64,000 nucleotides of DNA from Terrabacter sp. Ter38. GTDB lineage: Bacteria > Actinomycetota > Actinomycetes > Actinomycetales > Dermatophilaceae. Where the stretch lies: positions 248,001 to 312,000 of the forward strand of contig NZ_JALJRZ010000002.1 of NCBI RefSeq assembly GCF_024519435.1, given 5' to 3'. The notes beneath the pieces are model-generated. The model saw only the letters and a program-made list of their open reading frames with translations, did not search any database and had not been told where the DNA came from. Positions 1-64,000 of this stretch are shown here, piece by piece (within the stretch, counting starts at the first letter, position 1; each line of letters opens with the position of its first letter). The position numbers were made by a program, and so were the translations under genes.

Positions 1-520
1 AGCCGCCGCCCTGCTGGCCACCTGCAGCCGGGGCCGCCTGGCCACCGGCGGAGCCGCCGGTCGCCCACGGGTCCTCGGCCTGGCCACCGGAGCCACCGCT
101 CCAGCCGCCGCCCTGGCCCTGGCCGCCGCCGAAGCCGCCGCCACCGCCCGCGCCGCGCTGGGTCTTGTTGACCTTGGCGGTGGCGCTGCGCAGGGACGGG
201 CCGATCTCGTCGACGTCCATCTCCACGACGGTGCGCTTCTCGCCTTCCTTCGTCTCGTAGGAACGAGACTTCAGCCGGCCGGACACGATCACGCGCATGC
301 CCCGCTGGCACGACTCGGCGACGTTCTCCGCCGCGTCGCGCCACACCGAGCAGCGCATGAACAGCGTCTCGCCGTCCTTCCACTCATTGCTCTGGCGGTC
401 GAACTGCCGCGGCGTCGAGGCCACGGTGAAGTTCGCGACCGCGGCCCCGGACGGCGTGAAACGCAGCTCGGGGTCGGCGGTCAGGTTGCCGATGATCGTG
501 ATGACGGTGTCGCCTGCCAT
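1..520 (-). CDS. ssb: Single-stranded DNA-binding protein Ssb (3' end beyond window)
   Basis: Binds single-stranded DNA during replication, recombination and repair. The product begins [20 protein letters not shown] and continues with the OB-fold core typical of actinobacterial SSB ([14 protein letters not shown] near residues 22-36, and a conserved W in the NEWKDGE segment). After about residue 115 it becomes a Gly/Gln/Ser-rich flexible tail, as in the family. The acidic C-terminal tip that recruits partner proteins lies outside the window. The ATG at 520 gives the standard N terminus. rpsF lies 48 bp upstream on the same strand, the usual rpsF-ssb operon. Confidence 0.97.
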
Positions 521-568
521 GGACCAGTCCTTCGTCGGTTGATCGAGCGGATCAGTAACTTCGCTGAA

Positions 569-856
569 TCAGGCGCCGGGGCGCAGCAGCTTGGTGCGCA
601 TGACCGACTCGCTGAGGTTCAGCTGGCGGTCGAGCTCCTGGGCGGTGGCCGGCTCGGTCGTCATGTTGACGACGACGTAGATGCCCTCGGACTTCTTCTT
701 GATGTCGTAGGCAAGACGGCGGCGGCCCCAGATGTCGACGTTCTCGACGGTGCCCCCGTCGTTCTTCACGACGGTGAGGAACTTGTCCATCGTCTTGTCG
801 ACGGTGCGCTCTTCGGTCTCCGGGTCGAGGATGACCATGAGTTCGTACTGACGCAT
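569..856 (-). CDS. rpsF: 30S ribosomal protein S6
   Basis: Small-subunit ribosomal protein that pairs with S18 on the central domain of 16S rRNA. The 95-residue product starts [19 protein letters not shown] and has the S6 core with the [14 protein letters not shown] segment; its length is normal for the family. The ATG at 856 is chosen because it gives the standard N terminus and is preceded by a strong GAGGAGGTG ribosome binding site at 867-875. A larger open frame runs upstream through the GT87 gene but is not coding. It is the first gene of the rpsF-ssb operon. Confidence 0.97.
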
Positions 857-886
857 GCTTCTAACCCACCTCCTCTGGTCTCGGCG

Positions 887-907
887 GTCACGAGTCTCTC
901 TCGTGAC
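887..907 (-). promoter_or_regulatory. Hairpin in the rpsF leader
   Basis: Perfect 8-bp inverted repeat GTCACGAG / CTCGTGAC with a 5-nt loop, ending about 30 nt upstream of the rpsF start codon. rpsF leaders in several phyla bind the S6:S18 complex for autoregulation, but I do not see the diagnostic bulge of that motif clearly, so the role is open. A possible -10 box (TAGTCT on the minus strand) lies near 1039-1044. The rest of the 239-bp gap up to the GT87 gene shows nothing else clear. Confidence 0.3.
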
Positions 908-1095
908 AGGAGGGTTGCATTCGTCCCGCCGCGAGCCTGGGGCCCGGCCTGATCTACCAGCCGGGTTCAGCCTCGCAGACCTCACCGACATCGAGTCGGC
1001 TCGATCCACAGGGCACCGGGCACACGGCGAACTGGGCAAGACTACCGGGCCGGACGGCATACACCGAAATCGTGGCGCCGGCGCGTCCGCACGGG

Positions 1096-2439
1096 TCAGG
1101 AGAAGCGGACGATGAGTCGGTCCTCGGCGCCGCTCATCGGGCCCGCGAGGTCGTCGGGCTCCCCCTTCGACCGGCTCCACCGGTCGCGGGCCCGCAGCCA
1201 CACGACGGCCACGAGCCACAGCACGGCCACGACGCGCAGCATCGAGAAGAACGCGTACCACGACGCCGGCAACCCACGATCGGGCACGGTCGTCGCTGCG
1301 ATCGTCAGCCACACCGCGACGAAGTTGAGCGTCTCGGCCCCGGCCCAGATGAGGTGGTCCCGCCACTGGAGGGCACACCACGCGACGAGGGGCAGGAGCC
1401 ACACCGAGCTCTGCACGGTGAACGACTTGCCGGTGACGAGCACGATGCCGACCATGACGAGCGACACCTCGGCGATCGTCGGTCGCCGGGCCGACGACAG
1501 CGCGAGCACGGCACCGGCCACGAGGGCGACGAGCCAGCCGACGACGGCGAGCGCCGTGACGGCCCCGGTGGGCAGCGGGTGCCCGGCGAGCTGCGGGAGC
1601 AGCCACGGTGAGCCGTAGCCGGCTCCGGCCGACGCCCACCCCTGGTAGGGGGAGGCGGCCGCCTCGCGGTTGAGCAGCCAGAGCCCGGAGAGCAGCGCGC
1701 CGAACGTCAGCAGCGCGTAGCCGACGACGCGACCCATCTCGTGCAGCCGACCGGACCGCACGCAGAGCAGCGCGATCGCGACGAGGATGAGCACGGGGTA
1801 GGTCCGCGCCCCGATGGCGAGCCCGAGCAGCACTCCCGCGAGCGTCGGGTTGCGCCGCGACCACGCCCACATCCCGGCGCTGGCCAGCGCCACGCCGAGC
1901 AGGTCGGCCGAGACGAACCCCGCCAGCACGACGACGGGGGAGAGCGCGACGTGCGCCGCCGAGATGGGTCGCGCGGCCGACGACGCGACGAGCCACACGA
2001 TGACGAGCAGCAGGAGGGTCAGCAGCACCGACCACAGCGCGAAGTACCACGCAGCCCGCGTCTTGAGCGACCCGTCGTCGGGGGCGAGGCTGGCCACGGC
2101 CGTGAGCACGAGCCCGGTCAGGGGCGGCTGCCCGGTGACCGGTGCGCCGTCGCCACCCTGGAGGTATGCCGCGAGGCCGGCCTTGACGTTCGCGTCCCGG
2201 TACGCCGTAGGAAGGTCGGCGTAGCAGGCGCTCCAGAACTGGGTGTCGCCCGCGAAGCCGGTGCGCAGGCAGGGCGCCCGCAGCAGGATCGCGAGACCGG
2301 CGGTGACGGCCGTCAGGGCGGACAGCAGAGCGGCCGTGAGCACCCACGGGAGCTCACGGGCCGCGGCATACCGTCCGCGGGGGCCTCCGATGAGCTCGGA
2401 GGCCGCCCGCACGACGGGGTCGTCGACCTTCTCGGTCAC
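1096..2439 (-). CDS. Polytopic membrane protein, GT87/DUF2029-like mannosyltransferase
   Basis: A 447-residue protein with many hydrophobic segments (first near residues 32-53) and an outward-facing loop containing the [10 protein letters not shown] segment. The architecture and position match the DUF2029/GT87 family of polyprenyl-phosphate-mannose-dependent glycosyltransferases; in mycobacteria the equivalent gene (Rv0051) also sits between ponA1 and rpsF. Such enzymes add mannose to lipid glycans outside the membrane, but the substrate here is unknown. The GTG start at 2439 lies 48 bp after the penicillin-binding protein gene, so the two are probably co-transcribed. No strong ribosome binding site precedes it, so the start is less certain than the function class. 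Confidence 0.8.
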
Positions 2440-2487
2440 CGGACGGTCATCCCGTCACCCCGGCACGGTCACCGGCCCGCCCCCGCC

Positions 2488-4749
2488 TCATGGGGCGTTG
2501 CCGGGTTTGGTCGAGGTGGGCGACGGTCCCCCGGGCAACGGGATCGTGATCGTCGGCTGCGTCGTGGTCGGCTGGGGCTTCCCGGTGCCCTTCGTCTTCG
2601 TCGGCTGCTGCGTCGTCGTCGTCGGCGGTGCCGTCGTGGTGGTCGGCGCCTCGGTCGTCGTCGTGGCCGGCGCCTGGGTCGTCGTCGTCGTCTGTGGCGG
2701 CGGCGTGAACGTCGGGGTCGGCGTCGGGATCTTGTCGTCGCCGACACCGACGCGGCTCGGGAAGTCCTGGACCTCCATGTTCTCCGTCACGACCTTCATG
2801 AAGTCGTAGAAGACGTCGGCGGGGATCGTGCCACCCGTGAGGTTGGTGTCCTCGGAGCTCGTCAGCGTCTGCGGGTTGCCGTCGGAGTCGGGCTTGTACA
2901 TGCCGATCGACACCGCCAGCTGCGGGATGAAGCCGGAGAACCAGATCGACTTCGCCTCGGACGAGGTGCCCGTCTTGCCGGCGATGGGCCGGCCGAGGCG
3001 CTGGAGCTTCGTCGCGGTGCCGCCGTCCTTGACGGTGTAGGTCATCGCATCGGTGACGTCGGCGGTCACGTCCTTGTCGAAGGCGCGCTTCGTCTGCGGC
3101 TTGGCCTCGTACGTGAAGTCACCGGTGGTCGACGTGACCTTCTTGACGAAGTACGGCTTGGCCCGTACGCCCTGCGCCGCGATGGTGGAGTAGGCCGTGG
3201 CCATGTCGATGACGTGGGGGGAGGCGGTGCCGAGGACGTTGGTCAGGTCGGTGCCGAGTCCACGAGTGCGCTCCGGGATGCCTGCGTCGATGGCCGCCTG
3301 TCGGGTCAGGGCCGGCGTGATCGTGTTGTTGAGGTTGACGAAGGCCGTGTTGATCGAGCGGCCGATCATCCGGCGCATGTCGACCATGCCGTAGGAGCGG
3401 TCACCGAAGTTGGTGATCTTCGTGCCGGCGATCTCCTGCGGCTGGTCGCCGTCGAACTTCGTCTTGGTCGAGATCCCGTCCCGGACGGCGGCCAGGACGG
3501 CGAACGGCTTGAAGTTCGAGGCGCCCTGCATGATCGCCTGCGTCGAGGTGTTGTACTGGCTCTTCGCGTAGTCGGCGCCGCCGTACATCGCGACGACCGC
3601 GCCGTCGCCGGGACGGACCGCGACGAGTCCGCCGGTCACCTTCTTGGGCAGGTTGTCCTTCATCGCCGCGACGGCCGCGGTCTGGGCCTTCTTGTCGATC
3701 GTCGTGACGATGCGCAGGCCGCCGTTGTCGATCTCCTGGTCCGTCAGGCCGGTGGAGAGGAGCTCGCGCTTGACCTGGGCGGTGATGTAGCCGTTGGGCC
3801 CCGACGAGGACTTGTTGCCCTTGTAGGCCTGGATCTTCGGCAGCCCGGTGTACTTCGCCCGCTCGGCCGCGCTGAGCCAGCCCTCCTGCACCATCCCGTC
3901 GAGGACGTAGGCGTAGCGCTTCGTGAGGTTGGCCTCGGCCGTGTCGCCGTTGGCCGGGTCGTAGAGCGACGGCGCGTTGATGACCGACGCCAGGACGGCG
4001 CCCTCACCGACGGTCAGCTTGGAGACGTCCTTGCCGAAGTACGCCTTGGCCGCGCTCTGGATGCCGTAGGCGCCGCGGCCGTAGTAGATCGTGTTGAGGT
4101 ACTTCTCGAGGATCTCGGCCTTGGAGAGCTGGCCGTCGATCTTCACCGCGATGAGGATCTCCTTGGCCTTGCGGGAGAGCGTGCGGTCCTGGGTCAGGAA
4201 GTAGTTCTTGACGTACTGCTGGGTGATCGTGGAGCCACCGACCTGGGCCTCACCGGTGACGCTCGTCTTGACGGCGCGCAGGATGCCGCCGACCGAGATG
4301 CCGTTGTTCTGGTAGAACGTGCGGTCCTCGGCGGCGATGTGCGCGTCCTGGACGAACTTCGGCACCTGCTTGAGCTTGACCGACTCACGGTTGCCGTCCT
4401 GGACGGCGATGCGGTCGAGCTCGGTCTTGCCGTCGCTGTAGTAGACGATCGAGACCTGCTTGTTGGCCAGCTCGTTGGGCTGCGGGATGGCGGTCTGGTT
4501 GTAGGCGACGACGACGCCGACGACGCCGAGCACGAGCAGGACGGCGGCGGCGATCGAGCCCCACTTGAGCGTGCCGAGCACCCACTTCTTCCAGCCGGTG
4601 CGGCCCTCGCCGTCACCGTCGTCGAAGCCGGTGCCTCCGGTCGACCGGCCCGTGCCGTTGCCATTCCCTCCGCGCTGGGGCCGGCCCTTGCCGGCCGCCT
4701 GCTGGGCAGCGCGGATGTCGCGCCTGCTCTGCGTCACAACCTGCTCCAT
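2488..4749 (-). CDS. ponA: Class A penicillin-binding protein (transglycosylase/transpeptidase)
   Basis: Bifunctional peptidoglycan synthase of the cell membrane, 753 residues. Order: basic/Gly-rich cytoplasmic tail (1-60), one membrane anchor (about 62-83), GT51 glycosyltransferase domain with catalytic Glu141 in EDRTF and the GGSTITQQ motif (171-178), then a transpeptidase domain with SNFK (nucleophile Ser411, Lys414), SIN (465-467) and KTG (592-594). After about residue 680 comes a Thr/Pro low-complexity tail (TTTTQAP-like repeats), probably spanning the wall. The canonical PGSSFK context of the nucleophile reads GASNFK, with the SxxK motif intact. Position and architecture match mycobacterial ponA1. 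It shares an upstream region with a divergent ECF sigma gene. Confidence 0.95.
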   Translation of the reverse strand: MEQVVTQSRRDIRAAQQAAGKGRPQRGGNGNGTGRSTGGTGFDDGDGEGRTGWKKWVLGTLKWGSIAAAVLLVLGVVGVVVAYNQTAIPQPNELANKQVSIVYYSDGKTELDRIAVQDGNRESVKLKQVPKFVQDAHIAAEDRTFYQNNGISVGGILRAVKTSVTGEAQVGGSTITQQYVKNYFLTQDRTLSRKAKEILIAVKIDGQLSKAEILEKYLNTIYYGRGAYGIQSAAKAYFGKDVSKLTVGEGAVLASVINAPSLYDPANGDTAEANLTKRYAYVLDGMVQEGWLSAAERAKYTGLPKIQAYKGNKSSSGPNGYITAQVKRELLSTGLTDQEIDNGGLRIVTTIDKKAQTAAVAAMKDNLPKKVTGGLVAVRPGDGAVVAMYGGADYAKSQYNTSTQAIMQGASNFKPFAVLAAVRDGISTKTKFDGDQPQEIAGTKITNFGDRSYGMVDMRRMIGRSINTAFVNLNNTITPALTRQAAIDAGIPERTRGLGTDLTNVLGTASPHVIDMATAYSTIAAQGVRAKPYFVKKVTSTTGDFTYEAKPQTKRAFDKDVTADVTDAMTYTVKDGGTATKLQRLGRPIAGKTGTSSEAKSIWFSGFIPQLAVSIGMYKPDSDGNPQTLTSSEDTNLTGGTIPADVFYDFMKVVTENMEVQDFPSRVGVGDDKIPTPTPTFTPPPQTTTTTQAPATTTTEAPTTTTAPPTTTTQQPTKTKGTGKPQPTTTQPTITIPLPGGPSPTSTKPGNAP

Positions 4750-4890
4750 TCACTGATCAGGCCCGAGAAACCGTCCCGGGCCGCCACTCAGTATGACCTG
4801 ACCGGCACCGGGACGACGAAACCACGGAGGCGGCTCACACGACCCGCACAAGCGCCCCACAGACTGTTGTCACATACCCGGGTGCGGCGT

Positions 4891-4917
4891 GCAACCTTTC
4901 TCCGGGGTCAGCCGGTC
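4891..4917 (+). promoter_or_regulatory. Possible ECF-type promoter for the sigma/partner pair
   Basis: GCAACC (4891-4896) and GGTC (4914-4917) are separated by 17 bp, similar to the AACC-N16/17-CGTC pattern used by SigE-class ECF factors. It lies about 80 bp upstream of the chosen sigma start and would allow autoregulation. The -10 is imperfect and the call rests on pattern alone. Confidence 0.35.
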
Positions 4918-4998
4918 CTGCAGGATGTGACGACAGTGACAGGCACCGACGCCGGGGCGAGCAGCCTCTCCGCCGGGCCGCTGACAGGGGGACGAGCC

Positions 4999-5511
4999 GT
5001 GGACCGAGGGTCCTTCGACGACTTCGTGGCGACGCGCTCCACCCGACTGTTGCGGACGGCATACCTCCTGACCCACGACCGCGCGCTCGCCGAGGACCTC
5101 GTGCAGACCTCCCTCGCCAAGGCGTGGTTCGCCTGGGGCCGCATCGACGGCCAGCCCGACGCGTACGTCCGCCGGGTCATGGTCAACACGTACTCGAGCT
5201 GGTGGCGGCGGCGCTGGAACGGCGAGCAGGCCACGGCCGATCCGCCCGAGCGTGCCGCGGGTGCCGGGCACCGCCCCGAGGACGGACGCGTCGACGACCG
5301 CACCGACCTCTGGCGGGCTCTCGCTCGGCTGCCGAAGCGCCAGCGGGCCGTCGTCGTGCTCCGCTTCTACGAGGACCTGTCCGAGATCGAGACCGCCGAG
5401 ATCCTGCAGTGCTCCGTCGGCACCGTGAAGAGCCAGGCGAGCCGTGCGCTGGCCAAGCTCCGCATCGACCCCACCCTGAGCCCGACCTCCGACGAGGAGC
5501 GTGTCCGATGA
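4999..5511 (+). CDS. ECF RNA polymerase sigma factor, SigE family
   Basis: A 170-residue SigE-family factor of the actinobacterial group (SigE70 type). Region 2 spans about residues 8-70 (DRALAEDLVQTSLAKAW) and region 4 about 110-160, with the helix-turn-helix in EIAEILQCSVGTVKSQ-like sequence (here EIETAEILQCSVGTVK). The GTG at 4999 is chosen because AGGGGGA lies 8-9 nt upstream and the homologous block begins there; a GTG at 4927 would add 24 residues without a proper ribosome binding site. The stop overlaps the ATG of the next gene (ATGA), so the two are translationally coupled, as is usual for a sigma factor and its regulator. Confidence 0.9.
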   Translation: MDRGSFDDFVATRSTRLLRTAYLLTHDRALAEDLVQTSLAKAWFAWGRIDGQPDAYVRRVMVNTYSSWWRRRWNGEQATADPPERAAGAGHRPEDGRVDDRTDLWRALARLPKRQRAVVVLRFYEDLSEIETAEILQCSVGTVKSQASRALAKLRIDPTLSPTSDEERVR

Positions 5512-6587
5512 ACCTCACCGACCTGCGCGACGAGCTGACCACCCACGCCGACGACCTCGGCAGCGCCCGCGACTTCACGGCCGGGGTCGCCGACCGGGTG
5601 CGCCACACGAAGCGGCGTCGCGCGGTCGCCGCAGGCTCGGTCGCGACGCTCGCCGTCGCCGCCCTCGCCGTCGGTGTCGTGTCCTCGCTCGGCCGTCCCG
5701 CACCGACCATGCCCGCCGGGTCGCCGTCGAGCGCCGCCCCGATGCTCGGAGCCGACGGCATGCCGCTCCGCTCCGTCCCCGACGCTCCCGGCGACGTCGT
5801 CAAGGACGGCCTGCGCTACCGGGCCCAGGTGGCCGACGACACCCTGGTCGCCGGTTTCATCGGCGACCGCGGCCAGGGGCAGTTCACCCTGATGTGGACC
5901 CCCACGACGACTCACGCGTCGGTCGGTGCCGAGTGCTTCCTGCCCGGCCTGACCCAGACCGAGGCCGCGACGTACATGGTCACGGTCAGCCTCCGGGGGA
6001 CCACAGGCTTCTTCGGCAGCTCGTGCTCGGGCGGCCGACCGCAGCAGCGCGACCTACCGCCCGGGGGAACCGTCCCCGGCGAGCCGGGCCAGGGCTGGAC
6101 CGACCTGACGGTGGGCCGAGCTGCCTCCGTGCGCATCCAGCTGGTCGACGCGAAGACGAGCAAGCCGGCCTCCGTCGACGGTGCCCAGCTCACCGGCGCC
6201 GTCTACGAGCAGGGCGCCCAGACCCTGATCAGGGACCTGTCCGGCAAGCCGGTCACGGTCCTCCCCGACGTCATCGAGCGTGAGGGCTACCGCTACCGCC
6301 TCGACGGCCGGGTCTCGGTCGCCGACGCGACGACGCGCGACGAGCTCGTCGTCCCGACACCCGGCGGTCGGCCGTTCCTCGTCACCTACGGGTATGCCGG
6401 CACCGGTGGCCCCTCCGTCGGGGCCGAGCACCTCACCGGACTCGTCGACGAGAGCACCGCCATCTCAGGCGGCCTGACGACGGCGGCACAGCCGGCCCGG
6501 CCCGAAGGCACCGTGACCCTGCGTCACGACGGGGCGGTCTCCGCGACGGGCGTCCGGCTCGTGGCCGTCTACATCCCCGAGTCCTGA
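5508..6587 (+). CDS. Single-pass membrane protein, probable anti-sigma partner
   Basis: A 359-residue protein translationally coupled to the upstream ECF sigma gene. Residues 1-38 are a short, charged cytoplasmic segment (RVRHTKRRRAVAA before the membrane), residues about 39-62 a transmembrane helix, and the remaining 290 residues an exported domain of unknown fold. Several Cys are present in the outer part (ECF near 144, SCSGG near 170). No zinc-binding HxxxCxxC anti-sigma motif is visible. Actinobacterial SigE-family factors are commonly followed by such proteins, which are presumed to hold the sigma factor at the membrane; this role is inferred from context. A hydrolytic or binding activity of the outer domain cannot be excluded. 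Confidence 0.7.
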   Translation: MNLTDLRDELTTHADDLGSARDFTAGVADRVRHTKRRRAVAAGSVATLAVAALAVGVVSSLGRPAPTMPAGSPSSAAPMLGADGMPLRSVPDAPGDVVKDGLRYRAQVADDTLVAGFIGDRGQGQFTLMWTPTTTHASVGAECFLPGLTQTEAATYMVTVSLRGTTGFFGSSCSGGRPQQRDLPPGGTVPGEPGQGWTDLTVGRAASVRIQLVDAKTSKPASVDGAQLTGAVYEQGAQTLIRDLSGKPVTVLPDVIEREGYRYRLDGRVSVADATTRDELVVPTPGGRPFLVTYGYAGTGGPSVGAEHLTGLVDESTAISGGLTTAAQPARPEGTVTLRHDGAVSATGVRLVAVYIPES

Positions 6588-6663
6588 CGACCTCGGCTCC
6601 GGTCCAGGCCACAGCGGCCCGGACGCCTAGCACGTGGGGCGGCCGTCGCGATGCGTCGGTGTG

Positions 6664-6682
6664 ATGTATCGCAGCGATATAT
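6664..6682. promoter_or_regulatory. Palindromic operator of the PadR gene
   Basis: TATCGC-A-GCGATA is a perfect 6-bp inverted repeat around one base. It extends to a 19-bp near-palindrome (ATGTATCGCAGCGATATAT, one mismatch pair). It is AT-rich relative to its surroundings and covers the expected -35 region of the -10 box at 6690, so a bound PadR dimer would block its own promoter. Autorepression is the usual PadR behaviour; binding here is inferred. Confidence 0.6.
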
Positions 6683-6689
6683 CTGCGTG

Positions 6690-6695
6690 TATGGT
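6690..6695 (+). promoter_or_regulatory. -10 box, leaderless PadR promoter
   Basis: TATGGT is followed by six bases and then the GTG start at 6702, so transcription would begin at or next to the start codon. This explains the absence of a usable ribosome binding site at that start. Confidence 0.5.
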
Positions 6696-6701
6696 GAAGG
6701 T

Positions 6702-7355
6702 GTGCCGAAGTCCGAACGTCCTCAGAGCCGCCGCGCTGCGCTGCTCGAGTTCGCGGTGCTCGGCCTGCTCCACGACGGCCCGCTGCACGGCTACGAGCTG
6801 CGCAAGCGGCTCACCACGGCGCTCGGCATCTTCCGAGCGCTGTCCTACGGCTCGCTCTACCCGGCGCTGCGCCACCTCGTCGACTCGGGCTGGATCCACG
6901 AGACCACCGAGGCGCCGACGGGCAGCAGCAAACGCCCCCGCATCACCTACGAGCTGACCGCAGACGGCAAGGAGCACTTCCAGGACCTCGTCGCGGCCAG
7001 CGGCCCCGACGCCTGGGACGACGACGACTTCGACGTCCGCTTCGCCTTCTTCTCCCGCACCGAGGCGCAGGTACGCCTGCGCATCCTCGAGGGCCGGCGC
7101 TCCCGGCTCGAGGAGCGGCTCGCCAACATCCGCGACGCCTCGCAAGCCCGTCGCGAGCGGATGGACAGCTACACCCTCGCCCTCCAGCAGCACGGCGAGG
7201 AGCGCGCCGAGCGCGAGGTGCGCTGGCTCGAGGAGCTCATCGTCGCCGAACGCCGCGCGGCCCTCGACCCGGGCCCTGCGGCCTATGACGAGCCCGGCCT
7301 CGCCACCACAGACATCACCACCCCCCAGAGCACGACCACCAACAACAAGGAGTGA
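6702..7355 (+). CDS. PadR-family transcriptional repressor
   Basis: A 217-residue PadR regulator. The winged-helix domain fills residues 10-85 (LLEFAVLGLLHDGPLHGYEL, then RALSYGSLYPALRHL and the ITYELTADG wing). A longer C-terminal helical part forms the dimerisation region (about 100-190), followed by a Ser/Thr-rich end. The GTG at 6702 is preferred over an upstream in-frame start at 6651 because a -10 box sits six bases before it and the extra residues would be translated from the operator palindrome. Its stop lies 3 bp before inositol-phosphate synthase; in mycobacteria a PadR-like gene (Rv0047c) is also paired with ino1. Control of ino1 is therefore likely but inferred. Confidence 0.9.
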   Translation: MPKSERPQSRRAALLEFAVLGLLHDGPLHGYELRKRLTTALGIFRALSYGSLYPALRHLVDSGWIHETTEAPTGSSKRPRITYELTADGKEHFQDLVAASGPDAWDDDDFDVRFAFFSRTEAQVRLRILEGRRSRLEERLANIRDASQARRERMDSYTLALQQHGEERAEREVRWLEELIVAERRAALDPGPAAYDEPGLATTDITTPQSTTTNNKE

Positions 7356-7358
7356 TCC

Positions 7359-8450
7359 ATGGGATCCGTACGCGTCGCCATCGTCGGCGTCGGCAACTGC
7401 GCGAGCTCGCTCGTGCAGGGCGTCGAGTACTACAAGGACGCTGACGCCACCACCGGCGTCCCCGGCCTGATGCACGTCAAGTTCGGCGAGTACCACGTCT
7501 CTGACGTCGAGTTCGTCGCCGCGTTCGACGTCGACGACAAGAAGGTCGGCAAGGACCTCTCCGAGGCCATCAACGCCTCCGAGAACAACACCATCAAGAT
7601 CGCCGACGTCCCCACCACGGGTGTCGAGGTCCAGCGCGGCCACACGCTCGACGGTCTCGGAAAGTACTACCGCCAGACGATCGACGAGTCCGGCGCCGAG
7701 CCGGTCGACGTCGTGCAGGTCCTCAAGGACCGCAAGGTCGACGTCCTCGTCTCCTACCTCCCGGTGGGCTCCGAGCAGGCCGACAAGTTCTACGCCCAGT
7801 GCGCCATCGACGCGAAGGTCGCCTTCGTCAACGCGCTCCCGGTCTTCATCGCCTCCGACCCCGAGTGGGCCGCGAAGTTCGAGGCCGCCGGCGTGCCGAT
7901 CATCGGCGACGACATCAAGAGCCAGGTCGGCGCGACGATCACGCACCGCGTCATGGCCAAGCTCTTCGAGGACCGCGGCGTCGCGCTCGACCGGACGTAC
8001 CAGCTCAACGTCGGCGGCAACATGGACTTCAAGAACATGCTCGAGCGCGAGCGCCTCGAGTCCAAGAAGGTCTCCAAGACCCAGGCCGTCACGTCCAACC
8101 TGACCGGCTCGCTCTCGGGTCTCGTCGACAGCAAGAACGTCCACATCGGCCCGTCCGACTACGTCGCGTGGCTCGACGACCGCAAGTGGGCCTACGTCCG
8201 CCTCGAGGGTCGCGCCTTCGGAGACGTGCCGCTGAACCTCGAGTACAAGCTCGAGGTGTGGGACTCCCCCAACTCTGCCGGCATCATCATCGACGCCATC
8301 CGTGCGGCGAAGATCGCCAAGGACCGTGGCATCGGCGGCGCCCTGCTGTCCGCCTCGTCCTACCTCATGAAGTCCCCGCCGGAGCAGCGCCCGGACGACC
8401 TCGGTCGCGCCAAGCTCGAGGCCTTCATCGCGGGCACCGAGGAGCGCTGA
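7359..8450 (+). CDS. ino1: Inositol-3-phosphate synthase
   Basis: Converts glucose 6-phosphate to 1L-myo-inositol 1-phosphate with NAD, the first step towards phosphatidylinositol and mycothiol in actinobacteria. The 363-residue product has the N-terminal Rossmann motif GVGNCASSL (residues 10-18), the YLPVGSE region, and the conserved core around VGATITHR and the NVGGNMDF segment. Length is normal for the actinobacterial short form. The ATG at 7359 has AAGGAG at 7347-7352. It follows the PadR gene by 3 bp and is followed by a strong hairpin terminator. Confidence 0.96.
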
Positions 8451-8476
8451 CCCTTCGGTCACGACCGCGCGGTCTT

Positions 8477-8523
8477 GTATGCCGTGAGGCCCCCTTCCGT
8501 CCGGGAGGGGGCCTCACGCATAC
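8477..8523. terminator. Terminator between convergent ino1 and septum-protein genes
   Basis: CGTGAGGCCCCC (8483-8494) pairs perfectly with GGGGGCCTCACG (8507-8518), and further pairs close the loop to four bases. GTATGC / GCATAC flank the stem. There is no T-tract, as is common in actinobacteria. It can serve both convergent genes. Confidence 0.8.
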
Positions 8524-8545
8524 GCGGGCACTGCGACGTGGGTGG

Positions 8546-9403
8546 CTACCTGAGGGCCGTGCCGGTCGTCGTCCCCTTGGCGGCCTCGACGACGCAGACG
8601 ATCTCGCGGCTGCCGCGCCAGGAGTACGCGTCCTGCGGGTAGATGAAGGACGGACGCAGGGCGTTGTAGGCGCGGTCGGTGATGAGCGGGTCGGCCTTGT
8701 CGGTGCAGCCCTTCTCGGCAGCCGCGACCACCGTGTCCTCGCCGGGCCACGGCCCGGCGGGCATCGTGTAGATCGTCACGACCTGGCTCTGGTGCGGTGA
8801 GCCGCACGGGAGGATCGTGACGCTGTCGACCTCCTGCCGGCCGGCGCCGGAGAAGCAGTCTCCGGCCTCGAGGTCCTCGACGTAGGCGTCGGTGGTCTGC
8901 GTGACCGCACCGGCCGCGTCGCGTTCGGGCTGGCCCGTCAGCACGGCCGCGACGACGAAGACGGCCCATGCCAGCAGCCAGAGCACGCCGAGCACGATGC
9001 CCGTGATGGCCATCCCCCGGCCTCGCTGGACCCGCTGGTGCAGCTGGTTCAGGGCGACGGCGCCGAGCACGATCGCCACGACGGCGGCGATCGGGACGAT
9101 GCCGGCCAGGCCGCAGCACAGAGCCGCGATCGCCAGCCCGTTGCTGCCCGGCACGGCCGACGGCTGGTAGGGCAGCCCACCTGTGGCCGACGGGCTGGGA
9201 GACGTCGAGCTGGCTCCGCCAGGCGGGCCGGACGGCCCGTCTTCGGTCCCGACGGGAGGCATGAGCGGTGGCGGCGCCATCGGCACCGGCACGGTCATCA
9301 GGTGGGAGGAGTCAGCGGCCGGGTGGGTCGGAGCATCGACGTCGGGGGTCGGCTGCGGCGGCCCACTCGGAGGCGGCAGTTCGGCGGTCACGACGGGGAG
9401 CAT
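8546..9403 (-). CDS. DUF4190-type membrane protein with septum-formation-like outer domain
   Basis: A 285-residue protein with a Pro/Ser-rich cytoplasmic N terminus (1-90) and two transmembrane helices around residues 97-125 and 135-160 in the DUF4190 pattern (LAIAALCCGLAGIVPIA, then GRGMAITGIVLGVLWLL). The outer domain has the septum-formation signature DCF...PC..PH (YVEDLEAGDCFSG, then LPCGSPHQSQV). Two further Cys (KGC, IVCVV) may form disulfides. The function is not established; the family name comes from one actinobacterial study. The ATG at 9403 is chosen because an upstream alternative at 9469 adds an Arg/Ser-rich stretch unlike a natural N terminus. No strong ribosome binding site supports either. 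Confidence 0.7.
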   Translation of the reverse strand: MLPVVTAELPPPSGPPQPTPDVDAPTHPAADSSHLMTVPVPMAPPPLMPPVGTEDGPSGPPGGASSTSPSPSATGGLPYQPSAVPGSNGLAIAALCCGLAGIVPIAAVVAIVLGAVALNQLHQRVQRGRGMAITGIVLGVLWLLAWAVFVVAAVLTGQPERDAAGAVTQTTDAYVEDLEAGDCFSGAGRQEVDSVTILPCGSPHQSQVVTIYTMPAGPWPGEDTVVAAAEKGCTDKADPLITDRAYNALRPSFIYPQDAYSWRGSREIVCVVEAAKGTTTGTALR

Positions 9404-9471
9404 CGCAGGTGCACGAGCAACCGGGGACCAAACGGGGCGCCCGCGACCGGATCGTGACGAGCACGACATCC

Positions 9472-9498
9472 GGCGTCACCGGCGTCACCGGCGTCACC
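9472..9498. repeat. 9-bp tandem repeat, three copies
   Basis: GGCGTCACC is repeated three times head to tail (9472-9480, 9481-9489, 9490-9498) between the septum-like protein gene and dedA. It is short enough to vary in copy number by slippage. It lies in the leader side of the minus-strand gene starting at 9403. Confidence 0.85.
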
Positions 9499-9540
9499 GG
9501 CGCCGCTGCGCCCGGGCGAGCGGGAGCGAACGCTGTCGGG

Positions 9541-10224
9541 TCACCCTGCTGACGGCATACGCGAGGGGTTCTCGCCGACCTCCCCGTCGGCACCCTCGGA
9601 ACTCTCGGCGCCCTCGGCGCGGTGGCGGCGCACCTGCCACACGACGAGGGCGACCACGACGACGGCACCCACGGCGACGGCAGCACCGCGCCCGAGCCAA
9701 GTCTCCACCCGGGCATAGGAGCGCCCCGCGAGGTAGCCGGCCGTGACGACGACGCTCCCCCAGGCGATCCCGCCGGCGGCATTCCAGACGAGGAAGGTCG
9801 GGTAGTGCATCTTCGACATCCCGGCCAGGGCCGGCATCACAGCGCGCAGGAACGCGGTCCAGCGGCCGAGGAAGACGGCGGCGCCGCCGCGGCGGCCGAG
9901 GAAGCCCTGCGCCTGGTCGATGCGCTCACGGTGCCGGTCGAAGGCGCGCAGGGCCACCACCCGACCCCCGAGATGCCGGCCGACCTCGAAACCGACGGTG
10001 TCGCCGACGATCGCGGCCACGACGACGACGATGAGGACCGCGGCGAGCGGTACGTGCCCGAGCGACGCGGCCACGCCACCGAGGATGGCGACGGTCTCAC
10101 CGGGCACGACGAAGCCGACGAAGAGCGCGTCCTCGACGAACACGACCACACCCACGACGAGGAGCACGAGCCACACCGGTGCGTGCAGGATCTGGGTGGT
10201 GAGGGTGTCGAGCAGGGCGCTCAC
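9541..10224 (-). CDS. DedA/SNARE-associated family membrane protein
   Basis: A 227-residue polytopic membrane protein of the DedA (VTT domain) superfamily. It contains the family pattern FVGFVVPGETVAILGG (residues 35-50), the GRWTAFLRAVMPALAG segment (121-136) with its conserved Arg residues, and later WNAAGGIAWG. Members act in envelope homeostasis and some flip lipid carriers such as undecaprenyl phosphate across the membrane; which lipid is moved here is unknown. The last 30 residues are charged and cytoplasmic. It is divergent from the peroxiredoxin gene, with 176 bp between them holding both promoters, in which no clear boxes were recognised. Confidence 0.9.
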   Translation of the reverse strand: MSALLDTLTTQILHAPVWLVLLVVGVVVFVEDALFVGFVVPGETVAILGGVAASLGHVPLAAVLIVVVVAAIVGDTVGFEVGRHLGGRVVALRAFDRHRERIDQAQGFLGRRGGAAVFLGRWTAFLRAVMPALAGMSKMHYPTFLVWNAAGGIAWGSVVVTAGYLAGRSYARVETWLGRGAAVAVGAVVVVALVVWQVRRHRAEGAESSEGADGEVGENPSRMPSAG

Positions 10225-10400
10225 GTCGGGGGCTCCTAGGGATGGCGACAGATGTCACGCGCAGTGTCCGTGAGTCGGCTGGGAGTCGACTGGATGTGCG
10301 TCACAACATTTGGACAGCCATAACGCGATGCATGGTTCCGTGGCCAGAATGGCACGCAGACCGGGGCGCGCCGTGCGCCCGACCGCGAGAGGACGAGCCA

Positions 10401-11039
10401 ATGGCAACACCGCGACTGGGCGAGATCGCCCCCGACTTCGAGGCCACGACGACCGAGGGCCCGATCCGTTTCCACGACTGGAAGGACGCCAGCTGGGCCG
10501 TCCTGTTCAGCCACCCGGCCGACTTCACGCCGGTCTGCACCACCGAGCTCGGCCGCGTCGCCGCCCTCGACGAAGAGTGGAACAAGCGCGGCGTCAAGGT
10601 GCTCGCCGTCTCGGTCGACCCGATCGAGCAGCACGAGGAGTGGAAGGGCGACATCGAGGAGGTCAGCGGTGCCACCGTCGGCTACCCGATCATCGCCGAC
10701 GACTCCCGCCAGGTCTCCGAGCTCTACGACATGATCCACCCCGGCGAGGGCGACACCTCCGGAGTGCGCTCCGTCTTCATCATCGACCCGGCCAACAAGG
10801 TCCGCCTGTCGCTGACCTACCCCAAGAGCGTCGGCCGCAACTTCGACGAGATCCTCCGCGCCGTCGACGCGCTCCAGCTCACCGACAGCGGCCCGTTCTC
10901 GACGCCGGCCGACTGGCGCGAGGGCCAGAAGGTCATCGTGGCCCCGACGGTCTCGACCGCCGATGCCCGCGAGCGCTTCGGCGCCGACGCCGTCGACGAG
11001 GTCAAGCCCTACCTGCGCTTCACCCCCGCCCCCGCCTGA
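10401..11039 (+). CDS. 1-Cys peroxiredoxin (Prx6/AhpC-TSA family)
   Basis: Reduces hydrogen and organic peroxides in the cytoplasm. The 212-residue protein has the peroxidatic motif PADFTPVCTTE with Cys46, and Arg122 in GVRSVF completes the usual active-site set. Length and the C-terminal extension (about 150-212) match the Prx6-like 1-Cys class; no resolving Cys is visible. The ATG at 10401 has GAGAGGA 8-13 nt upstream; longer in-frame starts upstream are not supported. The gene is convergent with the S8 peptidase and separated from it by a hairpin terminator. Confidence 0.93.
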   Translation: MATPRLGEIAPDFEATTTEGPIRFHDWKDASWAVLFSHPADFTPVCTTELGRVAALDEEWNKRGVKVLAVSVDPIEQHEEWKGDIEEVSGATVGYPIIADDSRQVSELYDMIHPGEGDTSGVRSVFIIDPANKVRLSLTYPKSVGRNFDEILRAVDALQLTDSGPFSTPADWREGQKVIVAPTVSTADARERFGADAVDEVKPYLRFTPAPA

Positions 11040-11050
11040 CGCGGTGGCAC

Positions 11051-11086
11051 GGACGGTGGCCGACCCCGCGGGGTCTGCCACCGTCC
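11051..11086. terminator. Terminator between convergent peroxiredoxin and S8 peptidase genes
   Basis: GGACGGTGGC (11051-11060) pairs perfectly with GCCACCGTCC (11077-11086). An inner GACCCC / GGGGTC stem closes the loop. It starts 11 bp after the peroxiredoxin stop and 46 bp from the convergent stop. Confidence 0.85.
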
Positions 11087-11132
11087 GAGGCGTCGACCGT
11101 CCTGTGACGACCGGGTGATGTCACCACTCGGG

Positions 11133-12449
11133 TCAGGCTGTGGGGCTGGCGTCGCCGCTGCCGAGCAGGCGGGCTCCGACGCCGACCCCCGCCTGACCAC
11201 GGGCGACATCGAGCAGCGCGTCGACCGCGCCACGGGCACTCTCGCCGCTCCACGTCATCCGCGACACCGTGAGCCCGGCGACCATGGGGGCCGCGAACGA
11301 CGTGCCGCTCCAGGCGGCGAGCCCGTCCGGGAAGTCCTCCTTGCGGCCGACGAGCGGGGGCTCGCGGTAGGTGTAGGTCCCCTCGGGGAAGGCGTTGACG
11401 ATGTCAGTGCCCAACGCGTACACGTCGACCCAGCTGCCGTGGTTCGAGAAGCCCGCGCGGGCGCTGCCCTCCTCGTCGGCGAGCGCCCCGACCGACACGG
11501 CCCACGGAAAGGCCGCCGGCCAGAACGGGCCGCGGTCGCCGTCGTTGCCCGCGGCCGCAACGAGCACGGTCCCCTCGAGGTGACGCAACCGTCGCTCCCA
11601 GAAGACCTCGAAGGACAGCAGTGGCAGGTTGCGGCGGGTCCGCGTGCCACCCGAGAGGTTGAGGACGTCCGGGGCGTGCCGCAGGGCCCGGATCAGGCCC
11701 CTGACGACGTCGGTCTCGAAGGCCGCGCCCCCGACCGAGAGCACCGCCTCGACGCGGACCTCGGCAGCGGGCGCGTACGTCCGCACGACCCCGGCGATGA
11801 ACGTCCCGTGTCCCGTGTAGTGGCCGACGGTCGGGGGCTCGGGCGGACCCGTCACACCCTCGAGCCACGAGTGCGCCGCGACGACGTCGCGCAGGGTGCC
11901 GGTGTCGACGATGACGACGCGCCCGGTGCGTCCGTCCATGTTCTCCGGGACGACCGACTCGTCGAAGGAGTCGACGGACCGGGGCTGCGGCTCCTTGGCC
12001 ATGCACCACGTCACGGGCGTCACGTGGATCAGGTGGTCCGGGGTCGCCACCCCGACCCCGAGGGCGTCGTCGAGCTCGGCCACGACCGAGGGCACGTGCG
12101 CACGGGCGGGCAGGACGAGGGCGTGCAGGCCGACGGTCTGCTGCGGCGTCTCGTCCCCGGCCTTGTCGACCGGGTGGGCGAGGCCAAGGTGTGTCACGAC
12201 CCTCGGCACGTCCTCGTCGCGGACGAGGACGACGCCGGGCCGGTAGAGGTAGCGGGCCACGCCGTGCGCGTCGCGCTCGACCCCGAGGTGGCGTCCTGCT
12301 CGTCGGAACGCCCTGGCGATGCGGCGCACCTGGACGTCGGATCGGTCGGTGACCACCCCGTCGTCCCACGGGTCCCACCACTGGACCGCGCGCAGGACGT
12401 CTTCGCGCCCGCCCACGTCCGAGTTGCTGCCATCATCACTGGTAGTCAT
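11133..12449 (-). CDS. Subtilisin-like S8 serine peptidase of the CHAT cassette
   Basis: A 438-residue protein with a complete subtilase triad: Asp182 in VIVDTG, His214 in GHGT, Ser384 in SGTSFAAP, and oxyanion Asn302 in AAGNDG. Residues 1-170 are a charged domain of unknown fold, which could be a prodomain or sensor. No signal peptide or membrane segment is visible, so it probably works in the cytoplasm, unlike most subtilases. The ATG at 12449 has a good GGAGGTAAC ribosome binding site. It is divergent from the TPR-CHAT gene with only 39 bp between starts, so they likely share control. Substrates are unknown; proteins of the same cassette are candidates. Confidence 0.9.
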   Translation of the reverse strand: MTTSDDGSNSDVGGREDVLRAVQWWDPWDDGVVTDRSDVQVRRIARAFRRAGRHLGVERDAHGVARYLYRPGVVLVRDEDVPRVVTHLGLAHPVDKAGDETPQQTVGLHALVLPARAHVPSVVAELDDALGVGVATPDHLIHVTPVTWCMAKEPQPRSVDSFDESVVPENMDGRTGRVVIVDTGTLRDVVAAHSWLEGVTGPPEPPTVGHYTGHGTFIAGVVRTYAPAAEVRVEAVLSVGGAAFETDVVRGLIRALRHAPDVLNLSGGTRTRRNLPLLSFEVFWERRLRHLEGTVLVAAAGNDGDRGPFWPAAFPWAVSVGALADEEGSARAGFSNHGSWVDVYALGTDIVNAFPEGTYTYREPPLVGRKEDFPDGLAAWSGTSFAAPMVAGLTVSRMTWSGESARGAVDALLDVARGQAGVGVGARLLGSGDASPTA

Positions 12450-12488
12450 GAGTTACCTCCGGGGCCGGGGACATGAAACAGGTCCGAC

Positions 12489-15146
12489 ATGAACGCCAGA
12501 CATGCAGCAGACGAGGCGGCCGCCACGGCTGATACACGTCCCCCGAGCCCTGTCGCGGACGACCTGCTCCCTCTCGCAATATCCCAGCCGGACCTCGCCA
12601 CCACAACGGCTCTGGAGCTGCTGGCCGGCGCGGCCGGGCCGCACGAGCGTTCACTCGCACACCACGCGCTCGCGATCGTCGAGCGTGACCGCGGGCGCAC
12701 CGAGGCCGCCCTCGACCAGGCGAGACGGGCCGTGGCGTACGCCCGTCGCGCCGGGCCCGACCGCGAGGCGGAGGTTCGGGCGACGCTCGGCACGACACTC
12801 GTCTTCGCCGGGCGCACCGCCCAGGGGCTGCTGCAGCTGGAACGCGCGCTGCGGCTCAGCACGGGTCCCACCCGGCACCGGGTGCTCCATCTGCGCGGCT
12901 GCACCTTCTGGCTGCTGGGTCGCTACGACGAGGCGGTGCAGGACCTCACGCACGCCGTGGAGCTGAGCCGGCAGGCACACGACCGTCTCTGGGAGGGACG
13001 GGCGCTCGGGTCGCGCGGCGACGCCCGCCGAGCCCTCGGTGACGCCGACGGCTCGACGGCGGACTACGCCGCCGCCGAGGCGGTCCACCTCGAGATGGGT
13101 GCCGTCCTGGAGGCGACGCTCTCGGCACGCAACCGGGCCCTCGTCGCTCTCCAGCGCGGCGACGTCGTCGTGGCCCTGACGCTGATGGATCAGGCGGAGG
13201 AGCGCTACCGGACGGCCGGGGTCGACTCGGTCGAGCAGCTCGTCGACCATGCCGAGGCACTGCTCACAGCCCGGTTGGCCACCGAGGCGGAGGGCCTGCT
13301 GGAGGCCGCCCTGGCCCGCCCCGACCTGGCACCGGTGTGGCGGGCCGACCTGCTCCTCGCGTCGGCGCGCGCCGTGCTCCTGCAGGGCCGGTGGGGGGCC
13401 GCAGCCTCGCGTGCGCGCGAGGCCGAGCTGACCTTCCGTGCACACCGTCGCCACCGCTGGGCGGCTCGGGCGACGCTGCTGGGGCTCGAGGCGGCATATG
13501 CCGCTGAGCAGGAGGCCCGGCGGACCACCGAGGGGGTCAGCGCTCTGCCCCGCCCGTCCTTGCCCGAGCTGCTGCACCGGACACGGACGCTCGTACGGGT
13601 CCTGCGCCGACTCGACGACCCGTCCCTGCCGGAGGCCCTCCTGCTGCTGGCGCAGGTCGCCGGCGACACGGGCCACGAGCGCCTGCGGTCTCAGTCGCTC
13701 CGTGACGCCGCCGCACGGCGCAGCGACGGCGCACCCTTGCCCCGGGCCGCGGCCTGGCTCGCCCAGGCGCTCCTCGCGGAGCAGGCCGGCGACCGGCGCG
13801 CGCTCCGGCACGCCTGCCGGCGGGGGCTGGACGCCGTCGACGAGCACCGGTCGCTCATCGGCGACCTCGAGCTGCGCGCCCTCGCGAGCGGCTACGGGCT
13901 CGACCTGGTCTCGATCGCGGTCGCCGACGCGGCGGCGGCCGGTGACGCCCGGGCCGTGCTCTGGTGGACCGACCGTTGGCGCGCGACCGCCCTCACCGGG
14001 CCGTCCGTGCGCCCGCCCGACGACCCGGAGCTGGCGAGCCAGGTGTCGGCGCTGCGTGACGTGACGCGCCGCCTCACCCTCCGCGGGGAGGAGCACCACC
14101 TGGTGCGTGAACGCGCGCGCCTGGAGTCGGCGGTGCGCAGCCGCTACCGCCGGCTGCGCGCCGGAGGCACGGGCCACGTCGGCCGCGACCTCGACCGTCT
14201 CACCGACCGCCTCGGTGCGACGACGCTGCTCTACGTCGCGATCGTGCGCGGGTCACTCGTCGCGGTCACCGTGGCCGACGGACGGGCCCGCTTGCGACGG
14301 CTCGGCGATGCCGCGTCGGTCGAGCGCGAGGCGACGTACGCCCGCTTCGCCCTGCGCCGGGCCGCCTATGGGCGCGTCGTGGACGTGTCGGCTGCCGGGC
14401 AACGACTCCAGGACGTCCTGCTCGGGACACCCGACCAGGCCTGGTGCCGCCCGTCGGTGCTCATCGTCCCTGCCGCCTCGTTGCTGACCGTGCCCTTCGC
14501 GCTGATGCCGGCGCTCCGGGACGCGGCCCTCACCGTCTCACCCTCGATCGCCCTGTGGGCACGGTCGCGAGAGGACCCTCCCCCTCGGTCCCCGCGCGGC
14601 CACGTAGCCCTGGTCACCGGCCCGGGCCTCAGCTCCGAGCAGCGCGAGGTCGCAGACCTCCGCCGCCTCCACCGTGACGCCGTGGTGCTCGGCGGCGGCG
14701 GCGCGACGGTCGAGGCGACCCTCGCCGCGCTGGAGGGAGCCCGGCTGGCCCACGTCGCCGCCCACGGCGACTTCCGAGCGGATGCGCCGCTGTTCTCGTC
14801 GCTCATGCTCGCCGACGGACCCCTCATGGTCCACGACCTCGACAGGCTGCGACGACCCCCGCGCTCGGTGGTGCTGTCTGCGTGTGACTCCGGAGGAGTC
14901 CACCCGATCGGGGCCGACGAGGCGCTCGGACTCGTGTCGAGCCTGCTCGCCATGGGCACCCGGTCGGTCGTCGCGAGCGTCAACCCGGTCAACGACGCCG
15001 CCACGGTGAGGGTCATGTCGACCGTCCACGCGACCGTGGCTGCGGGCGGATCGCTCGCCGACGGCCTGCGTGACGCACGCGCTGCCGGTGCGCAGGACCC
15101 GCTCCTCGCGGCCACGGCCGCATCGTTCACCGTGTGGGGTGGCTGA
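12489..15146 (+). CDS. TPR-CHAT caspase-like cysteine protease
   Basis: An 885-residue protein. Residues about 50-560 are Ala/Leu/Arg-rich helical repeats of TPR type (for example 96-160, 165-205, 215-275). Residues about 575-885 form a CHAT domain of the caspase-like clan CD fold, with the catalytic pair His759 (HVAAHGDF) and Cys799 (VVLSACDSGG) both present, so it should be active. CHAT proteases with TPRs act in bacterial conflict systems; in type III-E CRISPR the TPR-CHAT protein Csx29 cleaves Csx30, a protein that restrains a sigma factor. No CRISPR genes are seen here, but a sigma factor gene lies just beyond the next gene. It ends 17 bp before the convergent small-protein gene. Confidence 0.88.
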   Translation: MNARHAADEAAATADTRPPSPVADDLLPLAISQPDLATTTALELLAGAAGPHERSLAHHALAIVERDRGRTEAALDQARRAVAYARRAGPDREAEVRATLGTTLVFAGRTAQGLLQLERALRLSTGPTRHRVLHLRGCTFWLLGRYDEAVQDLTHAVELSRQAHDRLWEGRALGSRGDARRALGDADGSTADYAAAEAVHLEMGAVLEATLSARNRALVALQRGDVVVALTLMDQAEERYRTAGVDSVEQLVDHAEALLTARLATEAEGLLEAALARPDLAPVWRADLLLASARAVLLQGRWGAAASRAREAELTFRAHRRHRWAARATLLGLEAAYAAEQEARRTTEGVSALPRPSLPELLHRTRTLVRVLRRLDDPSLPEALLLLAQVAGDTGHERLRSQSLRDAAARRSDGAPLPRAAAWLAQALLAEQAGDRRALRHACRRGLDAVDEHRSLIGDLELRALASGYGLDLVSIAVADAAAAGDARAVLWWTDRWRATALTGPSVRPPDDPELASQVSALRDVTRRLTLRGEEHHLVRERARLESAVRSRYRRLRAGGTGHVGRDLDRLTDRLGATTLLYVAIVRGSLVAVTVADGRARLRRLGDAASVEREATYARFALRRAAYGRVVDVSAAGQRLQDVLLGTPDQAWCRPSVLIVPAASLLTVPFALMPALRDAALTVSPSIALWARSREDPPPRSPRGHVALVTGPGLSSEQREVADLRRLHRDAVVLGGGGATVEATLAALEGARLAHVAAHGDFRADAPLFSSLMLADGPLMVHDLDRLRRPPRSVVLSACDSGGVHPIGADEALGLVSSLLAMGTRSVVASVNPVNDAATVRVMSTVHATVAAGGSLADGLRDARAAGAQDPLLAATAASFTVWGG

Positions 15147-15163
15147 GGGCGTGTGCCGTCCGG

Positions 15164-15649
15164 TCAGCGGGCGTCGAACCACGGCGTCGACATGACCCGG
15201 GCGCCGTCGTGCTCCAGCACGATGCGAGCCAAGCCGAGCGGCACCCGCTCGAAGGTGAACTGGCCGTCGTCGAGGTCGAGGCGGGACAGCGACGCGGACG
15301 TCTCGAGCAGCACCTGGGAGCCGGCGGCATACGGCCGATCCTCCCGCATGACGACGCCGACGACGCTCGCGAAGTCACCACGACGACTCATCTCCAGCTC
15401 GATGGACACGCCCTCGTGCTCGAAGACGATGAGATGGGAGGCCGTGCCCGACCCGTTGGCGTCGCGCACCGCCGCCTCGTCCAGCGCTCCGGCCACCAGG
15501 CGCATGAGCGCCGTGTCGACGTGGCGCAGCTCGAACGCGGCCCGACCGAGGTCGACGACCTCGTCGGGCACGGGGTCGACGACGGTCGCGATGCGTGCCA
15601 GACGCTCGAGGAGCGCGAGGTCGTCCGGGTGGAGCTCCTGGTCAGACAT
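15164..15649 (-). CDS. Unknown protein coupled to the ECF sigma factor (cassette regulator)
   Basis: A 161-residue protein whose ATG overlaps the sigma factor stop (ATGA), so its synthesis is tied to the sigma factor. Residues 6-55 are helical, with the pattern LLERLARIATVVDPVPDEVV followed by LGRAAFELRHVDTALM. Residues about 70-161 look like a beta-rich domain (HLIVFEHEGVSIELEM, ending STPWFDAR). I recall similar proteins beside sigma factors and CHAT or S8 genes in actinobacteria, but know of no function. It has no membrane segment and no zinc-binding anti-sigma motif. A role as a soluble anti-sigma factor or as the proteolytic substrate of the cassette is a reasonable guess only. Confidence 0.75.
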   Translation of the reverse strand: MSDQELHPDDLALLERLARIATVVDPVPDEVVDLGRAAFELRHVDTALMRLVAGALDEAAVRDANGSGTASHLIVFEHEGVSIELEMSRRGDFASVVGVVMREDRPYAAGSQVLLETSASLSRLDLDDGQFTFERVPLGLARIVLEHDGARVMSTPWFDAR

Positions 15650-16233
15650 CAGGCCCTCCCCCTCGGGTCGAAGGTGTAGCCGGAAGCACCGATGAGGTCG
15701 CGGAGCTTGTCGAGACAGCGCATCCGGGTCGGCCCGATCGAGCCGACCGACATCCCGAGCGCCTCGGAGATGGCGCGGTAGTGGGGGCGATCGCTCGCCA
15801 TGAGCGCCCGGAGGAGCACCTGGCAGCGGTCCGGCAGATGGCGGAAGCACGTCCAGAGCTCGGCGTCGCGCTCGTCGTCGAGCAGGGCCGTGTCGAGTGC
15901 CAGCACCTGGTCGTCGACGACGCTGGTCGCGAGGTCGTCGTCGCGCACGAGGTGCTCGCGACCCCTCTTGCGCAGGACCGCGAGGCACTCGTAGCGAGCG
16001 GTCGTCGAGAGCCAGCCCGCGAGGGCCTCGGGCTGCGCGATGGAGTCGAGGTGGTTGAGGAGCTTGAGCCACGTGTTCTGCACGACGTCGGCGGCATCCT
16101 CCTGGTTGAGCCGGTGCCCTCGCGCGACGGCCCACAGCAGGGACGCGAAGCGCTCGACGATGGTGTTCCACGCGGGGGCGTCTCCGTGGGAGGCGCGGGC
16201 GACCAGCTCGGTGAGTTCACCAGGTTCGCCCAT
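15649..16233 (-). CDS. ECF-type RNA polymerase sigma factor of the CHAT cassette
   Basis: A 194-residue sigma-70 family protein. Region 2 covers about residues 25-90 (LNQEDAADVVQNTWLKLL with the preceding FASLLWAVAR). Region 4 covers about 125-180 (FRHLPDRCQVLLRALM, then the helix-turn-helix around YRAISEALGMSVGSIGPTR, where GSIGPTR is typical of this actinobacterial branch). The start at 16233 has GAGGAGGGG upstream and a possible -10 TAGACT on the minus strand at 16258-16263. Overlap with the next gene shows an operon. It probably drives the cassette's response genes; none of its target promoters could be identified. Confidence 0.9.
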   Translation of the reverse strand: MGEPGELTELVARASHGDAPAWNTIVERFASLLWAVARGHRLNQEDAADVVQNTWLKLLNHLDSIAQPEALAGWLSTTARYECLAVLRKRGREHLVRDDDLATSVVDDQVLALDTALLDDERDAELWTCFRHLPDRCQVLLRALMASDRPHYRAISEALGMSVGSIGPTRMRCLDKLRDLIGASGYTFDPRGRA

Positions 16234-16325
16234 GCGTCGCCCCTCCTCTGGGTGCTCAGTCTAGGTCTCACACCGGGCAGACGCGGCTGTCAAGCGAATT
16301 GATACCTCACGTGACCCGCGGGCAT

Positions 16326-16373
16326 GCGAAAGGTGGCCGCTCCTCCCTCGTCTCGGGAGCGACCACCCTTCGC
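16326..16373 (-). terminator. Terminator of the WXG100 pair
   Basis: An imperfect 18-bp stem (GCGAAAGGTGGCCGCTCC with the segment 16356-16373, two mismatches) and a 12-nt loop, 40 bp beyond the stop of the second WXG100 gene. It separates the type VII-like locus from the CHAT cassette. Confidence 0.65.
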
Positions 16374-16412
16374 GACGGGTGCTGCGGAGCCGTGCTCACG
16401 CGGCAGCCGGGC

Positions 16413-16688
16413 TCACTTCGACGACGTCTGCTTCTGCGACTCGGCGTTGGTCTTGCACTTCTTGCCCATGGCGTCGAGCTGGTCGCCGGCGGCCGAGACG
16501 ACCTGGCGCTGGCCGTGCCAGTCGCTCTGGAAGCGGTCGGCGTCGGTGCCGCCCCAGTTGCCCTTGATCGTGGAGACGGCGCCGTTGACGGCCTCGACGA
16601 TGCCGTCGAGCTCGCCCTTGTAGCCGACGAGCTTGTCACCGGACGCGGACACCGCGTCGGCGTTCATACCCTTCTTGTAAACAGCCAT
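16413..16688 (-). CDS. WXG100-family (EsxA/EsxB-like) protein
   Basis: A 91-residue, all-helical protein with the WXG turn as NWGGTD near residue 44-49 flanked by two amphipathic helices, as in small type VII secretion substrates that form dimers. It lacks a clear C-terminal YxxxD/E signal; the end is KCKTNAESQKQTSSK, with one Cys (KKCK). The ribosome binding site AAGGGG lies upstream of the ATG at 16688. It is second in a two-gene unit, 54 bp after another WXG100 gene, and the pair may form a heterodimer exported by the EssC-like ATPase encoded upstream. Confidence 0.9.
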   Translation of the reverse strand: MAVYKKGMNADAVSASGDKLVGYKGELDGIVEAVNGAVSTIKGNWGGTDADRFQSDWHGQRQVVSAAGDQLDAMGKKCKTNAESQKQTSSK

Positions 16689-16742
16689 GTCAGTTCCCCT
16701 TCGGAAGTGAAGCGTGTGTAGGTCGTGGTGAGATGAGGTGGA

Positions 16743-17018
16743 TCAGTACTGCGACGAGGTGCTGCGCTGCTGCTGGACCTCGTGGTCGATCGTCGACTTC
16801 ATCTCGGTGAGCAGCTTCTGGGCCTTCTGGAGCTCGGGACGGTGCGTGCCGGTCCACTCCTGCTCGAACTGCTTGGAGTCGTCACCCTGCCAGTTCTGCT
16901 TCAGGGACTCGACCTCCTGGTCGACCTTCGTGATGAGCTTCTGGATGGCCTCCGCCTGCTGCTGCAGGACGTTGCCCTGAGCGTTGACCTCATCGTCGTT
17001 CATTCCGAGCCAAGCCAT
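16743..17018 (-). CDS. WXG100-family (EsxA/EsxB-like) protein
   Basis: A 91-residue WXG100 protein, with the turn NWQGDD near residues 42-47 between two helices rich in Glu, Gln and Lys. It resembles type VII substrates or partner proteins and is the same length as its neighbour. No obvious YxxxD/E export signal is present near the end (QQQRSTSSQY). The start at 17018 has a good AAGGAG ribosome binding site. It is first of the two-gene unit and lies 355 bp from the EssC-like gene. That gap contains a long inverted repeat (17291-17363) next to EssC and a palindromic operator-like element (17194-17211) upstream of this gene. Confidence 0.9.
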   Translation of the reverse strand: MAWLGMNDDEVNAQGNVLQQQAEAIQKLITKVDQEVESLKQNWQGDDSKQFEQEWTGTHRPELQKAQKLLTEMKSTIDHEVQQQRSTSSQY

Positions 17019-17191
17019 GACCTTCTCCTTTGCCTGTGTTCCCCCGACTGATTCGGGAAGTTCTCTTCCGGACCAACCGTGCAGGCCCGCGCTGTGCCAA
17101 CTCCTCGACGTCCGCTGGGCCTGCGGGCAGTTCGTCCCGATGGGCGGCTTTCGTCGACATGCAGCAACCTATGTCAGCCCTCGGGGGGTGT

Positions 17192-17211
17192 CGATGGGGA
17201 GCACTCCCCAT
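17192..17211. promoter_or_regulatory. Operator-like palindrome upstream of the WXG100 genes
   Basis: ATGGGGAG-CA-CTCCCCAT (17194-17211) is a perfect 8-bp inverted repeat. Read with two more bases, CGATGGGGAGCACTCCCC (17192-17209) matches 17 of 18 bases at 40140-40157, upstream of the other transcription unit of this locus. It begins about 174 nt upstream of the WXG100 start. A possible -10 (TAGGTT on the minus strand) follows about 20 nt downstream, so the element would sit at or just above the -35. The regulator is unknown. Confidence 0.65.
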
Positions 17212-17290
17212 GATCCGTGACCCCGGTGGAGCACCGATGGCGTATGCCGTGTGCCCCGGCCGACTCCCCTGAGCCCCAACGCTTTCCCGC

Positions 17291-17363
17291 CGCAACACAC
17301 CGAGAAGGTCGCAACCCACCGGGATCCGATCCCGGTGCGTCGTGACCTGCTCGGTGTGTTGCG
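17291..17363 (-). terminator. Large nested inverted repeat after the EssC-like gene, probable terminator
   Basis: Outer arms CGCAACACACCGAG (17291-17304) and CTCGGTGTGTTGCG (17350-17363) pair perfectly. Six further positions extend the stem with one mismatch. Inside lies a second perfect 9-bp hairpin, CACCGGGAT-CCG-ATCCCGGTG (17317-17337). It starts 10 bp after the EssC-like stop and so probably ends the long operon, though its size is unusual for a simple terminator. Confidence 0.7.
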
Positions 17364-17373
17364 AGGGGGAGGG

Positions 17374-20300
17374 TCATGGGCGGGCCACCTGGAGCAGCTC
17401 GAACTTGCCCTTCTCGATGATGAAACCGCGGCCCGGGGGGAGCTCTGCCCGGTTGAGGGCGGGGAGGTTGGCCTTGAAGACGGAGAGCCCCTCGTTGCCG
17501 TCGGGATGCAGCGCGATGCCGGAGCGCGACGTCTTGAGCAGGGCCTGGAGCCCGAAGTTGCTGCTGAAGAAGGCGGCCTCGCCCTCGGCCACGACGAGCT
17601 GGTCGTTGTCGACGCACGCCTTGGCGAGCGTCGTCAGGGCGTTCTCGGCACCCGACGGCGCGAGGTCGTCGATGCGCTCGACGACGACGGCGATCGGCCT
17701 CGTGACGCGCCCCTCCTCGATCTCGGCGGCGAGCCGGGTCGCGAGCGCCGAGGAGGCGTCGCCGCCCACGGCGGTCTCGGCCCAGATGCCGAGGTCGAGC
17801 AGCTCCGACGTGCGACGCGGGGTCATGAGGTAGAGCGCCGAGGCGGAGCTGAACCGGAAGAGCCCGGCCGCGGTCGTCGCGACGGCGGTCGTGCGTCCCG
17901 AGCCGGACGGACCGGTGATGATGAACGTGCCTCTGGGGTCGAAGCCGATCGGCTCGAGGGTCGAGGACGCGACCCCGACGACGGGACGCCCGCCGAACTC
18001 CGACGGCAGGTCCCCGAGAGGGATGATCTCGGCGAGGCTCTCGATCGGAGGCGCCTGGCTGACACCGGCCTTGCGGGTCGCGTCGGCGAAGGCCTCGATC
18101 GCGGCGGCCTGCACGGTGACGTCGGACGAGCCGCCGAGCACCGCGACCTGCACCTCGGACCCGGCCATGAGCCCCCGCCCCGGGGGTGAGGCCATCGTCA
18201 GGACGTCCCCGGGGACGCCGAAGACGGAGTAGTCGTCGACGTTGCTCATGCGCAGGATGATCCGGCCCTGCACGGCCGCGGCGAGGTTCGTCGGAAGGCC
18301 GGTGCGCTGGTCGGACGCGATGATGAAGTGGACCCCGACCGGCCTGCCGTCGGCGGCCAGACCGGCCAGCATGTCGAGCCACGGGAAGCGGCCGCCGACC
18401 TCGTAGGCCTGTCGGAATGCCGTCATGTTGTCGATGAGGACGATGACGCGCGGCTCGTCGGGACGGCCGGCGATGCGGCGGTAGTCGGTGATCGTCGCGG
18501 CGCTGACGGCGGAGTAGCGCGAGGCGCGCTCGTCGATCGTGGCGCGCAGCGTGCGCAGGAGGCGGACGACGCGCTCGTGGTCACCGCCGGGGATGATCGA
18601 GCCGACGTGCGGCAGGGACTCGAGCATCGCGAGGCCACGGTTGCCGAAGTCGAGGCCGTAGACGTGGCAGGGTCCGCCGCGCACCGTGTAGCCGGCCGCG
18701 ATCGCCATGGAGCGCAGGAAGACGGACTTGCCGGAGCCCGACGTGCCGTAGATCGCGATGTTGCCCTCCTTGTCGGGACGGAACGCGATCTCGGGCTGGG
18801 CCTGGTTGTCGGGGTCGTCGGCGATGCCGAAGACGAGCTCGTCGTCGCGGCGCTGCGTCGGCAGGGTCGCGAGGTCGTAGACGGCCCGCATGTCGGGCAG
18901 CCACGGCTTGCGCGGCTTCGGCAGCTCGGCGACGCGGGCGGCCCGGCCGAGCGTGCTGACGAGTCGCTGGATGTCGGTGGGCCCGAGGTCGGCGGCCTCG
19001 TCGGCGCCCTCGACGCGGGGCGGCTCCCACTCGACGCCCCGGCCGAAGGTCAGCGTCTCGACCTTCATGTCGGGCGGCGGGGGGACGTCGGAGGTCCACC
19101 CTCCGGCATACCCCGTCTGGAAGGGGACGAGCCGGCCGGGGCCGGTCTTGGACACGGCGCGGCCGGGGAGGGCCGGGTCGAAGAAGGCCGCCTCCTTGGA
19201 GCCGAGCACGTCCTCGGAGTCGTTCTCGTCGGCCATCCGCAGCGCCATGCGGAGGTTAGTGTTGGCGCGGAGGTTGTCCTTGATGACGCCCGCGGGCCGC
19301 TGGGTCGCGAGGATGAGGTGCAGGCCGAGCGACCGGCCGCGCTGGGCGACGTTGACGACGCCGTCGACGAACTCGGGCACCTCCTGAACGAGCGCCGCGA
19401 ACTCGTCGACGACGAGGATGAGCGACGGCGGGGCCTCCACCTCTCCACGACGCTCGAGCTCGAGCAGGTCCTTGGCCTTGTGCCGGGCCAGGAGGTGCTC
19501 GCGGTAGTGCAGCTCGGCCGCGAGAGAGGCGAGGGCACGACGCACGAGGTGCGGCGACAGGTCGGTGACGAGCCCCACGGTGTGCGGCAGCTTGACGCAG
19601 TCCCGGAAGGCCGAGCCACCCTTGTAGTCGACGAGCAGGAAGGTGACGCGCTGCGGGGAGTGGGCCGCCGCCATGCCGAGGATCCAGGCCTGGAGCAGCT
19701 CGGACTTGCCGGCACCGGTGGTGCCGCCGACGAGGGCGTGGGGGCCGTCGGAGCGGATGTCGACGGAGAACGTGCCCTGACTCGACTGGCCGACGATGGC
19801 GCGCAGGTTGCCGGGCTTGCGCGGCAGCACGGCGGGCGCGTACGGACCGGTGAGGATCGAGCGCGACTCGCCCCACTTCTCGATGACGGCCTCCTCGGAG
19901 CTCGCGAGGTCGGTGCCCGTGAGGGTGAGGAGCGAGACGGCGCGGGGCAGGTCGCTCGCGTCGTCGACGGGGACGCCGGCGTCGACGACCGGCGCGAGCT
20001 GGCGGGCGCAGGCCATCGCCTCGTCGTAGCCGATGCGGTCGACGGCGACCGGCTGGACCTCCTCGCCGGCGTGGACGTAGCCGGCGAGCGAGCTCTGGTC
20101 GTCGCTGACGACGAGGAAGGTGTGGCAGGCCGCCGGGAGCAGCTGCTGGGTCTCGGCGACCCAGAGCACGACGACACCCTGGTGGTGACCGCGCTCGGCG
20201 ATGGCGACGAGACGGCTTCGGTCGATGGGCGCGTCGCTCTCGACGAGCACGAGGACGGTCGGGCGCTCGGCGCTGGCCTGCTCCCGCTCCTTCGCGGTGC

Positions 20301-21774
20301 CCTTGGCGTCGATGATGTCCTCGAGGGCGTCCGCGAGCGCCGAGCAGGCCGGGGCGCTGGCAGCGAGGTGGTCGGTGCCGATCGGGCTGTGCGGCGACGT
20401 CGTGTGGGGCAGCCACTTGAGGAAGTCCCAGTCGCGGGCCGAGCCGCCCGAGGCGAAGGAGCAGACGACGAGCTCGGCGGGCGAGTGCAGCGCCGCCGTC
20501 TGGAGCACGACCGAGCGTGCGGCACCGAGGGCGTTGCCGCGCTGGCCCGCGACGCCGATGGCGCCGTCGGCGAGCGGGCTGGCGACGATCGGCACGTCGT
20601 GGACGACCTCGACGCCGTGCAGCTGCTCGGAGACCTCGAGCCACGCCTCGGCCTTGGAGCGACCGACGGCCGGCATCTTGATCGCGGAGCGGGACGGCCG
20701 GGTGCCGAGCCCGAGCCGCAGCTCGGCGTAGCCGTTGCCGTCACGTCGGCGGGTCCAGAGCAGGGCGCTCCGGTCGCGCACGGCGGTCAGGCAGTCGACG
20801 CCGCTGGGGTGCTCCCCGCGACGGGTGTGGCCCTCGACCTCGAGGGAGCCGCGGATGCGCTGCGAGAGCAGGGCGAGGTCCTCCGTGAAGTCCTCCATCG
20901 CCTGCGCGAAGTCCTTCTTCTGCTGGCGGCGGGCCTCGTAGTAGGTGCCGGCCATCATGACCGGCATCATCAGCATGAAGACGATGGAGAACGGACTCTT
21001 GGTGATGGCGAAGAGCACGGCCCCCATGAGCAGCGGGACCACCATGGCGACGAGCGGCATCGGGTTGGGCTTGCCACGCTCGGGCAGGTCGGGGACCTGG
21101 AACTCCTGGCCCGAGAAGACCGGCGCCACGCGCGGCGACCGTGAGAACGCGACGGTGCCGGCGTCGCCCGAGAGCACACCGCTGCCGGGTCGGGTCACGA
21201 CACCGTCGCCCTCCAGGTGCACCTCCAGCTCGGTGTCGCCGACGCGCACGACGTCGCCGCTCTTGAGGTGGGCGCGGGTGACCTGCTGCCCCCCGGCCGT
21301 GATGCCGTTGGCCGAGCCGAGGTCGACGACCTCGACGACCTCCTGGATGACGAGCTTGGCGTGCCTGCGCGACACGGACTCGTCGGACAGCTGCACCTCG
21401 CTGCCGCGGCCGCGGCCGATGTATGCCGTCCCGCGGGCCAGCGGGAACTCGCGTCCGGCGTCGGGACCCGATCGGATGTAGGCGACAGCCGCGGGCCGGC
21501 CGCGGTCGACGAAGCCCTCACCGGCGCGGGTCGTCGAGACGCGCATGCCGGACTGCAGGCCACTCTCGGCGACGGTCGCACGCGGGTCGAGATCCCGCAT
21601 GTCCTGGTCGACGAGGGCGAGCGTCATCGGGGCGTCGACCCCGAGCACGCCCGAGCGGTTCGGGTCGGCCGCCGCGAGGTAGGCGGCGAGGTCCCCGACC
21701 GTGGTCGCGGAGTCCGTCGTCGCGACGAGGTCGGTCTCACGGTCTCCCGACCGGAGGACGAACTTCAGCTTCAC
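17374..21774 (-). CDS. FHA-FtsK/SpoIIIE ATPase, EssC-like motor of a type VII-like system
   Basis: A 1466-residue membrane ATPase. Order: beta-rich N-terminal domain (1-85, ubiquitin-like or degenerate FHA), FHA domain (about 95-185, with GRGRGSEV, SRRH at 135-138 and SANG at 154-157), two transmembrane helices (about 239-278), then three FtsK-type modules. Module 1 has Walker A GTTGAGKS (684-691) and Walker B LILVVDEF. Module 2 has GTSGSGKS (1010-1017) and VIVLIDN. Module 3 has GPSGSGRT (1288-1295), where the Lys is Arg, so it is probably inactive. FHA fusion is characteristic of Firmicutes-type EssC rather than mycobacterial EccC. The start overlaps the transglutaminase-like gene by ATGA. 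It likely exports the neighbouring WXG100 proteins; EccB, EccD, EccE and MycP genes are absent. Confidence 0.92.
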   Translation of the reverse strand: MKLKFVLRSGDRETDLVATTDSATTVGDLAAYLAAADPNRSGVLGVDAPMTLALVDQDMRDLDPRATVAESGLQSGMRVSTTRAGEGFVDRGRPAAVAYIRSGPDAGREFPLARGTAYIGRGRGSEVQLSDESVSRRHAKLVIQEVVEVVDLGSANGITAGGQQVTRAHLKSGDVVRVGDTELEVHLEGDGVVTRPGSGVLSGDAGTVAFSRSPRVAPVFSGQEFQVPDLPERGKPNPMPLVAMVVPLLMGAVLFAITKSPFSIVFMLMMPVMMAGTYYEARRQQKKDFAQAMEDFTEDLALLSQRIRGSLEVEGHTRRGEHPSGVDCLTAVRDRSALLWTRRRDGNGYAELRLGLGTRPSRSAIKMPAVGRSKAEAWLEVSEQLHGVEVVHDVPIVASPLADGAIGVAGQRGNALGAARSVVLQTAALHSPAELVVCSFASGGSARDWDFLKWLPHTTSPHSPIGTDHLAASAPACSALADALEDIIDAKGTAKEREQASAERPTVLVLVESDAPIDRSRLVAIAERGHHQGVVVLWVAETQQLLPAACHTFLVVSDDQSSLAGYVHAGEEVQPVAVDRIGYDEAMACARQLAPVVDAGVPVDDASDLPRAVSLLTLTGTDLASSEEAVIEKWGESRSILTGPYAPAVLPRKPGNLRAIVGQSSQGTFSVDIRSDGPHALVGGTTGAGKSELLQAWILGMAAAHSPQRVTFLLVDYKGGSAFRDCVKLPHTVGLVTDLSPHLVRRALASLAAELHYREHLLARHKAKDLLELERRGEVEAPPSLILVVDEFAALVQEVPEFVDGVVNVAQRGRSLGLHLILATQRPAGVIKDNLRANTNLRMALRMADENDSEDVLGSKEAAFFDPALPGRAVSKTGPGRLVPFQTGYAGGWTSDVPPPPDMKVETLTFGRGVEWEPPRVEGADEAADLGPTDIQRLVSTLGRAARVAELPKPRKPWLPDMRAVYDLATLPTQRRDDELVFGIADDPDNQAQPEIAFRPDKEGNIAIYGTSGSGKSVFLRSMAIAAGYTVRGGPCHVYGLDFGNRGLAMLESLPHVGSIIPGGDHERVVRLLRTLRATIDERASRYSAVSAATITDYRRIAGRPDEPRVIVLIDNMTAFRQAYEVGGRFPWLDMLAGLAADGRPVGVHFIIASDQRTGLPTNLAAAVQGRIILRMSNVDDYSVFGVPGDVLTMASPPGRGLMAGSEVQVAVLGGSSDVTVQAAAIEAFADATRKAGVSQAPPIESLAEIIPLGDLPSEFGGRPVVGVASSTLEPIGFDPRGTFIITGPSGSGRTTAVATTAAGLFRFSSASALYLMTPRRTSELLDLGIWAETAVGGDASSALATRLAAEIEEGRVTRPIAVVVERIDDLAPSGAENALTTLAKACVDNDQLVVAEGEAAFFSSNFGLQALLKTSRSGIALHPDGNEGLSVFKANLPALNRAELPPGRGFIIEKGKFELLQVARP

Positions 21775-24506
21775 GCGTCACCCTTCGTGCTGTTCGAGGC
21801 GTTCGAGGTCGAGCCCGATCCGCGACGGCTGCCGCCGCGGCGTCCTGCGTCACCGCTCGTCGGGGCGGTCGTGCCGATCCCGGCCTTGGTGGCCTTGCCC
21901 CGACGGGTGGGCTGCTGCGGCCGACCCTGCTGGCGCGAGGTCCGCGCGAGGGCCGGGCCGAGACCGGACCCGGTGGGCAGGTGGTCACGGAAGGTCCGCA
22001 GCGAGACGTCGCCGCGGAGCTTCTGCCAGAACGACTGTCCGGAGCGGATGCGCTTGCGTGCCGTCTCGACGTCGTCCCAGAAGGCCTCGACCTCCTCCGG
22101 CGTCGGCTCGGCGACGTCGAAGACGTGACCGTTGGCGGCGGCCGCGAGCGGCACGAGCGCCAGGCTCTGTCGAGTCGGCACGTCGCCCCCCGTCGTGGAC
22201 AACGGCTCCGTGTCGGCGCTCGGGGGGAGGGGCCCGTGGGCCGGGACGGGAGCGCCCATGAGGGCGCCGTCGACGACCGGGCTCGGTTTCGCGAGCGGCG
22301 GTCCGTAGACGTGCTCCTCGAGGGCGCGCGCCTGCTCGAGGCGAGTCCCCTTGACCGGCAGCGGCATCCGCAGGTCTCGGGCGGTGTCGACCACCTCGCG
22401 CCATCCGCCGCTGACGCGGCTCGCGGTCGCGCCGGTCGTGCGCCGGCGACGACGCCGCAGCCACTTGGCGAGTCGGATCGCGCCGTAGACGACGAGGAGG
22501 ACGAGAAGCGGCACGACGACGAAGAAGATGAGCCAGCGCAGCCAGTCCGGCCAGTTGTCGGGGTCGAGCGGGTTCTTGTCGTCCTTGGGCGGGTTCTTCA
22601 GCTGGGTCGCGTTCTGCGCCTGGTCGGGACCCTGGAGGACGCTCGGCGGGTTGTTGGCCGCGGGCGGCGGCACCTGGGCGCCGGTCTTCTTCTCCTCGGA
22701 CTTCTGGATAAGCTGCTGCGGCTTCTTGTTGCGGTCGGGGACGAACTGCTTCCAGTAGATCGGCTGCCACGAGCCGTTCGACGTCGCCACCTCGACCCAC
22801 GCGTGGACGTCCTTGCCCTTGATCGCGCCGGTGGCGTCGGGCTCGGCGCCGAGGACGACGCGGGCCGGCACGCCGAGGCGGTTGGCCGCGAGGGCGAGCG
22901 CGGAGGCGTACTGCTCGTCGTTGCCGGCCAGCTGGGTGGCCTTCATGAACTGGGTCATCCGCCGCAGGCTGTGACCGGGGAGGAAGACGTTCTGGTAGTC
23001 ACCGGGCGCGCCGCCGTCGGTGTAGGCGCCGTCCTGCATGGCCTTGGCCACGGCGACGACCTTCTGCCACTGGCCGTCGACGCGCTCGGTCCAGGGCGAG
23101 ATCTTGTCGTCGATGAAGGTGAGGTCCTGGCTGTCGACGACGGTGCCATCAGCCACGTCCACGTCCTCGGGCAGCGCCGCGTCGACCTTCTGGGCGAGGG
23201 CGCTGACGGTGTACGTGTCACCCGCCTGGAGCTTCTCCGGCAGCACGCCGGTGTTGGTGTCCACGTTGAAGCGCAGGTCGTCGGCGAGCTGGTCCCCCCG
23301 GGAGCCGCCGAAGTCGAGACCCGTGACGGTGCCGAACGTCGGCAACCAGACGTCGCTGTAGCCACCGGCTGGCACGCCGACGGTCGCGGTGACCGGGTCC
23401 CCGGCCCCCTCCGCGGCGATGTGGCTGCCGACCTTGCGGAAGCTCGTGCCCTCCGGGTCCTCGCCCGTGCCGAGGTTGGCGACGTTGCCGGCGCCCCACA
23501 CGAAGTCGTCGTAGGAGTCGAGCGCGGCGATGCGCACCGGGACACCGGCCGGAAGTCCCTTGACCGTGAGCAGCGTCTTGTCGAAGAGCTCGGAGCCGTT
23601 GGGCTCGGTGTACTGGCGGAAGCCGGCGAGCGGCGAGGAGTACTGCGTCACGTCGAAGGGCGGCTGGAGCCCGGTGCGGATCACCGTACGGTCGGCCGGG
23701 TCGGCGCCGGGCAGCATCGGACCGACGAAGAAGCCACCGACGGTCGCGACCGCGAGCAGGGCCGCAGTGGTGACCGCACGCGTCGCGCGGCCCGCGCCGT
23801 TCTGCAGCGCGGGTCGGTTGCGGTTGCTGCGCAACGCCGTCCACCCGATCGCGACGAGCGCGAAGAGTGCTCCCTGGAGCAGCACGCCCGCGGGCGTCAG
23901 GGTGCCGAGCACGATCGACGCGACGAGCAGCACCACCGGTGCGACGAGCGCGGTCACCGCACCGGTCCACCGGCGCGCCACGCCGTAGGTCAGCGACCCG
24001 CCGACGAGCGCGAAGAGGAACGGCAGGGCCATGTAGGGGCCCTCGGAGTCGACGGGAGGCAGCGCGGTCAGCAGCTCCTTCCAGCCGGGCACGGCCATGT
24101 GCACGAGGGTCGCGAAGGTCTCGCCCGACGGGATGAACCCGGCGATGAGGTCCTCGCGCACCGCGAGCGGACCACCGAGGAGGAGGTATGCGGCCGCGAT
24201 CGCGAGCAGCGTGAGCACTCCGGGCGCCCGGAAGGTCGCGGTCACGTGGGCGACGAGCACTCCGATGACGAGACCGGCGAGGCCGACCCAGAGCCAACCG
24301 AGGCCGAAGAACGTCGTGCGGAAGCCGACGAGGGCGAGGCCCACGAGCACGACGGTGAAGCCGGCGTCGACGAGGTGGGCGGTGCTGGGCCGCAGACGCG
24401 ACAGCTGCGTGCGGACGCGCTCACCCGCGGACGGGGGGGCGACCAGTGCGGACGGGGGCGGTGCAGGGATCGAGCCGGCAGCGCCGGGCGACGTCGGAGA
24501 GCTCAT
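21771..24506 (-). CDS. Transglutaminase-like membrane protein, probable pseudoenzyme
   Basis: A 911-residue protein with about six or seven N-terminal transmembrane helices (50-265), an outer domain (270-620), another helix (about 650-675) and a basic cytoplasmic tail. The outer part carries a transglutaminase-like core: GNDEQYA (528-534), LGVPARVVLG (544-553) and HAW (568-570). The position of the catalytic Cys is Asp530 and that of the third triad residue is Tyr584, so catalysis by the usual mechanism is not expected. It overlaps both neighbours by ATGA (DUF58 gene upstream, EssC-like gene downstream). The transglutaminase/DUF58/MoxR trio is a common module in bacteria, usually linked to envelope functions. 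Confidence 0.88.
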   Translation of the reverse strand: MSSPTSPGAAGSIPAPPPSALVAPPSAGERVRTQLSRLRPSTAHLVDAGFTVVLVGLALVGFRTTFFGLGWLWVGLAGLVIGVLVAHVTATFRAPGVLTLLAIAAAYLLLGGPLAVREDLIAGFIPSGETFATLVHMAVPGWKELLTALPPVDSEGPYMALPFLFALVGGSLTYGVARRWTGAVTALVAPVVLLVASIVLGTLTPAGVLLQGALFALVAIGWTALRSNRNRPALQNGAGRATRAVTTAALLAVATVGGFFVGPMLPGADPADRTVIRTGLQPPFDVTQYSSPLAGFRQYTEPNGSELFDKTLLTVKGLPAGVPVRIAALDSYDDFVWGAGNVANLGTGEDPEGTSFRKVGSHIAAEGAGDPVTATVGVPAGGYSDVWLPTFGTVTGLDFGGSRGDQLADDLRFNVDTNTGVLPEKLQAGDTYTVSALAQKVDAALPEDVDVADGTVVDSQDLTFIDDKISPWTERVDGQWQKVVAVAKAMQDGAYTDGGAPGDYQNVFLPGHSLRRMTQFMKATQLAGNDEQYASALALAANRLGVPARVVLGAEPDATGAIKGKDVHAWVEVATSNGSWQPIYWKQFVPDRNKKPQQLIQKSEEKKTGAQVPPPAANNPPSVLQGPDQAQNATQLKNPPKDDKNPLDPDNWPDWLRWLIFFVVVPLLVLLVVYGAIRLAKWLRRRRRRTTGATASRVSGGWREVVDTARDLRMPLPVKGTRLEQARALEEHVYGPPLAKPSPVVDGALMGAPVPAHGPLPPSADTEPLSTTGGDVPTRQSLALVPLAAAANGHVFDVAEPTPEEVEAFWDDVETARKRIRSGQSFWQKLRGDVSLRTFRDHLPTGSGLGPALARTSRQQGRPQQPTRRGKATKAGIGTTAPTSGDAGRRGGSRRGSGSTSNASNSTKGDA

Positions 24507-25975
24507 CGGGCCACCCCTCCGACGAGAAGCGTGCGGAGGTCCTCGAGCGCGGGGAGCGTGAGGATGACGAGCCCGCCGCCACGACGGATGCCGTGGTCGG
24601 CCTGCGGGTCGATGACGACGATGACGCGCGTGACCTCGGGCGGGAACTGCCCGGCCGCGCGCTGCAGCTCGATGAACGGACGGTGCGGACCGGTGACGAT
24701 GAAGCAGGTGCTCGTGTCGGGGGCCAGCTCGGCGGCGTCGAGGGAGGTCGTGAAGAGGTCGACGGGCCCGGGCTCGACCCGGGACATCGCGTCGAGACCG
24801 ACCTGCGGCACCGCCTTCGTGACCTTCTGCGACCCGCAGACGATGGTGCAGTCCTGCTCGTCGAGCATGACGCGCACCATGATCGAGGAGCCGACCGAGA
24901 TGGCCGTCTCGACGTCGGCCTGGATCGCCGTGGGGGCGTTCGCCGCCATGACGTCCCGCTCGACGTCCCGGTCGGTGCGGCCGGTCTTGCCGTGACCTGA
25001 CCGGTACTGCTCCGGGTCCGGGTCGACGAGGATCGTCACGTGCGACCGGCGCGTGTCGAGGAACTGGCGCACGAGGAGCTTGCCGGCCTTGGCGGAGCTG
25101 CGCCAGTGGATGTAGCGGCGCTCGTCGCCGGGCTGGTACTCGCGCAGCGCGTGGAAGGCCAGGTCGCTCATCGAGACGTCCTCGGTGGTGCTGCCCTCGA
25201 GGTCGCGCAGCAGACCCGCGCCGAGCGACTCGAGCGCGACGGTGCGCGGGTGGACGAAGAGCTCGGTGCGCTCGGTCCACGTCAGGGTGCGGCGCATGAG
25301 ACCGAGCGGGTCTCCCTGGACCGTCGTCGCGGGCCCGACCTGGATGACGCCGCGGCGCGACGTCGGCACGACGAAGAGCTCCTCGTGGGCGTGGCCCGGC
25401 GTCAGGGCCGGGAGCACGAAGCGCGCGGCCGACAGGCCCACGGGCAGCTCGACGAGGATCGGCAGCATGGGGGTGCGAGCCTCGTTGGTGACGAGGATGC
25501 GCCCGGTCGCGGGGTCGCCGACGACGACGCGGCGCGGGTCGACCTCGGCGAGGATCCGGACCTTCGTGCGACCGAGGGCGAGGACGAAGCAGATCGCGAA
25601 GAGGAGCAGGGCCGCCCCCGCGACCATGAGCAGCTCGGTCCAGCCCCAGCGGGCCCCGACGAACCAGCAGACGAGACCGAGCGCGAGGATCGTCCAGCCG
25701 AGCGGCGAGACCCACCGGAGGACGCCGGCGACCGGGCGCCACACGCCCTCGGTCTGACCGGCCACCTGCACGATGGATCGCGTGATCGGCGCGGTGATCT
25801 GGCGGATCCCACGGCTCGTCGTGCCGGTCACGGCCCGCGCCCGCGCGCCGGTGGCCGCCGTCGGGACGGACGCCGCCACGGGCGCGCCGGCACCGGCCGG
25901 CGCCCCCCGGCGTGACGGCATACGGAAGCGGCCGGCGCGACGCGACGACGTGGCCCCCTGGTCCTGCTGGGTCAT
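24503..25975 (-). CDS. DUF58 domain membrane protein
   Basis: A 490-residue protein with a basic Ala/Arg-rich N terminus (1-75), two transmembrane helices (about 88-135), a beta-rich region and then the DUF58 signature REYQPGDERRYIHWRSSAKAGK (near 285-305), which belongs to a von Willebrand A-like domain. DUF58 proteins almost always pair with MoxR ATPases and are thought to be their partners, perhaps as a metal-dependent adhesion module. The stop overlaps the ATG of the transglutaminase-like gene, and MoxR lies 31 bp upstream. The exact role in this locus is not known. Confidence 0.9.
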   Translation of the reverse strand: MTQQDQGATSSRRAGRFRMPSRRGAPAGAGAPVAASVPTAATGARARAVTGTTSRGIRQITAPITRSIVQVAGQTEGVWRPVAGVLRWVSPLGWTILALGLVCWFVGARWGWTELLMVAGAALLLFAICFVLALGRTKVRILAEVDPRRVVVGDPATGRILVTNEARTPMLPILVELPVGLSAARFVLPALTPGHAHEELFVVPTSRRGVIQVGPATTVQGDPLGLMRRTLTWTERTELFVHPRTVALESLGAGLLRDLEGSTTEDVSMSDLAFHALREYQPGDERRYIHWRSSAKAGKLLVRQFLDTRRSHVTILVDPDPEQYRSGHGKTGRTDRDVERDVMAANAPTAIQADVETAISVGSSIMVRVMLDEQDCTIVCGSQKVTKAVPQVGLDAMSRVEPGPVDLFTTSLDAAELAPDTSTCFIVTGPHRPFIELQRAAGQFPPEVTRVIVVIDPQADHGIRRGGGLVILTLPALEDLRTLLVGGVAR

Positions 25976-26006
25976 GCGGTCCCCTTGGTTGCTTCGACGG
26001 TCGCGG

Positions 26007-26999
26007 TCAGGCCGAGGCGCGCTCGGCCGGCGGCGCGATGTCGCCGAGGATCTGGTCGACGCACTGCTCGACGGTCGTCCCGGCGAACTGCGCCTCGGCG
26101 TTGAGGAGCAGACGGTGGCTCAGGATGGGCTCGGCGAGCAGCTTGATGTCGTCCGGCACGACGTAGGTGCGGCCCTGGCTCGCCGCCCACGTCTTGGCGC
26201 AACGGACGTACGCGAGACAGCCACGGACCGACAGGCCGAGCTTGAGCGACGGGTGACGGCGCGACTCCTCGGCGATCCGGCTGACGTAGCCGAGGATCGC
26301 CGGGTCGACGTGCACCTCGTCGGCGAGCTTGGACATCTCGACGATGACGTTGCTCGCGATGAGCGGGCTCAGCGTCTTGGCGCGGTCGCGCGTCTTGGCA
26401 TCGGCGAGGACGGCGATCGTCGCCTCGTGGTCGGGGTAGCCGACGCTCGCCTTCATGAGGAACCGGTCGAGCTGCGCCTCGGGCAGGCGGTAGGTGCCGG
26501 CCTGCTCGATGGGGTTCTGCGTCGCGATGACCATGAAGGGCTCACCGACGGAGTGCGGCTTGCCGTCGATGGTGACCCGGCCCTCCTCCATGACCTCGAG
26601 GAGCGCCGACTGGGTCTTGGGCGAGGCGCGGTTGATCTCGTCGGCGAGGACGATGGTCGCGAAGATCGGGCCGGGGTGGAACTCGAAGCTCTGCTTCGTC
26701 GGCTCGTAGATGGTGACGCCGGTGACGTCGCTCGGGAGCAGGTCGGGCGTGAACTGGATGCGGCTGTGCGTGCCCTGCACCGTGGCCGAGAGGGCGCGGG
26801 CGAGCTGCGTCTTGCCGGTGCCCGGGAAGTCCTCGAGGAGCATGTGCCCCTCGGAGAGCAGGCAGGTCAGCGCGAGGCGCGTCACGTGCTGCTTGCCGAG
26901 GACGGCCTTCTCGATGTTGCCGACGAGCTGGTCGAAGGTGTGCGCGAACCAGGTGACCTGCTCCTGCGTGATGCGACCTGTGGTGGGGGTGGCCGTCAT
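26007..26999 (-). CDS. MoxR-family AAA+ ATPase
   Basis: A 330-residue cytoplasmic AAA+ protein. Walker A is FPGTGKTQ (near 58-65) and Walker B IVLADEIN (near 118-125), with the MoxR pattern NPIEQAGTYRLPEAQLDRF containing sensor 1 and the arginine region, and a C-terminal lid domain (about 235-330). MoxR proteins act as chaperones that remodel or activate von Willebrand A-type partners; the DUF58 gene directly downstream is the likely partner. The gene is in the same operon as the Ig/FN3 protein gene, after a 94-bp gap that holds one GTATGCCG motif. Confidence 0.95.
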   Translation of the reverse strand: MTATPTTGRITQEQVTWFAHTFDQLVGNIEKAVLGKQHVTRLALTCLLSEGHMLLEDFPGTGKTQLARALSATVQGTHSRIQFTPDLLPSDVTGVTIYEPTKQSFEFHPGPIFATIVLADEINRASPKTQSALLEVMEEGRVTIDGKPHSVGEPFMVIATQNPIEQAGTYRLPEAQLDRFLMKASVGYPDHEATIAVLADAKTRDRAKTLSPLIASNVIVEMSKLADEVHVDPAILGYVSRIAEESRRHPSLKLGLSVRGCLAYVRCAKTWAASQGRTYVVPDDIKLLAEPILSHRLLLNAEAQFAGTTVEQCVDQILGDIAPPAERASA

Positions 27000-27093
27000 G
27001 GGTGTCGTTCTCCTGTCATGTGTTTCATCGATCGTGGGGTATGCCGTGTGGCTGGGTCGGGGCGCGGCCGCTCCCTCGCGGAAGTGGGGGCCG

Positions 27094-30000
27094 TCACCCC
27101 CAGGGATTGCGTTGCGCGGAGTCGGACCCGTTCGACGACGAGCAGGTCACGCGGACCCAGCCGTTGGGGAACCCGAAGAACTTGTTGGAGTCGTTGCCGC
27201 CGTTCGTCGGGCGGTGCGACCCGCCGGAGCCGTTGTCGGGGTTGGACCAACCGCCGTCGGAGCTGTCGACGGTGCAGCTGATGGCGCCGTTGTAGTTCGA
27301 CAGGTTGTAGCCGATGTGGTTGCAGTTGGAGCCGCACTGGGTGCCGTCGGGCTTGCGGCACCCGGTCGCCCCGCAGCCACTGCCCTTGTAGACCGAGTTG
27401 ACCTGCGGCTTGGGCGGAGGCGGTGCGTCGTTCGTCTGTCCGGTCACGAAGCTGGTCCACGGACCGGGCCCAGAGTCCTGGGCGATTGCCCGCACCCGGA
27501 TCCGCTTCGACGTCGAGTAGGGCAGGCCGCTGAACGTCGTGGAATGCGTGCCGGCGCCGACGGTCGTGTTGCGGTCCCCGTCGATCTCGTAGCCGGTGAT
27601 GGGGCGGCCGTTGCTCGCCGTCGTGCCCCACCGGAAGGTGATGCTGTGGTCGTCATGGCTCTCGCGCAGGTTCGGGACGTCCTGGGTCTTGCCGTAGGGC
27701 GAGATCGACGCGCCGCCGGAGGTCTGGCACAGTCCCGCACTGTTGCACGTGGTCACCGTGATCGTTTGCTGGCCGACGGGAAGGGCGCCCGTCGTCTGGG
27801 TGCACGTGCCCGAACCGCAGCCAAAGCTGCCACTGGCACCTGCAGAGGTGGAGTACGTGACCCGCTGGCCGCCGCCCGCGTGGGCAGCTCCGATCGTGTA
27901 GGTGACGTCCGCCGTCTTGTCGGCACGAGGCGTGGCCGCGCCGGTGATGGCAGGCTTGTCGGGATAGCCGTTGGCGACGTAGCTCGAGAAGTTGGCCTTG
28001 TCGGAGGTCGCCGGTCCGCCGTTCGTCGCCGTGACGACGTACTGCACCGTCTGCCCTTCGTAGGGGATCGTGTCGCTCGCGACGCGCTGGTCACCACCGG
28101 ACACCGTCGCGATGGGGTTCCACGCGCCACCACCGGTGCGACGGAAGACCTCGTACTTCGTGATGGCCGGGCCGTTCGGGTCGGTCGCGGGCCAGGCGAT
28201 GGAGACCTGGGCGTCCGCGGCGCCGGGCACGGGTTCGCGGGGGCTCAGCGTCGGCGCCGGCACCGCGGCCGGCTTGCCGAACGACTGCGCCTTGACCTGG
28301 GCCCCGAAGGGACCCCAGCCGGCCTCGTTGTTGGCCTGGACCCGGACGTTGTAGGCGTCGTTGTTGATGAGGCCGCTGATGACCTTGGTCAGCCCCGGTG
28401 CGGCCACCTCGGCCTGCCCGGTCGCTCCGGCGCTGCCGCCGATGTTGACCCACTGGACGCGGTACTTGAGCACTGTGCTGCCCTCGTTGGGCGGCTCGCT
28501 CCAGCGCACGGTCAGCTTGCGGTCGCCCGGCGTGATGTCGGTGATCGACGTCGCCTTCGGCTTGGTGTCGGGCCGCACGGTGTTGCTCCGCGGGCTCTGG
28601 TCGGACCAGCCGACGGGGTTGCGGCTGCGGACCGTGAACGAGTAGTCCTGACCGTTGGTCAGCCCCGTGACGGTGCACGGGGAGGACGAGCAGGCCTTGG
28701 TGCCACCACCCGGTCCGATCGCGGTGACCTCGTAGGCCTGGATCGGCAGGCCGCCGTCGTAAGCCGGCGGCCGGAAGTCGACCCGGGCGCTGCTGCCGAG
28801 GATGCGGTCGGCGACCGCGGTCGGCGCGGCCATGGGGTCGGGCTTGCTGCGGACGCTGACGGAGACCTGGCCGAGCGCCGCGGGTCGACCGGGCGCGTCG
28901 ACGGCCTGCACCGTGATGCGCGCGTCGCCGCGGCCCTTGTCCGACGCGGACACCGTGATCTGGCAGCCGCTCTGCGTGACGCTGACTCCCGTGCCCGAGA
29001 CGACCCGGGCCGACTGCACCTGGCAGCGGGGAGCGGACAGCGGGCTGTCGAGGTACTGCGACAGGTTGACGGTGCGGCTCGTCCCGGCGATGAGGCCCTC
29101 GACCCGAACGGGACGCAGCGTGGCTGCGGGTGGGGCGCTGACGACCCGCACCTTGATCTTGAAGGACTCCGCACCCCCCTTGGCCTTGACCGTGACCGCG
29201 CCGGTAGAGCCCTCCTGGGCGGCCGGCTGGGCCTTGAGGACGACCTGGCGCCCACCGGCGCCGGTCTGGTTCAGGTCGACGCGGTCGATGGCGGGGTCCC
29301 ACGTGGCTTCGTACTGCGCGGTGTTCGCGTCCATCCCGGTGGGCAGCCAGGCGTGGCAGAGCCGTGGGATGTCGAAGGTGCGGGCCGGGCCGTCGGCGAC
29401 GAGCCTGACCTCGTGGTCGGGGCAGCGCAGCACCGGCACGTCGGGCCCGATCTGGACCGGGATCGTGACGTACGCCTTCTGGGCTGCCTTGTCGGACGGG
29501 CCGTTCGCGTTCGTCACCTCGAGCATGAGGGCGGCCGGTCCGACGTAGCCGTTGGTGGAGGTGAGCTTGAGCTCGGTGCCGGACGAGAGGGCGGACTGGA
29601 GGTCCTCGTCGGGCGACGTCGAGATCGTCTCGGGCGACGTGACCGAGACCTTGCCGTCACGGGGGTCGACGACGTAGTCGGCCAGGCTGACGTCGACCGT
29701 CGAGTCGGCGCCCATCTTGATGGTCTTGCCGTCGACGACGTAGGGCGCACCGTTGGTGCCGGCCGGAACGTAGATGAGGGCCATGGCCGACGCGCCGTCG
29801 GCATCCTCGATGACGTAGGGCACGACGCGTGCCTGCGGACGCAGCTGGATGCGCAGCTTGCGACCCTCGCGGACGACGCCGTCGCCGATGAACTTCGTGA
29901 TCTTGAGACTCGCCTGGTCACCGTCGAGGTCGCGGTCGTTGGCGAGCGCGTCGACGAGGATCGAGGTCTCGCCCTGCTTGGCGAGGCCGGTGTCGTCGAC

Positions 30001-33000
30001 GGCGATCGGCGGGTTGTTGAAGTCCTTCTGGCCGCGAACGGTCAACGTCGACTTCGACGCGTCGAAGAGCCCGTCGGTGATGCCGTAGGTCAGCACCTTG
30101 GCCGGGCCGTCCTCGGGGGCGACGACCTTGAAGGTGTCGTCCTTCTGCTTCTGGAAGTCCTTGAGCACGTCGGCGTCGTTGAGCGTCGACAGGTCGACGA
30201 ACGACACCGAGTCACCCGCGGCGATGAGGTCGTTCGACAGGACGTCGGCGTGGACCGTGCGCCCGGGGGCGGCGACGACGTCGTCCTCGACGGCGACCGG
30301 CGGCTGCGGGTCGCCCGGCTGGACGACACCGACGCGCACGAAGCCCTCGCTCGTCAGGCCGAAGCGGTCGCGCAGCTGGTAGCGGATGACCTCCGTGCCG
30401 GCGCTGCGCGGGTAGGCCTCGTAGCGGATCGTCGCGGCACCGAAGCCGAGGACGCGACCGAGCTTGAGGTCGACGGCTTTGCCGTCCTCGCCGACGATCC
30501 CGCTGACGAAGGTCAGGTCACCGTCGGGGTCGACGCCACTCGTCGGCACCGTGATGGCCAGGGTGTCACCGGCGGTCACGCTGGCCGAGAAGCTGCGCGC
30601 CGACGGGGGCTGGTTGGGGTACTTCACCGCATCGGGCAGCGGGTTGATCGTGACGTTGATGCGCCCGGTCACCGCGCGGGCCCGCAGGCCCTCGGGGTAG
30701 GTGGCGTACTCGAGGATGGCCGACGTCGGGCCCTTGAGGGTCTCCTGGTCGGGGACGTAGCGCACGACGGTGCCGGAGGCGAAGGCCTGACCGCCGCCGG
30801 AGAGCACCTTGACGCCGGCGGGGTCGAGCTTGAGCGGGATGCCCTCGCTCATGGAGTCGTTGTCGAGCGCCGGGATCGTCACGGCGTCACCGACGCGGAC
30901 GGTCGCGACGTCGTCGACGACGGTCGGCAGCACCTTGTCCTTGGGCTCCGGCTTCTGCACGACCGACAGCTGTCCGACCGCGGTCTTCGTGCCGTCGCTT
31001 ATCGTGTAGCTGACGGTGCCGCGGCGCGGGGTGTCACCGTCGAGCGGGGCCGTGGCCTCGGCGCGGACCCACCGGCCCTGCACGACCGAGACGCGCAGCC
31101 ACGCGTCGCCGGTCACGACGCGCTGGACCACGAGGACGTCGCTGCGCGGGCTGTAGTCGTTGGAGAGCACGTCGGCGATGACCGGCGTCTGACCACGGAG
31201 CACGGCGGCGTCCGGCGTCGCGACGGGCGGCAGGTCGACCGACGGGTTCGGCAGGATGTCGACGCGGATGCGGCCGACGCTGACGCCGGAACCGACCTGG
31301 GCGGCATACGTCACCGTCGAGGTGCCGGGGGTCTGCCCCGTCACCGTGAGGACGCTCGTGTCGAGGTTGGTGTCGAGCTTGAGCTGGCCCGGGCCCTTGA
31401 CCGACTGCGCGAGGCGCATGCGGGCCTGCGGGTCGGTCGGGTCGGCGCCGGCGATGTCGTTGCCGAGCGGCTGGAGCTGCACCGGCTTGCCGACGACCGC
31501 GCGCACGACGTCGGGCTGCGTCTTCGGCGGGACGGCCTTGCTGTCCTGCTCGCTCAGCACGTCGAGCGTGACCGACGCCTTCTGGGTGCCGCCGCGGCCG
31601 TCGTCGACGACGTAGTCGACGACCTGGTCGCCCTTGTCGCCCTGGGCCTTGACCGTGAGCGCGCCGGAGCCGTCGACACCCGTGGTGGTCGGGTCGACCG
31701 CCGAGACCTGGATCGGGTCGTTCTCGGCGTCGCGCCAGTCGGCGATGACGCCGATGCGCACCGAGCCGCTCGCGACGACGGGGTACTTCGCCTGGGCGAG
31801 CTTGGCCTGACCGGTGCGGATCTTCGGCGGGGTGTTGGTGTCGGCGCCGACGATGCGGACGTTGACCTTGGCCGTGGCCCGGCCGTTCTTGGCGGTCGTG
31901 CCGTTGTTGACGGTGTAGTCGAAGGAGAACGAGCCGCTCGCCTCCTCGGGCACGGTCACCTGGACGGTCTGGCCGTCGGCCGAGGCGCTCGAGGAGATGC
32001 CCTCGACGGCGGGCTGGGTGACGTCCCCCGGGGAGATCGCGAGGATCGAGCCCTGCGAGTCGGAGTCGTTGTCGAGCACGTGCAGGGTCGAGGTGCGCCC
32101 CGCACGGACCTGCAGGTTGTCCGGCTGCGCCTTGGGCGGCGTGCGGCTCACCTCGTCGTCGACGAGGTTCTCGTCCTTCTTCTTGTTCTTGTCGTCGGTC
32201 TGCGGCGGCGGGATGACCGAGTTCCAGTTGTCGATCTTGACGCGGTTGCGGTCGATGTCCCAGACGTCACCGGAGTCGAGGTCGTTGAGGACGATGAGCC
32301 CACGGTTGACGCGCAGCTTGACGCCGTCGGTGCGCACGCCCTTCTTCATCGCTCCGAGGTCGACCGTGTCGGCGTCGGTGGGCGACCCGCAGTTGCGGCC
32401 GTAGTAGACGTGGGAGGCCCCGGCCCACGCCGCGTGGATGCAGCTCGCGAGACGCACGGGCGCGGAGAGGAAGAGCCGCTGGCCCGGAGCGCCCTGGCTC
32501 AGCTTCACGCCACCGGTCGTCGGGCCGTCGCCGGTCAGGGCGACCTGCGTCAGCTGCGCCTCGTCCTGGATGAGGACGGAGGCTGCGTCGGGGCCGGGCT
32601 GCTGGAGCGCCGCGAAGGCGGGGTTGCCGGGCTCGGCGTTGCCGACCGAGAGCTGCTCGGGCTCGGTGAGGGCGTCGGAGTAGAGCTTGCCCGTGGCGGA
32701 GTCCCAGACGACCCAGTGGCTGCCCACCGCAGTCACCTGCGCCGACTTCGAGGTGAACCCGAGCTTCGTCGTGACCGGCGGGGCGAACGCCGTGCCCGCG
32801 GGCCTCAGCACCGTGACCGTCCCGACCTCGGCGGACACGGCATACACCGTGCCGTCGACGCCGACGCCGACGGCGGAGTTGCCGCCCACCTTCGCGAGCG
32901 GCTTGGCCTGGGTCTGGAGGGCGTCGAGGCCGGTGATGCCGCTCCGGTCGTCGACCCGCTGGGCCCGCAGCTCGCCCTTGGCCGGGTCGATCATCGCGAT

Positions 33001-33423
33001 CGTCCCGCCGCGCACGTCGACGAGGGGGGCGGTGAAGACGCGGTTGCCGGTGGCCGTGCTCGGCTTCGGCACGACGATCGACTGCTCAGGAGCGAGGGTG
33101 CCCTCGGCCGGGTTGATCGGGACGATCTGGTTGCTCGCCTTGGAGTAGCCGACGATCGCGGCGCCGTCCTGGAAGATGTCGAGACCCGACCCGGTCGAGC
33201 CGTCGGACAGGACGCCGGCGTCGAGCTGGCCGGCCGGCTTGTTGATGCGGCCGTAGCGCGCCTGCTCGGAGTTGGTGACCCAGATGCCACCGTCGTTGAG
33301 GTCGGCCTTGCGGACGATCTCGCCGTCGCTGCGGGTGGCGAGCCACACGAGCAGGCTCGCGACGAGGGCGACGACGACGGTGGAGATGACTCCGACCCGT
33401 CGCTTGGTGGCGGCGGTGCTCAT
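27094..33423 (-). CDS. Giant membrane-anchored Ig/cadherin-like and fibronectin III protein
   Basis: A 2109-residue protein, the largest in the window. One N-terminal signal anchor (about 9-28) precedes an outer domain that looks like a beta-propeller (30-390). About ten cadherin/Ig-like modules follow, with repeats of the type VLSNDYSP, VLSNDLIA and ALANDRDLDGD (about 430-1480). Then come fibronectin III modules with patterns such as YRVQWV and YEVFRR (about 1570-2000), and a Cys-rich, Asn/Gly-rich end (about 2010-2109, at least eight Cys). The long array suggests a wall-spanning adhesin or scaffold, anchored in the membrane near the export machine. The ATG overlaps the stop of the upstream regulator gene. 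Ligand and domain borders are not certain. Confidence 0.85.
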   Translation of the reverse strand: MSTAATKRRVGVISTVVVALVASLLVWLATRSDGEIVRKADLNDGGIWVTNSEQARYGRINKPAGQLDAGVLSDGSTGSGLDIFQDGAAIVGYSKASNQIVPINPAEGTLAPEQSIVVPKPSTATGNRVFTAPLVDVRGGTIAMIDPAKGELRAQRVDDRSGITGLDALQTQAKPLAKVGGNSAVGVGVDGTVYAVSAEVGTVTVLRPAGTAFAPPVTTKLGFTSKSAQVTAVGSHWVVWDSATGKLYSDALTEPEQLSVGNAEPGNPAFAALQQPGPDAASVLIQDEAQLTQVALTGDGPTTGGVKLSQGAPGQRLFLSAPVRLASCIHAAWAGASHVYYGRNCGSPTDADTVDLGAMKKGVRTDGVKLRVNRGLIVLNDLDSGDVWDIDRNRVKIDNWNSVIPPPQTDDKNKKKDENLVDDEVSRTPPKAQPDNLQVRAGRTSTLHVLDNDSDSQGSILAISPGDVTQPAVEGISSSASADGQTVQVTVPEEASGSFSFDYTVNNGTTAKNGRATAKVNVRIVGADTNTPPKIRTGQAKLAQAKYPVVASGSVRIGVIADWRDAENDPIQVSAVDPTTTGVDGSGALTVKAQGDKGDQVVDYVVDDGRGGTQKASVTLDVLSEQDSKAVPPKTQPDVVRAVVGKPVQLQPLGNDIAGADPTDPQARMRLAQSVKGPGQLKLDTNLDTSVLTVTGQTPGTSTVTYAAQVGSGVSVGRIRVDILPNPSVDLPPVATPDAAVLRGQTPVIADVLSNDYSPRSDVLVVQRVVTGDAWLRVSVVQGRWVRAEATAPLDGDTPRRGTVSYTISDGTKTAVGQLSVVQKPEPKDKVLPTVVDDVATVRVGDAVTIPALDNDSMSEGIPLKLDPAGVKVLSGGGQAFASGTVVRYVPDQETLKGPTSAILEYATYPEGLRARAVTGRINVTINPLPDAVKYPNQPPSARSFSASVTAGDTLAITVPTSGVDPDGDLTFVSGIVGEDGKAVDLKLGRVLGFGAATIRYEAYPRSAGTEVIRYQLRDRFGLTSEGFVRVGVVQPGDPQPPVAVEDDVVAAPGRTVHADVLSNDLIAAGDSVSFVDLSTLNDADVLKDFQKQKDDTFKVVAPEDGPAKVLTYGITDGLFDASKSTLTVRGQKDFNNPPIAVDDTGLAKQGETSILVDALANDRDLDGDQASLKITKFIGDGVVREGRKLRIQLRPQARVVPYVIEDADGASAMALIYVPAGTNGAPYVVDGKTIKMGADSTVDVSLADYVVDPRDGKVSVTSPETISTSPDEDLQSALSSGTELKLTSTNGYVGPAALMLEVTNANGPSDKAAQKAYVTIPVQIGPDVPVLRCPDHEVRLVADGPARTFDIPRLCHAWLPTGMDANTAQYEATWDPAIDRVDLNQTGAGGRQVVLKAQPAAQEGSTGAVTVKAKGGAESFKIKVRVVSAPPAATLRPVRVEGLIAGTSRTVNLSQYLDSPLSAPRCQVQSARVVSGTGVSVTQSGCQITVSASDKGRGDARITVQAVDAPGRPAALGQVSVSVRSKPDPMAAPTAVADRILGSSARVDFRPPAYDGGLPIQAYEVTAIGPGGGTKACSSSPCTVTGLTNGQDYSFTVRSRNPVGWSDQSPRSNTVRPDTKPKATSITDITPGDRKLTVRWSEPPNEGSTVLKYRVQWVNIGGSAGATGQAEVAAPGLTKVISGLINNDAYNVRVQANNEAGWGPFGAQVKAQSFGKPAAVPAPTLSPREPVPGAADAQVSIAWPATDPNGPAITKYEVFRRTGGGAWNPIATVSGGDQRVASDTIPYEGQTVQYVVTATNGGPATSDKANFSSYVANGYPDKPAITGAATPRADKTADVTYTIGAAHAGGGQRVTYSTSAGASGSFGCGSGTCTQTTGALPVGQQTITVTTCNSAGLCQTSGGASISPYGKTQDVPNLRESHDDHSITFRWGTTASNGRPITGYEIDGDRNTTVGAGTHSTTFSGLPYSTSKRIRVRAIAQDSGPGPWTSFVTGQTNDAPPPPKPQVNSVYKGSGCGATGCRKPDGTQCGSNCNHIGYNLSNYNGAISCTVDSSDGGWSNPDNGSGGSHRPTNGGNDSNKFFGFPNGWVRVTCSSSNGSDSAQRNPWG

Positions 33424-34205
33424 GCGTTCCCCTGTTCGGCGACGACCATGCGGTCCTCGGCCCGTTTCTCTTCAGCTGGCGTGGTGTCGGTGGTGGCCGC
33501 GTCGTCGATGAGGGCGAGGTCGTCCTCGGTGACGAGCTTCGTCGAGAGCGCGTGCTCGACGAGGCGGGCCTTGCGGTTGGTCGCGAGCTTGCCGACGCCG
33601 CCGTGCAGGCCGCGCGTGCCGGCGTCGGCGAGCTTCTGGCAGACGTTGTCGAGCTTGCGGTTGAAACGGGTGACGGTCCAGCCGAGCCGTTCGGCGGCAG
33701 CGGCCGAGGAGGGTATCTGGCTCGTACCCGCTTCCCGACGGCGCAGGAACGGCTCGCAGAGCGCGACGATGAGCAGCTTCTGGTCGGGGGTGAACGAGAC
33801 GCGCCCGACCGTGGCCGCGCCGACCTCCTCGTCGTGGGAGTCGGCCGGAGGGTCGGCGGTCACGGACGTGAAGGCGGGGCTCGCGACGTGGATCTCGAAG
33901 TCGTAGGTCGTGGGACCGGCCGTGAACCAGACGATGAGCTGCTTCATCGCGAGCGGGATCTTCGCGCCCGGGTTGAGCCACGCCTGGAAGAGGCCCTGCT
34001 CGTCGGCGACCGTGGCCGTCAGGGTCGAGCCGGTGTTGGTCAGCCACCAGAAGCCGTTCTCGAACGACACGACGAGGAAGGTGCGGTGCAGGTAGGGGTT
34101 GTCATCCACCTCGACGTCGCCGGTCCGACCGATGGTCAGTCCGGTGTCGGGTGACACGGAGTACTCCTCGCCGCAGAACACGACGGTCACCTTGCTGTGG
34201 ATCAC
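33420..34205 (-). CDS. FHA-like domain fused to a C-terminal helix-turn-helix
   Basis: A 261-residue cytoplasmic protein. Residues 1-105 resemble an FHA fold (SPDTGLTIGRTGDVEVDDNP, then FENGFWWLTNTGS), although the usual SxxH motif is replaced by YLHRTF. Residues about 135-215 form a helical winged-helix-like region (DQKLLIVALCEPFLRR, then AAAAERLGWTVTRFNRKLDNV) typical of such actinobacterial proteins. It could link phosphothreonine signals from the neighbouring kinase to transcription, and is a candidate for binding the palindromes near 17.2 and 40.1 kb; both are inferences. It overlaps the giant Ig/FN3 gene by ATGA and lies 177 bp after the kinase gene. Confidence 0.7.
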   Translation of the reverse strand: MIHSKVTVVFCGEEYSVSPDTGLTIGRTGDVEVDDNPYLHRTFLVVSFENGFWWLTNTGSTLTATVADEQGLFQAWLNPGAKIPLAMKQLIVWFTAGPTTYDFEIHVASPAFTSVTADPPADSHDEEVGAATVGRVSFTPDQKLLIVALCEPFLRRREAGTSQIPSSAAAAERLGWTVTRFNRKLDNVCQKLADAGTRGLHGGVGKLATNRKARLVEHALSTKLVTEDDLALIDDAATTDTTPAEEKRAEDRMVVAEQGNA

Positions 34206-34382
34206 GATCAGGTCCCCTCATCCCTGTCGACACGCTCTCGCGCGGGCGCTGCGGCTAACGATGTCCAGTCGCTGCGCGTTACGGACGTCTGTGGTGGTTT
34301 GGTGGTGTCTGCGTCGAGGTTGCCGGTCCGACCGTTTCGCGTCCACCCGCCCGCGTACTCAGGCAGCTGGTGGCGCCCGCCC

Positions 34383-36083
34383 TCACTGCGCGGTCTCGCA
34401 CTGGACGTCGGCCCCCGGAGAGGCCTGGCCGGCGCGGGCCACGACGACGGTGGCACACACCTTCGTGCCCTTCGGTGCCTTGACGGTGTAGGTCCTGGCC
34501 GTGACGGAGACGAGCCTGGCCCGCTCCGGGTTCCCCGCGTCGGACGGCGTCGGCCCGTAGGACACCCGGAAGGTGTCCTTCGTCGAGGGCTGCGGGTAGT
34601 TCCACGTGAAACGGACACTGCCCCGACCCGACGTCGCCGAGACGGTCGGCTTGTCGAAGACCCCGTCGCCGATCGCACTGTCGTCACCGGGCATGGAGAC
34701 CGTGGCGCTCGGCGTGGGCGTCGCCGGGGTCGGGTCGCCGGACCCGGACCGGAGCACGAGGAAGACGACGAGACCGACGAGGACGACCACCGAGGCCGCG
34801 AGACCCCAGAGCACTGCGGGCTTCGCGAGCGGGGACGTCGATGCGGGCGCGGGCACCGGAAGCGCCTGTGTCCCAGGCGTGCTCGCGGCGCGACGGATCG
34901 TCGCCTCCTCGGCGGAGTCGCGTCCCAGCGGAGCCGTCTGGCTCCTCACCGGGTCGGTCACGGCGGCCGGACGCACCGGTGCCGCTGCGGCCGGGACGCT
35001 CTGGCTCGGCATCGGCGCCGGTGACCAGCGCTGCCCCGCCGCCTCGGAGCGGCGGCGCGTCTCGTCCTCGAGCATCGTCGGCGACGGACCGACGGGCTGG
35101 GCGACGACGGTCTGCGGCGCCTTGATCCGTGTCCGGTCGTCGTCGTCGGCGCCTCGACCCGTGGGCGAGCCCTGGGTCTGGCTGACGAGGGTCGTGTGCC
35201 CCTGCTCGTCGAGGACGACGATGGGCGTGCGGCCCAGCCGCTGCCGCTGCTCCACGGCCTGGAGCGCGCGGGCGAACTCGAGCGCCGACGCCGGTCGGTG
35301 CGCCGGGTCCTTGGCCATCGCCTGGGCCAGCAGTCGCTCGAGGCCGGCCGGCACGTCCTGGCGACCCGTCGCGGGCGGCGCGGTGCTGCGGATCCGCGGC
35401 ATCAACGCGTACGCCGAGTTGTCGCCGCCCGGGATCTCGAAGGGCGACCGGCCCACGAGCAGCTGCCACAGCGTCGCGGCGAGCGAGTAGACGTCGGAGC
35501 GCTCGTCGCCGTTGCTCTGGCCGTAGAGCACCTCCGGCGGAGCCCACGGGACGGAGACACCCACGTCGTCGGTGGTCTCGGCCTCGACGTCGCCCTCGCG
35601 GGCACCGCGGCCGGCGATGCCGAAGTCGGTCAGGCCCGGGGCACCGTACGCGCTGATGAGGACGTTGGCCGGCTTGATGTCGCGATGCGTGATGTGGGCG
35701 CGGTGTGCCGTCTCGACGGCACTCGCGAGCTGGATGCCGGTGCGCAGGACGTCCTCGACCGAGAAGCGCTCGGCCCGGGCCCGCATCGCCAGGTTGGGCG
35801 GCGGGTAGTACTTCATGACGAGGTAGGGACGGCCGTCGTCCGAGGCACCGGAACGGAAGACCTGCACGATGTACGGGTGGTCGCCGAGGGCGGCCATGGT
35901 GTCGGCCTCCTCGACGAACTGCTGGCGCAGCGCGTCGGTCAGGCCCTCGGACTTGAGCACCTTGACCGCGACCGGCATGCGGGGGCTCTGCTGCTCGTAG
36001 AGGAAGACGTCGGCGTAGCCGCCGGAGCCGAGCGGCTGGACGAAGACGAGCCCCGGGATCTTCGGGGGCGCACCCTTCTTCAC
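34383..36083 (-). CDS. Membrane Ser/Thr protein kinase with outer FN3 domain
   Basis: A 566-residue Hanks-type kinase of the PknB class. The kinase domain (about 10-280) is complete: Gly loop GSGGYADV (19-26), Lys41, HRDIKPAN with Asp135, DFG (153-155) and APPE (181-184). A Pro/Ala-rich juxtamembrane linker with Thr/Ser residues (290-420) is a likely autophosphorylation region. One transmembrane helix (about 423-444) leads to an outer domain of about 90 residues (478-566) resembling fibronectin III, not PASTA. It may therefore sense or bind the giant FN3 protein encoded nearby. The FHA proteins and PP2C phosphatase of the same operon complete a phosphorylation circuit. A parS-like sequence lies inside the gene. 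Confidence 0.93.
   Translation of the reverse strand: MKKGAPPKIPGLVFVQPLGSGGYADVFLYEQQSPRMPVAVKVLKSEGLTDALRQQFVEEADTMAALGDHPYIVQVFRSGASDDGRPYLVMKYYPPPNLAMRARAERFSVEDVLRTGIQLASAVETAHRAHITHRDIKPANVLISAYGAPGLTDFGIAGRGAREGDVEAETTDDVGVSVPWAPPEVLYGQSNGDERSDVYSLAATLWQLLVGRSPFEIPGGDNSAYALMPRIRSTAPPATGRQDVPAGLERLLAQAMAKDPAHRPASALEFARALQAVEQRQRLGRTPIVVLDEQGHTTLVSQTQGSPTGRGADDDDRTRIKAPQTVVAQPVGPSPTMLEDETRRRSEAAGQRWSPAPMPSQSVPAAAAPVRPAAVTDPVRSQTAPLGRDSAEEATIRRAASTPGTQALPVPAPASTSPLAKPAVLWGLAASVVVLVGLVVFLVLRSGSGDPTPATPTPSATVSMPGDDSAIGDGVFDKPTVSATSGRGSVRFTWNYPQPSTKDTFRVSYGPTPSDAGNPERARLVSVTARTYTVKAPKGTKVCATVVVARAGQASPGADVQCETAQ
34599..34612. other. Isolated parS-like site inside the kinase gene
   Basis: GTTCCACGTGAAAC differs from the perfect parS core GTTTCACGTGAAAC at one base. 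It lies about 25 kb from the parAB cluster, and the same variant occurs at 59617-59630. ParB binding is plausible but a chance match in coding sequence is possible. Confidence 0.4.
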
Positions 36084-36126
36084 GAGGCACCTCCGTCCGC
36101 GGCCGGCAGGTGGTCGGGCGTGCGGA

Positions 36127-38619
36127 TCACGACGCCGCTTCGAAGGTGAAGGAGACCTCGTCGGCCATGGACACGAGCGACCCGGGCTCGAGGACCTGCT
36201 GGTCGTTGGCGCGCAGGCGGAGCGGGCTCTCGCCGGGCAGCGTCACCGTCGTGCCGTTGGTCGTCCCGAGGTCACGGATGAGCACGTGCCAGCCCTCGAG
36301 GATGACCTCGACGTGGTTGCGCGACACGTCGCGCTCGGGGCTCGGGACCTTGACCACGTGCGGTCGGTCGTGGACGGCCAGGCCGTCACCGAGCTTCGGC
36401 GCGCGGCCGAGCAGCACGCTGCGGTCGAGGGTCACGACGTCACCCGTCGACAGGCGGAGGACGCCGAGGGGCGGGCGCGGCATCGTGAAAGGTTCCTGCG
36501 GCGGGATGCTCGAGCCGCAGATCCGGCAACGGTCGCTGTGGGGCGGCGTCGGGTGACCCGCGGAGCAGAGGACGGCCAGGACGCTGGGACCGGAGAACGT
36601 CTGGTTCTGCGCGGCGTTGCGGGCCTCGAGCAGGGCGCTACGGTCCACGGTCAGCTCCGTCTCGTCGTCGTCGTCGGTCCCGGGGCCGACGTCGAGGGCG
36701 GGAGCGGACGTGGGCGCGACCGGTTCTGGGACCGGGGCCCTCGGGGCGACCGGGGCGGCGGGGGGCACGGCGGCGGGAAGCGAGATGGGCACGTCGAAGG
36801 TGGGCTCGGCAGGCGGCTGCGCCGCTTCGGCGTATGCCGTCACGGCGGGCGGTGTGGATGCCGCGGCCGGCGCGGGTGCGGGGCCGGTGCTCGCCGGCGG
36901 CGGTCCGGTCGAGATGAGCGGGGTCGCCTCGGGTGCGCGGACCCCCGGGGGCGGGGTGTTCATCGGGGGCAGCAGGCTCGGGGCCGGCGGCGGCGTGTGC
37001 CGTCCGGAGAAGGTCGGGACCTGGGGCTCCGGCTCGGGCTTGGGGACGTCCACCGCCGGGGCGGGGCTGGCCCACGGCACGGAGGAGATGAGACCACCCT
37101 CAGGCACGACCGGTGCGGACGGGAGGGGCCGCGCCGGTACCTCGGGCGTCGGGGCTGCGTTCGAGACCGGCGCGTCGGACGCACCGGCGACGGGTGGGAC
37201 GGAGGGGCCGACCGGGGCGGGCAGGTCGTCGTCCTCGTCGTGCCCGGTCTCTTCGTCATCGGACCGGGTCAGCGAGGCGAGCACCTTCCGGTGCTCGTCG
37301 GCGGCCGTGGTGTGGCCGAAGAGGTAGTCGTAGCTCGGCGGCGCTGCGGGTTGCTCGTCGGCGACGTCGCCCGCGTCGTCGAGGCCGGCGGTGGCGGGCC
37401 CGGGGACCGGGGGGCGGACCGCTCCGCCCACGGGCGCCGACGGAGTCGTGGACGTCGGGGACCCGGGGTCCGGGTCGAGCACCGGTCGGGCCGCCCACGT
37501 CGAGTCGAGGTCACGCGCCGCCGCCGCCACGGGAAGGTCATCAGACACAGGCGCCGACGCGGCCGGGTCCGTGGCGGCGACGGGTGCCAGGGGCGTCGAC
37601 GCGATCGGCGACGGGCCGGCATCGTCGCCGACGACGTCGCTCGTCGGGGTGGCACGCACCGGCACGGCAGGAGCGACCGAGGTCCACGAGCGGAGCGCCG
37701 GCGCCGGGGCGACGGGGGGCTCGGGCGTGATGTCGGTCGCTGGAGGGAACGAGTCGGCTTCGTTTTCCGAATCAGCCTGCGCCACAGGCTCTTCCGGCCG
37801 GACCACCCCGGAATCCGCTGCGGTAGTCGTGAATTCGTGGCTGGCCGCACTCGGCTCGGACGGGTTTCGTGGAGTGCTGCCCTGGGTCCAGCTGCGTTCC
37901 CAGGCCGACCGGTCCGGCCCGACCTGCGCGCCATGCACGGCCGCGGACGTGCTGTCGCCGCCCGCTGACGCAGCGAAGGTCGGGATGCCACCGGCCGGTG
38001 CCGACTGGTCAGGCCGGGGCTCGGCTGCTGCGTCGCGCCGGCTGCTCACCACGGGTGTGTCAGCCACGGCGATGGACGGCGCGGGCTGCCGCGTCGTCCC
38101 GGTGTCCGGGGTCGCCTCGGCCGGCTCGTCCGGCACGGTGAGCTGCGCCGACTCGCCCGGTGCAGCGGGGGACGCGGCGGGTGCGGGGCCCCCCGAAGGA
38201 GGTCCTGCCATGAGGTCCTGGGCAGGCACGGGCTGCGCCCGCTCGGACTCCTCGAGCACCCGGAGCACGACCCGGTCGGGATGGTCGGGCAGCTCGAGGT
38301 CCGTCCAGACCCTGCTGCTCGTGGCGCGCACGTCGTGCTCGGTGCCGTCGGCGAGGGACACGAGCGCCGAGACCGGCCCGAAGGCGACGATGCGGGTGCG
38401 CGGCTGCCAGTGCACGCCGACGAAGTGGTGCGCCTTGCGCATCCCGCCGGCCGTCAGCACCTCGACGACGTCGTCGATGTCACCGCCGTCGGCCGCGTCG
38501 CTCGCGGCGATGGTGCGCTCGTCGTCCTCGTCGAGTCCGATGAGCAGGTGCATGCCAGGGCCCCCGATGTGCGTCCACCCTTCGGGGGCCCGGTCGACAA
38601 CCACGGACGGGCCACTCAC
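36127..38619 (-). CDS. FHA domain protein with zinc ribbon and long disordered linker
   Basis: An 830-residue protein. Residues 1-125 form an N-terminal domain of unknown type (MHLLIGLDEDD, FVGVHWQP). Residues about 130-680 are Pro/Ala/Thr/Ser-rich and disordered. A zinc-ribbon-like segment (near 685-703, Cys, His, Cys, Cys pattern ending RCRICG) precedes a C-terminal FHA domain (719-830, with LLGRAP, VSRNHV and LGTTNGT). The FHA domain should bind phosphothreonine, likely on the neighbouring kinase or its targets. The GTG at 38619 is chosen because it lies two bases after the PP2C stop and has AGCAGG upstream; the open frame extends much further but overlaps PP2C. Confidence 0.8.
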   Translation of the reverse strand: MSGPSVVVDRAPEGWTHIGGPGMHLLIGLDEDDERTIAASDAADGGDIDDVVEVLTAGGMRKAHHFVGVHWQPRTRIVAFGPVSALVSLADGTEHDVRATSSRVWTDLELPDHPDRVVLRVLEESERAQPVPAQDLMAGPPSGGPAPAASPAAPGESAQLTVPDEPAEATPDTGTTRQPAPSIAVADTPVVSSRRDAAAEPRPDQSAPAGGIPTFAASAGGDSTSAAVHGAQVGPDRSAWERSWTQGSTPRNPSEPSAASHEFTTTAADSGVVRPEEPVAQADSENEADSFPPATDITPEPPVAPAPALRSWTSVAPAVPVRATPTSDVVGDDAGPSPIASTPLAPVAATDPAASAPVSDDLPVAAAARDLDSTWAARPVLDPDPGSPTSTTPSAPVGGAVRPPVPGPATAGLDDAGDVADEQPAAPPSYDYLFGHTTAADEHRKVLASLTRSDDEETGHDEDDDLPAPVGPSVPPVAGASDAPVSNAAPTPEVPARPLPSAPVVPEGGLISSVPWASPAPAVDVPKPEPEPQVPTFSGRHTPPPAPSLLPPMNTPPPGVRAPEATPLISTGPPPASTGPAPAPAAASTPPAVTAYAEAAQPPAEPTFDVPISLPAAVPPAAPVAPRAPVPEPVAPTSAPALDVGPGTDDDDETELTVDRSALLEARNAAQNQTFSGPSVLAVLCSAGHPTPPHSDRCRICGSSIPPQEPFTMPRPPLGVLRLSTGDVVTLDRSVLLGRAPKLGDGLAVHDRPHVVKVPSPERDVSRNHVEVILEGWHVLIRDLGTTNGTTVTLPGESPLRLRANDQQVLEPGSLVSMADEVSFTFEAAS

Positions 38620-38621
38620 GT

Positions 38622-39434
38622 CTACGACCTGCTCTCCCCTGATGAGCCGTTCACGTTCTCGCGCGGGGTCGTGTCCTCGTCGACGTCCGAGTCGGAGTCC
38701 TCGCCCTGTACGGCGACGACGATAGCAGTGACGTTGTCCCGGCCACCGGCCTCGACGGCACGTCGCACGAGCTCCGTGGCGGCCTCGTCGGCGTCGGGGT
38801 GGTCGGCGAGGACGGCTTCGATCTCCTCGAGGGTGAGCTCGTTGGACAGGCCGTCGGAGCAGATGACGAACGCCTCGCCCGGGTAGGGCGGGAAGACCCA
38901 CGTGTCGACGACGCCCATCGGGTCGCGCCCGAGCGATCGCGTGACGACGTTGCGCCCGGGGTGGCGGTGGGCCTGCTCCGGGGTGATGAGGCCGCGCTCG
39001 ACGAGCTCCCAGACCTCGGAGTGGTCGACGGTCACCTGCGAGAGCCGGCCGTCGAGACGGCGGTAGACGCGGGAGTCGCCGATGTTGAAGACCGCCCAGT
39101 GACGCGACCCCCCGACGGACACGAGGGCGAGTCCGGTGACGGTCGTGCCCATCCCGGTCTGCTCGGGGTGTCGCGCGGCCGACGCGAGGATGCGGCGGTT
39201 GGCCTCGCCGACCTGGGCGACGATGTCGCGCACCTGCACGACAGATCGTTCCGCGAGCTCCCCGACGGTCTCGGCGGCGATCCGGCTCGCGACCTCGCCC
39301 GCGGCATGGCCACCCATCCCGTCGGCGACGACGTAGACGGTGCCCTGCATGCACGCGGAGTCCTCGTTGTGGGCCCGGACCCGACCGACGTCGGTGGCCA
39401 GACCTGCCGAGATGGCCGGCACCGTCGTGCTCAT
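38622..39434 (-). CDS. PP2C-family Ser/Thr protein phosphatase
   Basis: A 270-residue cytoplasmic phosphatase of the PstP type, without a membrane segment. Metal-binding and signature motifs are present: HNEDS (Asp25), ADGMGGHA (Asp38), FNIGDSRVYR, CSDGLSNEL and GGRDNVTAIVV near residue 235. The last 30 residues are acidic and disordered. It probably reverses phosphorylation by the kinase encoded two genes downstream. The start overlaps the stop of the LpqN-like gene (ATGA), and the stop is two bases from the FHA/zinc-ribbon gene, so the three are tightly coupled. Confidence 0.95.
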   Translation of the reverse strand: MSTTVPAISAGLATDVGRVRAHNEDSACMQGTVYVVADGMGGHAAGEVASRIAAETVGELAERSVVQVRDIVAQVGEANRRILASAARHPEQTGMGTTVTGLALVSVGGSRHWAVFNIGDSRVYRRLDGRLSQVTVDHSEVWELVERGLITPEQAHRHPGRNVVTRSLGRDPMGVVDTWVFPPYPGEAFVICSDGLSNELTLEEIEAVLADHPDADEAATELVRRAVEAGGRDNVTAIVVAVQGEDSDSDVDEDTTPRENVNGSSGESRS

Positions 39435-39979
39435 GCGTCCACGTCCAGGTGCAGGTCGGCGGCCGCGTCGACGTCCGAGTCGTCAGCGGCGCCCCACGGG
39501 GTGACGCGCGCCGTCGTCAGCACCTGGCGGATGAGCTCGTAGTCAGCCTCGGCGTCGGCGCCACCCACCGCGCCGGTCAGCTGGACGAGGTGGGCCGGGG
39601 CATCGGCCGCGGCAGGCCCCCCGGGGGTGACCAGGTGGAAGAGGTTGGCCTGCAGGACGGTCTCGACGTCCGCGTCCGGCCACGTCGCGTCGCAGCCGAC
39701 GAACTGCGCGCCACCGAGGTCGGCGGCATACGGCTCGGAGACGGCTCCGCCCCGTGAGGTGGCCAGGGAGGCGATCTGCTCGAGGGAGTCCTCGATGCGG
39801 AAGGACGGCCCGCACTGCTCGATCGTGACGACGACGTTGGGTGCGAACGCCCCCTCGCGCGGCAGTCGCGCCGCCATCGTCGTGCCCGGTGCGTGCGCGG
39901 GCTCCCAGCCCTCCGGCACCTCGAGGGCCACCGACGGCTGGCCCGGGAAGTCGGCGCTCGGGTAGGCGAGGGTGCTCAT
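39431..39979 (-). CDS. LpqN/LpqT-like small protein, first gene of the export operon
   Basis: A 182-residue protein with the pattern seen in the mycobacterial LpqN/LpqT family: SVALEVPEGWEPAHAPGT near the start, FAPNVVVTIEQCGPS in the middle, and an Asp/Ala-rich end. No signal peptide or lipobox is visible, so unlike LpqN it should stay in the cytoplasm. Such domains often accompany type VII loci, but their role is not established. It is the first gene of the 39979-to-17374 unit and is coupled to PP2C by an ATGA overlap. The promoter should lie in the 243-bp gap upstream, which carries the palindrome at 40144-40157. Confidence 0.65.
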   Translation of the reverse strand: MSTLAYPSADFPGQPSVALEVPEGWEPAHAPGTTMAARLPREGAFAPNVVVTIEQCGPSFRIEDSLEQIASLATSRGGAVSEPYAADLGGAQFVGCDATWPDADVETVLQANLFHLVTPGGPAAADAPAHLVQLTGAVGGADAEADYELIRQVLTTARVTPWGAADDSDVDAAADLHLDVDA

Positions 39980-40139
39980 GGGCTCGTTCCTTTCGGTCGT
40001 TCCCGCGGGGGTCGGGGACGGCGCGGTCAGTCAATCATTCACGCGATGCCGTGTCAGATCGGGTGACGCACCGTCACGACGGCCGTCGTCGCGCGGGGAC
40101 GAGGTCCCGTCGAGCGTACGACTGCGCCACCCGGCGCCG

Positions 40140-40157
40140 CGATGGGGAGAACTCCCC
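40140..40157. promoter_or_regulatory. Operator-like palindrome upstream of the kinase/FHA/EssC operon
   Basis: GGGGAG-AA-CTCCCC (40144-40157) is a 6-bp inverted repeat. The 18 bases CGATGGGGAGAACTCCCC are identical to 17192-17209 except for one spacer base. It lies about 161 nt upstream of the LpqN-like start. A weak -10 candidate (TACGCT on the minus strand) follows about 21 nt downstream, matching the layout at the WXG100 promoter. A further short palindrome GGGAC-GAG-GTCCC lies near 40096-40108. Confidence 0.65.
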
Positions 40158-40222
40158 GCCCGCACGTCGGGCAGCACCTCAGGCGCAGCCCCCGCGCACA
40201 GCCCGACGGTGGGCGTGGCCCA

Positions 40223-41722
40223 TCAGCCCACCGACTCGCGGGCGGCCCACCAGGCGAGCAGCTTCTCGCGGGCGGCGTCCTTGCCGATGGGTCCGTCGTC
40301 GAGCCGGACCGACAGGAGGAAGTCGTAGGCCTCGCCCAGCACCGGCCCGGGACGGATCGCGAGCGCCTCGGCGATCTCGTTGCCGTTGAGCTCGGGGCGG
40401 ACGCTCGCCAGCTCCTCCTCGGCCGCGAGCCGCTCGATGCGCTTCTCGAGGTCGTCGTACGCGCGTGAGAGCCGCTGCGCCTTGCGGGCGTTGCGCGTCG
40501 TGCAGTCCGACCGCGTCAGGCGGTGCAGGCGCGTGAGCAGTGGCCCGGCGTCGTTGACATAGCGCCGCACGGCCGAGTCGGTCCACTGCCCGTCGCCGTA
40601 TCCGTGGAACCGCAGGTGCAGCTCGACGAGGCGCGCGACCTGCTTGGTCGTGTCCTTGTCGAAGCGCATCGCCTTCATCCGCTTGCTCGCGAGCTTGGCG
40701 CCGACGAGCTCGTGGTGGTGGAAGGAGACCCCCCCGCCGTCCTCGAAGCGACGGGTGGCGGGCTTTCCGATGTCGTGGAGCAGGGCGGCGAGACGCAGCA
40801 CGAGGTCGGGGCCGGGCACCGACTCCGGCGGCCCGTCCGCGGGACCCTCGAGGTCGATCGCCTGCTCGAGGACGATGAGCGAGTGGTCGTAGACGTCCTT
40901 GTGCCGGTGGTGCTCGTCGAGCTCGAGGCGCAGCGCGGGCAGCTCGGGCAGGAAGACCTCGGCGAGGCCGGTGTCGACGAGGAGGGTCAGACCCAGCCGG
41001 GGCTGGGGCGACAGGAGCAGCTTGGTGAACTCGTCGCGGACCCGTTCGGCCGAGATGATCGAGAGGGTGTCGGCCCGCTCGACCATCGCCGCCCGCACCT
41101 CGGGCGCGACGTCGAAGCCGAGCTGGGAGGCGAAGCGCGCCGCTCGCATCATCCGCAGCGGGTCGTCGGCGAAGGACTCCTCGGGCGCAGCCGGTGTCAT
41201 GAGTCGCTGCCGCACGAGGTCGGACAGCCCGCCGTGGACGTCGACGAACTCGAGGCCGGGCAGCCGGATCGCCATGGCGTTGACGGTGAAGTCACGCCGG
41301 ACGAGGTCGCCCTCGAGGCTGTCGCCGAACATCACCTCGGGCTTGCGCGACGTGCGGTCGTAGGTGTCGGCGCGGTAGGTCGTGATCTCGATGACGTGCG
41401 GGCCCTTGCGCAGGCCGATGGTGCCGAACTCGCGACCGATGTCCCAGTGCGCGTCGGCCCATCCGACGACGAGCGCCAGGATGTCGTCGGGTCGGGCGTC
41501 GGAGGTGAGGTCGAGATCGGGCGAGACACGCCCGAGGAAGGCGTCGCGCACCGGTCCGCCGACGAGGGCCAGCTCGTGCCCCGCAGCGGCGAACCGCTCC
41601 CCCAGCTCGGTCAACAGGGGCAGGACGGGTGCGAGCCGGGCGACGGCGGCCCGCAGGAGCGGGAGACCGGCGTCGGCCGGCTCGGGGCTGTCGGCGAGGG
41701 ACGTGTCGGAACGGTCAGGCAC
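40223..41722 (-). CDS. CCA tRNA nucleotidyltransferase
   Basis: Adds or repairs the 3' CCA end of tRNA. The 499-residue product has the polymerase-beta-like nucleotidyltransferase head with LVGGPVRDAFLG (53-64) and the metal-binding DLDLTSD (69-75). The RRDFTVNAMA motif and the neck domain follow, then an HD domain (ALLHDIGKP near 315) found in many bacterial forms. Its mycobacterial counterpart (pcnA, Rv3907c) is also divergent from a MutT-type gene. The GTG at 41722 is preceded by TAGGCT and six bases, so the mRNA is probably leaderless. A small hairpin (GCCCG/CGGGC near 40158-40172) lies downstream. Confidence 0.95.
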   Translation of the reverse strand: MPDRSDTSLADSPEPADAGLPLLRAAVARLAPVLPLLTELGERFAAAGHELALVGGPVRDAFLGRVSPDLDLTSDARPDDILALVVGWADAHWDIGREFGTIGLRKGPHVIEITTYRADTYDRTSRKPEVMFGDSLEGDLVRRDFTVNAMAIRLPGLEFVDVHGGLSDLVRQRLMTPAAPEESFADDPLRMMRAARFASQLGFDVAPEVRAAMVERADTLSIISAERVRDEFTKLLLSPQPRLGLTLLVDTGLAEVFLPELPALRLELDEHHRHKDVYDHSLIVLEQAIDLEGPADGPPESVPGPDLVLRLAALLHDIGKPATRRFEDGGGVSFHHHELVGAKLASKRMKAMRFDKDTTKQVARLVELHLRFHGYGDGQWTDSAVRRYVNDAGPLLTRLHRLTRSDCTTRNARKAQRLSRAYDDLEKRIERLAAEEELASVRPELNGNEIAEALAIRPGPVLGEAYDFLLSVRLDDGPIGKDAAREKLLAWWAARESVG

Positions 41723-41728
41723 CCGACC

Positions 41729-41734
41729 AGCCTA
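41729..41734 (-). promoter_or_regulatory. -10 box, leaderless CCA-transferase promoter
   Basis: TAGGCT on the minus strand is followed by six bases and then the GTG start, with no ribosome binding site in between. Confidence 0.5.
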
Positions 41735-41897
41735 GTGAGCGTTCGCCCTGCACCTGACCGCGCGCGTACGCGTGGGGTGGGCCACGCAGACGCGCCGGGA
41801 CTCGACGGGGATGACCGGTCCCGGCCCGGACACGCCGGTCGGCACCCCTCGCGTGCGGGGTCTCCCCGACGACGAGGGCGCTCCGGGCCTTGCCCGT

Positions 41898-41903
41898 TAT
41901 GGT
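41898..41903 (+). promoter_or_regulatory. -10 box, leaderless Nudix promoter
   Basis: TATGGT is followed by six bases and the GTG at 41910, the same arrangement and the same hexamer as at the PadR gene. It decides the Nudix start. Confidence 0.5.
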
Positions 41904-41909
41904 GGCGAT

Positions 41910-42395
41910 GTGAGCGCGCAGCCCGTCCCCAGCCCCGTGCCGGGGAGGCGTCTGCCCGCCGTCGAGGAGCGCTCTGCGGGCGGCATCGTCGTGGACGTCC
42001 AGGAGGGTCTGGCCCTCATCGCGATCATCGCCCGCCGCAACCGGGCCGGCCGCGTCGAGTGGTGTCTGCCCAAGGGCCACGTCGAGCCGGGCGAGACGCT
42101 CGTCGAGACGGCCGCGCGCGAGGTGGCCGAGGAGACCGGCATCGTGGGCCGCGTGCTCGTCGAGCTCGGCACCATCGACTACTGGTTCGCGACGTCCGAC
42201 AAGCGCGTCCACAAGTTCGTGCACCACTACCTCCTCGAGGCCACGGGGGGTGAGCTCTCCATCGAGAACGACCCCGACCACGAGGCCATCGACGTCGCCT
42301 GGATGCGCCTCGACGAGGTGCACCGCAGGCTCACCTTCCCCAACGAGCGCCGCATCGCGCAGGCGGCGTGGAACCGGCTGGCGGGGACGGCGTGA
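41910..42395 (+). CDS. Nudix hydrolase, MutT4-like
   Basis: A 161-residue Nudix enzyme. The Nudix box GHVEPGETLVETAAREVAEE (consensus Gx5Ex7REUxEE) is complete, so it should hydrolyse a nucleoside diphosphate derivative; the substrate is unknown. The mycobacterial gene in the same place is mutT4 (Rv3908). The GTG at 41910 is preferred to the in-frame GTG at 41772 because a -10 box lies six bases before it and the extra 46 residues look like promoter sequence. The stop overlaps the next start (GTGA), so it leads the operon of DUF6049, pseudokinase and sigM. Confidence 0.9.
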   Translation: MSAQPVPSPVPGRRLPAVEERSAGGIVVDVQEGLALIAIIARRNRAGRVEWCLPKGHVEPGETLVETAAREVAEETGIVGRVLVELGTIDYWFATSDKRVHKFVHHYLLEATGGELSIENDPDHEAIDVAWMRLDEVHRRLTFPNERRIAQAAWNRLAGTA

Positions 42396-44833
42396 TCCTT
42401 CGAGGGTCGCGGCGTCCCGACACGAGGGGGCGCCGCGGGAGCCGCCTCGTGCGCCGTCTGACCGCCACGGCCGCCACGCTCGCGGCGCTCGGCCTGTCCG
42501 TCGGTCCGTCCGCGAGCGCCGTCCCGTCCCCCGCCGGGCCGAGCACGTATGCCGCCCGGCCCGGTGCGTCCGTCACCCACCGAGCCGCCGTGGTGCCCGC
42601 CAAGGACGTCGCCGTCATCGTGCTCGACACGCTGACACCGTCCGTCGTCGGGCCCGGCAAGGACGTCACGATCACCGGCACGGTCACCGCCCCGCTCACC
42701 GGACCGCTGTCCGGCCCGGAGGTCCGGGTCGTGCGCGGCGACGTGACGGTCACCCAGCGCAGCACCCTCGACGACTGGGCCACGGGCCGCACCGAGACGT
42801 CCGGCCGCACCGTCGACACGACGTCGCTGGCCACGGTCGCCGCCGGACAGACGCGGCCCTTCACCGCGACGGTTCCGTGGGAGCGGCTGCGGTCCGACGA
42901 CGCCTTCGCGGCGGTGCCGATCTCGGTCGAGGTCGTCCAGGAGGGCGCGAGCGAGCCCACCGGCATGACGCGCACCTTCATCGCCTGGAACGGCCGCAAG
43001 GAGTACGTCCCGCTCAAGGTCGCGACGGTCCTGCCGGTGACCCTCGACCCCGCCGTCGCGCTCGCCTCGCGCGACGACGCGACCCGCCTGGCGGCCTGGG
43101 AGCAGGCGATCGGCCCCGACTCGCGGGTGGCCCGCATCCTCGAGGGCACCCGTGGCACACCCGTCGACCTCGCGCTCGACGCGTCGGTGCTCGGTCCCGA
43201 CCTGGGCGCGGGCTCCGGGACGACAGGTCCGACGCCGGGTCCGACGCCGAGCGGGACGCCGACGTCCGGTGGCACCGGCACCACCACTCCGGCCCCGTCC
43301 GGCACCTCGGGCACCCCCTCCTCGAGCGCCACGGGAACCACGGGCACCCCGGCCCCGGGGGCCGGGACGAGCACCACAGCCCCCGAGGGCACCCAGACCC
43401 CGGCGGCCCCGTCGACGACGTCGACCGCGCCACCGGCCGGCACCCCGTCCGAGGCCACGCTGGCCATCGCGCGCCTCGGCGACGCGGTCGTGGCGCAGCT
43501 GGGCGGGCGCAGCGTCTGGGCCCTGCCGTACGCCGACGCCGACGTCGCCGCCACGGTCGGCGTCGACCCGGCGAACTCCCTCGTGCGCGACCTCGTCAGC
43601 CGGGCGTCCACCCTGGCGGCCCGGCTCGGGCAGCCGGCCCGGGCCGACATCGTCTGGCCGGTCGACGGCCTCCTGCCCGCCGGGCGTGAGCAGGGCATCA
43701 AGACGCTCCTGTCCGGCACGACCGTCAAGAAGGCCGCGGGCATCGTCGTCAACGCCGCGGCCGTGACGAGGGAGACGGCCTACACCCCGACCGCTCGCCG
43801 GGTCACGTCGAGCGGGACCCGGCTGCTCGCGTACGACGCGCGTCTGTCCGCGCTGCTGCCGAAGCGCACCGACCCCAGCCCGGTCCTGTCGGTGCAGCGC
43901 TACCTCGCCGAGACGCTCGTGCTGCTCGGCGAGCGCGCCGGCACGCCGCGCTCCGTGCTCGTCACCGCGCCGCGCACCTACGACCCCGATGCCGCCGACC
44001 TCGCGACCTTCCTCGCGGCCACGTCGAGCGCACCCTGGCTCGACACCGTCGACGCCGCGTCGCTGCTGACCGACAGCGGCAGCGACAAGGCCGTGCCGCA
44101 GACGAGGCCGACCACCCCCGTCGTGTCCGCCGCCCCGAAGCCCGTGCTCGACGCCCGCCGCCTCGCCCGGATGGCCGACCAGCGCGACACGCTCGTCAGC
44201 GTCTCGTCGGTGCTGCGCGACGGCGAGGAGTTCGAGCGCACCTACCGCGAGGTGCTCGACGGGCTCGCCAGTGCGCGGTGGCGCTGGAACCCTGCGGGCT
44301 GGGTCACCCTGGCCAACTCGGTGGACGCCGACATCAAGGCCGCGACGAGCGCCATCCGGGTCGTGCCGCGCACGAGCACGATCAACCTCCTCGCCGAGAA
44401 CGGCACGCTGCGCATCACGGTCGAGAACGGCCTCGACTACACCGTCGAGGACATCCGCCTGCGGCTCGTGCCCGACAACCCCCGCATCCGGATCGTCGAG
44501 CAGCCCGACCCCGTGACGATCGGACCGTCCTCGCGCACCAACGTCCCCGTCGAGGTCGCCGCGGTGGCCGCGGGGCACGCCGAGATCCGTGCCTTCCTCA
44601 CCACCGCGGACGGCACCCTGATCGGCTCGCCCGCCACGATCCCCGTGTCGGCCAACCCGCTCGACGCCGCCATCTACTGGGTGGGCGGCATCCTCGTCGG
44701 ACTCGTCCTGCTCGCCGGCGTCATCCGCGCCGTGGTCAAGGGCACCTCGCGCGTCGACGAGATCGCCGACATCGAGGCCGTGACCGCGGCACACGAGGCG
44801 CTCGGCGATGCGGACGACCGGGATCACGTCTGA
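42392..44833 (+). CDS. DUF6049 secreted, membrane-anchored protein
   Basis: An 813-residue protein matching the family of mycobacterial Rv3909. A basic start and hydrophobic segment (about 20-42) form the signal peptide. A beta-rich domain follows, then a Pro/Thr/Gly/Ser linker (about 272-350), a large central domain with the WALPYADADVAA segment, an Ig-like domain (INLLAENGTLRITVENGLD) and a C-terminal transmembrane helix (about 757-780) with a short acidic tail. Function is unknown but the gene is conserved next to murJ and is presumed to act in wall assembly. It overlaps the Nudix gene by GTGA. murJ, normally next, is absent here. Confidence 0.85.
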   Translation: MILRGSRRPDTRGRRGSRLVRRLTATAATLAALGLSVGPSASAVPSPAGPSTYAARPGASVTHRAAVVPAKDVAVIVLDTLTPSVVGPGKDVTITGTVTAPLTGPLSGPEVRVVRGDVTVTQRSTLDDWATGRTETSGRTVDTTSLATVAAGQTRPFTATVPWERLRSDDAFAAVPISVEVVQEGASEPTGMTRTFIAWNGRKEYVPLKVATVLPVTLDPAVALASRDDATRLAAWEQAIGPDSRVARILEGTRGTPVDLALDASVLGPDLGAGSGTTGPTPGPTPSGTPTSGGTGTTTPAPSGTSGTPSSSATGTTGTPAPGAGTSTTAPEGTQTPAAPSTTSTAPPAGTPSEATLAIARLGDAVVAQLGGRSVWALPYADADVAATVGVDPANSLVRDLVSRASTLAARLGQPARADIVWPVDGLLPAGREQGIKTLLSGTTVKKAAGIVVNAAAVTRETAYTPTARRVTSSGTRLLAYDARLSALLPKRTDPSPVLSVQRYLAETLVLLGERAGTPRSVLVTAPRTYDPDAADLATFLAATSSAPWLDTVDAASLLTDSGSDKAVPQTRPTTPVVSAAPKPVLDARRLARMADQRDTLVSVSSVLRDGEEFERTYREVLDGLASARWRWNPAGWVTLANSVDADIKAATSAIRVVPRTSTINLLAENGTLRITVENGLDYTVEDIRLRLVPDNPRIRIVEQPDPVTIGPSSRTNVPVEVAAVAAGHAEIRAFLTTADGTLIGSPATIPVSANPLDAAIYWVGGILVGLVLLAGVIRAVVKGTSRVDEIADIEAVTAAHEALGDADDRDHV

Positions 44834-44840
44834 GTCGGCC

Positions 44841-44846
44841 TAGGAT
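44841..44846 (+). promoter_or_regulatory. Possible -10 box before the pseudokinase gene
   Basis: TAGGAT lies 52 bp upstream of the chosen start in the 64-bp gap after DUF6049. It could give the pseudokinase-sigM unit a promoter of its own. No clear -35 is seen. Confidence 0.35.
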
Positions 44847-44897
44847 GGGTGGCGAGCCACGCATCCGCGCACGACATGACGAGGGAGGGTGACGCAC

Positions 44898-46844
44898 GTG
44901 CAGGGAGTCGGACCCGGATCCGTCTTGGGCGGCCGCTACGCGGTCACGCTGCGCACCTCCGAGGGCACCCACCACGAGCGCTGGCGTGCCAACGACCACA
45001 CGCTCGAGCGCGAGGTCGTGCTCGTCTGCTTCCCGGCCGGTTCCTCGGTCGCCGCCGCCGCGCTCGATGCCGCCCGCCGCGCTGCAGGAATCGAGGACTC
45101 CCGCCTCGTCCGGGTCCTCGACGTGGGCACCGACCAGGGCGTCGGCTTCATCGTCGAGGAGCCCCTGACCGGTGCCGTGCCCCTCTCGCACCTGCTGCAG
45201 AGCGGCGGCCTGTCGCCCGACGAGGTGCGCCGCCTGACGGGTGAGGCCGCCACCGCCCTCGACAAGGCGACCCACCGGGGCCTGCACCACCTCGCCCTGA
45301 CGCCGAGCTCGCTGCTGCGCATGTCCGACGGCGCCGTCAAGGTCCGCGGCCTCGCCACCGAGGCCGCCCTCACCGACGCCGACCGGCTCTCCGACGAGCG
45401 GGCGTCCCGCGCCGACGCGGTCGGCCTCGTCAAGATCGCGTATGCCGGCCTGACCGGTCGCTGGCCCATGGTGTCCGTCGACGACGGGCTGATCCCCGCA
45501 GGCGGCCCGGTGGGCCTCGAGGCGGCCCCGACCATCGTCGGCGGCGTGGCCGCGCCGTCCGAGATCGCCGTGGGTGTGCCCAACGACCTCGACCTCATCT
45601 GTCGGATGACCCTCGGTGGTGGCCGCCGTGGACCGGTCTCGCCCGGTGACCTCGCCCTGCAGATCGCGCCGTGGCCCAGTGAACAGGCGTCGTCCGACGG
45701 CGCCACCGGCATCGGCCTGCGCAGCCGTGACGACCGCGAGTCCCTCGAGCCGACGCGCGTCATGCCGCCCGTGCGCGCCGGTGCCGCCGCAGTGGGTGCT
45801 GCCGGGGCGGCTGGGGCACCCAGTGCAGCCGGGGCGTCGACGGGCGGGGCTGGCGACTCCGGCCAGGCCAGCACGATCTTCTTCGACAGCGTCCCCGACG
45901 GACAGCCAGGGACGACGGCTTCCAGGGGCGCCACCACCGAGCGGGTCCAGGGCGGCGTCGCCGCGGCCGGGGCGGCCGCCGCGGGCGTCGCCGGTGCCAT
46001 CGGCGACAAGGTCGGCTCGTTCGCGCGCGCCGCCGCCGACAAGGCCGCCGCCCGCGCCGCGGAGCGCCGTTCGGCCCACGACGACGACTTCGACGGCGAG
46101 GACATCGGCCTCGTCGACGCGCTCGACGAGGCCCCTGCGACCCGCCTCGAGCCGCCGCTGCCCGTCTTCGGCCGCGAGGTCCCTGAGGCCCCCAGCGGTG
46201 CCCAGTCCCGCATCGCCCTGGCGATCGTCGGGGTGCTCGTGCTCATCGCGCTGTTCATCGGCATCAGCAACGTCATGAAGATCGGCCAGCACGACGGCCC
46301 GACTCCCGCCGTCACGGTGACCCAGACGCGCACCCCCGCCGCCACGCAGGCGCAGGGCACGACGACCCAGGCACCCCCGAGCACGACCCAGGCGCCGCCT
46401 GCCGCGCCGGTCGGCGTCGTCGGTGGCACCGGCTTCGACCCCGAGGACGGCACCGAGTCCGACCAGAACGTCAAGCTGACCTTCGACGGCGACCCGAGCA
46501 CGGAGTGGCGCTCCCGCTGGTACGGCACCGCCACCTTCAACGGCAACAAGGACGGCGTCGGGGTCCTGCTCGACCTCAGCGCGCCCACCGTCGTCAAGGA
46601 GGTCGAGCTCGTCCTGCCCGCCGAGCAGAACGTCACCGTCTACGCCACCGACTCCGGCTCGACGAAGTCGCTCGACGGCGCGCAGAAGATCGGCTCGATG
46701 GAGAAGGCCAACGGCACCGTCGTCATCAAGACCAGCGGCCAGCTCCAGCCGGCGAGCAAGATCCTCGTCATCGTCACCAAGGCGGCGCCCGCCGAGGCCG
46801 CGAACCACTACCGCGCGCAGATCAGCGAAGTGACGGTGCGCTGA
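44898..46844 (+). CDS. Membrane pseudokinase with outer discoidin-like domain (MviN C-terminal-type)
   Basis: A 648-residue protein. Residues 1-265 follow a protein kinase fold (VLGGRYAV at 9-16), but catalytic residues are missing: the VAIK position reads VVLVCF, HRDIKPAN reads HHLALTPSS, and DFG reads VRGLA. An Ala-rich linker, one transmembrane helix (about 437-458) and a Thr/Pro stalk lead to an outer discoidin-like domain (about 505-648). This is the layout of the C-terminal half of mycobacterial MviN (Rv3910), where the phosphorylated pseudokinase binds FhaA to restrain MurJ. Here the MurJ part is absent. The GTG at 44898 has GGGAGGG 8 nt upstream; a GTG at 44889 is less well spaced. 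Confidence 0.88.
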   Translation: MQGVGPGSVLGGRYAVTLRTSEGTHHERWRANDHTLEREVVLVCFPAGSSVAAAALDAARRAAGIEDSRLVRVLDVGTDQGVGFIVEEPLTGAVPLSHLLQSGGLSPDEVRRLTGEAATALDKATHRGLHHLALTPSSLLRMSDGAVKVRGLATEAALTDADRLSDERASRADAVGLVKIAYAGLTGRWPMVSVDDGLIPAGGPVGLEAAPTIVGGVAAPSEIAVGVPNDLDLICRMTLGGGRRGPVSPGDLALQIAPWPSEQASSDGATGIGLRSRDDRESLEPTRVMPPVRAGAAAVGAAGAAGAPSAAGASTGGAGDSGQASTIFFDSVPDGQPGTTASRGATTERVQGGVAAAGAAAAGVAGAIGDKVGSFARAAADKAAARAAERRSAHDDDFDGEDIGLVDALDEAPATRLEPPLPVFGREVPEAPSGAQSRIALAIVGVLVLIALFIGISNVMKIGQHDGPTPAVTVTQTRTPAATQAQGTTTQAPPSTTQAPPAAPVGVVGGTGFDPEDGTESDQNVKLTFDGDPSTEWRSRWYGTATFNGNKDGVGVLLDLSAPTVVKEVELVLPAEQNVTVYATDSGSTKSLDGAQKIGSMEKANGTVVIKTSGQLQPASKILVIVTKAAPAEAANHYRAQISEVTVR

Positions 46845-46846
46845 CC

Positions 46847-47419
46847 GTGAGCCCGGGGGTTGCCGCCCCGGTCGCCGATCTGAGCGACCGGGAGCTGCTG
46901 GCACTGCACGTCGACGGCGACGACCATGCCTTTGCCGAGCTCTTTCGCCGACACAAGGACCGGATGTGGGCCGTCGCCCTGCGCACCGTGCGTGACCCCG
47001 AGCTCGCGGCCGACTGCGTCCAGGACGGCTTCATCGCGGCCTTCCGGCGGGCCGAGTCCTACCGGGGCGAGGCGGCCGTCACGACCTGGCTGCACCGGAT
47101 CATCGTCAACGCCTGCCTCGACCGGCTCCGCCGTCGCAAGCCGACCGCCGAGCTGCCGGAGTACGAGCTCGCCGACCGGCACGACCACCACGCCTCGACG
47201 GAGGTGCGCCTCGACATCCAGGAGGCCCTCGCCAAGCTGCCCGACGGGCAGCGGGCGGCGCTCGTGCTCGTCGACATGCACGCCGTACCGGTGGCCGAGG
47301 CCGCCGTCATCCTCGGCGTGGCCGAGGGGACCATCAAGTCGCGGTGCGCCCGCGGACGCGCGGCCCTGGCCCAGCACCTCGGGCTCACGCCGGGCGTCCG
47401 TCCCGTCGAGCAGGACTGA
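46847..47419 (+). CDS. sigM: ECF RNA polymerase sigma factor SigM
   Basis: A 190-residue ECF sigma factor. Region 2 covers about residues 15-85 (FAELFRRHKDRMWAVALRTV, then AADCVQDGFIAAFR) and region 4 about 115-175 (LPDGQRAALVLVDMHAVPVAE, then ILGVAEGTIKSRCARGR). Sequence and position (after the MviN-type pseudokinase, before trxB and trxA) match mycobacterial sigM (Rv3911). The GTG at 46847 starts two bases after the pseudokinase stop. The next gene is a membrane protein in the place of its anti-sigma factor, and an ECF-type promoter lies between the two. Confidence 0.93.
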   Translation: MSPGVAAPVADLSDRELLALHVDGDDHAFAELFRRHKDRMWAVALRTVRDPELAADCVQDGFIAAFRRAESYRGEAAVTTWLHRIIVNACLDRLRRRKPTAELPEYELADRHDHHASTEVRLDIQEALAKLPDGQRAALVLVDMHAVPVAEAAVILGVAEGTIKSRCARGRAALAQHLGLTPGVRPVEQD

Positions 47420-47539
47420 CCGCGGTCCACGTCCGGCCTCCACGGGGTACGGGACGACCGGTGACCGGTCGGGCTCCGGGGCTCGCTGGGCACCGTTCGG
47501 GCACCGTTCTCCACCGGCCGAAGAATGGTTGAATCCGGT

Positions 47540-47566
47540 GGAACCCGACGGCCACAGGGGACCGTC
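47540..47566 (+). promoter_or_regulatory. ECF sigma promoter (GGAACC-N17-CGTC)
   Basis: GGAACC (47540-47545) and CGTC (47563-47566) are spaced by 17 bp, the consensus shape for SigM/SigE-type ECF promoters. It lies 73 bp upstream of the anti-sigma-like gene and downstream of sigM, so SigM could raise its own inhibitor. Confidence 0.6.
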
Positions 47567-47638
47567 GAAACCACGGCGACCGGCATACCCCTGCCTGCCC
47601 GTACGACCACCGCACGTTCTGCCTGAAGGACCACATCC

Positions 47639-48568
47639 GTGGACGAGTCCGCGCACACCCCTGAGCCCGACCCTCGCGTCCGCGACCCCGACGGACGTGC
47701 CGCCACCGAGCCGGCCCCTCCCGCCCACCTCGTCGCCCCTGTCGACGGCCTCGACCACGAGGTCGCGGACGACGCCCCCGTGCCCCACCTCGCCGCGGAC
47801 GTCGAGCACCAGGTGCGGACCCTGCTCGCCGGCGCGGCCGACCCGGGGCCCATGCCCGACGGCGTGTCCGAGCGCATCTCTGGCGCGTTGCTCGACGCGG
47901 CTCGGCTGCGGGTCGACCCCGGACCGCTGTCCGAGTCGCGCTCCGGCTCGCACGCCACGGGGGCGAGCACCAGAGGGACGAACGCCACGGGGACGAACGA
48001 CGTGGGCCACGGCACCGTGCTCGCTCTGCCGTCCCGCGCCGACCGTCCCAAGCCGATCTACCTCGTGGCCGCGGTGGCGGCGGCCGTCGCCGTCGTCGCC
48101 GTGGGCGCCTCGGCCCTGCACGTGACGAAGCGGCCCAACGGCGCGGCGGTCGTCCGCGACACCTACCCCTCGGGGGCCACGACGGCGCCGCCCAGCCCTG
48201 CGGCGACCGCCGGTGGGCTGCACATCCAGCTCAGCACGACGGCATACACCGCCGGCACCCTCGCCACGCGGGCCCGGGCGATGCTCGACCACCCGGGCCA
48301 GCCGATCGGCGACCTGGCAGCCGAGTCTCCGGGCATCGGGCCCATCGCGACGCCGATCGGGCTGGAGGCGTGCCTCGAGGAGATCGGGGCGGTCGGCGCG
48401 GCCGACCCGGCGCCCGAAGGGGTCTCGGCAGACCTCGCCACGTTCGCCGGTCGTCCGGCGGTCGTCGTCGTCGTCACGAGGGCCGGAGCCAGCACCGCCT
48501 GGGCGGTCGAGCGCAGCTGCACGACCGGCGCGCCGGGCCTGCTCGCGGGCGCCACGCCCGTCCCCTGA
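47639..48568 (+). CDS. Membrane protein in the place of the SigM anti-sigma factor
   Basis: A 309-residue protein with an Asp/Pro/Ala-rich cytoplasmic part (1-138), one transmembrane helix (about 140-160, IYLVAAVAAAVAVVAVGASA) and an outer domain (165-309) with two Cys (ACLEEIG and RSCTTG) that may form a disulfide. Mycobacteria have the anti-SigM protein RsmA (Rv3912) at this position. Residues 55-95 (DVEHQVRTLLAGAAD, then VSERISGALLDAARLR) are helical and could bind the sigma factor. No HxxxCxxC motif is seen. The GTG at 47639 has GAAGGA 8 nt upstream. Assignment rests mostly on position and topology. Confidence 0.72.
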   Translation: MDESAHTPEPDPRVRDPDGRAATEPAPPAHLVAPVDGLDHEVADDAPVPHLAADVEHQVRTLLAGAADPGPMPDGVSERISGALLDAARLRVDPGPLSESRSGSHATGASTRGTNATGTNDVGHGTVLALPSRADRPKPIYLVAAVAAAVAVVAVGASALHVTKRPNGAAVVRDTYPSGATTAPPSPAATAGGLHIQLSTTAYTAGTLATRARAMLDHPGQPIGDLAAESPGIGPIATPIGLEACLEEIGAVGAADPAPEGVSADLATFAGRPAVVVVVTRAGASTAWAVERSCTTGAPGLLAGATPVP

Positions 48569-48720
48569 GCCCCATGCGATCACTGGCATCACGGACCGTC
48601 CCGCCACGCGGGCGCACCCGCGCACGCTGACGGGCGCGGGAACAACAACCGCCTAGGATCGGTTGAGGCCTATGCGGCTCGCGGCCTCCCGCCGTACCGG
48701 TTCCGACCGGTCACCGGGCG

Positions 48721-48745
48721 GGAACGAGCGGCCACGACACGAGTT
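48721..48745 (+). promoter_or_regulatory. SigR/SigH-type promoter of trxB
   Basis: GGAAC (48721-48725) and GTT (48743-48745) are spaced by 17 bp, close to the thiol-stress consensus GGAAY-N17/18-GTT. It ends 18 nt before the trxB start, so the leader would be very short but could still hold the AGGAG at 48751-48755. Control of trxBA by SigR/SigH is established in other actinobacteria. Confidence 0.55.
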
Positions 48746-48763
48746 TCACGAGGAGCAGCCCAC

Positions 48764-49819
48764 ATGTCCGACGTCCGCAACGTCATCATCATCGGCTCAG
48801 GCCCGGCGGGATACACCGCCGCCGTCTACGCCGCGCGCGCGAACCTCGCGCCCCTCGTCTTCGAGGGCGCCGTGACGGCGGGTGGCGCGTTGATGAACAC
48901 CACCGAGGTCGAGAACTTCCCCGGCTTCAAGGACGGCATCATGGGCCCGGACCTCATGGACGGCATGCGGGCTCAGGCCGAGCGCTTCGGCGCCGAGCTC
49001 GTCACCGACGACGTCACGGCCGTCGACCTGACGGGCGAGGTCAAGACCGTCACCGACGGCGAGGGCACCGTCCACCGTGCCCGCTCGGTCATCCTCGCGA
49101 TGGGCTCGGCCTACCGCGAGCTCGGCCTGCCCCGCGAGAAGGAGCTCTCGGGCCACGGCGTCTCGTGGTGCGCGACGTGCGACGGCTTCTTCTTCCGCGA
49201 CCAGGACATCGCCGTCATAGGCGGCGGAGACTCCGCCATCGAGGAGGCGACCTTCCTGACGAAGTTCGCCCGCACCGTGACGATCATCCACCGCCGCGGG
49301 GAGCTGCGCGCCAGCAAGATCATGGCCGACCGTGCCTTCGCCAACGACAAGATCCGTTTCGCCTGGAACTCCGAGGTCGCCGAGATCCACGGCGAGGGCA
49401 AGCTCTCCGGCATCACGCTGCGTGACACCGTCACCGGTGAGACCCGCGAGCTGCCCGTCACCGGGCTCTTCGTCGCCATCGGCCACGACCCGCGCAACGA
49501 GCTGCTCGTGCCCGCCGAGGGAGCTGGCGGCGAGACGGTCACGCTGGACGACGCCGGCTACGTGCTCGTCGACGGGCGCTCGACCCGCACCAGCGTCCCC
49601 GGCGTCTTCGCCTGTGGCGACCTCGTCGACCACACCTACCGCCAGGCCATCACCGCCGCCGGCTCCGGCTGCGCGGCCGCCCTCGACGCCGAGCACTACC
49701 TCGCCGCCCTCGAGGACACCACCTCGCCCGCCGAGGCTGCTGCCGAGGCCGCCGTCATCGACGAGACGGACTCGGGAGCGATCCCCGACCCGCGCGTCAC
49801 CGTCGGCGCCGACGCCTAA
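48764..49819 (+). CDS. trxB: Thioredoxin reductase
   Basis: Cytoplasmic FAD/NADPH flavoenzyme that keeps thioredoxin reduced. The 351-residue product has the FAD motif GSGPAG (11-16), the redox motif CATC (Cys136, Cys139), the NADPH motif [10 protein letters not shown] and the second FAD motif FACGDLVD. The last 35 residues are an Ala/Glu-rich tail beyond the usual family end (about 310-315). AGGAG at 48751-48755 supports the ATG at 48764. The thioredoxin gene follows by 85 bp. Confidence 0.97.
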
Positions 49820-49904
49820 CGTCGGCTCCGGCACCCGAAGGCAGCCCCGAGGCAACCCGAGCCAACCTGAGCCACCCCCGCGCCAACCACGAGAAGGAAT
49901 CTCC

Positions 49905-50228
49905 ATGGCACTGAAGAACACGACCGACGCCACCTTCGCCGACGACGTCCTCATGAGCGACAAGCCCGTGCTCGTCGACTTCTGGGCGACGTGGTGCGGC
50001 CCGTGCCGCAAGGTCGCCCCGATCCTCGAGGAGATCAACGAGCAGTACGGCGACAAGATCGAGGTCGTCAAGCTCGACACCGACGCCAACGTCGACACCG
50101 CCGCCCGCTACGGCGTCGTGTCGATCCCGACGCTCAACGTCTACGTCAAGGGCGAGGTCGTCAAGACGATCGTCGGCGCGCACCCGAAGCCGAAGCTGCT
50201 GCGCGAGCTCGAGGAGTTCATCGCCTGA
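49905..50228 (+). CDS. trxA: Thioredoxin
   Basis: A 107-residue dithiol protein that reduces disulfides in cytoplasmic enzymes such as ribonucleotide reductase and peroxidases. The active site is WCGPC (Cys31, Cys34), with the cis-Pro in VSIPTLNVY. Length is standard. The ATG at 49905 has GAGAAGGA upstream. It is the second gene of the trxB-trxA unit and is followed directly by a hairpin terminator. Confidence 0.97.
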   Translation: MALKNTTDATFADDVLMSDKPVLVDFWATWCGPCRKVAPILEEINEQYGDKIEVVKLDTDANVDTAARYGVVSIPTLNVYVKGEVVKTIVGAHPKPKLLRELEEFIA

Positions 50229-50240
50229 CGGCAAACGTCG

Positions 50241-50273
50241 AAGGGGTGGTCCACCGTCACGGTGCCACCCCTT
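50241..50273 (+). terminator. Terminator of trxBA
   Basis: AAGGGGTGG (50241-50249) pairs perfectly with CCACCCCTT (50265-50273), and CACCG/CGGTG pair inside. TTTCG follows. A possible -10 for cwlM (TACGCT, 50282-50287) lies just downstream. Confidence 0.75.
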
Positions 50274-50367
50274 TCGCGTACTACGCTGCTGACGGCGCCC
50301 GACCGCTCCGGACTGACGCACAGCCCACCCGCGACCCCTCCGGAGCCCCTCACGGAAAGGAGCCGGT

Positions 50368-51585
50368 ATGACCCCACAGCAGTCAGTCGTGCTGCGGCGC
50401 GGCGACTCCGGCCCGGCCGTGGCGGCCGTGTGCGAACGCCTCGTCCTCTCGGGCGACCTTCCCGGCGGCTCGGGGCACAGCGACCGCTTCGGCGACGCCG
50501 TCTACGACGAACGCGTCGAGCAGGCCGTCAAGTCCTTCCAGCAGCGTCGTGGCCTCATCGTCGACGGCATCGTCGGCCGCTCCACGTATGCCGTCCTCGA
50601 CGGCGCCCGGTGGGCGCTCGGTGACCGGGTGCTGCGGTACGTCCCCGAGCACTTCATCGAGGGCGACGACGTCGTGGCCCTCCAGTCCCGGCTCGTCGAG
50701 CTGGGCTTCACGCCCGGCAAGGTCGACGGTCTCCACGGACCGAGCACCGACGCCGCCCTGCGCGCCTTCCAGGCCGCCGTCGGGCTCGTCCCCGACGGCA
50801 CCGTCGGACCGGAGACGATGCGGGCCTTCGCGGGGCTGCGCCGGTCGGTCAGCGGAGGGTCGGCCAACGCCCTGCGCGAGCGCGAGCGGATCCGTCGCAG
50901 CGGCTACAGCCTCAGCGGGCGCACCATCGTGCTCGACCCCGGGCACGGTGGCGGCGACGCCGGCGCCCAGGGCCTGCGCGGGCTCGTCGAGGGCCGCCTC
51001 GCGCTCGACCTCGCGCGCCGCATCGAGGGCCGGCTCTCCGCCCACGGCGTCAGCGTGGTCTTCACCCGCACCGAGGCGACCGACGGCGGCACCGACGAGG
51101 AGCGGGCGGCCTTCGCCAACTCCTGCGACGCCGACCTCGTGCTGTCGCTCCACACCGACCACTCCGCCACCGGATCGGCCCACGGAGCGGCCACCTACTT
51201 CTACGGCCACCCCGACAGCGCCGCCCACGCCGACTGGTCCGTCATTGGCGAGACCTTCGCCGACCTGCTCCTGCGCGAGGTCGTGGCCCGCACCGGCCTG
51301 ACGGACTGCCGTGCTCACGCCCGCACGTGGCCGCTGCTGCGACGCACGCGGATGCCGGCGGTCCGCCTCGACTTCGGCTACCTCAGCCACGAGGGCGACG
51401 CCTCGGCCCTGGACGACGCGCAGACCCTCGACCACGTGGCCGAGGCCGTCGTCGTGGCCCTGCAGCGCGTCTACCTCGGCGAGGCCGACACGTCGCGGAC
51501 CGGGGTCCTTCGCCTCGACGACCTACGTCGGCATCTCGAGACGATGCGCGCCCAGCAGGTGGGGGCCGAGCGCACCGTCGGCTGA
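50368..51585 (+). CDS. cwlM: CwlM-like peptidoglycan-binding amidase-fold regulator
   Basis: A 405-residue protein with two peptidoglycan-binding domain 1 modules (about 8-78 and 92-160) and an amidase 3 domain (about 190-365). Zinc-site elements are present: DPGHGG (His), the EGRLALDL Glu and LSLHTDH (His). The position of the usual catalytic Glu near the end reads RLDFGYLSH, with Asp. It matches mycobacterial cwlM (Rv3915), which after phosphorylation stimulates MurA rather than cutting the wall, and has no signal peptide. The Asp fits a regulatory rather than hydrolytic role; this is inferred. GGAAAGGAG precedes the ATG at 50368. Confidence 0.9.
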   Translation: MTPQQSVVLRRGDSGPAVAAVCERLVLSGDLPGGSGHSDRFGDAVYDERVEQAVKSFQQRRGLIVDGIVGRSTYAVLDGARWALGDRVLRYVPEHFIEGDDVVALQSRLVELGFTPGKVDGLHGPSTDAALRAFQAAVGLVPDGTVGPETMRAFAGLRRSVSGGSANALRERERIRRSGYSLSGRTIVLDPGHGGGDAGAQGLRGLVEGRLALDLARRIEGRLSAHGVSVVFTRTEATDGGTDEERAAFANSCDADLVLSLHTDHSATGSAHGAATYFYGHPDSAAHADWSVIGETFADLLLREVVARTGLTDCRAHARTWPLLRRTRMPAVRLDFGYLSHEGDASALDDAQTLDHVAEAVVVALQRVYLGEADTSRTGVLRLDDLRRHLETMRAQQVGAERTVG

Positions 51586-51608
51586 CCCGCGGCAGCCGTC
51601 TCGACGAC

Positions 51609-52265
51609 TCAGCGTCGGTCGGTCACGTGGGCGTGGCTCGAGCCGTTGGGGTGCGTCTCGGGCACCGGCCGCACCCCTGGCACCCGATCCAGGGCACGGA
51701 CGATCGCTGCTGCGGCTCCGTCGCGCAGCGTGACGACCGTGCGCAGGTCGATCCGCAGCCGCGGGTATGCCGGGTGGTCCCGCTCGACCCGGAAGCCGAC
51801 CTTCTCGAGGAAGGCGACGTCGAGCACGCAGGCATGCCTCGAGACGGCGAGCGGGCGCGCCGCCACCGCCTCGAGGGAGCGCGTGCGGTGGCGCAGGGCG
51901 TCCTTCTCGGCGGACTGCACGAGGGCTTTGCGCAGTCCCCGTCCTGCGCACTCGGGCCGCGTGACCGCGGTGACGAGCATGAGCGTCGACGGGTCCTGCG
52001 GCGACGTCGGGAAGGCCGCGAGCCGCGCGACGTGCCGCGCCGGGGCGAGGACGACGTGCCCGGCCGGGGTGCCGTCCACGTAGGCGATCCGGCCCGGAGG
52101 TCCCCAGTCGGCCGTCACCGTCTCGACCCACTCGGCCAGCACGTCGAGCGGGTCGCCCGCGTCGGTGTGACCGTTGTGCGGCACCGTCAGCCAGAACGTG
52201 CACGGCGCACACACACCGACGAGGTCGCCGACGACGTCGGGCGTCAGGGGCCGGAGCTCACGCAT
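51609..52265 (-). CDS. GNAT-family N-acetyltransferase
   Basis: A 218-residue protein. The acetyl-CoA-binding core reads VTAVTRPECAGRGLRKALV (near 97-115), a slightly degenerate form of the R/QxxGxG/A motif. Residues 160-175 (VAFLEKVGFRVE) form the usual GNAT C-terminal strand. A GNAT-type gene (Rv3916c) also follows cwlM in mycobacteria, on the opposite strand as here. The acceptor is unknown. GAGGAGA precedes the ATG at 52265. The gene is convergent with cwlM, with 23 bp between stops. Confidence 0.8.
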   Translation of the reverse strand: MRELRPLTPDVVGDLVGVCAPCTFWLTVPHNGHTDAGDPLDVLAEWVETVTADWGPPGRIAYVDGTPAGHVVLAPARHVARLAAFPTSPQDPSTLMLVTAVTRPECAGRGLRKALVQSAEKDALRHRTRSLEAVAARPLAVSRHACVLDVAFLEKVGFRVERDHPAYPRLRIDLRTVVTLRDGAAAAIVRALDRVPGVRPVPETHPNGSSHAHVTDRR

Positions 52266-52447
52266 CGCGTCTCCTCGCAGCCCTCATGCTCCCCATTCTG
52301 ACCCGCCGTCCCCCCGGTCGGCACCATGACCCGGAGAACCGCCGTGTCGAACTGGTGTCAGGGTGACATCTCGAGGGTGTCGTGGCGGGACCACGGGGCG
52401 CGTCGGGCGTCCCGTGGCCGCTCCCCGGGTCACGCGGCATACCGAAT

Positions 52448-52453
52448 TAGGGT
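52448..52453 (+). promoter_or_regulatory. -10 box of the hydroquinone reductase gene
   Basis: TAGGGT is followed by seven bases and the ATG at 52461, so the transcript is probably leaderless or nearly so. GGGGAG lies in between and could act as a ribosome binding site if transcription starts earlier. Confidence 0.4.
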
Positions 52454-52460
52454 GGGGAGC

Positions 52461-53483
52461 ATGAGCGAGCCGGGCACCTATGTCGAGAAGAGCTTCAAGC
52501 GCGACACGAACTACATCACGACCCGCATCACGGCCGACGGTCGGGACGGCTTCCCCGTCGAGGCGGGACGCTACCGGCTCGTCGTCTCCCGGGCGTGCCC
52601 GTGGGCCAATCGCGCGATCATCGTGCGTCGCCTCCTCGGGCTCGAGGACGCGCTGTCGATGGGGATCTGCGGCCCGACCCACGACAAGCGCAGCTGGACC
52701 TTCGACCTCGACCCCGGCGGCCTCGACCCGGTGCTGCAGATCCCCCGCATCCAGGACGCCTACTTCGCGCGCGACCCGGAATACCCCCGTGGCATCACGG
52801 TTCCCGCGATCGTCGACGTGCCGACCGGTGCCGTGGTGACCAACGACTTCAAGCAGATCACCGTCGACCTCGAGACCCAGTGGCGCGACCTCCACCGTAA
52901 GGGTGCGCCCGACCTGTACCCGGAGGCCCTCGCCGACGAGATCGAGTCCGTGAGCGAGCCGATCTACCGCTACGTCAACAACGGCGTCTACCGCTGCGGC
53001 TTCGCCGGCACCCAGGACGCCTACGACAAGGCCTACCGCCGCCTCTGGGAGAACCTCGACCTGCTCGAGGAGCGACTGTCGACGCGCCGCTACCTCGTCG
53101 GCGACCACATCACCGAGGCCGACGTGCGCCTCTTCACGACGCTCGTGCGCTTCGACCCCGTCTACCACGGCCACTTCAAGTGCAACCGGAGCAAGCTCAT
53201 CGAGATGCCGGCGCTGTGGGGCTACGCACGTGACCTCTTCCAGACGCCCGGTTTCGGCGACACGGTCGACTTCACGCACATCAAGCGGCACTACTACGTC
53301 GTGCACACCGACGTGAACCCGACGGGCGTCGTGCCCCTCGGCCCGTCCCTCGAGAACTGGGCGACGCCGCACGGTCGCGAGGAGCTCGGTGGTTCGCCGT
53401 TCGGTGACGGCACCCCGCCGGGGCCGCCGCGTGAGGTCGTGCCGCCGGAGCACAACCCCGTGCTCGCGCTCCTGGCCGGCTGA
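52461..53483 (+). CDS. S-(thiolyl)-hydroquinone reductase, Xi-class GST
   Basis: A 340-residue ECM4/YqjG-type enzyme of the glutathione transferase superfamily. The N-terminal thioredoxin-like domain has the catalytic motif ACPWAN (Cys46), and the helical domain carries the family pattern VYRCGFAGTQDAYD and the YLVGDHITEADVRLFTTLVR region. These enzymes remove a thiol adduct from hydroquinones. Because actinobacteria use mycothiol instead of glutathione, the physiological substrate is probably a mycothionyl conjugate. An in-frame start at 52326 exists but adds residues unlike the family. The Gly/Pro end (340) is family-like. Confidence 0.93.
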   Translation: MSEPGTYVEKSFKRDTNYITTRITADGRDGFPVEAGRYRLVVSRACPWANRAIIVRRLLGLEDALSMGICGPTHDKRSWTFDLDPGGLDPVLQIPRIQDAYFARDPEYPRGITVPAIVDVPTGAVVTNDFKQITVDLETQWRDLHRKGAPDLYPEALADEIESVSEPIYRYVNNGVYRCGFAGTQDAYDKAYRRLWENLDLLEERLSTRRYLVGDHITEADVRLFTTLVRFDPVYHGHFKCNRSKLIEMPALWGYARDLFQTPGFGDTVDFTHIKRHYYVVHTDVNPTGVVPLGPSLENWATPHGREELGGSPFGDGTPPGPPREVVPPEHNPVLALLAG

Positions 53484-53507
53484 GCAGTCCCTCGACGGCG
53501 TATGCCG

Positions 53508-53538
53508 GTGGGTTGCCCTGTCAGGCCAAGCAACCCAC
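53508..53538. terminator. Terminator between convergent reductase and hydrolase genes
   Basis: GTGGGTTGC (53508-53516) pairs perfectly with GCAACCCAC (53530-53538), with CCTG/CAGG inside. A GTATGCCG motif (53500-53507) abuts the stem. Confidence 0.75.
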
Positions 53539-53551
53539 TGGCAGACTCGGG

Positions 53552-54355
53552 TCAGGAGCGGTAGAAGTCCGCGAGGACCGGGGCGAGCACCGCCGCAGGC
53601 ACCTGGTGGAACTCGCCCGGGAGCTCGACCGCCCGGGCGTCGGGCAGCGCGTCGGCGAGGACCACGGCCGAGTCGTGCAGGGCCGGCATCATCGTGCCGC
53701 TGCTGCAGACCGAGAGGAAGGGCACCGTCACGCGGCCCAGGGTCTCGGTGGGCAGGCTCTGGTCATCGCCGCCGAGACACAGGCCGTCGTACTTGACCGT
53801 GTAGGTCATCGCGAGCATCGGCTCCCACATCGGTGTGCCCTTCATGCCCTCGACCATCTCGTCGGGCATCCCCACGACGATGTTGTTGAAGTAGCGCAGG
53901 ATGCCCTCCCGGTCACCGGCGGCCTCGAAGCGCTCGAGGGTGCCGATGTAGTCGTCCGGCGCCGGCCAGGCGTCGCTGCGGTAGGGCACCTCGATGGCCG
54001 ACCCCTTGGCGATCGGGGCCCCTCCGGCAATCGCCTCGACGACGAGCGCACCACCGGACGAGACACCGAAAGCATAGGCGGGAGAGTGTGATTCAGCTGC
54101 GGCGGCGATGACGGCCGTGAGGTCCTCGATCTCCCGAGCGACCGCGTACGGCTGGGTGTCACCACTGTCTCCGCGTCCACGACGGTCGTACGTCACGCCC
54201 GTCAGTCCCAGCTCGCCCAGCGCCTGGGCGAGGTCCCGGAACGCGCCGCGGTCACAGAAGGCGCCTCCGACGACGACGGCGACGGGCCCCGTGCCGTAGG
54301 CCTCGAAGGCGATGGTCGTGCCGTCTGCTGATGTGGCCTTCTCGACCTGGCTCAT
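53552..54355 (-). CDS. Alpha/beta-fold hydrolase
   Basis: A 267-residue cytoplasmic hydrolase. The nucleophile elbow is GVSSG (97-101, Ser99). The oxyanion region reads VVVGGAFCDRG (28-37) and YDRRGRGDSGDT follows the usual pattern after strand 4. A candidate acid is in the SGTMMPALHD segment, and the His is in ELPGEFHQVP near the end. The substrate is unknown; the family includes esterases and epoxide or lactone hydrolases. The ATG at 54355 begins a well-conserved frame. The neighbours do not suggest a pathway. Confidence 0.85.
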   Translation of the reverse strand: MSQVEKATSADGTTIAFEAYGTGPVAVVVGGAFCDRGAFRDLAQALGELGLTGVTYDRRGRGDSGDTQPYAVAREIEDLTAVIAAAAESHSPAYAFGVSSGGALVVEAIAGGAPIAKGSAIEVPYRSDAWPAPDDYIGTLERFEAAGDREGILRYFNNIVVGMPDEMVEGMKGTPMWEPMLAMTYTVKYDGLCLGGDDQSLPTETLGRVTVPFLSVCSSGTMMPALHDSAVVLADALPDARAVELPGEFHQVPAAVLAPVLADFYRS

Positions 54356-54458
54356 GTCTGACTCCTCGCTGCGTGCGGTCCGCGTGCCGGACCCTCACTC
54401 CCCTGTCGATCGGGGGTCACGCTTCTCGACACTTTGATTTTCGAAACGGATGTGTGGT

Positions 54459-55352
54459 TCACGTGCGCTTCCGGGAGAAGACCTCCCGACGGTCGGCCTC
54501 CGGCACCGTCTCCATGAACTCCGTGACGGCCTCCGAGAGCGCGGGCCACGTCTCGTGCTGCTCGATCGGCACGACGGTGGCGACGACCTGGTCGGCGTGG
54601 ACCTCGACGAGGTTCCACGACTGTGGACCGTCGACGCCCATGAGCAGCTCACGGGGCGCCCCGACGTCGTCGACGTAGCTGACACCCCCCGCGACGATGA
54701 CCGGGACCGGACCGAGCGTGCCGAAGCTCGTGACGTGGAGGTGGCCGCTGAGGACCGCACGGACGTCGCTGCCCTCCACGACATCGCGCAGTCGGTCCAC
54801 GTCGTCGAAGTCGAGCAGCTGCATCACCGGAGATCGGTACGTGATGGGCGCGTGGTGGATGACGAGGATCGTGCCGTGCCTCGCCGGCGTGGCGAGCTCC
54901 GCTGCCAGCCAATCGTATTGGTCGTCGGAGAAGCCGCCGTGGTGATAGCCAGGGACCGCGGAGTCGATGGCCAGGATGCGCAGGCCGTCGCAGTCGGTGA
55001 CGGTGTCCTGTGGAGCATCCGTGTCGACGCCGTGGAGCGTGCGGGCCATCGGGCGACGTTCGTCGTGGTTGCCACCGGTCAGGACGAGGGCACAGCCGAG
55101 CCGCGTGACGACGGGGTCGACGATGGCACGCAGCAGCTCGTACGCCGCGGGGTCGCCGCTGTCGGCGAGGTCGCCCGAGATGACGAGGGCGTCGACCCGC
55201 TCCCCCGAGGACTCGACCCGCGCGAGGGCCTTGCGCAGCTGCGCCTCGGTGTCGATGTGGCCGCCGAGCAGTCCGCCACCGGCGATGAGGTGCGTGTCGG
55301 ACAGGTGGGCTAGCACGTGGGTCGGCGCCGGCCGCGATCCGGTGAAGGCCAT
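54459..55352 (-). CDS. Metallophosphoesterase, CpdA/GpdQ-like cyclic nucleotide phosphodiesterase family
   Basis: A 297-residue calcineurin-like phosphodiesterase with all five metal motifs: LSDTHL (18-23), SGDLAD, GGNHDE, VIHHAP and SGHLHV. The class III family includes cAMP phosphodiesterases (CpdA, Rv0805) and glycerophosphodiesterases; cAMP hydrolysis is a plausible but unproven activity. The ATG at 55352 is preceded on the minus strand by TAGGCT and six bases, so the mRNA is probably leaderless. It is divergent from the deazaflavin-type oxidoreductase gene. Confidence 0.9.
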   Translation of the reverse strand: MAFTGSRPAPTHVLAHLSDTHLIAGGGLLGGHIDTEAQLRKALARVESSGERVDALVISGDLADSGDPAAYELLRAIVDPVVTRLGCALVLTGGNHDERRPMARTLHGVDTDAPQDTVTDCDGLRILAIDSAVPGYHHGGFSDDQYDWLAAELATPARHGTILVIHHAPITYRSPVMQLLDFDDVDRLRDVVEGSDVRAVLSGHLHVTSFGTLGPVPVIVAGGVSYVDDVGAPRELLMGVDGPQSWNLVEVHADQVVATVVPIEQHETWPALSEAVTEFMETVPEADRREVFSRKRT

Positions 55353-55358
55353 GGCGTC

Positions 55359-55364
55359 AGCCTA
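55359..55364 (-). promoter_or_regulatory. -10 box, leaderless phosphodiesterase promoter
   Basis: TAGGCT on the minus strand, six bases before the ATG at 55352. The hexamer and spacing are the same as at the CCA-transferase gene. Confidence 0.5.
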
Positions 55365-55472
55365 GGCTGGCGGGCCCGGCCGTGCGTGACGGGTGGCTCG
55401 CTGCCGTCATGGCAGGGCGCGTTCCGGGTGCCCGCGCGCGTCGCGGGTGCGAGGCTGGGGGCGGAGGTCCCG

Positions 55473-55874
55473 ATGCCGATTCCTCGTGCGGTCACGCAGC
55501 TGAACAAGCGATTGCTCAACAAGGTCCTCGTCCACCTCGCGGGCCATGGCTGGTTCGTCGAGCTCGAGCACGTCGGGAGACGATCGGGACGCACCTTCCG
55601 GGTGCCGATCATGGCGTTCGATCGGGGCGACGTCGTGACGATCGCCCTGACCTATGGCCGCGGCGTCGACTGGCTCGCCAACCTCCGGGCGGCCGGTGGT
55701 GGGCGGATGCGGCTGCACGACGAGGTGCTGACCCTGAGCTCCCCCGTCGACCTCCTGGAGGACGAGGGCCGCTCCCGGATGCCGCAGCCGCCCCGGGCGC
55801 TCCTGCCCGTCCTCGGCTGTCACGACTACGTCGAGATTCCGATCCTGACGCGTGCGCCGTTCAGAGGCTGGTGA
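55473..55874 (+). CDS. Deazaflavin-dependent nitroreductase/quinone reductase family protein
   Basis: A 133-residue single-domain protein of the split-barrel family that binds coenzyme F420 in actinobacteria. It has the family pattern LEHVGRRSGRTFRVPIMAF (near 30-48), then VTIALTYGRGVDWLANLRAAGG and a short C-terminal end. It probably reduces quinones or nitro compounds with F420H2, but the substrate is unknown. The ATG at 55473 is chosen because GGAGG (55463-55467) lies five bases upstream and the homologous block starts soon after; a longer in-frame start at 55317 is unlikely. It is convergent with the nei-type gene. Confidence 0.82.
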   Translation: MPIPRAVTQLNKRLLNKVLVHLAGHGWFVELEHVGRRSGRTFRVPIMAFDRGDVVTIALTYGRGVDWLANLRAAGGGRMRLHDEVLTLSSPVDLLEDEGRSRMPQPPRALLPVLGCHDYVEIPILTRAPFRGW

Positions 55875-55886
55875 GTCGCGCGGGTC

Positions 55887-56747
55887 TCAGTGCCGGAGCT
55901 GGCACGCGGGGCACCAGTAGAGCCGTCGTCCGGCAATCTCCTTCTCCTGCAAGACATTTGAGCACCTCGGGCACGGTTGCCCGGTGCCCTTGTAGACGAG
56001 GAACCTCCGTTCGAAGGTGTCACCGAGCCGCTCCCCCGTCAGCCCTCGGCTGATCTCCCGGGCCCGCCCGGAGCGCTTGGCACGGGCGGCGGCCTCGACC
56101 TGGTCCGGGACGGTGATGATCTGCGAGAACACGCGACCGAGCGGCATGAGGAGCACGAGATCGGCCCAGATCTCGCGCCAGACCTCCTCGGACACGTCGA
56201 CGCCTCGCGTGAGCGGGTCCACGGCCAGACGATGGAGCACCTCACAGCGGTAGACGTTGCCGACCCCGGCCACGACGGACTGGTCCATGAGCAGCTCCGC
56301 CACGGTGCGACGGCTCCGGCGCACCCGCTCCCAGCCGGCGTCCGCGCGTTGGCCACGCCGCAACGGGTCGGGTCCGAGCGTCGCGACGATCTCGCGCTGT
56401 CTCGCCCGGTCGACGAGGGTGCAGATCATCGGGCCACGGAGGTCGGCCCAGTGCTCGCGACCCACGAGCCGCAGTCGGACGGCTCCCACCGGGGACGGCG
56501 GTGCGGCGCCGGCGAGATGTTTCACGGGAAACATGCCGATCAGACCCAGGTGGACGTGCAGCGTCGCGTCCCCGATCTCGACGAAGAGGTGTTTGCCCCA
56601 CGCCTGGGCCCGTTCGAAAACCCGTCCGTCGAGGCGATCGGCGTCGGCGGCGAACCTGCCCTGGGGACTCGACGCCTCGACCTCCTGGCCCCGGAAGGCC
56701 CGGTCGAGGCGATCGGCGAGCGCATGGACGGTGTGACCCTCGGGCAT
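55887..56747 (-). CDS. Fpg/Nei-family DNA glycosylase (endonuclease VIII type)
   Basis: Base-excision repair enzyme that removes oxidised bases and nicks the site. The 286-residue product begins MPEGHTVHALADRLDRAF, giving Pro1 as nucleophile (after Met removal) and Glu2, as in the Nei/Nei2 class. The helix-two-turn-helix VVAGVGNVYRCEVL and a C-terminal zinc finger (CPRC, then CPAC) are present. The ATG at 56747 is required to expose Pro1 and has GGGAGG upstream. A parS-like sequence lies inside the gene. Substrate preference cannot be told from sequence. Confidence 0.94.
   Translation of the reverse strand: MPEGHTVHALADRLDRAFRGQEVEASSPQGRFAADADRLDGRVFERAQAWGKHLFVEIGDATLHVHLGLIGMFPVKHLAGAAPPSPVGAVRLRLVGREHWADLRGPMICTLVDRARQREIVATLGPDPLRRGQRADAGWERVRRSRRTVAELLMDQSVVAGVGNVYRCEVLHRLAVDPLTRGVDVSEEVWREIWADLVLLMPLGRVFSQIITVPDQVEAAARAKRSGRAREISRGLTGERLGDTFERRFLVYKGTGQPCPRCSNVLQEKEIAGRRLYWCPACQLRH
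56518..56533. other. parS-like site in the DNA glycosylase gene
   Basis: TGTTTCACGGGAAACA differs from the full parS palindrome TGTTTCACGTGAAACA at one central base. It lies 2.9 kb from parB. The central change may weaken ParB binding. Confidence 0.4.
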
Positions 56748-56936
56748 CCTCGACCTCCCTGCGCCCCTCGTTGCCCCGGTGGTGACTCGATCCTGCAGGA
56801 CGTACCCGATCCGCGACGCACCGGGTCCTGGGATCGACATGCCAGTGACCGTGCAGGTCCGGGGGTTACCGTGGTGCGAGAGCAGAGTCAGGGGCTGTCA
56901 CCGTTGTGGCCGAGCCCACCACACCCAGGGGGCCGC

Positions 56937-58376
56937 ATGACCAACACCGCCAGCGTCACGGCGGAGCCGGCGACGAGGGAGCGCTCGTCCGAGCGCCCCC
57001 GACGCGCGCTGCCCGACTGGCTCGTGGTCCTCGGCGCCCTGTGCCTCGCCCTGGTCGTCACCGGAGCGGTGCTGCAGGTGGCACACCCCTTCATCCGGCA
57101 CGACGACTGGCCGTTCACCCTGGGTCGCCACGAGCCGGGGTCGGCGGCGCAGTTCAGCCGCAACCTCTACGAGGGTCGCTGGCTCAACACCGTCTACTGG
57201 TACGTCATCGGGCAGCGCACCTCGATCGTCGTGGCCTCCACGATCTTCGTCGTGGCGTACTCCGCCTTCGTGTGGGGACTCGTCCGCGCGCTCGCGCCGC
57301 CGACCCGCCTCTCGACGTTCCTGCTGACCTTCGCCCTCTTCGTGTCGGCGATCTGGATCCGCCTCATCTACTGGCCCGGCACGCTCTCGGCCTCGATGAT
57401 CGTTGCTGCCACCGCCGTGTGGACGCTCCCCTGGGCCCGTAGACGTCGCTGGATGCTCGCGGTCTGGATGGCGGTCTTCGTCATCCTGTCGATCCTGTCC
57501 TACCCGCCGGTGGCCGCCCTCGTGTTCCTCACATTCGTCGTGACGGAGCTCGGTGCGTCCACGCGCCGCCTGCTCGTCGGTGCCGTCGGCTTCGTCGCGT
57601 CCTACGGCATCGGCGTCCTGACGGTGTACGCCTTCAACTGGCTCGCGTTCGGCACGTTCGGCGTGATCTTCTCGGCCTGGCGTCGGCCCAACCCGCTCAG
57701 GAGCCTCGACGACCTCTCGACCAACCTCGGGCGCTACAGCACCCAGTTCGCCTCCCTCCTGGGTCTTCTCGGATGGGCGGCCGTCATCGCGGTGGCCTGC
57801 CTCGTGTGGGCGCTCATCGACTCCACGACGCGCCGTGCGGCCGTCATCGTGCTCGGCGCGGTCGTCGTCGTCGTGGGACTCGAGGCGGGGCTCACCGTCT
57901 ACTCCGGGGTGGTCACCGGCAGCAGGGCATCGCTCTGGGCCTGGCCCGCAGTGTGCCTGCCGGCAGCCTTGCTGCTCAAAGGAATTCGGCCGTCACGGAT
58001 CGCGGGCCTCGTGGCGCTGGGGCTCATCGCCGTCGTCGGCGTCGTCTCGTGGCGCACCGACCTCAGGGAGCACCAGGTGACGCGTGACCAGTACGACGTC
58101 ATCGTCAACGACACGGCGGCCCTCATGGGCCAGCACCCCGGCGACGCCGTCGTCATGTGGATGGAGCCGCGCTGGAAGGCGACACCCCAAGGCACGATGA
58201 CCGCCGTCACGGTGCGGTCGATGCTCTACGACCAGCAGGGTCTCTACCCGCGGTGGTGCGCGCCGGCCGAGTGCGCGTCGATCGCCCAAGCGGTGCAGCA
58301 GGCTCCCCACGCCGACGTCCTGCGCGTCGACGGTCTCACCGTCGTGCGCATCCCCCGTCCGCCCGCTTGGCTCTGA
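56937..58376 (+). CDS. Polytopic membrane protein, possible GT-C glycosyltransferase
   Basis: A 479-residue protein with about ten transmembrane helices (first near 30-50), followed by a C-terminal outer domain of about 110 residues (370-479) with two Cys (RWCAPAECAS). After the first helix the loop HPFIRHDDWPF contains paired Asp residues, as in GT-C-fold lipid-linked sugar transferases and GtrII-type proteins. I do not recognise the exact family, so glycosyl transfer is only a possibility. The ATG at 56937 has AGGGGG five to ten bases upstream. It is divergent from the glycosylase gene, with 189 bp between, and convergent with parB, with 13 bp between stops. Confidence 0.7.
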   Translation: MTNTASVTAEPATRERSSERPRRALPDWLVVLGALCLALVVTGAVLQVAHPFIRHDDWPFTLGRHEPGSAAQFSRNLYEGRWLNTVYWYVIGQRTSIVVASTIFVVAYSAFVWGLVRALAPPTRLSTFLLTFALFVSAIWIRLIYWPGTLSASMIVAATAVWTLPWARRRRWMLAVWMAVFVILSILSYPPVAALVFLTFVVTELGASTRRLLVGAVGFVASYGIGVLTVYAFNWLAFGTFGVIFSAWRRPNPLRSLDDLSTNLGRYSTQFASLLGLLGWAAVIAVACLVWALIDSTTRRAAVIVLGAVVVVVGLEAGLTVYSGVVTGSRASLWAWPAVCLPAALLLKGIRPSRIAGLVALGLIAVVGVVSWRTDLREHQVTRDQYDVIVNDTAALMGQHPGDAVVMWMEPRWKATPQGTMTAVTVRSMLYDQQGLYPRWCAPAECASIAQAVQQAPHADVLRVDGLTVVRIPRPPAWL

Positions 58377-58389
58377 CGGGCTGCGTGCG

Positions 58390-59493
58390 TCAGTCGCGCG
58401 TCGGGGACGACATCCCCATGAGCCCGAGGATGCGGCGCAGGTCCTCCATCGAGGCGAACTCGACGGTGATCTTGCCCTTGCGCTGACCCAGGGCGATCGC
58501 GACCCGGGTCTCGAGGTGGTCCGAGAGCCCCGAGGTGAAGTCGTCGAGCTGCGGGTGCCGGCTCCCTGCGCGCGGACGGCGGGGCTTCGGGGCGTCGTTG
58601 CCCTCACCGAGCGCGACGAGCTCCTCGACATTGCGCACGGACAGGCCCTCGGCCACGATCCGCTGGGCCATCCGCTCCATCGCGGCACCGTCCGCCATGC
58701 CGAGCAGGGCGCGAGCGTGTCCGGCGCTCAGCACCCCGGCTGCCAGGCGGCGCTGGACGAGCGGTGGGAGCTTGAGCAGTCGCAGCGTGTTGGAGATCTG
58801 CGGGCGCGAGCGACCGATGCGCGTGGCGAGCTCCTCGTGGGAGCACCCGAAGTCGTCGAGCAGCTGCTGGTATGCGGCAGCCTCCTCGAGCGGGTTGAGC
58901 TGGCTGCGGTGCAGGTTCTCCAGCAGCGCGTCGCGCAGGAGGTCGTCGTCGCTCGTGTCCTTGATGATGGCCGGGATGACGCCCAGGTCCGCCGCCTGCG
59001 AGGCACGCCAGCGGCGCTCACCCATGATGAGCTCGAAGGTCTTGCCCTCGGCCTCGTCGAGCTGGTCCGCGGGGATGCGCCGCACGACGATGGGCTGGAG
59101 CACGCCGATCTCACGGATGGAGTGCACGAGCTCGCCCATGTGGTCCTCGTCGAAGACCGTGCGTGGCTGCTTGGGGTTCGGACGGATCGAGTCGATGTCG
59201 AGCTCGGCGAACTCGGCGCCCGGGACGACGGCGAGTCCGCTGCTCGTCGTCTCGGCCACCACGATCCCAGCGTCACTACTGGACGCCGACGTGCCCGCGG
59301 CGTCTTGGGTCGACCGCGTGGTCAGATCGGCGGCGCCGTCGGTGCCGGACGCGTCTGGCGCTTCGGCCGTGGTGGGCTCCGCCTGCTTCTGCTCGGTGAA
59401 GAAGACGTCCACGGGTCGACCGGTGCCTCCGCTCGGCGCGCTCGGGATGAGTGCCCCGAGGCCTCGACCCAGTGCTCGACGCTTCTCCGCCAT
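58390..59493 (-). CDS. parB: Chromosome-partitioning protein ParB
   Basis: Binds parS sites near the origin, spreads as a CTP-dependent clamp and recruits SMC and ParA. The 367-residue product begins [17 protein letters not shown], the standard ParA-interacting N terminus. A disordered Ala/Thr/Ser stretch follows (22-80), then the ParB/Srx domain with GERRWRAS (near 160-170), the [22 protein letters not shown] and the C-terminal dimerisation domain. The ATG at 59493 is preferred over in-frame starts 18-33 bases upstream because of the conserved N terminus. A possible -10 (TAGACT, minus strand, 59541-59546) gives it its own promoter. Confidence 0.97.
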
Positions 59494-59616
59494 TCGCCAA
59501 CCCCTCGCCATCTCCGACGCGGCCATCGCGTCCGTCGGTCAGTCTAGGTGCACGCGACTCCGCCACCTGCGCAGGCTGCCTCATGTCGCGGCTCGGGTCG
59601 ACACACCCGTGGTGAC

Positions 59617-59630
59617 GTTCCACGTGAAAC
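59617..59630. other. parS-like site upstream of parB
   Basis: GTTCCACGTGAAAC, one mismatch from the perfect parS core. It lies in the 437-bp parA-parB gap (59494-59930), which also holds two more parS-like sites, the parA terminator and the parB promoter. Confidence 0.65.
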
Positions 59631-59658
59631 GACGCCGGACCGCCCCACGGCTTCCGAT

Positions 59659-59672
59659 GTTTCACGTGGAAC
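59659..59672. other. parS-like site upstream of parB
   Basis: GTTTCACGTGGAAC, one mismatch from the perfect core, 28 bp beyond the previous site. The pair may act together. Confidence 0.65.
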
Positions 59673-59862
59673 CGCGGGTCGGCACGACTGATCTGTCATC
59701 TCCGACGACCGTTGAAGGTCCGCACGTCGAACGCCTGAGCATGAACCGCTCCCGTCTCGTCAACGAGGAACTGTCTGCGCCGCCCTGCGGGAGTCACCGC
59801 CCACTCGCGTGGATCGACGTCATCGCTCCAGGTGCCCCGGCGGCGGCTGACGGCCCAGATGC

Positions 59863-59876
59863 GTTTCACGTGAAAC
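59863..59876. other. parS centromere site between parA and parB
   Basis: Perfect GTTTCACGTGAAAC palindrome. It overlaps the arm of the parA terminator hairpin (59872-59909). Confidence 0.9.
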
Positions 59877-59909
59877 GGGGCCGTCACCAGACGGTGACGA
59901 CCCCGTTTC
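59872..59909 (-). terminator. Terminator after parA, overlapping parS
   Basis: A stem of about 17 bp with one mismatch: the segment 59872-59888 (ending GTCACC) pairs with 59893-59909 (starting GGTGAC), around a 4-nt AGAC loop. It lies 22 bp after the parA stop. On the transcribed strand the stem ends CCCCGTTTC. Confidence 0.8.
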
Positions 59910-59930
59910 GGGACCCGCAGAGAGTCGGGA

Positions 59931-61589
59931 TCAGGTGCGACCGGCCGCTCCACGGTCGGCGATCTCACCCGCCGCTTCGAGGTACGCGAGCGCACCACTG
60001 CTCGCCGGGTCATAGGTCATCACCGTCTCGCCGAAGCTCGGCGCCTCTGACACCCGGACCGAGCGGGGAACCGACGTCCGGAGCACCTCCGTGGGGAAGT
60101 GCTCGCGGACCTCGTCGGCGACCTGGGCCGACAGACGCGTCCGCCCGTCGTACATCGTCAGCAGGATCGTGGAGACGTGCAGCTCCGGGTTGAGGTGACG
60201 CTTCACGAGGTCGATGTTCTTGAGCAGCTGCGAGAGGCCCTCGAGGGCGTAGTACTCACACTGGATGGGGATGAAGACCTCGCTGGCCGCGACCATCGCG
60301 TTGACGGTGAGCAGGCCCAGGCTGGGCGGGCAGTCGATGAGGATGTAGTCGAACTCGTGCCCGGCCTCGGACGCGGCGGTGATCGCCTTCTGCAGGCGCG
60401 ACTCGCGTGCCACCAAAGACACCAGCTCGATCTCGGCACCGGCGAGGTCGATCGTCGCCGGCGCGCAGTAGAGGTTCTCCACCGTGGTGCACCGCTGCAC
60501 GACCTTGAGCAACGGGGTCCCGTCGACGAGCACGTCGTAGATCGAGGGGACCTCGGCGTGGTGGTCGATCCCCAGAGCCGTGCTGGCGTTGCCCTGCGGG
60601 TCGAGGTCGATGACGAGAGTCTTGAGCCCCGACTGCGCGAGAGCGGCCGCGACGTTGACCGTCGTCGTCGTCTTGCCGACGCCGCCCTTCTGGTTGGCGA
60701 CGGTGAGTACCCGTGGACCCACGGGCTTGGGGAACGAACGGCCGGTCAGCTGGATGCGGCGACGTGCGTTCTCGGCGAGCTCCATCGCCAGTGGCGTGTC
60801 CTGGCCGGCGGTCGGGATGGCCGCTGCAAGGGCCTCACGATCGGCATGGTCGGCCCTGAGCTCTGAGGCCTGTCGGGCTTCGTCCACAGCGTTGTCCCCA
60901 GCCTCGTTGGATGTGATTTCCCGTTCAACAGAGGCATTTCGGGGTGAGTCGTCCACCGTGTTGTCCACAGGGGAAGTCAGCCCATCGCCCTCGGACACCT
61001 CACCCTCGGACACCTCGAACTCGGAGTGCTCGGGCCCGCTCAACGCGACCGGCAGCTCGTCGGGTGCCGCCCCTGCGGCGGTCTCCGTCACGTGGAGCGC
61101 ACCGGAGGCCGCGGCCTCGCCGGCCCTCTGGTGCTCTGGCGTCGACGGCGCGTCGTCGGAGGTCGGGGCGTCGTGGCCGAGCTCGATGGGATCGGGCTGC
61201 GCGCCCGGTGCCTCGGTGTCCGAGGGCACGGGCTCGGACACGGACTCCGCCACGGCGAGGGCCGGCCGGACCTGGTGGTCAGCCGAGGAGCCGTCGTGTC
61301 GGGGCGACGCGTCGACCGTGTCCTCGTCGACGATGTCCTCGTAGGTCGCATTCTCCCCGAGCGTCGCTCCCACGGCGTCGGGTGGGGACGAGCCGTCTGC
61401 CGGAGGTGAGGTCTCGACGACCTCGCCGGTGCCGGACTGCGCCGCCTCGCCCGACGTCTCCCGGCCCGACTCTGCCTGCTGCCCCTCACTCGTTTCACGT
61501 GAAACGCCCAACATGCGCGCCAGCCAACCGAGACGTCGGTGCTCTGGTCCCGGCTCGGGGTCGCTCGGCCAGCCCAGGTTGGTCGACAT
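59931..61589 (-). CDS. parA: Chromosome-partitioning ATPase ParA with long acidic N-terminal extension
   Basis: A 552-residue protein. The ParA ATPase domain fills about 275-552, with the deviant Walker A KGGVGKTTT near 300, LVIDLDPQGNAS, and DCPPSLG. It moves ParB-parS complexes by ATP-driven DNA binding. The first 270 residues are acidic and disordered (Glu, Asp, Ser, Thr, Ala), unlike the usual 300-residue ParA, whose start would correspond to MELAENARRR near 272. I keep the long form because the reading frame stays open with protein-like composition, the ATG at 61589 lies 85 bp after rsmG, and this class of extension occurs in some actinobacteria. A shorter product from an internal start remains possible. 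Confidence 0.88.
   Translation of the reverse strand: MSTNLGWPSDPEPGPEHRRLGWLARMLGVSRETSEGQQAESGRETSGEAAQSGTGEVVETSPPADGSSPPDAVGATLGENATYEDIVDEDTVDASPRHDGSSADHQVRPALAVAESVSEPVPSDTEAPGAQPDPIELGHDAPTSDDAPSTPEHQRAGEAAASGALHVTETAAGAAPDELPVALSGPEHSEFEVSEGEVSEGDGLTSPVDNTVDDSPRNASVEREITSNEAGDNAVDEARQASELRADHADREALAAAIPTAGQDTPLAMELAENARRRIQLTGRSFPKPVGPRVLTVANQKGGVGKTTTTVNVAAALAQSGLKTLVIDLDPQGNASTALGIDHHAEVPSIYDVLVDGTPLLKVVQRCTTVENLYCAPATIDLAGAEIELVSLVARESRLQKAITAASEAGHEFDYILIDCPPSLGLLTVNAMVAASEVFIPIQCEYYALEGLSQLLKNIDLVKRHLNPELHVSTILLTMYDGRTRLSAQVADEVREHFPTEVLRTSVPRSVRVSEAPSFGETVMTYDPASSGALAYLEAAGEIADRGAAGRT
61492..61505. other. parS centromere site inside the parA N-terminal coding region
   Basis: Perfect GTTTCACGTGAAAC, encoding the residues VSRET of ParA. 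Confidence 0.9.
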
Positions 61590-61674
61590 CGTCACAGGGA
61601 GTGCACCTCCGGGGTTGAGGGACGGCCGGCGGGAGGATCCGCGGCGGTCATCCATCGAAATGGTCTGGACACGA

Positions 61675-62466
61675 TCATGGCTGATGGCGCGGACGGCCGC
61701 CCGCTTCGGAGCCGGAGCGTCGCGAACCGCGCGGCCGGTCCGCCCGGCGACGGGCCGATCCGGCACTGGAGGGCTGGCGCGAGCGGAACCGGCGGCGATC
61801 CACGACCTCGCCGATGGTCGCCCGGAGCACGATGGTGGGCTCACCGAGCAGATCGCCACCGTACTCGTGGACCTCGGCGTCGACGACGCCCAGGCGGGTG
61901 AGGGCCGTGCGGCCCTCAGCCAGCTCGTCGACAGCACTGCTCCCCTTCAACGCGAGCAGACTGCCGCCCGACTCGAGCAGGGGAAGCGTCCATTCCGCGA
62001 GCTGGACGATGCGCGACACCGCCCGGGCCGTGACCCATGGGGCGTGCAGCCTGTCCCACATGGTCTCGGCCCGCGCCGTGTGCACCGTGACGTTCGTCAG
62101 ACCGAGCTGGGCGACGGTGCCCGAGAGCCACCCCGTGCGCCGGGCGAGCGGCTCGACGAGGTGCAGGTCCAGATCGGGACGGGCAATGGCCAGCGCCAGC
62201 CCGGGCAGACCGGCACCCGACCCCACGTCGACGACCCGCTGCGTCTCTCCCGTCCGCGGGATCGCCTCGTGAACGACGCCGCAGTTGAGCAGGTGACGGT
62301 CCCAGAGCCGAGGTGTCTCACGAGGGCCGATCAGGCCGTGGCTGATCCCGGTATCAGCCAGGATCGCCACGAAGTGTTCGGCCAGCGCGAGCCGGTCGCC
62401 GAAGACCGCGGTTGCGACAGCGGGCGTCGGGGGCAGCTCCGCCGGGTCGAGAGCATCGTGGGTCAC
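61675..62466 (-). CDS. rsmG: 16S rRNA (guanine-N7)-methyltransferase RsmG
   Basis: Methylates N7 of G527 in 16S rRNA (E. coli numbering). The 263-residue product has the S-adenosylmethionine motif VVDVGSGAGLPGLALA (78-93) and the N-terminal helical region ending LWDRHLLNCG. Loss of this activity is known to give low-level streptomycin resistance in other bacteria. The last 40 residues are an Arg/Ser-rich tail beyond the usual end. The start is GTG at 62466. It sits in the standard jag-rsmG-parA-parB order. Confidence 0.95.
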   Translation of the reverse strand: MTHDALDPAELPPTPAVATAVFGDRLALAEHFVAILADTGISHGLIGPRETPRLWDRHLLNCGVVHEAIPRTGETQRVVDVGSGAGLPGLALAIARPDLDLHLVEPLARRTGWLSGTVAQLGLTNVTVHTARAETMWDRLHAPWVTARAVSRIVQLAEWTLPLLESGGSLLALKGSSAVDELAEGRTALTRLGVVDAEVHEYGGDLLGEPTIVLRATIGEVVDRRRFRSRQPSSAGSARRRADRPRGSRRSGSEAGGRPRHQP

Positions 62467-62506
62467 GCGCTCTCACTCCTCGTGGCTCTCGGATGCAGCG
62501 GTCGAT

Positions 62507-62528
62507 TCCCGTTTCACGTGAAACGGGA
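62507..62528. other. parS centromere site between jag and rsmG
   Basis: Perfect GTTTCACGTGAAAC core (62511-62524) within a 22-bp perfect palindrome flanked by TCCC and GGGA. It covers the rsmG upstream region. Confidence 0.92.
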
Positions 62529-62533
62529 GGTGG

Positions 62534-63256
62534 TCAGGCAGGAAGGATGACGATGTGGCGGTGCGGGTCGACGCCTTCGGACTCGGAGACGAGACCGGCG
62601 GCCGCGACCTCGTCGTGGACGACCTTGCGCTCGAAGGCCGTCATCGGCTCGAGCGCGCGCTTCGTCCCCGACTCCTGCACCTCGGCGATGGCGACCTTGG
62701 CCAGCTCGACGAGAGCCGAACGACGCTGCGCACGGTGACCGGCGATGTCGAGCATGAGGCGGCTCCGCTCACCGGTCTCGACCTGGACGGCCAGTCGGGT
62801 CAGCTCCTGCAGGGCCTCGAGCACCTTGCCGTCGGTCCCGACGAGCCGGCGCGGGACGCGGCCCTCGTCGGAGTCGACGATGGCGATGGCAGCCCGGTCG
62901 CCGTCGACGTCGACATCGATGTCCCCGTCGAGGTCGGCGATGTCGAGGAGGGTCTCGAGGAAGTCAGCAGCCACCTCGCCCTCGCGCTCGAGCATCCGGA
63001 CGCGCGACTTCTTGTCGCCCTTGTCAGCCCTGTCGGCCTGGTTCCCCTGGTCATCGGCGTCGGCCTCGTCGGAGTCCGCGGCCGCGTCCGAGGACTGATC
63101 AGAGGCGTCGGCCTCCGCCACCTCGCCGCCCTCGGAAGCCTCGACCGCCAGGGCGGACTCGGGGATCTCCGTGACCTGGTCGGTGCTCTCGCCCGTGTCG
63201 GGCTCGACAGTCGCGTCCGTCGGCGTCTCGACGTCCGTGGCCTGGGTGTCGCTCAT
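62534..63256 (-). CDS. jag: Jag/KhpB-like RNA-binding protein (KH-R3H)
   Basis: A 240-residue RNA-binding protein. Residues 1-85 are acidic and disordered (Asp/Glu/Ala), replacing the Jag-N domain of Firmicutes. A KH-like domain (about 90-165, with RRLVGTDGKVLEALQELTRL) and an R3H domain (about 170-240, with MTAFERKVVHDEV) follow. KhpB binds many mRNAs with KhpA in other bacteria and affects cell elongation. It lies 98 bp downstream of yidC on the same strand, the classic rnpA-yidC-jag-rsmG order next to the origin. Confidence 0.93.
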   Translation of the reverse strand: MSDTQATDVETPTDATVEPDTGESTDQVTEIPESALAVEASEGGEVAEADASDQSSDAAADSDEADADDQGNQADRADKGDKKSRVRMLEREGEVAADFLETLLDIADLDGDIDVDVDGDRAAIAIVDSDEGRVPRRLVGTDGKVLEALQELTRLAVQVETGERSRLMLDIAGHRAQRRSALVELAKVAIAEVQESGTKRALEPMTAFERKVVHDEVAAAGLVSESEGVDPHRHIVILPA

Positions 63257-63354
63257 TGGAAACTCCTTCGTTCACCGGGGCCGCATCTGTGGACAACTCA
63301 CGTCTCCGCAGGTCAGAGGCCCCAAGGCAGTGTGGACAAGTGTGTGGAAGAACC

Positions 63355-64000
63355 TCAGCGGCGGTTCTTGGTCGGCTGCGTGCGGGTGCGCTTCTTGCCC
63401 TTCGGCTGCTGGCGCTGGCCCGACCTGGGCGCGTCGTCGGGGACGGTCTCGGTCGGCTCGAGGCCCGGCACGGTCAGCTCCTGCATGTCCTTGCCCTTGC
63501 GCTTCATCCGCTCGCGACGGGCGCGCTCGGCCTCGGACCCGGGAGCCGGCATGTTGCGGATGACGTAGAACTGCTGGCCCATCGTCCAGAGGTTCGTCGT
63601 GAGCCAGTAGATCAGGACACCGATCGGGAAGTTGACGCCCGAGATCGCGAAGAAGAGCGGCATCAGGTAGAGCAGGACCTTCTGCTGCTTCGCGAACGGG
63701 TTGTCCAGCGCTGCTGCGGGCATGTTCTTGCGCATCAGCTGGTACTGGGTCGTGAACGTCGTGGCCGACATGAGGATGATGAGCACGGCCGTGAGGATCT
63801 TGACGTTGAGGGAGGCACCCGGCGTCAGGAAGGAGTCGGAGAGCTTGGCGCCGAAGATCGTCGAGCTCTCGATCTGTGCCGCCACCTCGCGGGTGATCGG
63901 ACCGATCGCGTCGTGGCCGGGCACGCCCTCGGCCTGGGCCTTGAGGTTGTTGAGCAGCTGGAAGAGCGCGAAGAAGAAGGGGCTCTGGATGAGGATCGGC
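63355..64000 (-). CDS. yidC: Membrane protein insertase YidC (N-terminal part beyond window)
   Basis: Inserts and folds proteins in the cytoplasmic membrane, alone or with SecYEG. The visible 214 residues cover the C-terminal part of the Oxa1/YidC domain: PILIQSPFFFALFQLL near the window edge, VKILTAVLIILMSATTF, and VLLYLMPLFFAISGVNFPIG followed by YWLTTNLWTMGQQ. A basic tail (ending GKKRTRTQPTKNRR) likely contacts the ribosome. The frame is open to the window end, so the gene is cut by the edge rather than truncated. Confidence 0.96.
   Translation of the reverse strand, partial: PILIQSPFFFALFQLLNNLKAQAEGVPGHDAIGPITREVAAQIESSTIFGAKLSDSFLTPGASLNVKILTAVLIILMSATTFTTQYQLMRKNMPAAALDNPFAKQQKVLLYLMPLFFAISGVNFPIGVLIYWLTTNLWTMGQQFYVIRNMPAPGSEAERARRERMKRKGKDMQELTVPGLEPTETVPDDAPRSGQRQQPKGKKRTRTQPTKNRR

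Follow-up and report, generated by a model that had tools for sequence, protein, structure and literature searches.

The locus described here occupies part of the window, by which we mean the whole 64,000-nucleotide stretch of Terrabacter sp. Ter38 DNA that was analysed. Two protease genes are divergently oriented, and the second of them converges with a unit of two genes coding for an ECF sigma factor and a small protein:

11133..12449, minus strand: S8 (subtilisin-like) serine peptidase, 438 aa (PF00082, E 1.5e-17)
11904-11906, 11808-11810 and 11298-11300, minus strand: codons of the S8 triad D182, H214 and S384, respectively, in conserved alignment columns
12508..12535, minus strand: GTATCA-N17-GTCTG, an ECF-type promoter predicted for the S8 gene by a whole-genome motif scan
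12489..15146, plus strand: TPR-CHAT caspase-like protease, 885 aa (CHAT, E 9.2e-30, plus TPRs)
14763-14765 and 14883-14885, plus strand: TPR-CHAT catalytic codons H759 and C799, in conserved columns
15164..15649, minus strand: small sigma-coupled protein, 161 aa, predicted anti-sigma factor
15464..15466, minus strand: Arg62 codon of the small protein, with a predicted cleavage site V61-R62 | D63
15649..16233, minus strand: ECF sigma factor, 194 aa, ECF54-like by gene context (Sigma70_r2, E 6.2e-12)
16278..16305, minus strand: GTATCA-N17-GTCTG, an ECF-type promoter predicted for the sigma/small-protein operon by the motif scan

The original prediction had placed the four genes in the same way, with a complete triad in an S8 peptidase devoid of an export signal and a divergent TPR-CHAT protein with intact H759 and C799, and we could confirm each of these points, including the 39 bp that separate the called S8 and CHAT starts. 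The CHAT and small-protein stop codons converge with 17 bp between them. The coupling of the sigma gene to the gene for the 161-residue protein holds as well, but the junction is not the ATGA reported earlier: the stop codon of sigma shares a single base with the start codon of the small protein (TGATG).

Conservation of the gene set

The four genes form a conserved module, being found together in 32/39, 26/40, 72/80 and 56/80 loci of the four sets examined; the co-occurrence that had been proposed as a check is thus real. Gene order and orientation differ among lineages, and the S8 gene is the least constant member, present in 61/80 loci of one set versus 69/80 for CHAT, with CHAT, sigma and the small protein lacking an S8 companion in 11/80 loci. 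The four-gene set is common in soil bacteria. Among 394 Actinomycetes genomes, the small protein is present in 135, together with a cassette-type CHAT in 129 and without it in 6; 13 genomes have only the CHAT, and 246 have neither. A cassette-type CHAT is encoded elsewhere in 17 of the 19 genomes whose small-protein gene adjoins no CHAT. The sigma gene lies directly upstream on the same strand for 139 of 150 small-protein genes, with a gap of at most 30 bp or an overlap in 130 of those 139 pairs, and the commonest spacing in relatives is in fact the 4-base overlap of the ATGA type (65/139). The small protein is therefore coupled to sigma, as predicted, and tracks CHAT even where the two genes lie apart. 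Mirror-tree correlations, uncorrected for the species tree, range from 0.835 to 0.899 for every gene pair, which we regard as a sign of joint inheritance only.

A reading of the module as plasmid or phage cargo was rejected on a search that covered plasmids: none of 72,556 plasmids carries the small protein (E<=1e-3), and only two carry the CHAT (E<=1e-20), one of them chromosome-sized.

The two proteases

The S8 triad columns hold D in 205/206, H in 206/206 and S in 199/206 distinct homologues, the other 7 being gaps. No hydrophobic segment was found within the first 50 residues of the S8 protein, and its relatives mostly lack an export signal as well. Its assignment as a type VII secretion mycosin was rejected, since it scores 67.6 bits with TIGR03921 against a cut-off of 278.75, and ESX-like genes are absent beside the cassette in other genera. 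In the source genome, ESX-like genes do adjoin the cassette.

In the CHAT protein, H755, H759 and C799 are kept in 199/200 distinct homologues, the remaining one having a gap. Across about 200 homologues each, then, the CHAT dyad and the S8 triad are both conserved, in line with the original prediction. Profile comparison with PDB matched the Csx29 chain 7y9x (E 1e-4) as well as several CHAT chains of Craspase, among them 7x8a (E 2.1e-9). D836, present in 198/200 homologues, falls in a column occupied by Asp in 8rot and by Ser in the Craspase chain 8d9f. In separase, an Asp at this position serves as the arginine pocket.

The sigma factor and its probable promoters

The sigma factor scores 69.3 bits with TIGR02937 (cut-off 42.9), in addition to its Sigma70_r2 match. 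The motif GTATCA-N16-18-GTCTG has exactly two matches in the 4.83-Mb genome, before the S8 gene and before the sigma gene, with 0.01 matches expected in the 64-kb window; the predicted S8 promoter sits within the opening codons of the ORF called for CHAT. Across the loci compared, the motif points toward S8 in 100/206 genes, toward sigma in 60/263 and toward CHAT in 0/233, and wrong-spacing controls gave 5/206 and 17/206. At neither S8 nor sigma could it be found in 62 of 197 complete loci. A promoter conserved at S8 and sigma and not facing CHAT is new here, and it is likely that this sigma factor reads the GTATCA motif. Because the promoter matches occur only before these two genes, S8 is probably an output of sigma.

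Attempts to read a genome-wide regulon from the looser motif GTATCA-N16/17-CTC were abandoned as not specific, with 14 matches in the source genome versus 5 when the motif was reversed as a control. Of the 14 sites, no more than 6 are located 15-350 nt upstream of a called gene, so that most of them may be due to chance.

The small protein and Arg62

The small protein consists of an N-terminal "DPVP" part, which is probably helical, a linker variable in length and sequence, and a C-terminal carboxypeptidase-regulatory-like beta domain. CarboxypepD_reg is the only recurrent Pfam match, found in 35 of 64 family members (E<=0.1, best 1.6e-7), while the source-genome protein itself has no Pfam match. 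Pfam matched no peptidase domain in the family, and neither Pfam nor NCBIfam yielded an anti-sigma family match among the 64 members. A search of PDB with the family profile, by sequence only, gave no hit with an E value under 0.23 and no chain bearing the name Csx30.

One linker residue stands apart from the rest. Arg62 is conserved in 268 of 271 distinct homologues, with an entropy of 0.04 bits, as compared with 1.5-3.4 bits for the linker flanks. Among the 268 Arg-bearing homologues, P2 is V/T/L/I in 250 and P1′ is G/S/A/D/T in 262. From this pattern, Arg62 is likely to be a cleavage site. In one near-complete genome (G520), sigma and the small protein are kept, no CHAT match is seen at E<=1e-30, and Arg62 is lost. 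Two fragmented assemblies, G439 (240 contigs) and G323 (590 contigs), also have no CHAT match (at E<=1e-20), with Arg62 kept. These observations on genomes without a CHAT match are new here as well.

A coevolution analysis of sigma and the small protein in 264 pairs (Neff 156) gave R131-D33 as the top pair, with z 7.0, and 4.3 as the highest value of five random permutations. In 171 four-gene loci, the top sigma-small z was 8.6, with 6.5-8.3 for sigma-S8 and 8.6-9.8 for sigma-CHAT, and the top sigma-small pairs changed between the two sets, so that sigma-small is not singled out and we base no conclusion on this signal.

Proposed mechanism and alternatives

In the model that we consider best, to which we would give about an even chance, the module is of the ECF54 type, sigma is freed when CHAT cleaves the small anti-sigma protein at Arg62, and S8 is the output. 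The TPR-CHAT protein would serve as both sensor and protease. In unstimulated cells, sigma would be kept inactive by the small protein that is co-translated with it. Once a signal reached the TPRs, CHAT would become active and cleave behind Arg62, in the linker that joins the N-terminal part of the small protein to its C-terminal beta domain, and the fragments would let go of sigma. Free sigma would then direct transcription at GTATCA-N16/17-(C/G)TC promoters, including that of its own operon, providing feedback and fresh inhibitor, and that of the S8 gene, the putative output enzyme; in many Streptomyces, a neighbouring gene for a LuxR-family AAA ATPase would also be a target. We infer the inhibition of sigma by the small protein, the roles of CHAT as protease and of Arg62 as its site, the release of sigma, and S8 as effector. 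The partnership between CHAT and the small protein is supported by the genome counts (129/6/13/246) and by the 17/19 cases with CHAT elsewhere, and G520, lacking both a CHAT match and the arginine, amounts to a natural experiment. The near-invariant arginine with its P2 and P1′ preferences, the Asp at position 836 of CHAT and the promoter matches also speak for the model. Against the model stand G439 and G323 with their retained arginine, the 62/197 loci without the promoter motif, the poor specificity of the looser motif, the indifference of Craspase to the P1 residue, the lack of an anti-sigma family match for the small protein, and sigma-S8 and sigma-CHAT coevolution as high as that of sigma with the small protein.

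Coupling and co-occurrence indicate partnership, not cutting, and interface residues can be invariant. Arg62 could accordingly be a binding or allosteric residue in a contact of the small protein with sigma or with CHAT, with control by complex formation and the small protein possibly a needed partner and not an inhibitor. We consider this unlikely, as the arginine is alone in a variable linker and followed by small residues, in the manner of a protease site, and was lost along with CHAT in G520 while sigma and the small protein remained.

Some subtilases, of the kexin type, cut after Arg, and the S8 enzyme has intact catalytic residues and mostly no export signal, so that the cut at Arg62 could be made by S8 instead of CHAT, either unaided or in a second step, while CHAT would work upstream or have a different substrate; a sigma-type promoter at S8 would permit positive feedback. 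This seems quite improbable, however, given that S8 is the least constant member and that Arg62 is kept in 14/14 small-protein sequences from CHAT loci without S8 at the locus.

We put on the same low footing the published ECF54 proposal, given in section 3.3 of PMC8999054, that proteolytic enzymes control sigma itself and no anti-sigma factor is involved. The "carboxypeptidase" of that context is, however, a protein of about 160 aa with only a regulatory-like CarboxypepD_reg match, translationally coupled to sigma and tracking CHAT.

A two-protease cascade, in which CHAT would activate an S8 zymogen that then acts on sigma control, was part of the original prediction. The evolutionary rates of CHAT and S8 are closely matched (r 0.885, 65 loci), and CHAT proteases that start proteolytic cascades exist, as described for SAVED-CHAT in PMC11229360, but we regard the cascade as very unlikely and find no support for it as a route to sigma release: no column of the S8 alignment has arginine in at least 75% of sequences, there are the 11/80 loci without S8, and S8, preceded by a sigma-type promoter copy of its own, seems to be controlled as a target of transcription. 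Finally, mere chance neighbourhood, for which the variation in order and orientation might speak, has a negligible probability, being refuted already by the locus counts and the 394-genome co-occurrence.

Comparison with known systems

The gene association itself is not new. PMC8999054, citing Huang 2015 and Casas-Pastor 2021 for the ECF54 group, describes in its ECF54 passage an actinobacterial context of subtilase, CHAT and "carboxypeptidase", for which proteolysis without an anti-sigma factor was proposed; our searches of the open-licence PMC literature turned up no treatment of the set beyond that sentence and a table of the same article. The locus resembles ECF54 in combining an ECF sigma gene with a subtilase, a CHAT protein and a CarboxypepD_reg-type family, a likeness drawn from gene context. 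It departs from that account in that the "carboxypeptidase" is small, non-peptidase and sigma-coupled, and in that we propose it to be both the substrate and the anti-sigma factor and specify a site and a promoter; its recognition as a small sigma-coupled protein with a near-invariant linker arginine is new here.

Type III-E CRISPR (Craspase) systems, as outlined in PMC10028731, comprise the TPR-CHAT protease Csx29, Csx30 and CASP-sigma, and share with our module a TPR-CHAT protease with a His/Cys dyad. According to PMC11106740, Craspase cuts without dependence on P1 identity, so CHAT proteases need not require Arg; unlike the near-invariant candidate site here, the Craspase site is not conserved (A|S, L|D, M|K). 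Furthermore, a subtilase belongs to our module, and the small protein has, by sequence, no PDB match named Csx30. PF03787, representing gRAMP (Cas7-11), had no match in the source genome, with control matches in 4/14 genomes, and no direct repeats of at least 22 bases within 120 bases, indicative of a CRISPR array, were found in window positions 1-40000. The CRISPR-independent version of Csx29-Csx30-sigma logic put forward originally thus fits as far as CHAT, the small protein and sigma are concerned, by co-occurrence, dyad and coupling, but is not supported in its S8-zymogen branch. Of the outcomes named beforehand as refuting it, neither missing co-occurrence nor loss of the CHAT catalytic residues was observed.

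In the CalpL/CalpT/CalpS system of type III CRISPR, as presented in PMC11417357 and PMC11229360, a Lon protease cuts an anti-sigma factor and an ECF sigma factor is freed, as we propose here; that protease is a cA4-triggered Lon with SAVED, in contrast to CHAT with TPRs. In the cA3-triggered SAVED-CHAT cascade of PMC11229360, CHAT acts upstream of other proteases, whereas the second protease here appears to be controlled transcriptionally and not proteolytically.

Implications

The label given to ECF54 so far is "regulated by proteolysis", and the ECF54 passage of PMC8999054 names neither a substrate nor a site nor any target gene. The present analysis narrows that idea to a single residue (R62), one protease pair and the two predicted promoters. 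The promoter motif makes the regulon readable in other genomes. A bolder version, which we offer as doubtful, would have a CRISPR-free switch in about one-third of the sampled Actinomycetes genomes, in which TPR-CHAT cuts a dedicated anti-sigma factor after an invariant Arg and the freed sigma fires a very small regulon, its main output being a cytosolic subtilase (joined elsewhere by an AAA ATPase of the LuxR type and in one case by a protein with a caspase domain) that works as executioner or in a cell-death or defence programme, and type III-E CRISPR would have recruited such a switch. If the proposed mechanism is true, the switch would in turn produce another protease, and the CHAT/anti-sigma/sigma logic of rare CRISPR systems would be a widespread bacterial signalling device, to judge from the presence of the small protein in 135/394 genomes.

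Conservation of the four-gene unit

The cassette consists of the following genes:

11133-12449, minus strand, S8 peptidase (Pfam PF00082)
12489-15146, plus strand, TPR-CHAT protein (Pfam CHAT and TPR)
15164-15649, minus strand, small protein of 161 residues (no Pfam match)
15649-16233, minus strand, ECF sigma factor (Pfam Sigma70_r2)

All four stand where the original prediction had placed them, although the ATGA coupling it described is in fact a 1-base overlap, TGATG in the window sequence, in which the sigma stop shares one base with the small-protein start. Immediately preceding the sigma gene, on the same strand, are a pair of WXG100 genes and the gene for an FHA-domain ATPase resembling FtsK/EccC (16413-21774); genes of the same sizes precede sigma in four genomes of the genus (loci L037, L038, L042 and L043), and such neighbours were not found at the cassette in loci L039-L041.

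The original prediction had proposed a search for co-occurrence of the four families, and they were indeed found together in most loci of each of four samples. In these, every open frame was scanned at the DNA level with profile models, which makes the counts independent of gaps in gene calling; collection by profile biases the sequences toward typical members. A CHAT-led search of near relatives found 41 CHAT genes, of which 39 were examined (leaving out the window's own and the weakest, on G039:C2), and 32 of these 39 loci were complete. Five of the seven incomplete ones stop at a contig end (L045, L051, L108, L111, L118), while L048 is without S8 and L052 without sigma or small protein. In the small-protein-led sample of the phylum (matches in 38 of 396 genomes; 40 loci examined, the weakest, in G250, excluded), 26 of 40 loci were complete and 36 had sigma, with the sigma/small-protein pair alone in eight and the small protein alone in four. 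The CHAT-led search of named genomes, in which the nearest named relatives of the window were Intrasporangiaceae, gave complete cassettes in 72 of the best 80 loci (Streptomyces, Kribbella, Intrasporangium, Nocardioides and others). Finally, the small-protein-led sample of the class (135 of 394 genomes match), restricted to the strongest 80 loci new to the set, yielded 56 complete loci, with sigma in 77, CHAT in 69, S8 in 61, and the other three genes without S8 in 11. Within the order, the small-protein profile matches 76/297 genomes, part of them weakly. Gene order and orientation differ among loci, indicating that the grouping is maintained by selection and is not one frozen arrangement. 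In our judgement, the four genes almost certainly form a functional unit.

Multiple copies in tandem were observed as well: L043 carries two S8 genes at one cassette (10909-13682), the second also preceded by the strict promoter motif, and in L130 and L137 CHAT and S8 are each present twice, in series with two or three small-protein genes. A paralogous second cassette occurs in the Ter38 genome itself as one co-oriented run (G000:C43:188249-193516, or L056:4249-9516), encoding S8 (514 aa), sigma (193), small protein (168) and CHAT (843). Its S8 paralogue has tandem GGYWGGV repeats at residues about 150-173, N-terminal of the catalytic domain.

The enzymes and the small protein

The intact CHAT His759/Cys799 and complete S8 triad claimed for the window proved conserved in homologues: H755, H759 and C799 are kept in 199 of 200 distinct CHAT sequences and D836 in 198, and the triad columns in 205, 206 and 199 of 206 S8 sequences, the last with seven gaps. 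A hydrophobic N-terminus is present in only 3/138 S8 proteins, so the family is predicted to be mostly cytosolic. By sequence, the PDB entry closest to the CHAT domain is 8rot (“CHAT domain-containing protein”, E 5.9e-14), followed by the CHAT chains of Craspase (about 2e-9, with 1e-4 for 7y9x, which bears the name Csx29) and then by separases (about 1e-3).

Among 394 class genomes, searched at E<=1e-3 for the small protein and E<=1e-30 for the CHAT domain, 129 had both, six the small protein only, 13 CHAT only and 246 neither (Fisher p 7e-80, shared ancestry uncorrected); once five small-protein matches weaker than E 1e-5 were removed, the counts became 127, 3, 15 and 249. The six comprise weak matches (G405, G476, G635), incomplete genomes (G660, 75%; G774, 63%) and G520, and the CHAT-only matches are mostly weak, though that in G518 is strong (E 2.8e-108). 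Where the small gene is not beside CHAT, a cassette-type CHAT lies elsewhere in 17 of 19 genomes (E<=1e-20). CHAT matches on G571:C11, G784:C1 and G501:C1 each contain one in-frame stop and may be decaying copies.

In 139 of 150 cases the gene immediately before that of the small protein, in the same direction, is sigma, and in 130 of these the two overlap or lie <=30 bp apart. Of the small proteins, 146/147 lack a predicted membrane segment. The C-terminal half matches a carboxypeptidase regulatory-like domain in 35/64 members (E<=0.1, best 1.6e-7), and no peptidase domain was matched in the family; what the ECF54 literature calls a “carboxypeptidase” is surely this protein.

The linker residue Arg62 is R in 268 of 271 distinct sequences; L049 and L050 have V-R-G a few residues off, i.e., alignment slips, and L343 has T. 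Entropy of this column is 0.04 bits, versus 1.5 to 3.4 bits in flanking linker columns (52-60, 63-71), and Arg62 is separated from F76 by anything between 8 and 19 residues. The preceding residue is V/T/L/I in 250/268 and the following one G/S/A/D/T in 262/268. Arg62 is retained in 14/14 sequences from loci with CHAT but without S8, and in 20/20 from those with neither nearby. In G520 (96% complete, 100 contigs), where the sigma/small-protein pair is present with no CHAT match at E<=1e-30, the linker is shortened and the Arg column is empty in the alignment. This is an apparent natural experiment on CHAT loss, with n = 1, but G439 (97%, 240 contigs) and G323 (93%, 590 contigs; no sigma adjoining the small gene) point the opposite way, retaining Arg without a CHAT match at E<=1e-20; as both are fragmented, CHAT may be absent from the assembly only.

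A predicted promoter

A common upstream motif, GTATCA, a 16-17 nt spacer and (C/G)TC, faces 100/206 S8 and 60/263 sigma genes, compared with 0/233 CHAT and 11/279 small-protein genes. With offsets of 14-18 allowed, 107 of 158 sites fall at 16 and 44 at 17; wrong-spacing controls at S8 gave 5/206 and 17/206, and the background of a closely similar pattern is 0.0038 per 260 nt. The motif occurs at S8 or sigma in 135 of 197 complete loci and was not found there in the other 62, part of which are cut short. In the Ter38 genome, the local form GTATCA-N16-18-GTCTG has exactly two sites, before S8 and before sigma. Across nine genomes of the genus, all five with the cassette have matches (2, 1, 4, 4 and 3) and the four without it have none, nor did a reversed control; G004, G007 and G008 account for five matches located away from the cassette, two of which precede the same ~350-residue gene. 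Judging from position, spacing and distribution, this sigma very probably reads GTATCA-type promoters.

Within the fetched loci the broad motif also precedes 67 other genes, including one caspase-domain and one trypsin-like protein; 34 (mostly Streptomyces) encode a ~600-residue protein, and one member chosen for testing matched LuxR-type HTH above and AAA_16 below cut-off. In many of these (e.g., L196:11672-13462, minus strand) only 33 nt separate the motif from the called start, which suggests leaderless transcripts. In L113, L117 and L125, related to the second cassette, a motif is directed at a divergent gene, in L117 encoding a peptidoglycan-binding protein.

Proposed mechanism and relation to known systems

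In the simplest reading, CHAT would be the constant sensor, the small protein both inhibitor of sigma and substrate of CHAT, sigma the messenger and S8 the product of the switch. By our estimate, sigma is probably inhibited by the small protein, a CHAT cut at the candidate site R62 is somewhat less probable though still favored, and the whole chain is evenly balanced.

The logic resembles that of Craspase, where the protease Csx29 cuts Csx30 and Csx30 inhibits CASP-sigma (PMC10028731); the parallel is one of logic rather than of shown homology of the third protein. The cassette differs, and agrees with its predicted CRISPR independence, in that no RAMP protein was found in the Ter38 genome and no CRISPR-like repeats in window positions 1-40000. 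In addition, the small protein has no sequence similarity to any PDB chain named Csx30, and the Craspase cleavage site is, according to PMC11106740, non-conserved, unlike the candidate site here.

The gene association itself is not new, being already known as the context of ECF54 (subtilase, CHAT and “carboxypeptidase”; PMC8999054). Relative to the available portion of that literature, our analysis adds a characterization of the small protein, together with a candidate site, a predicted promoter and the place of S8.
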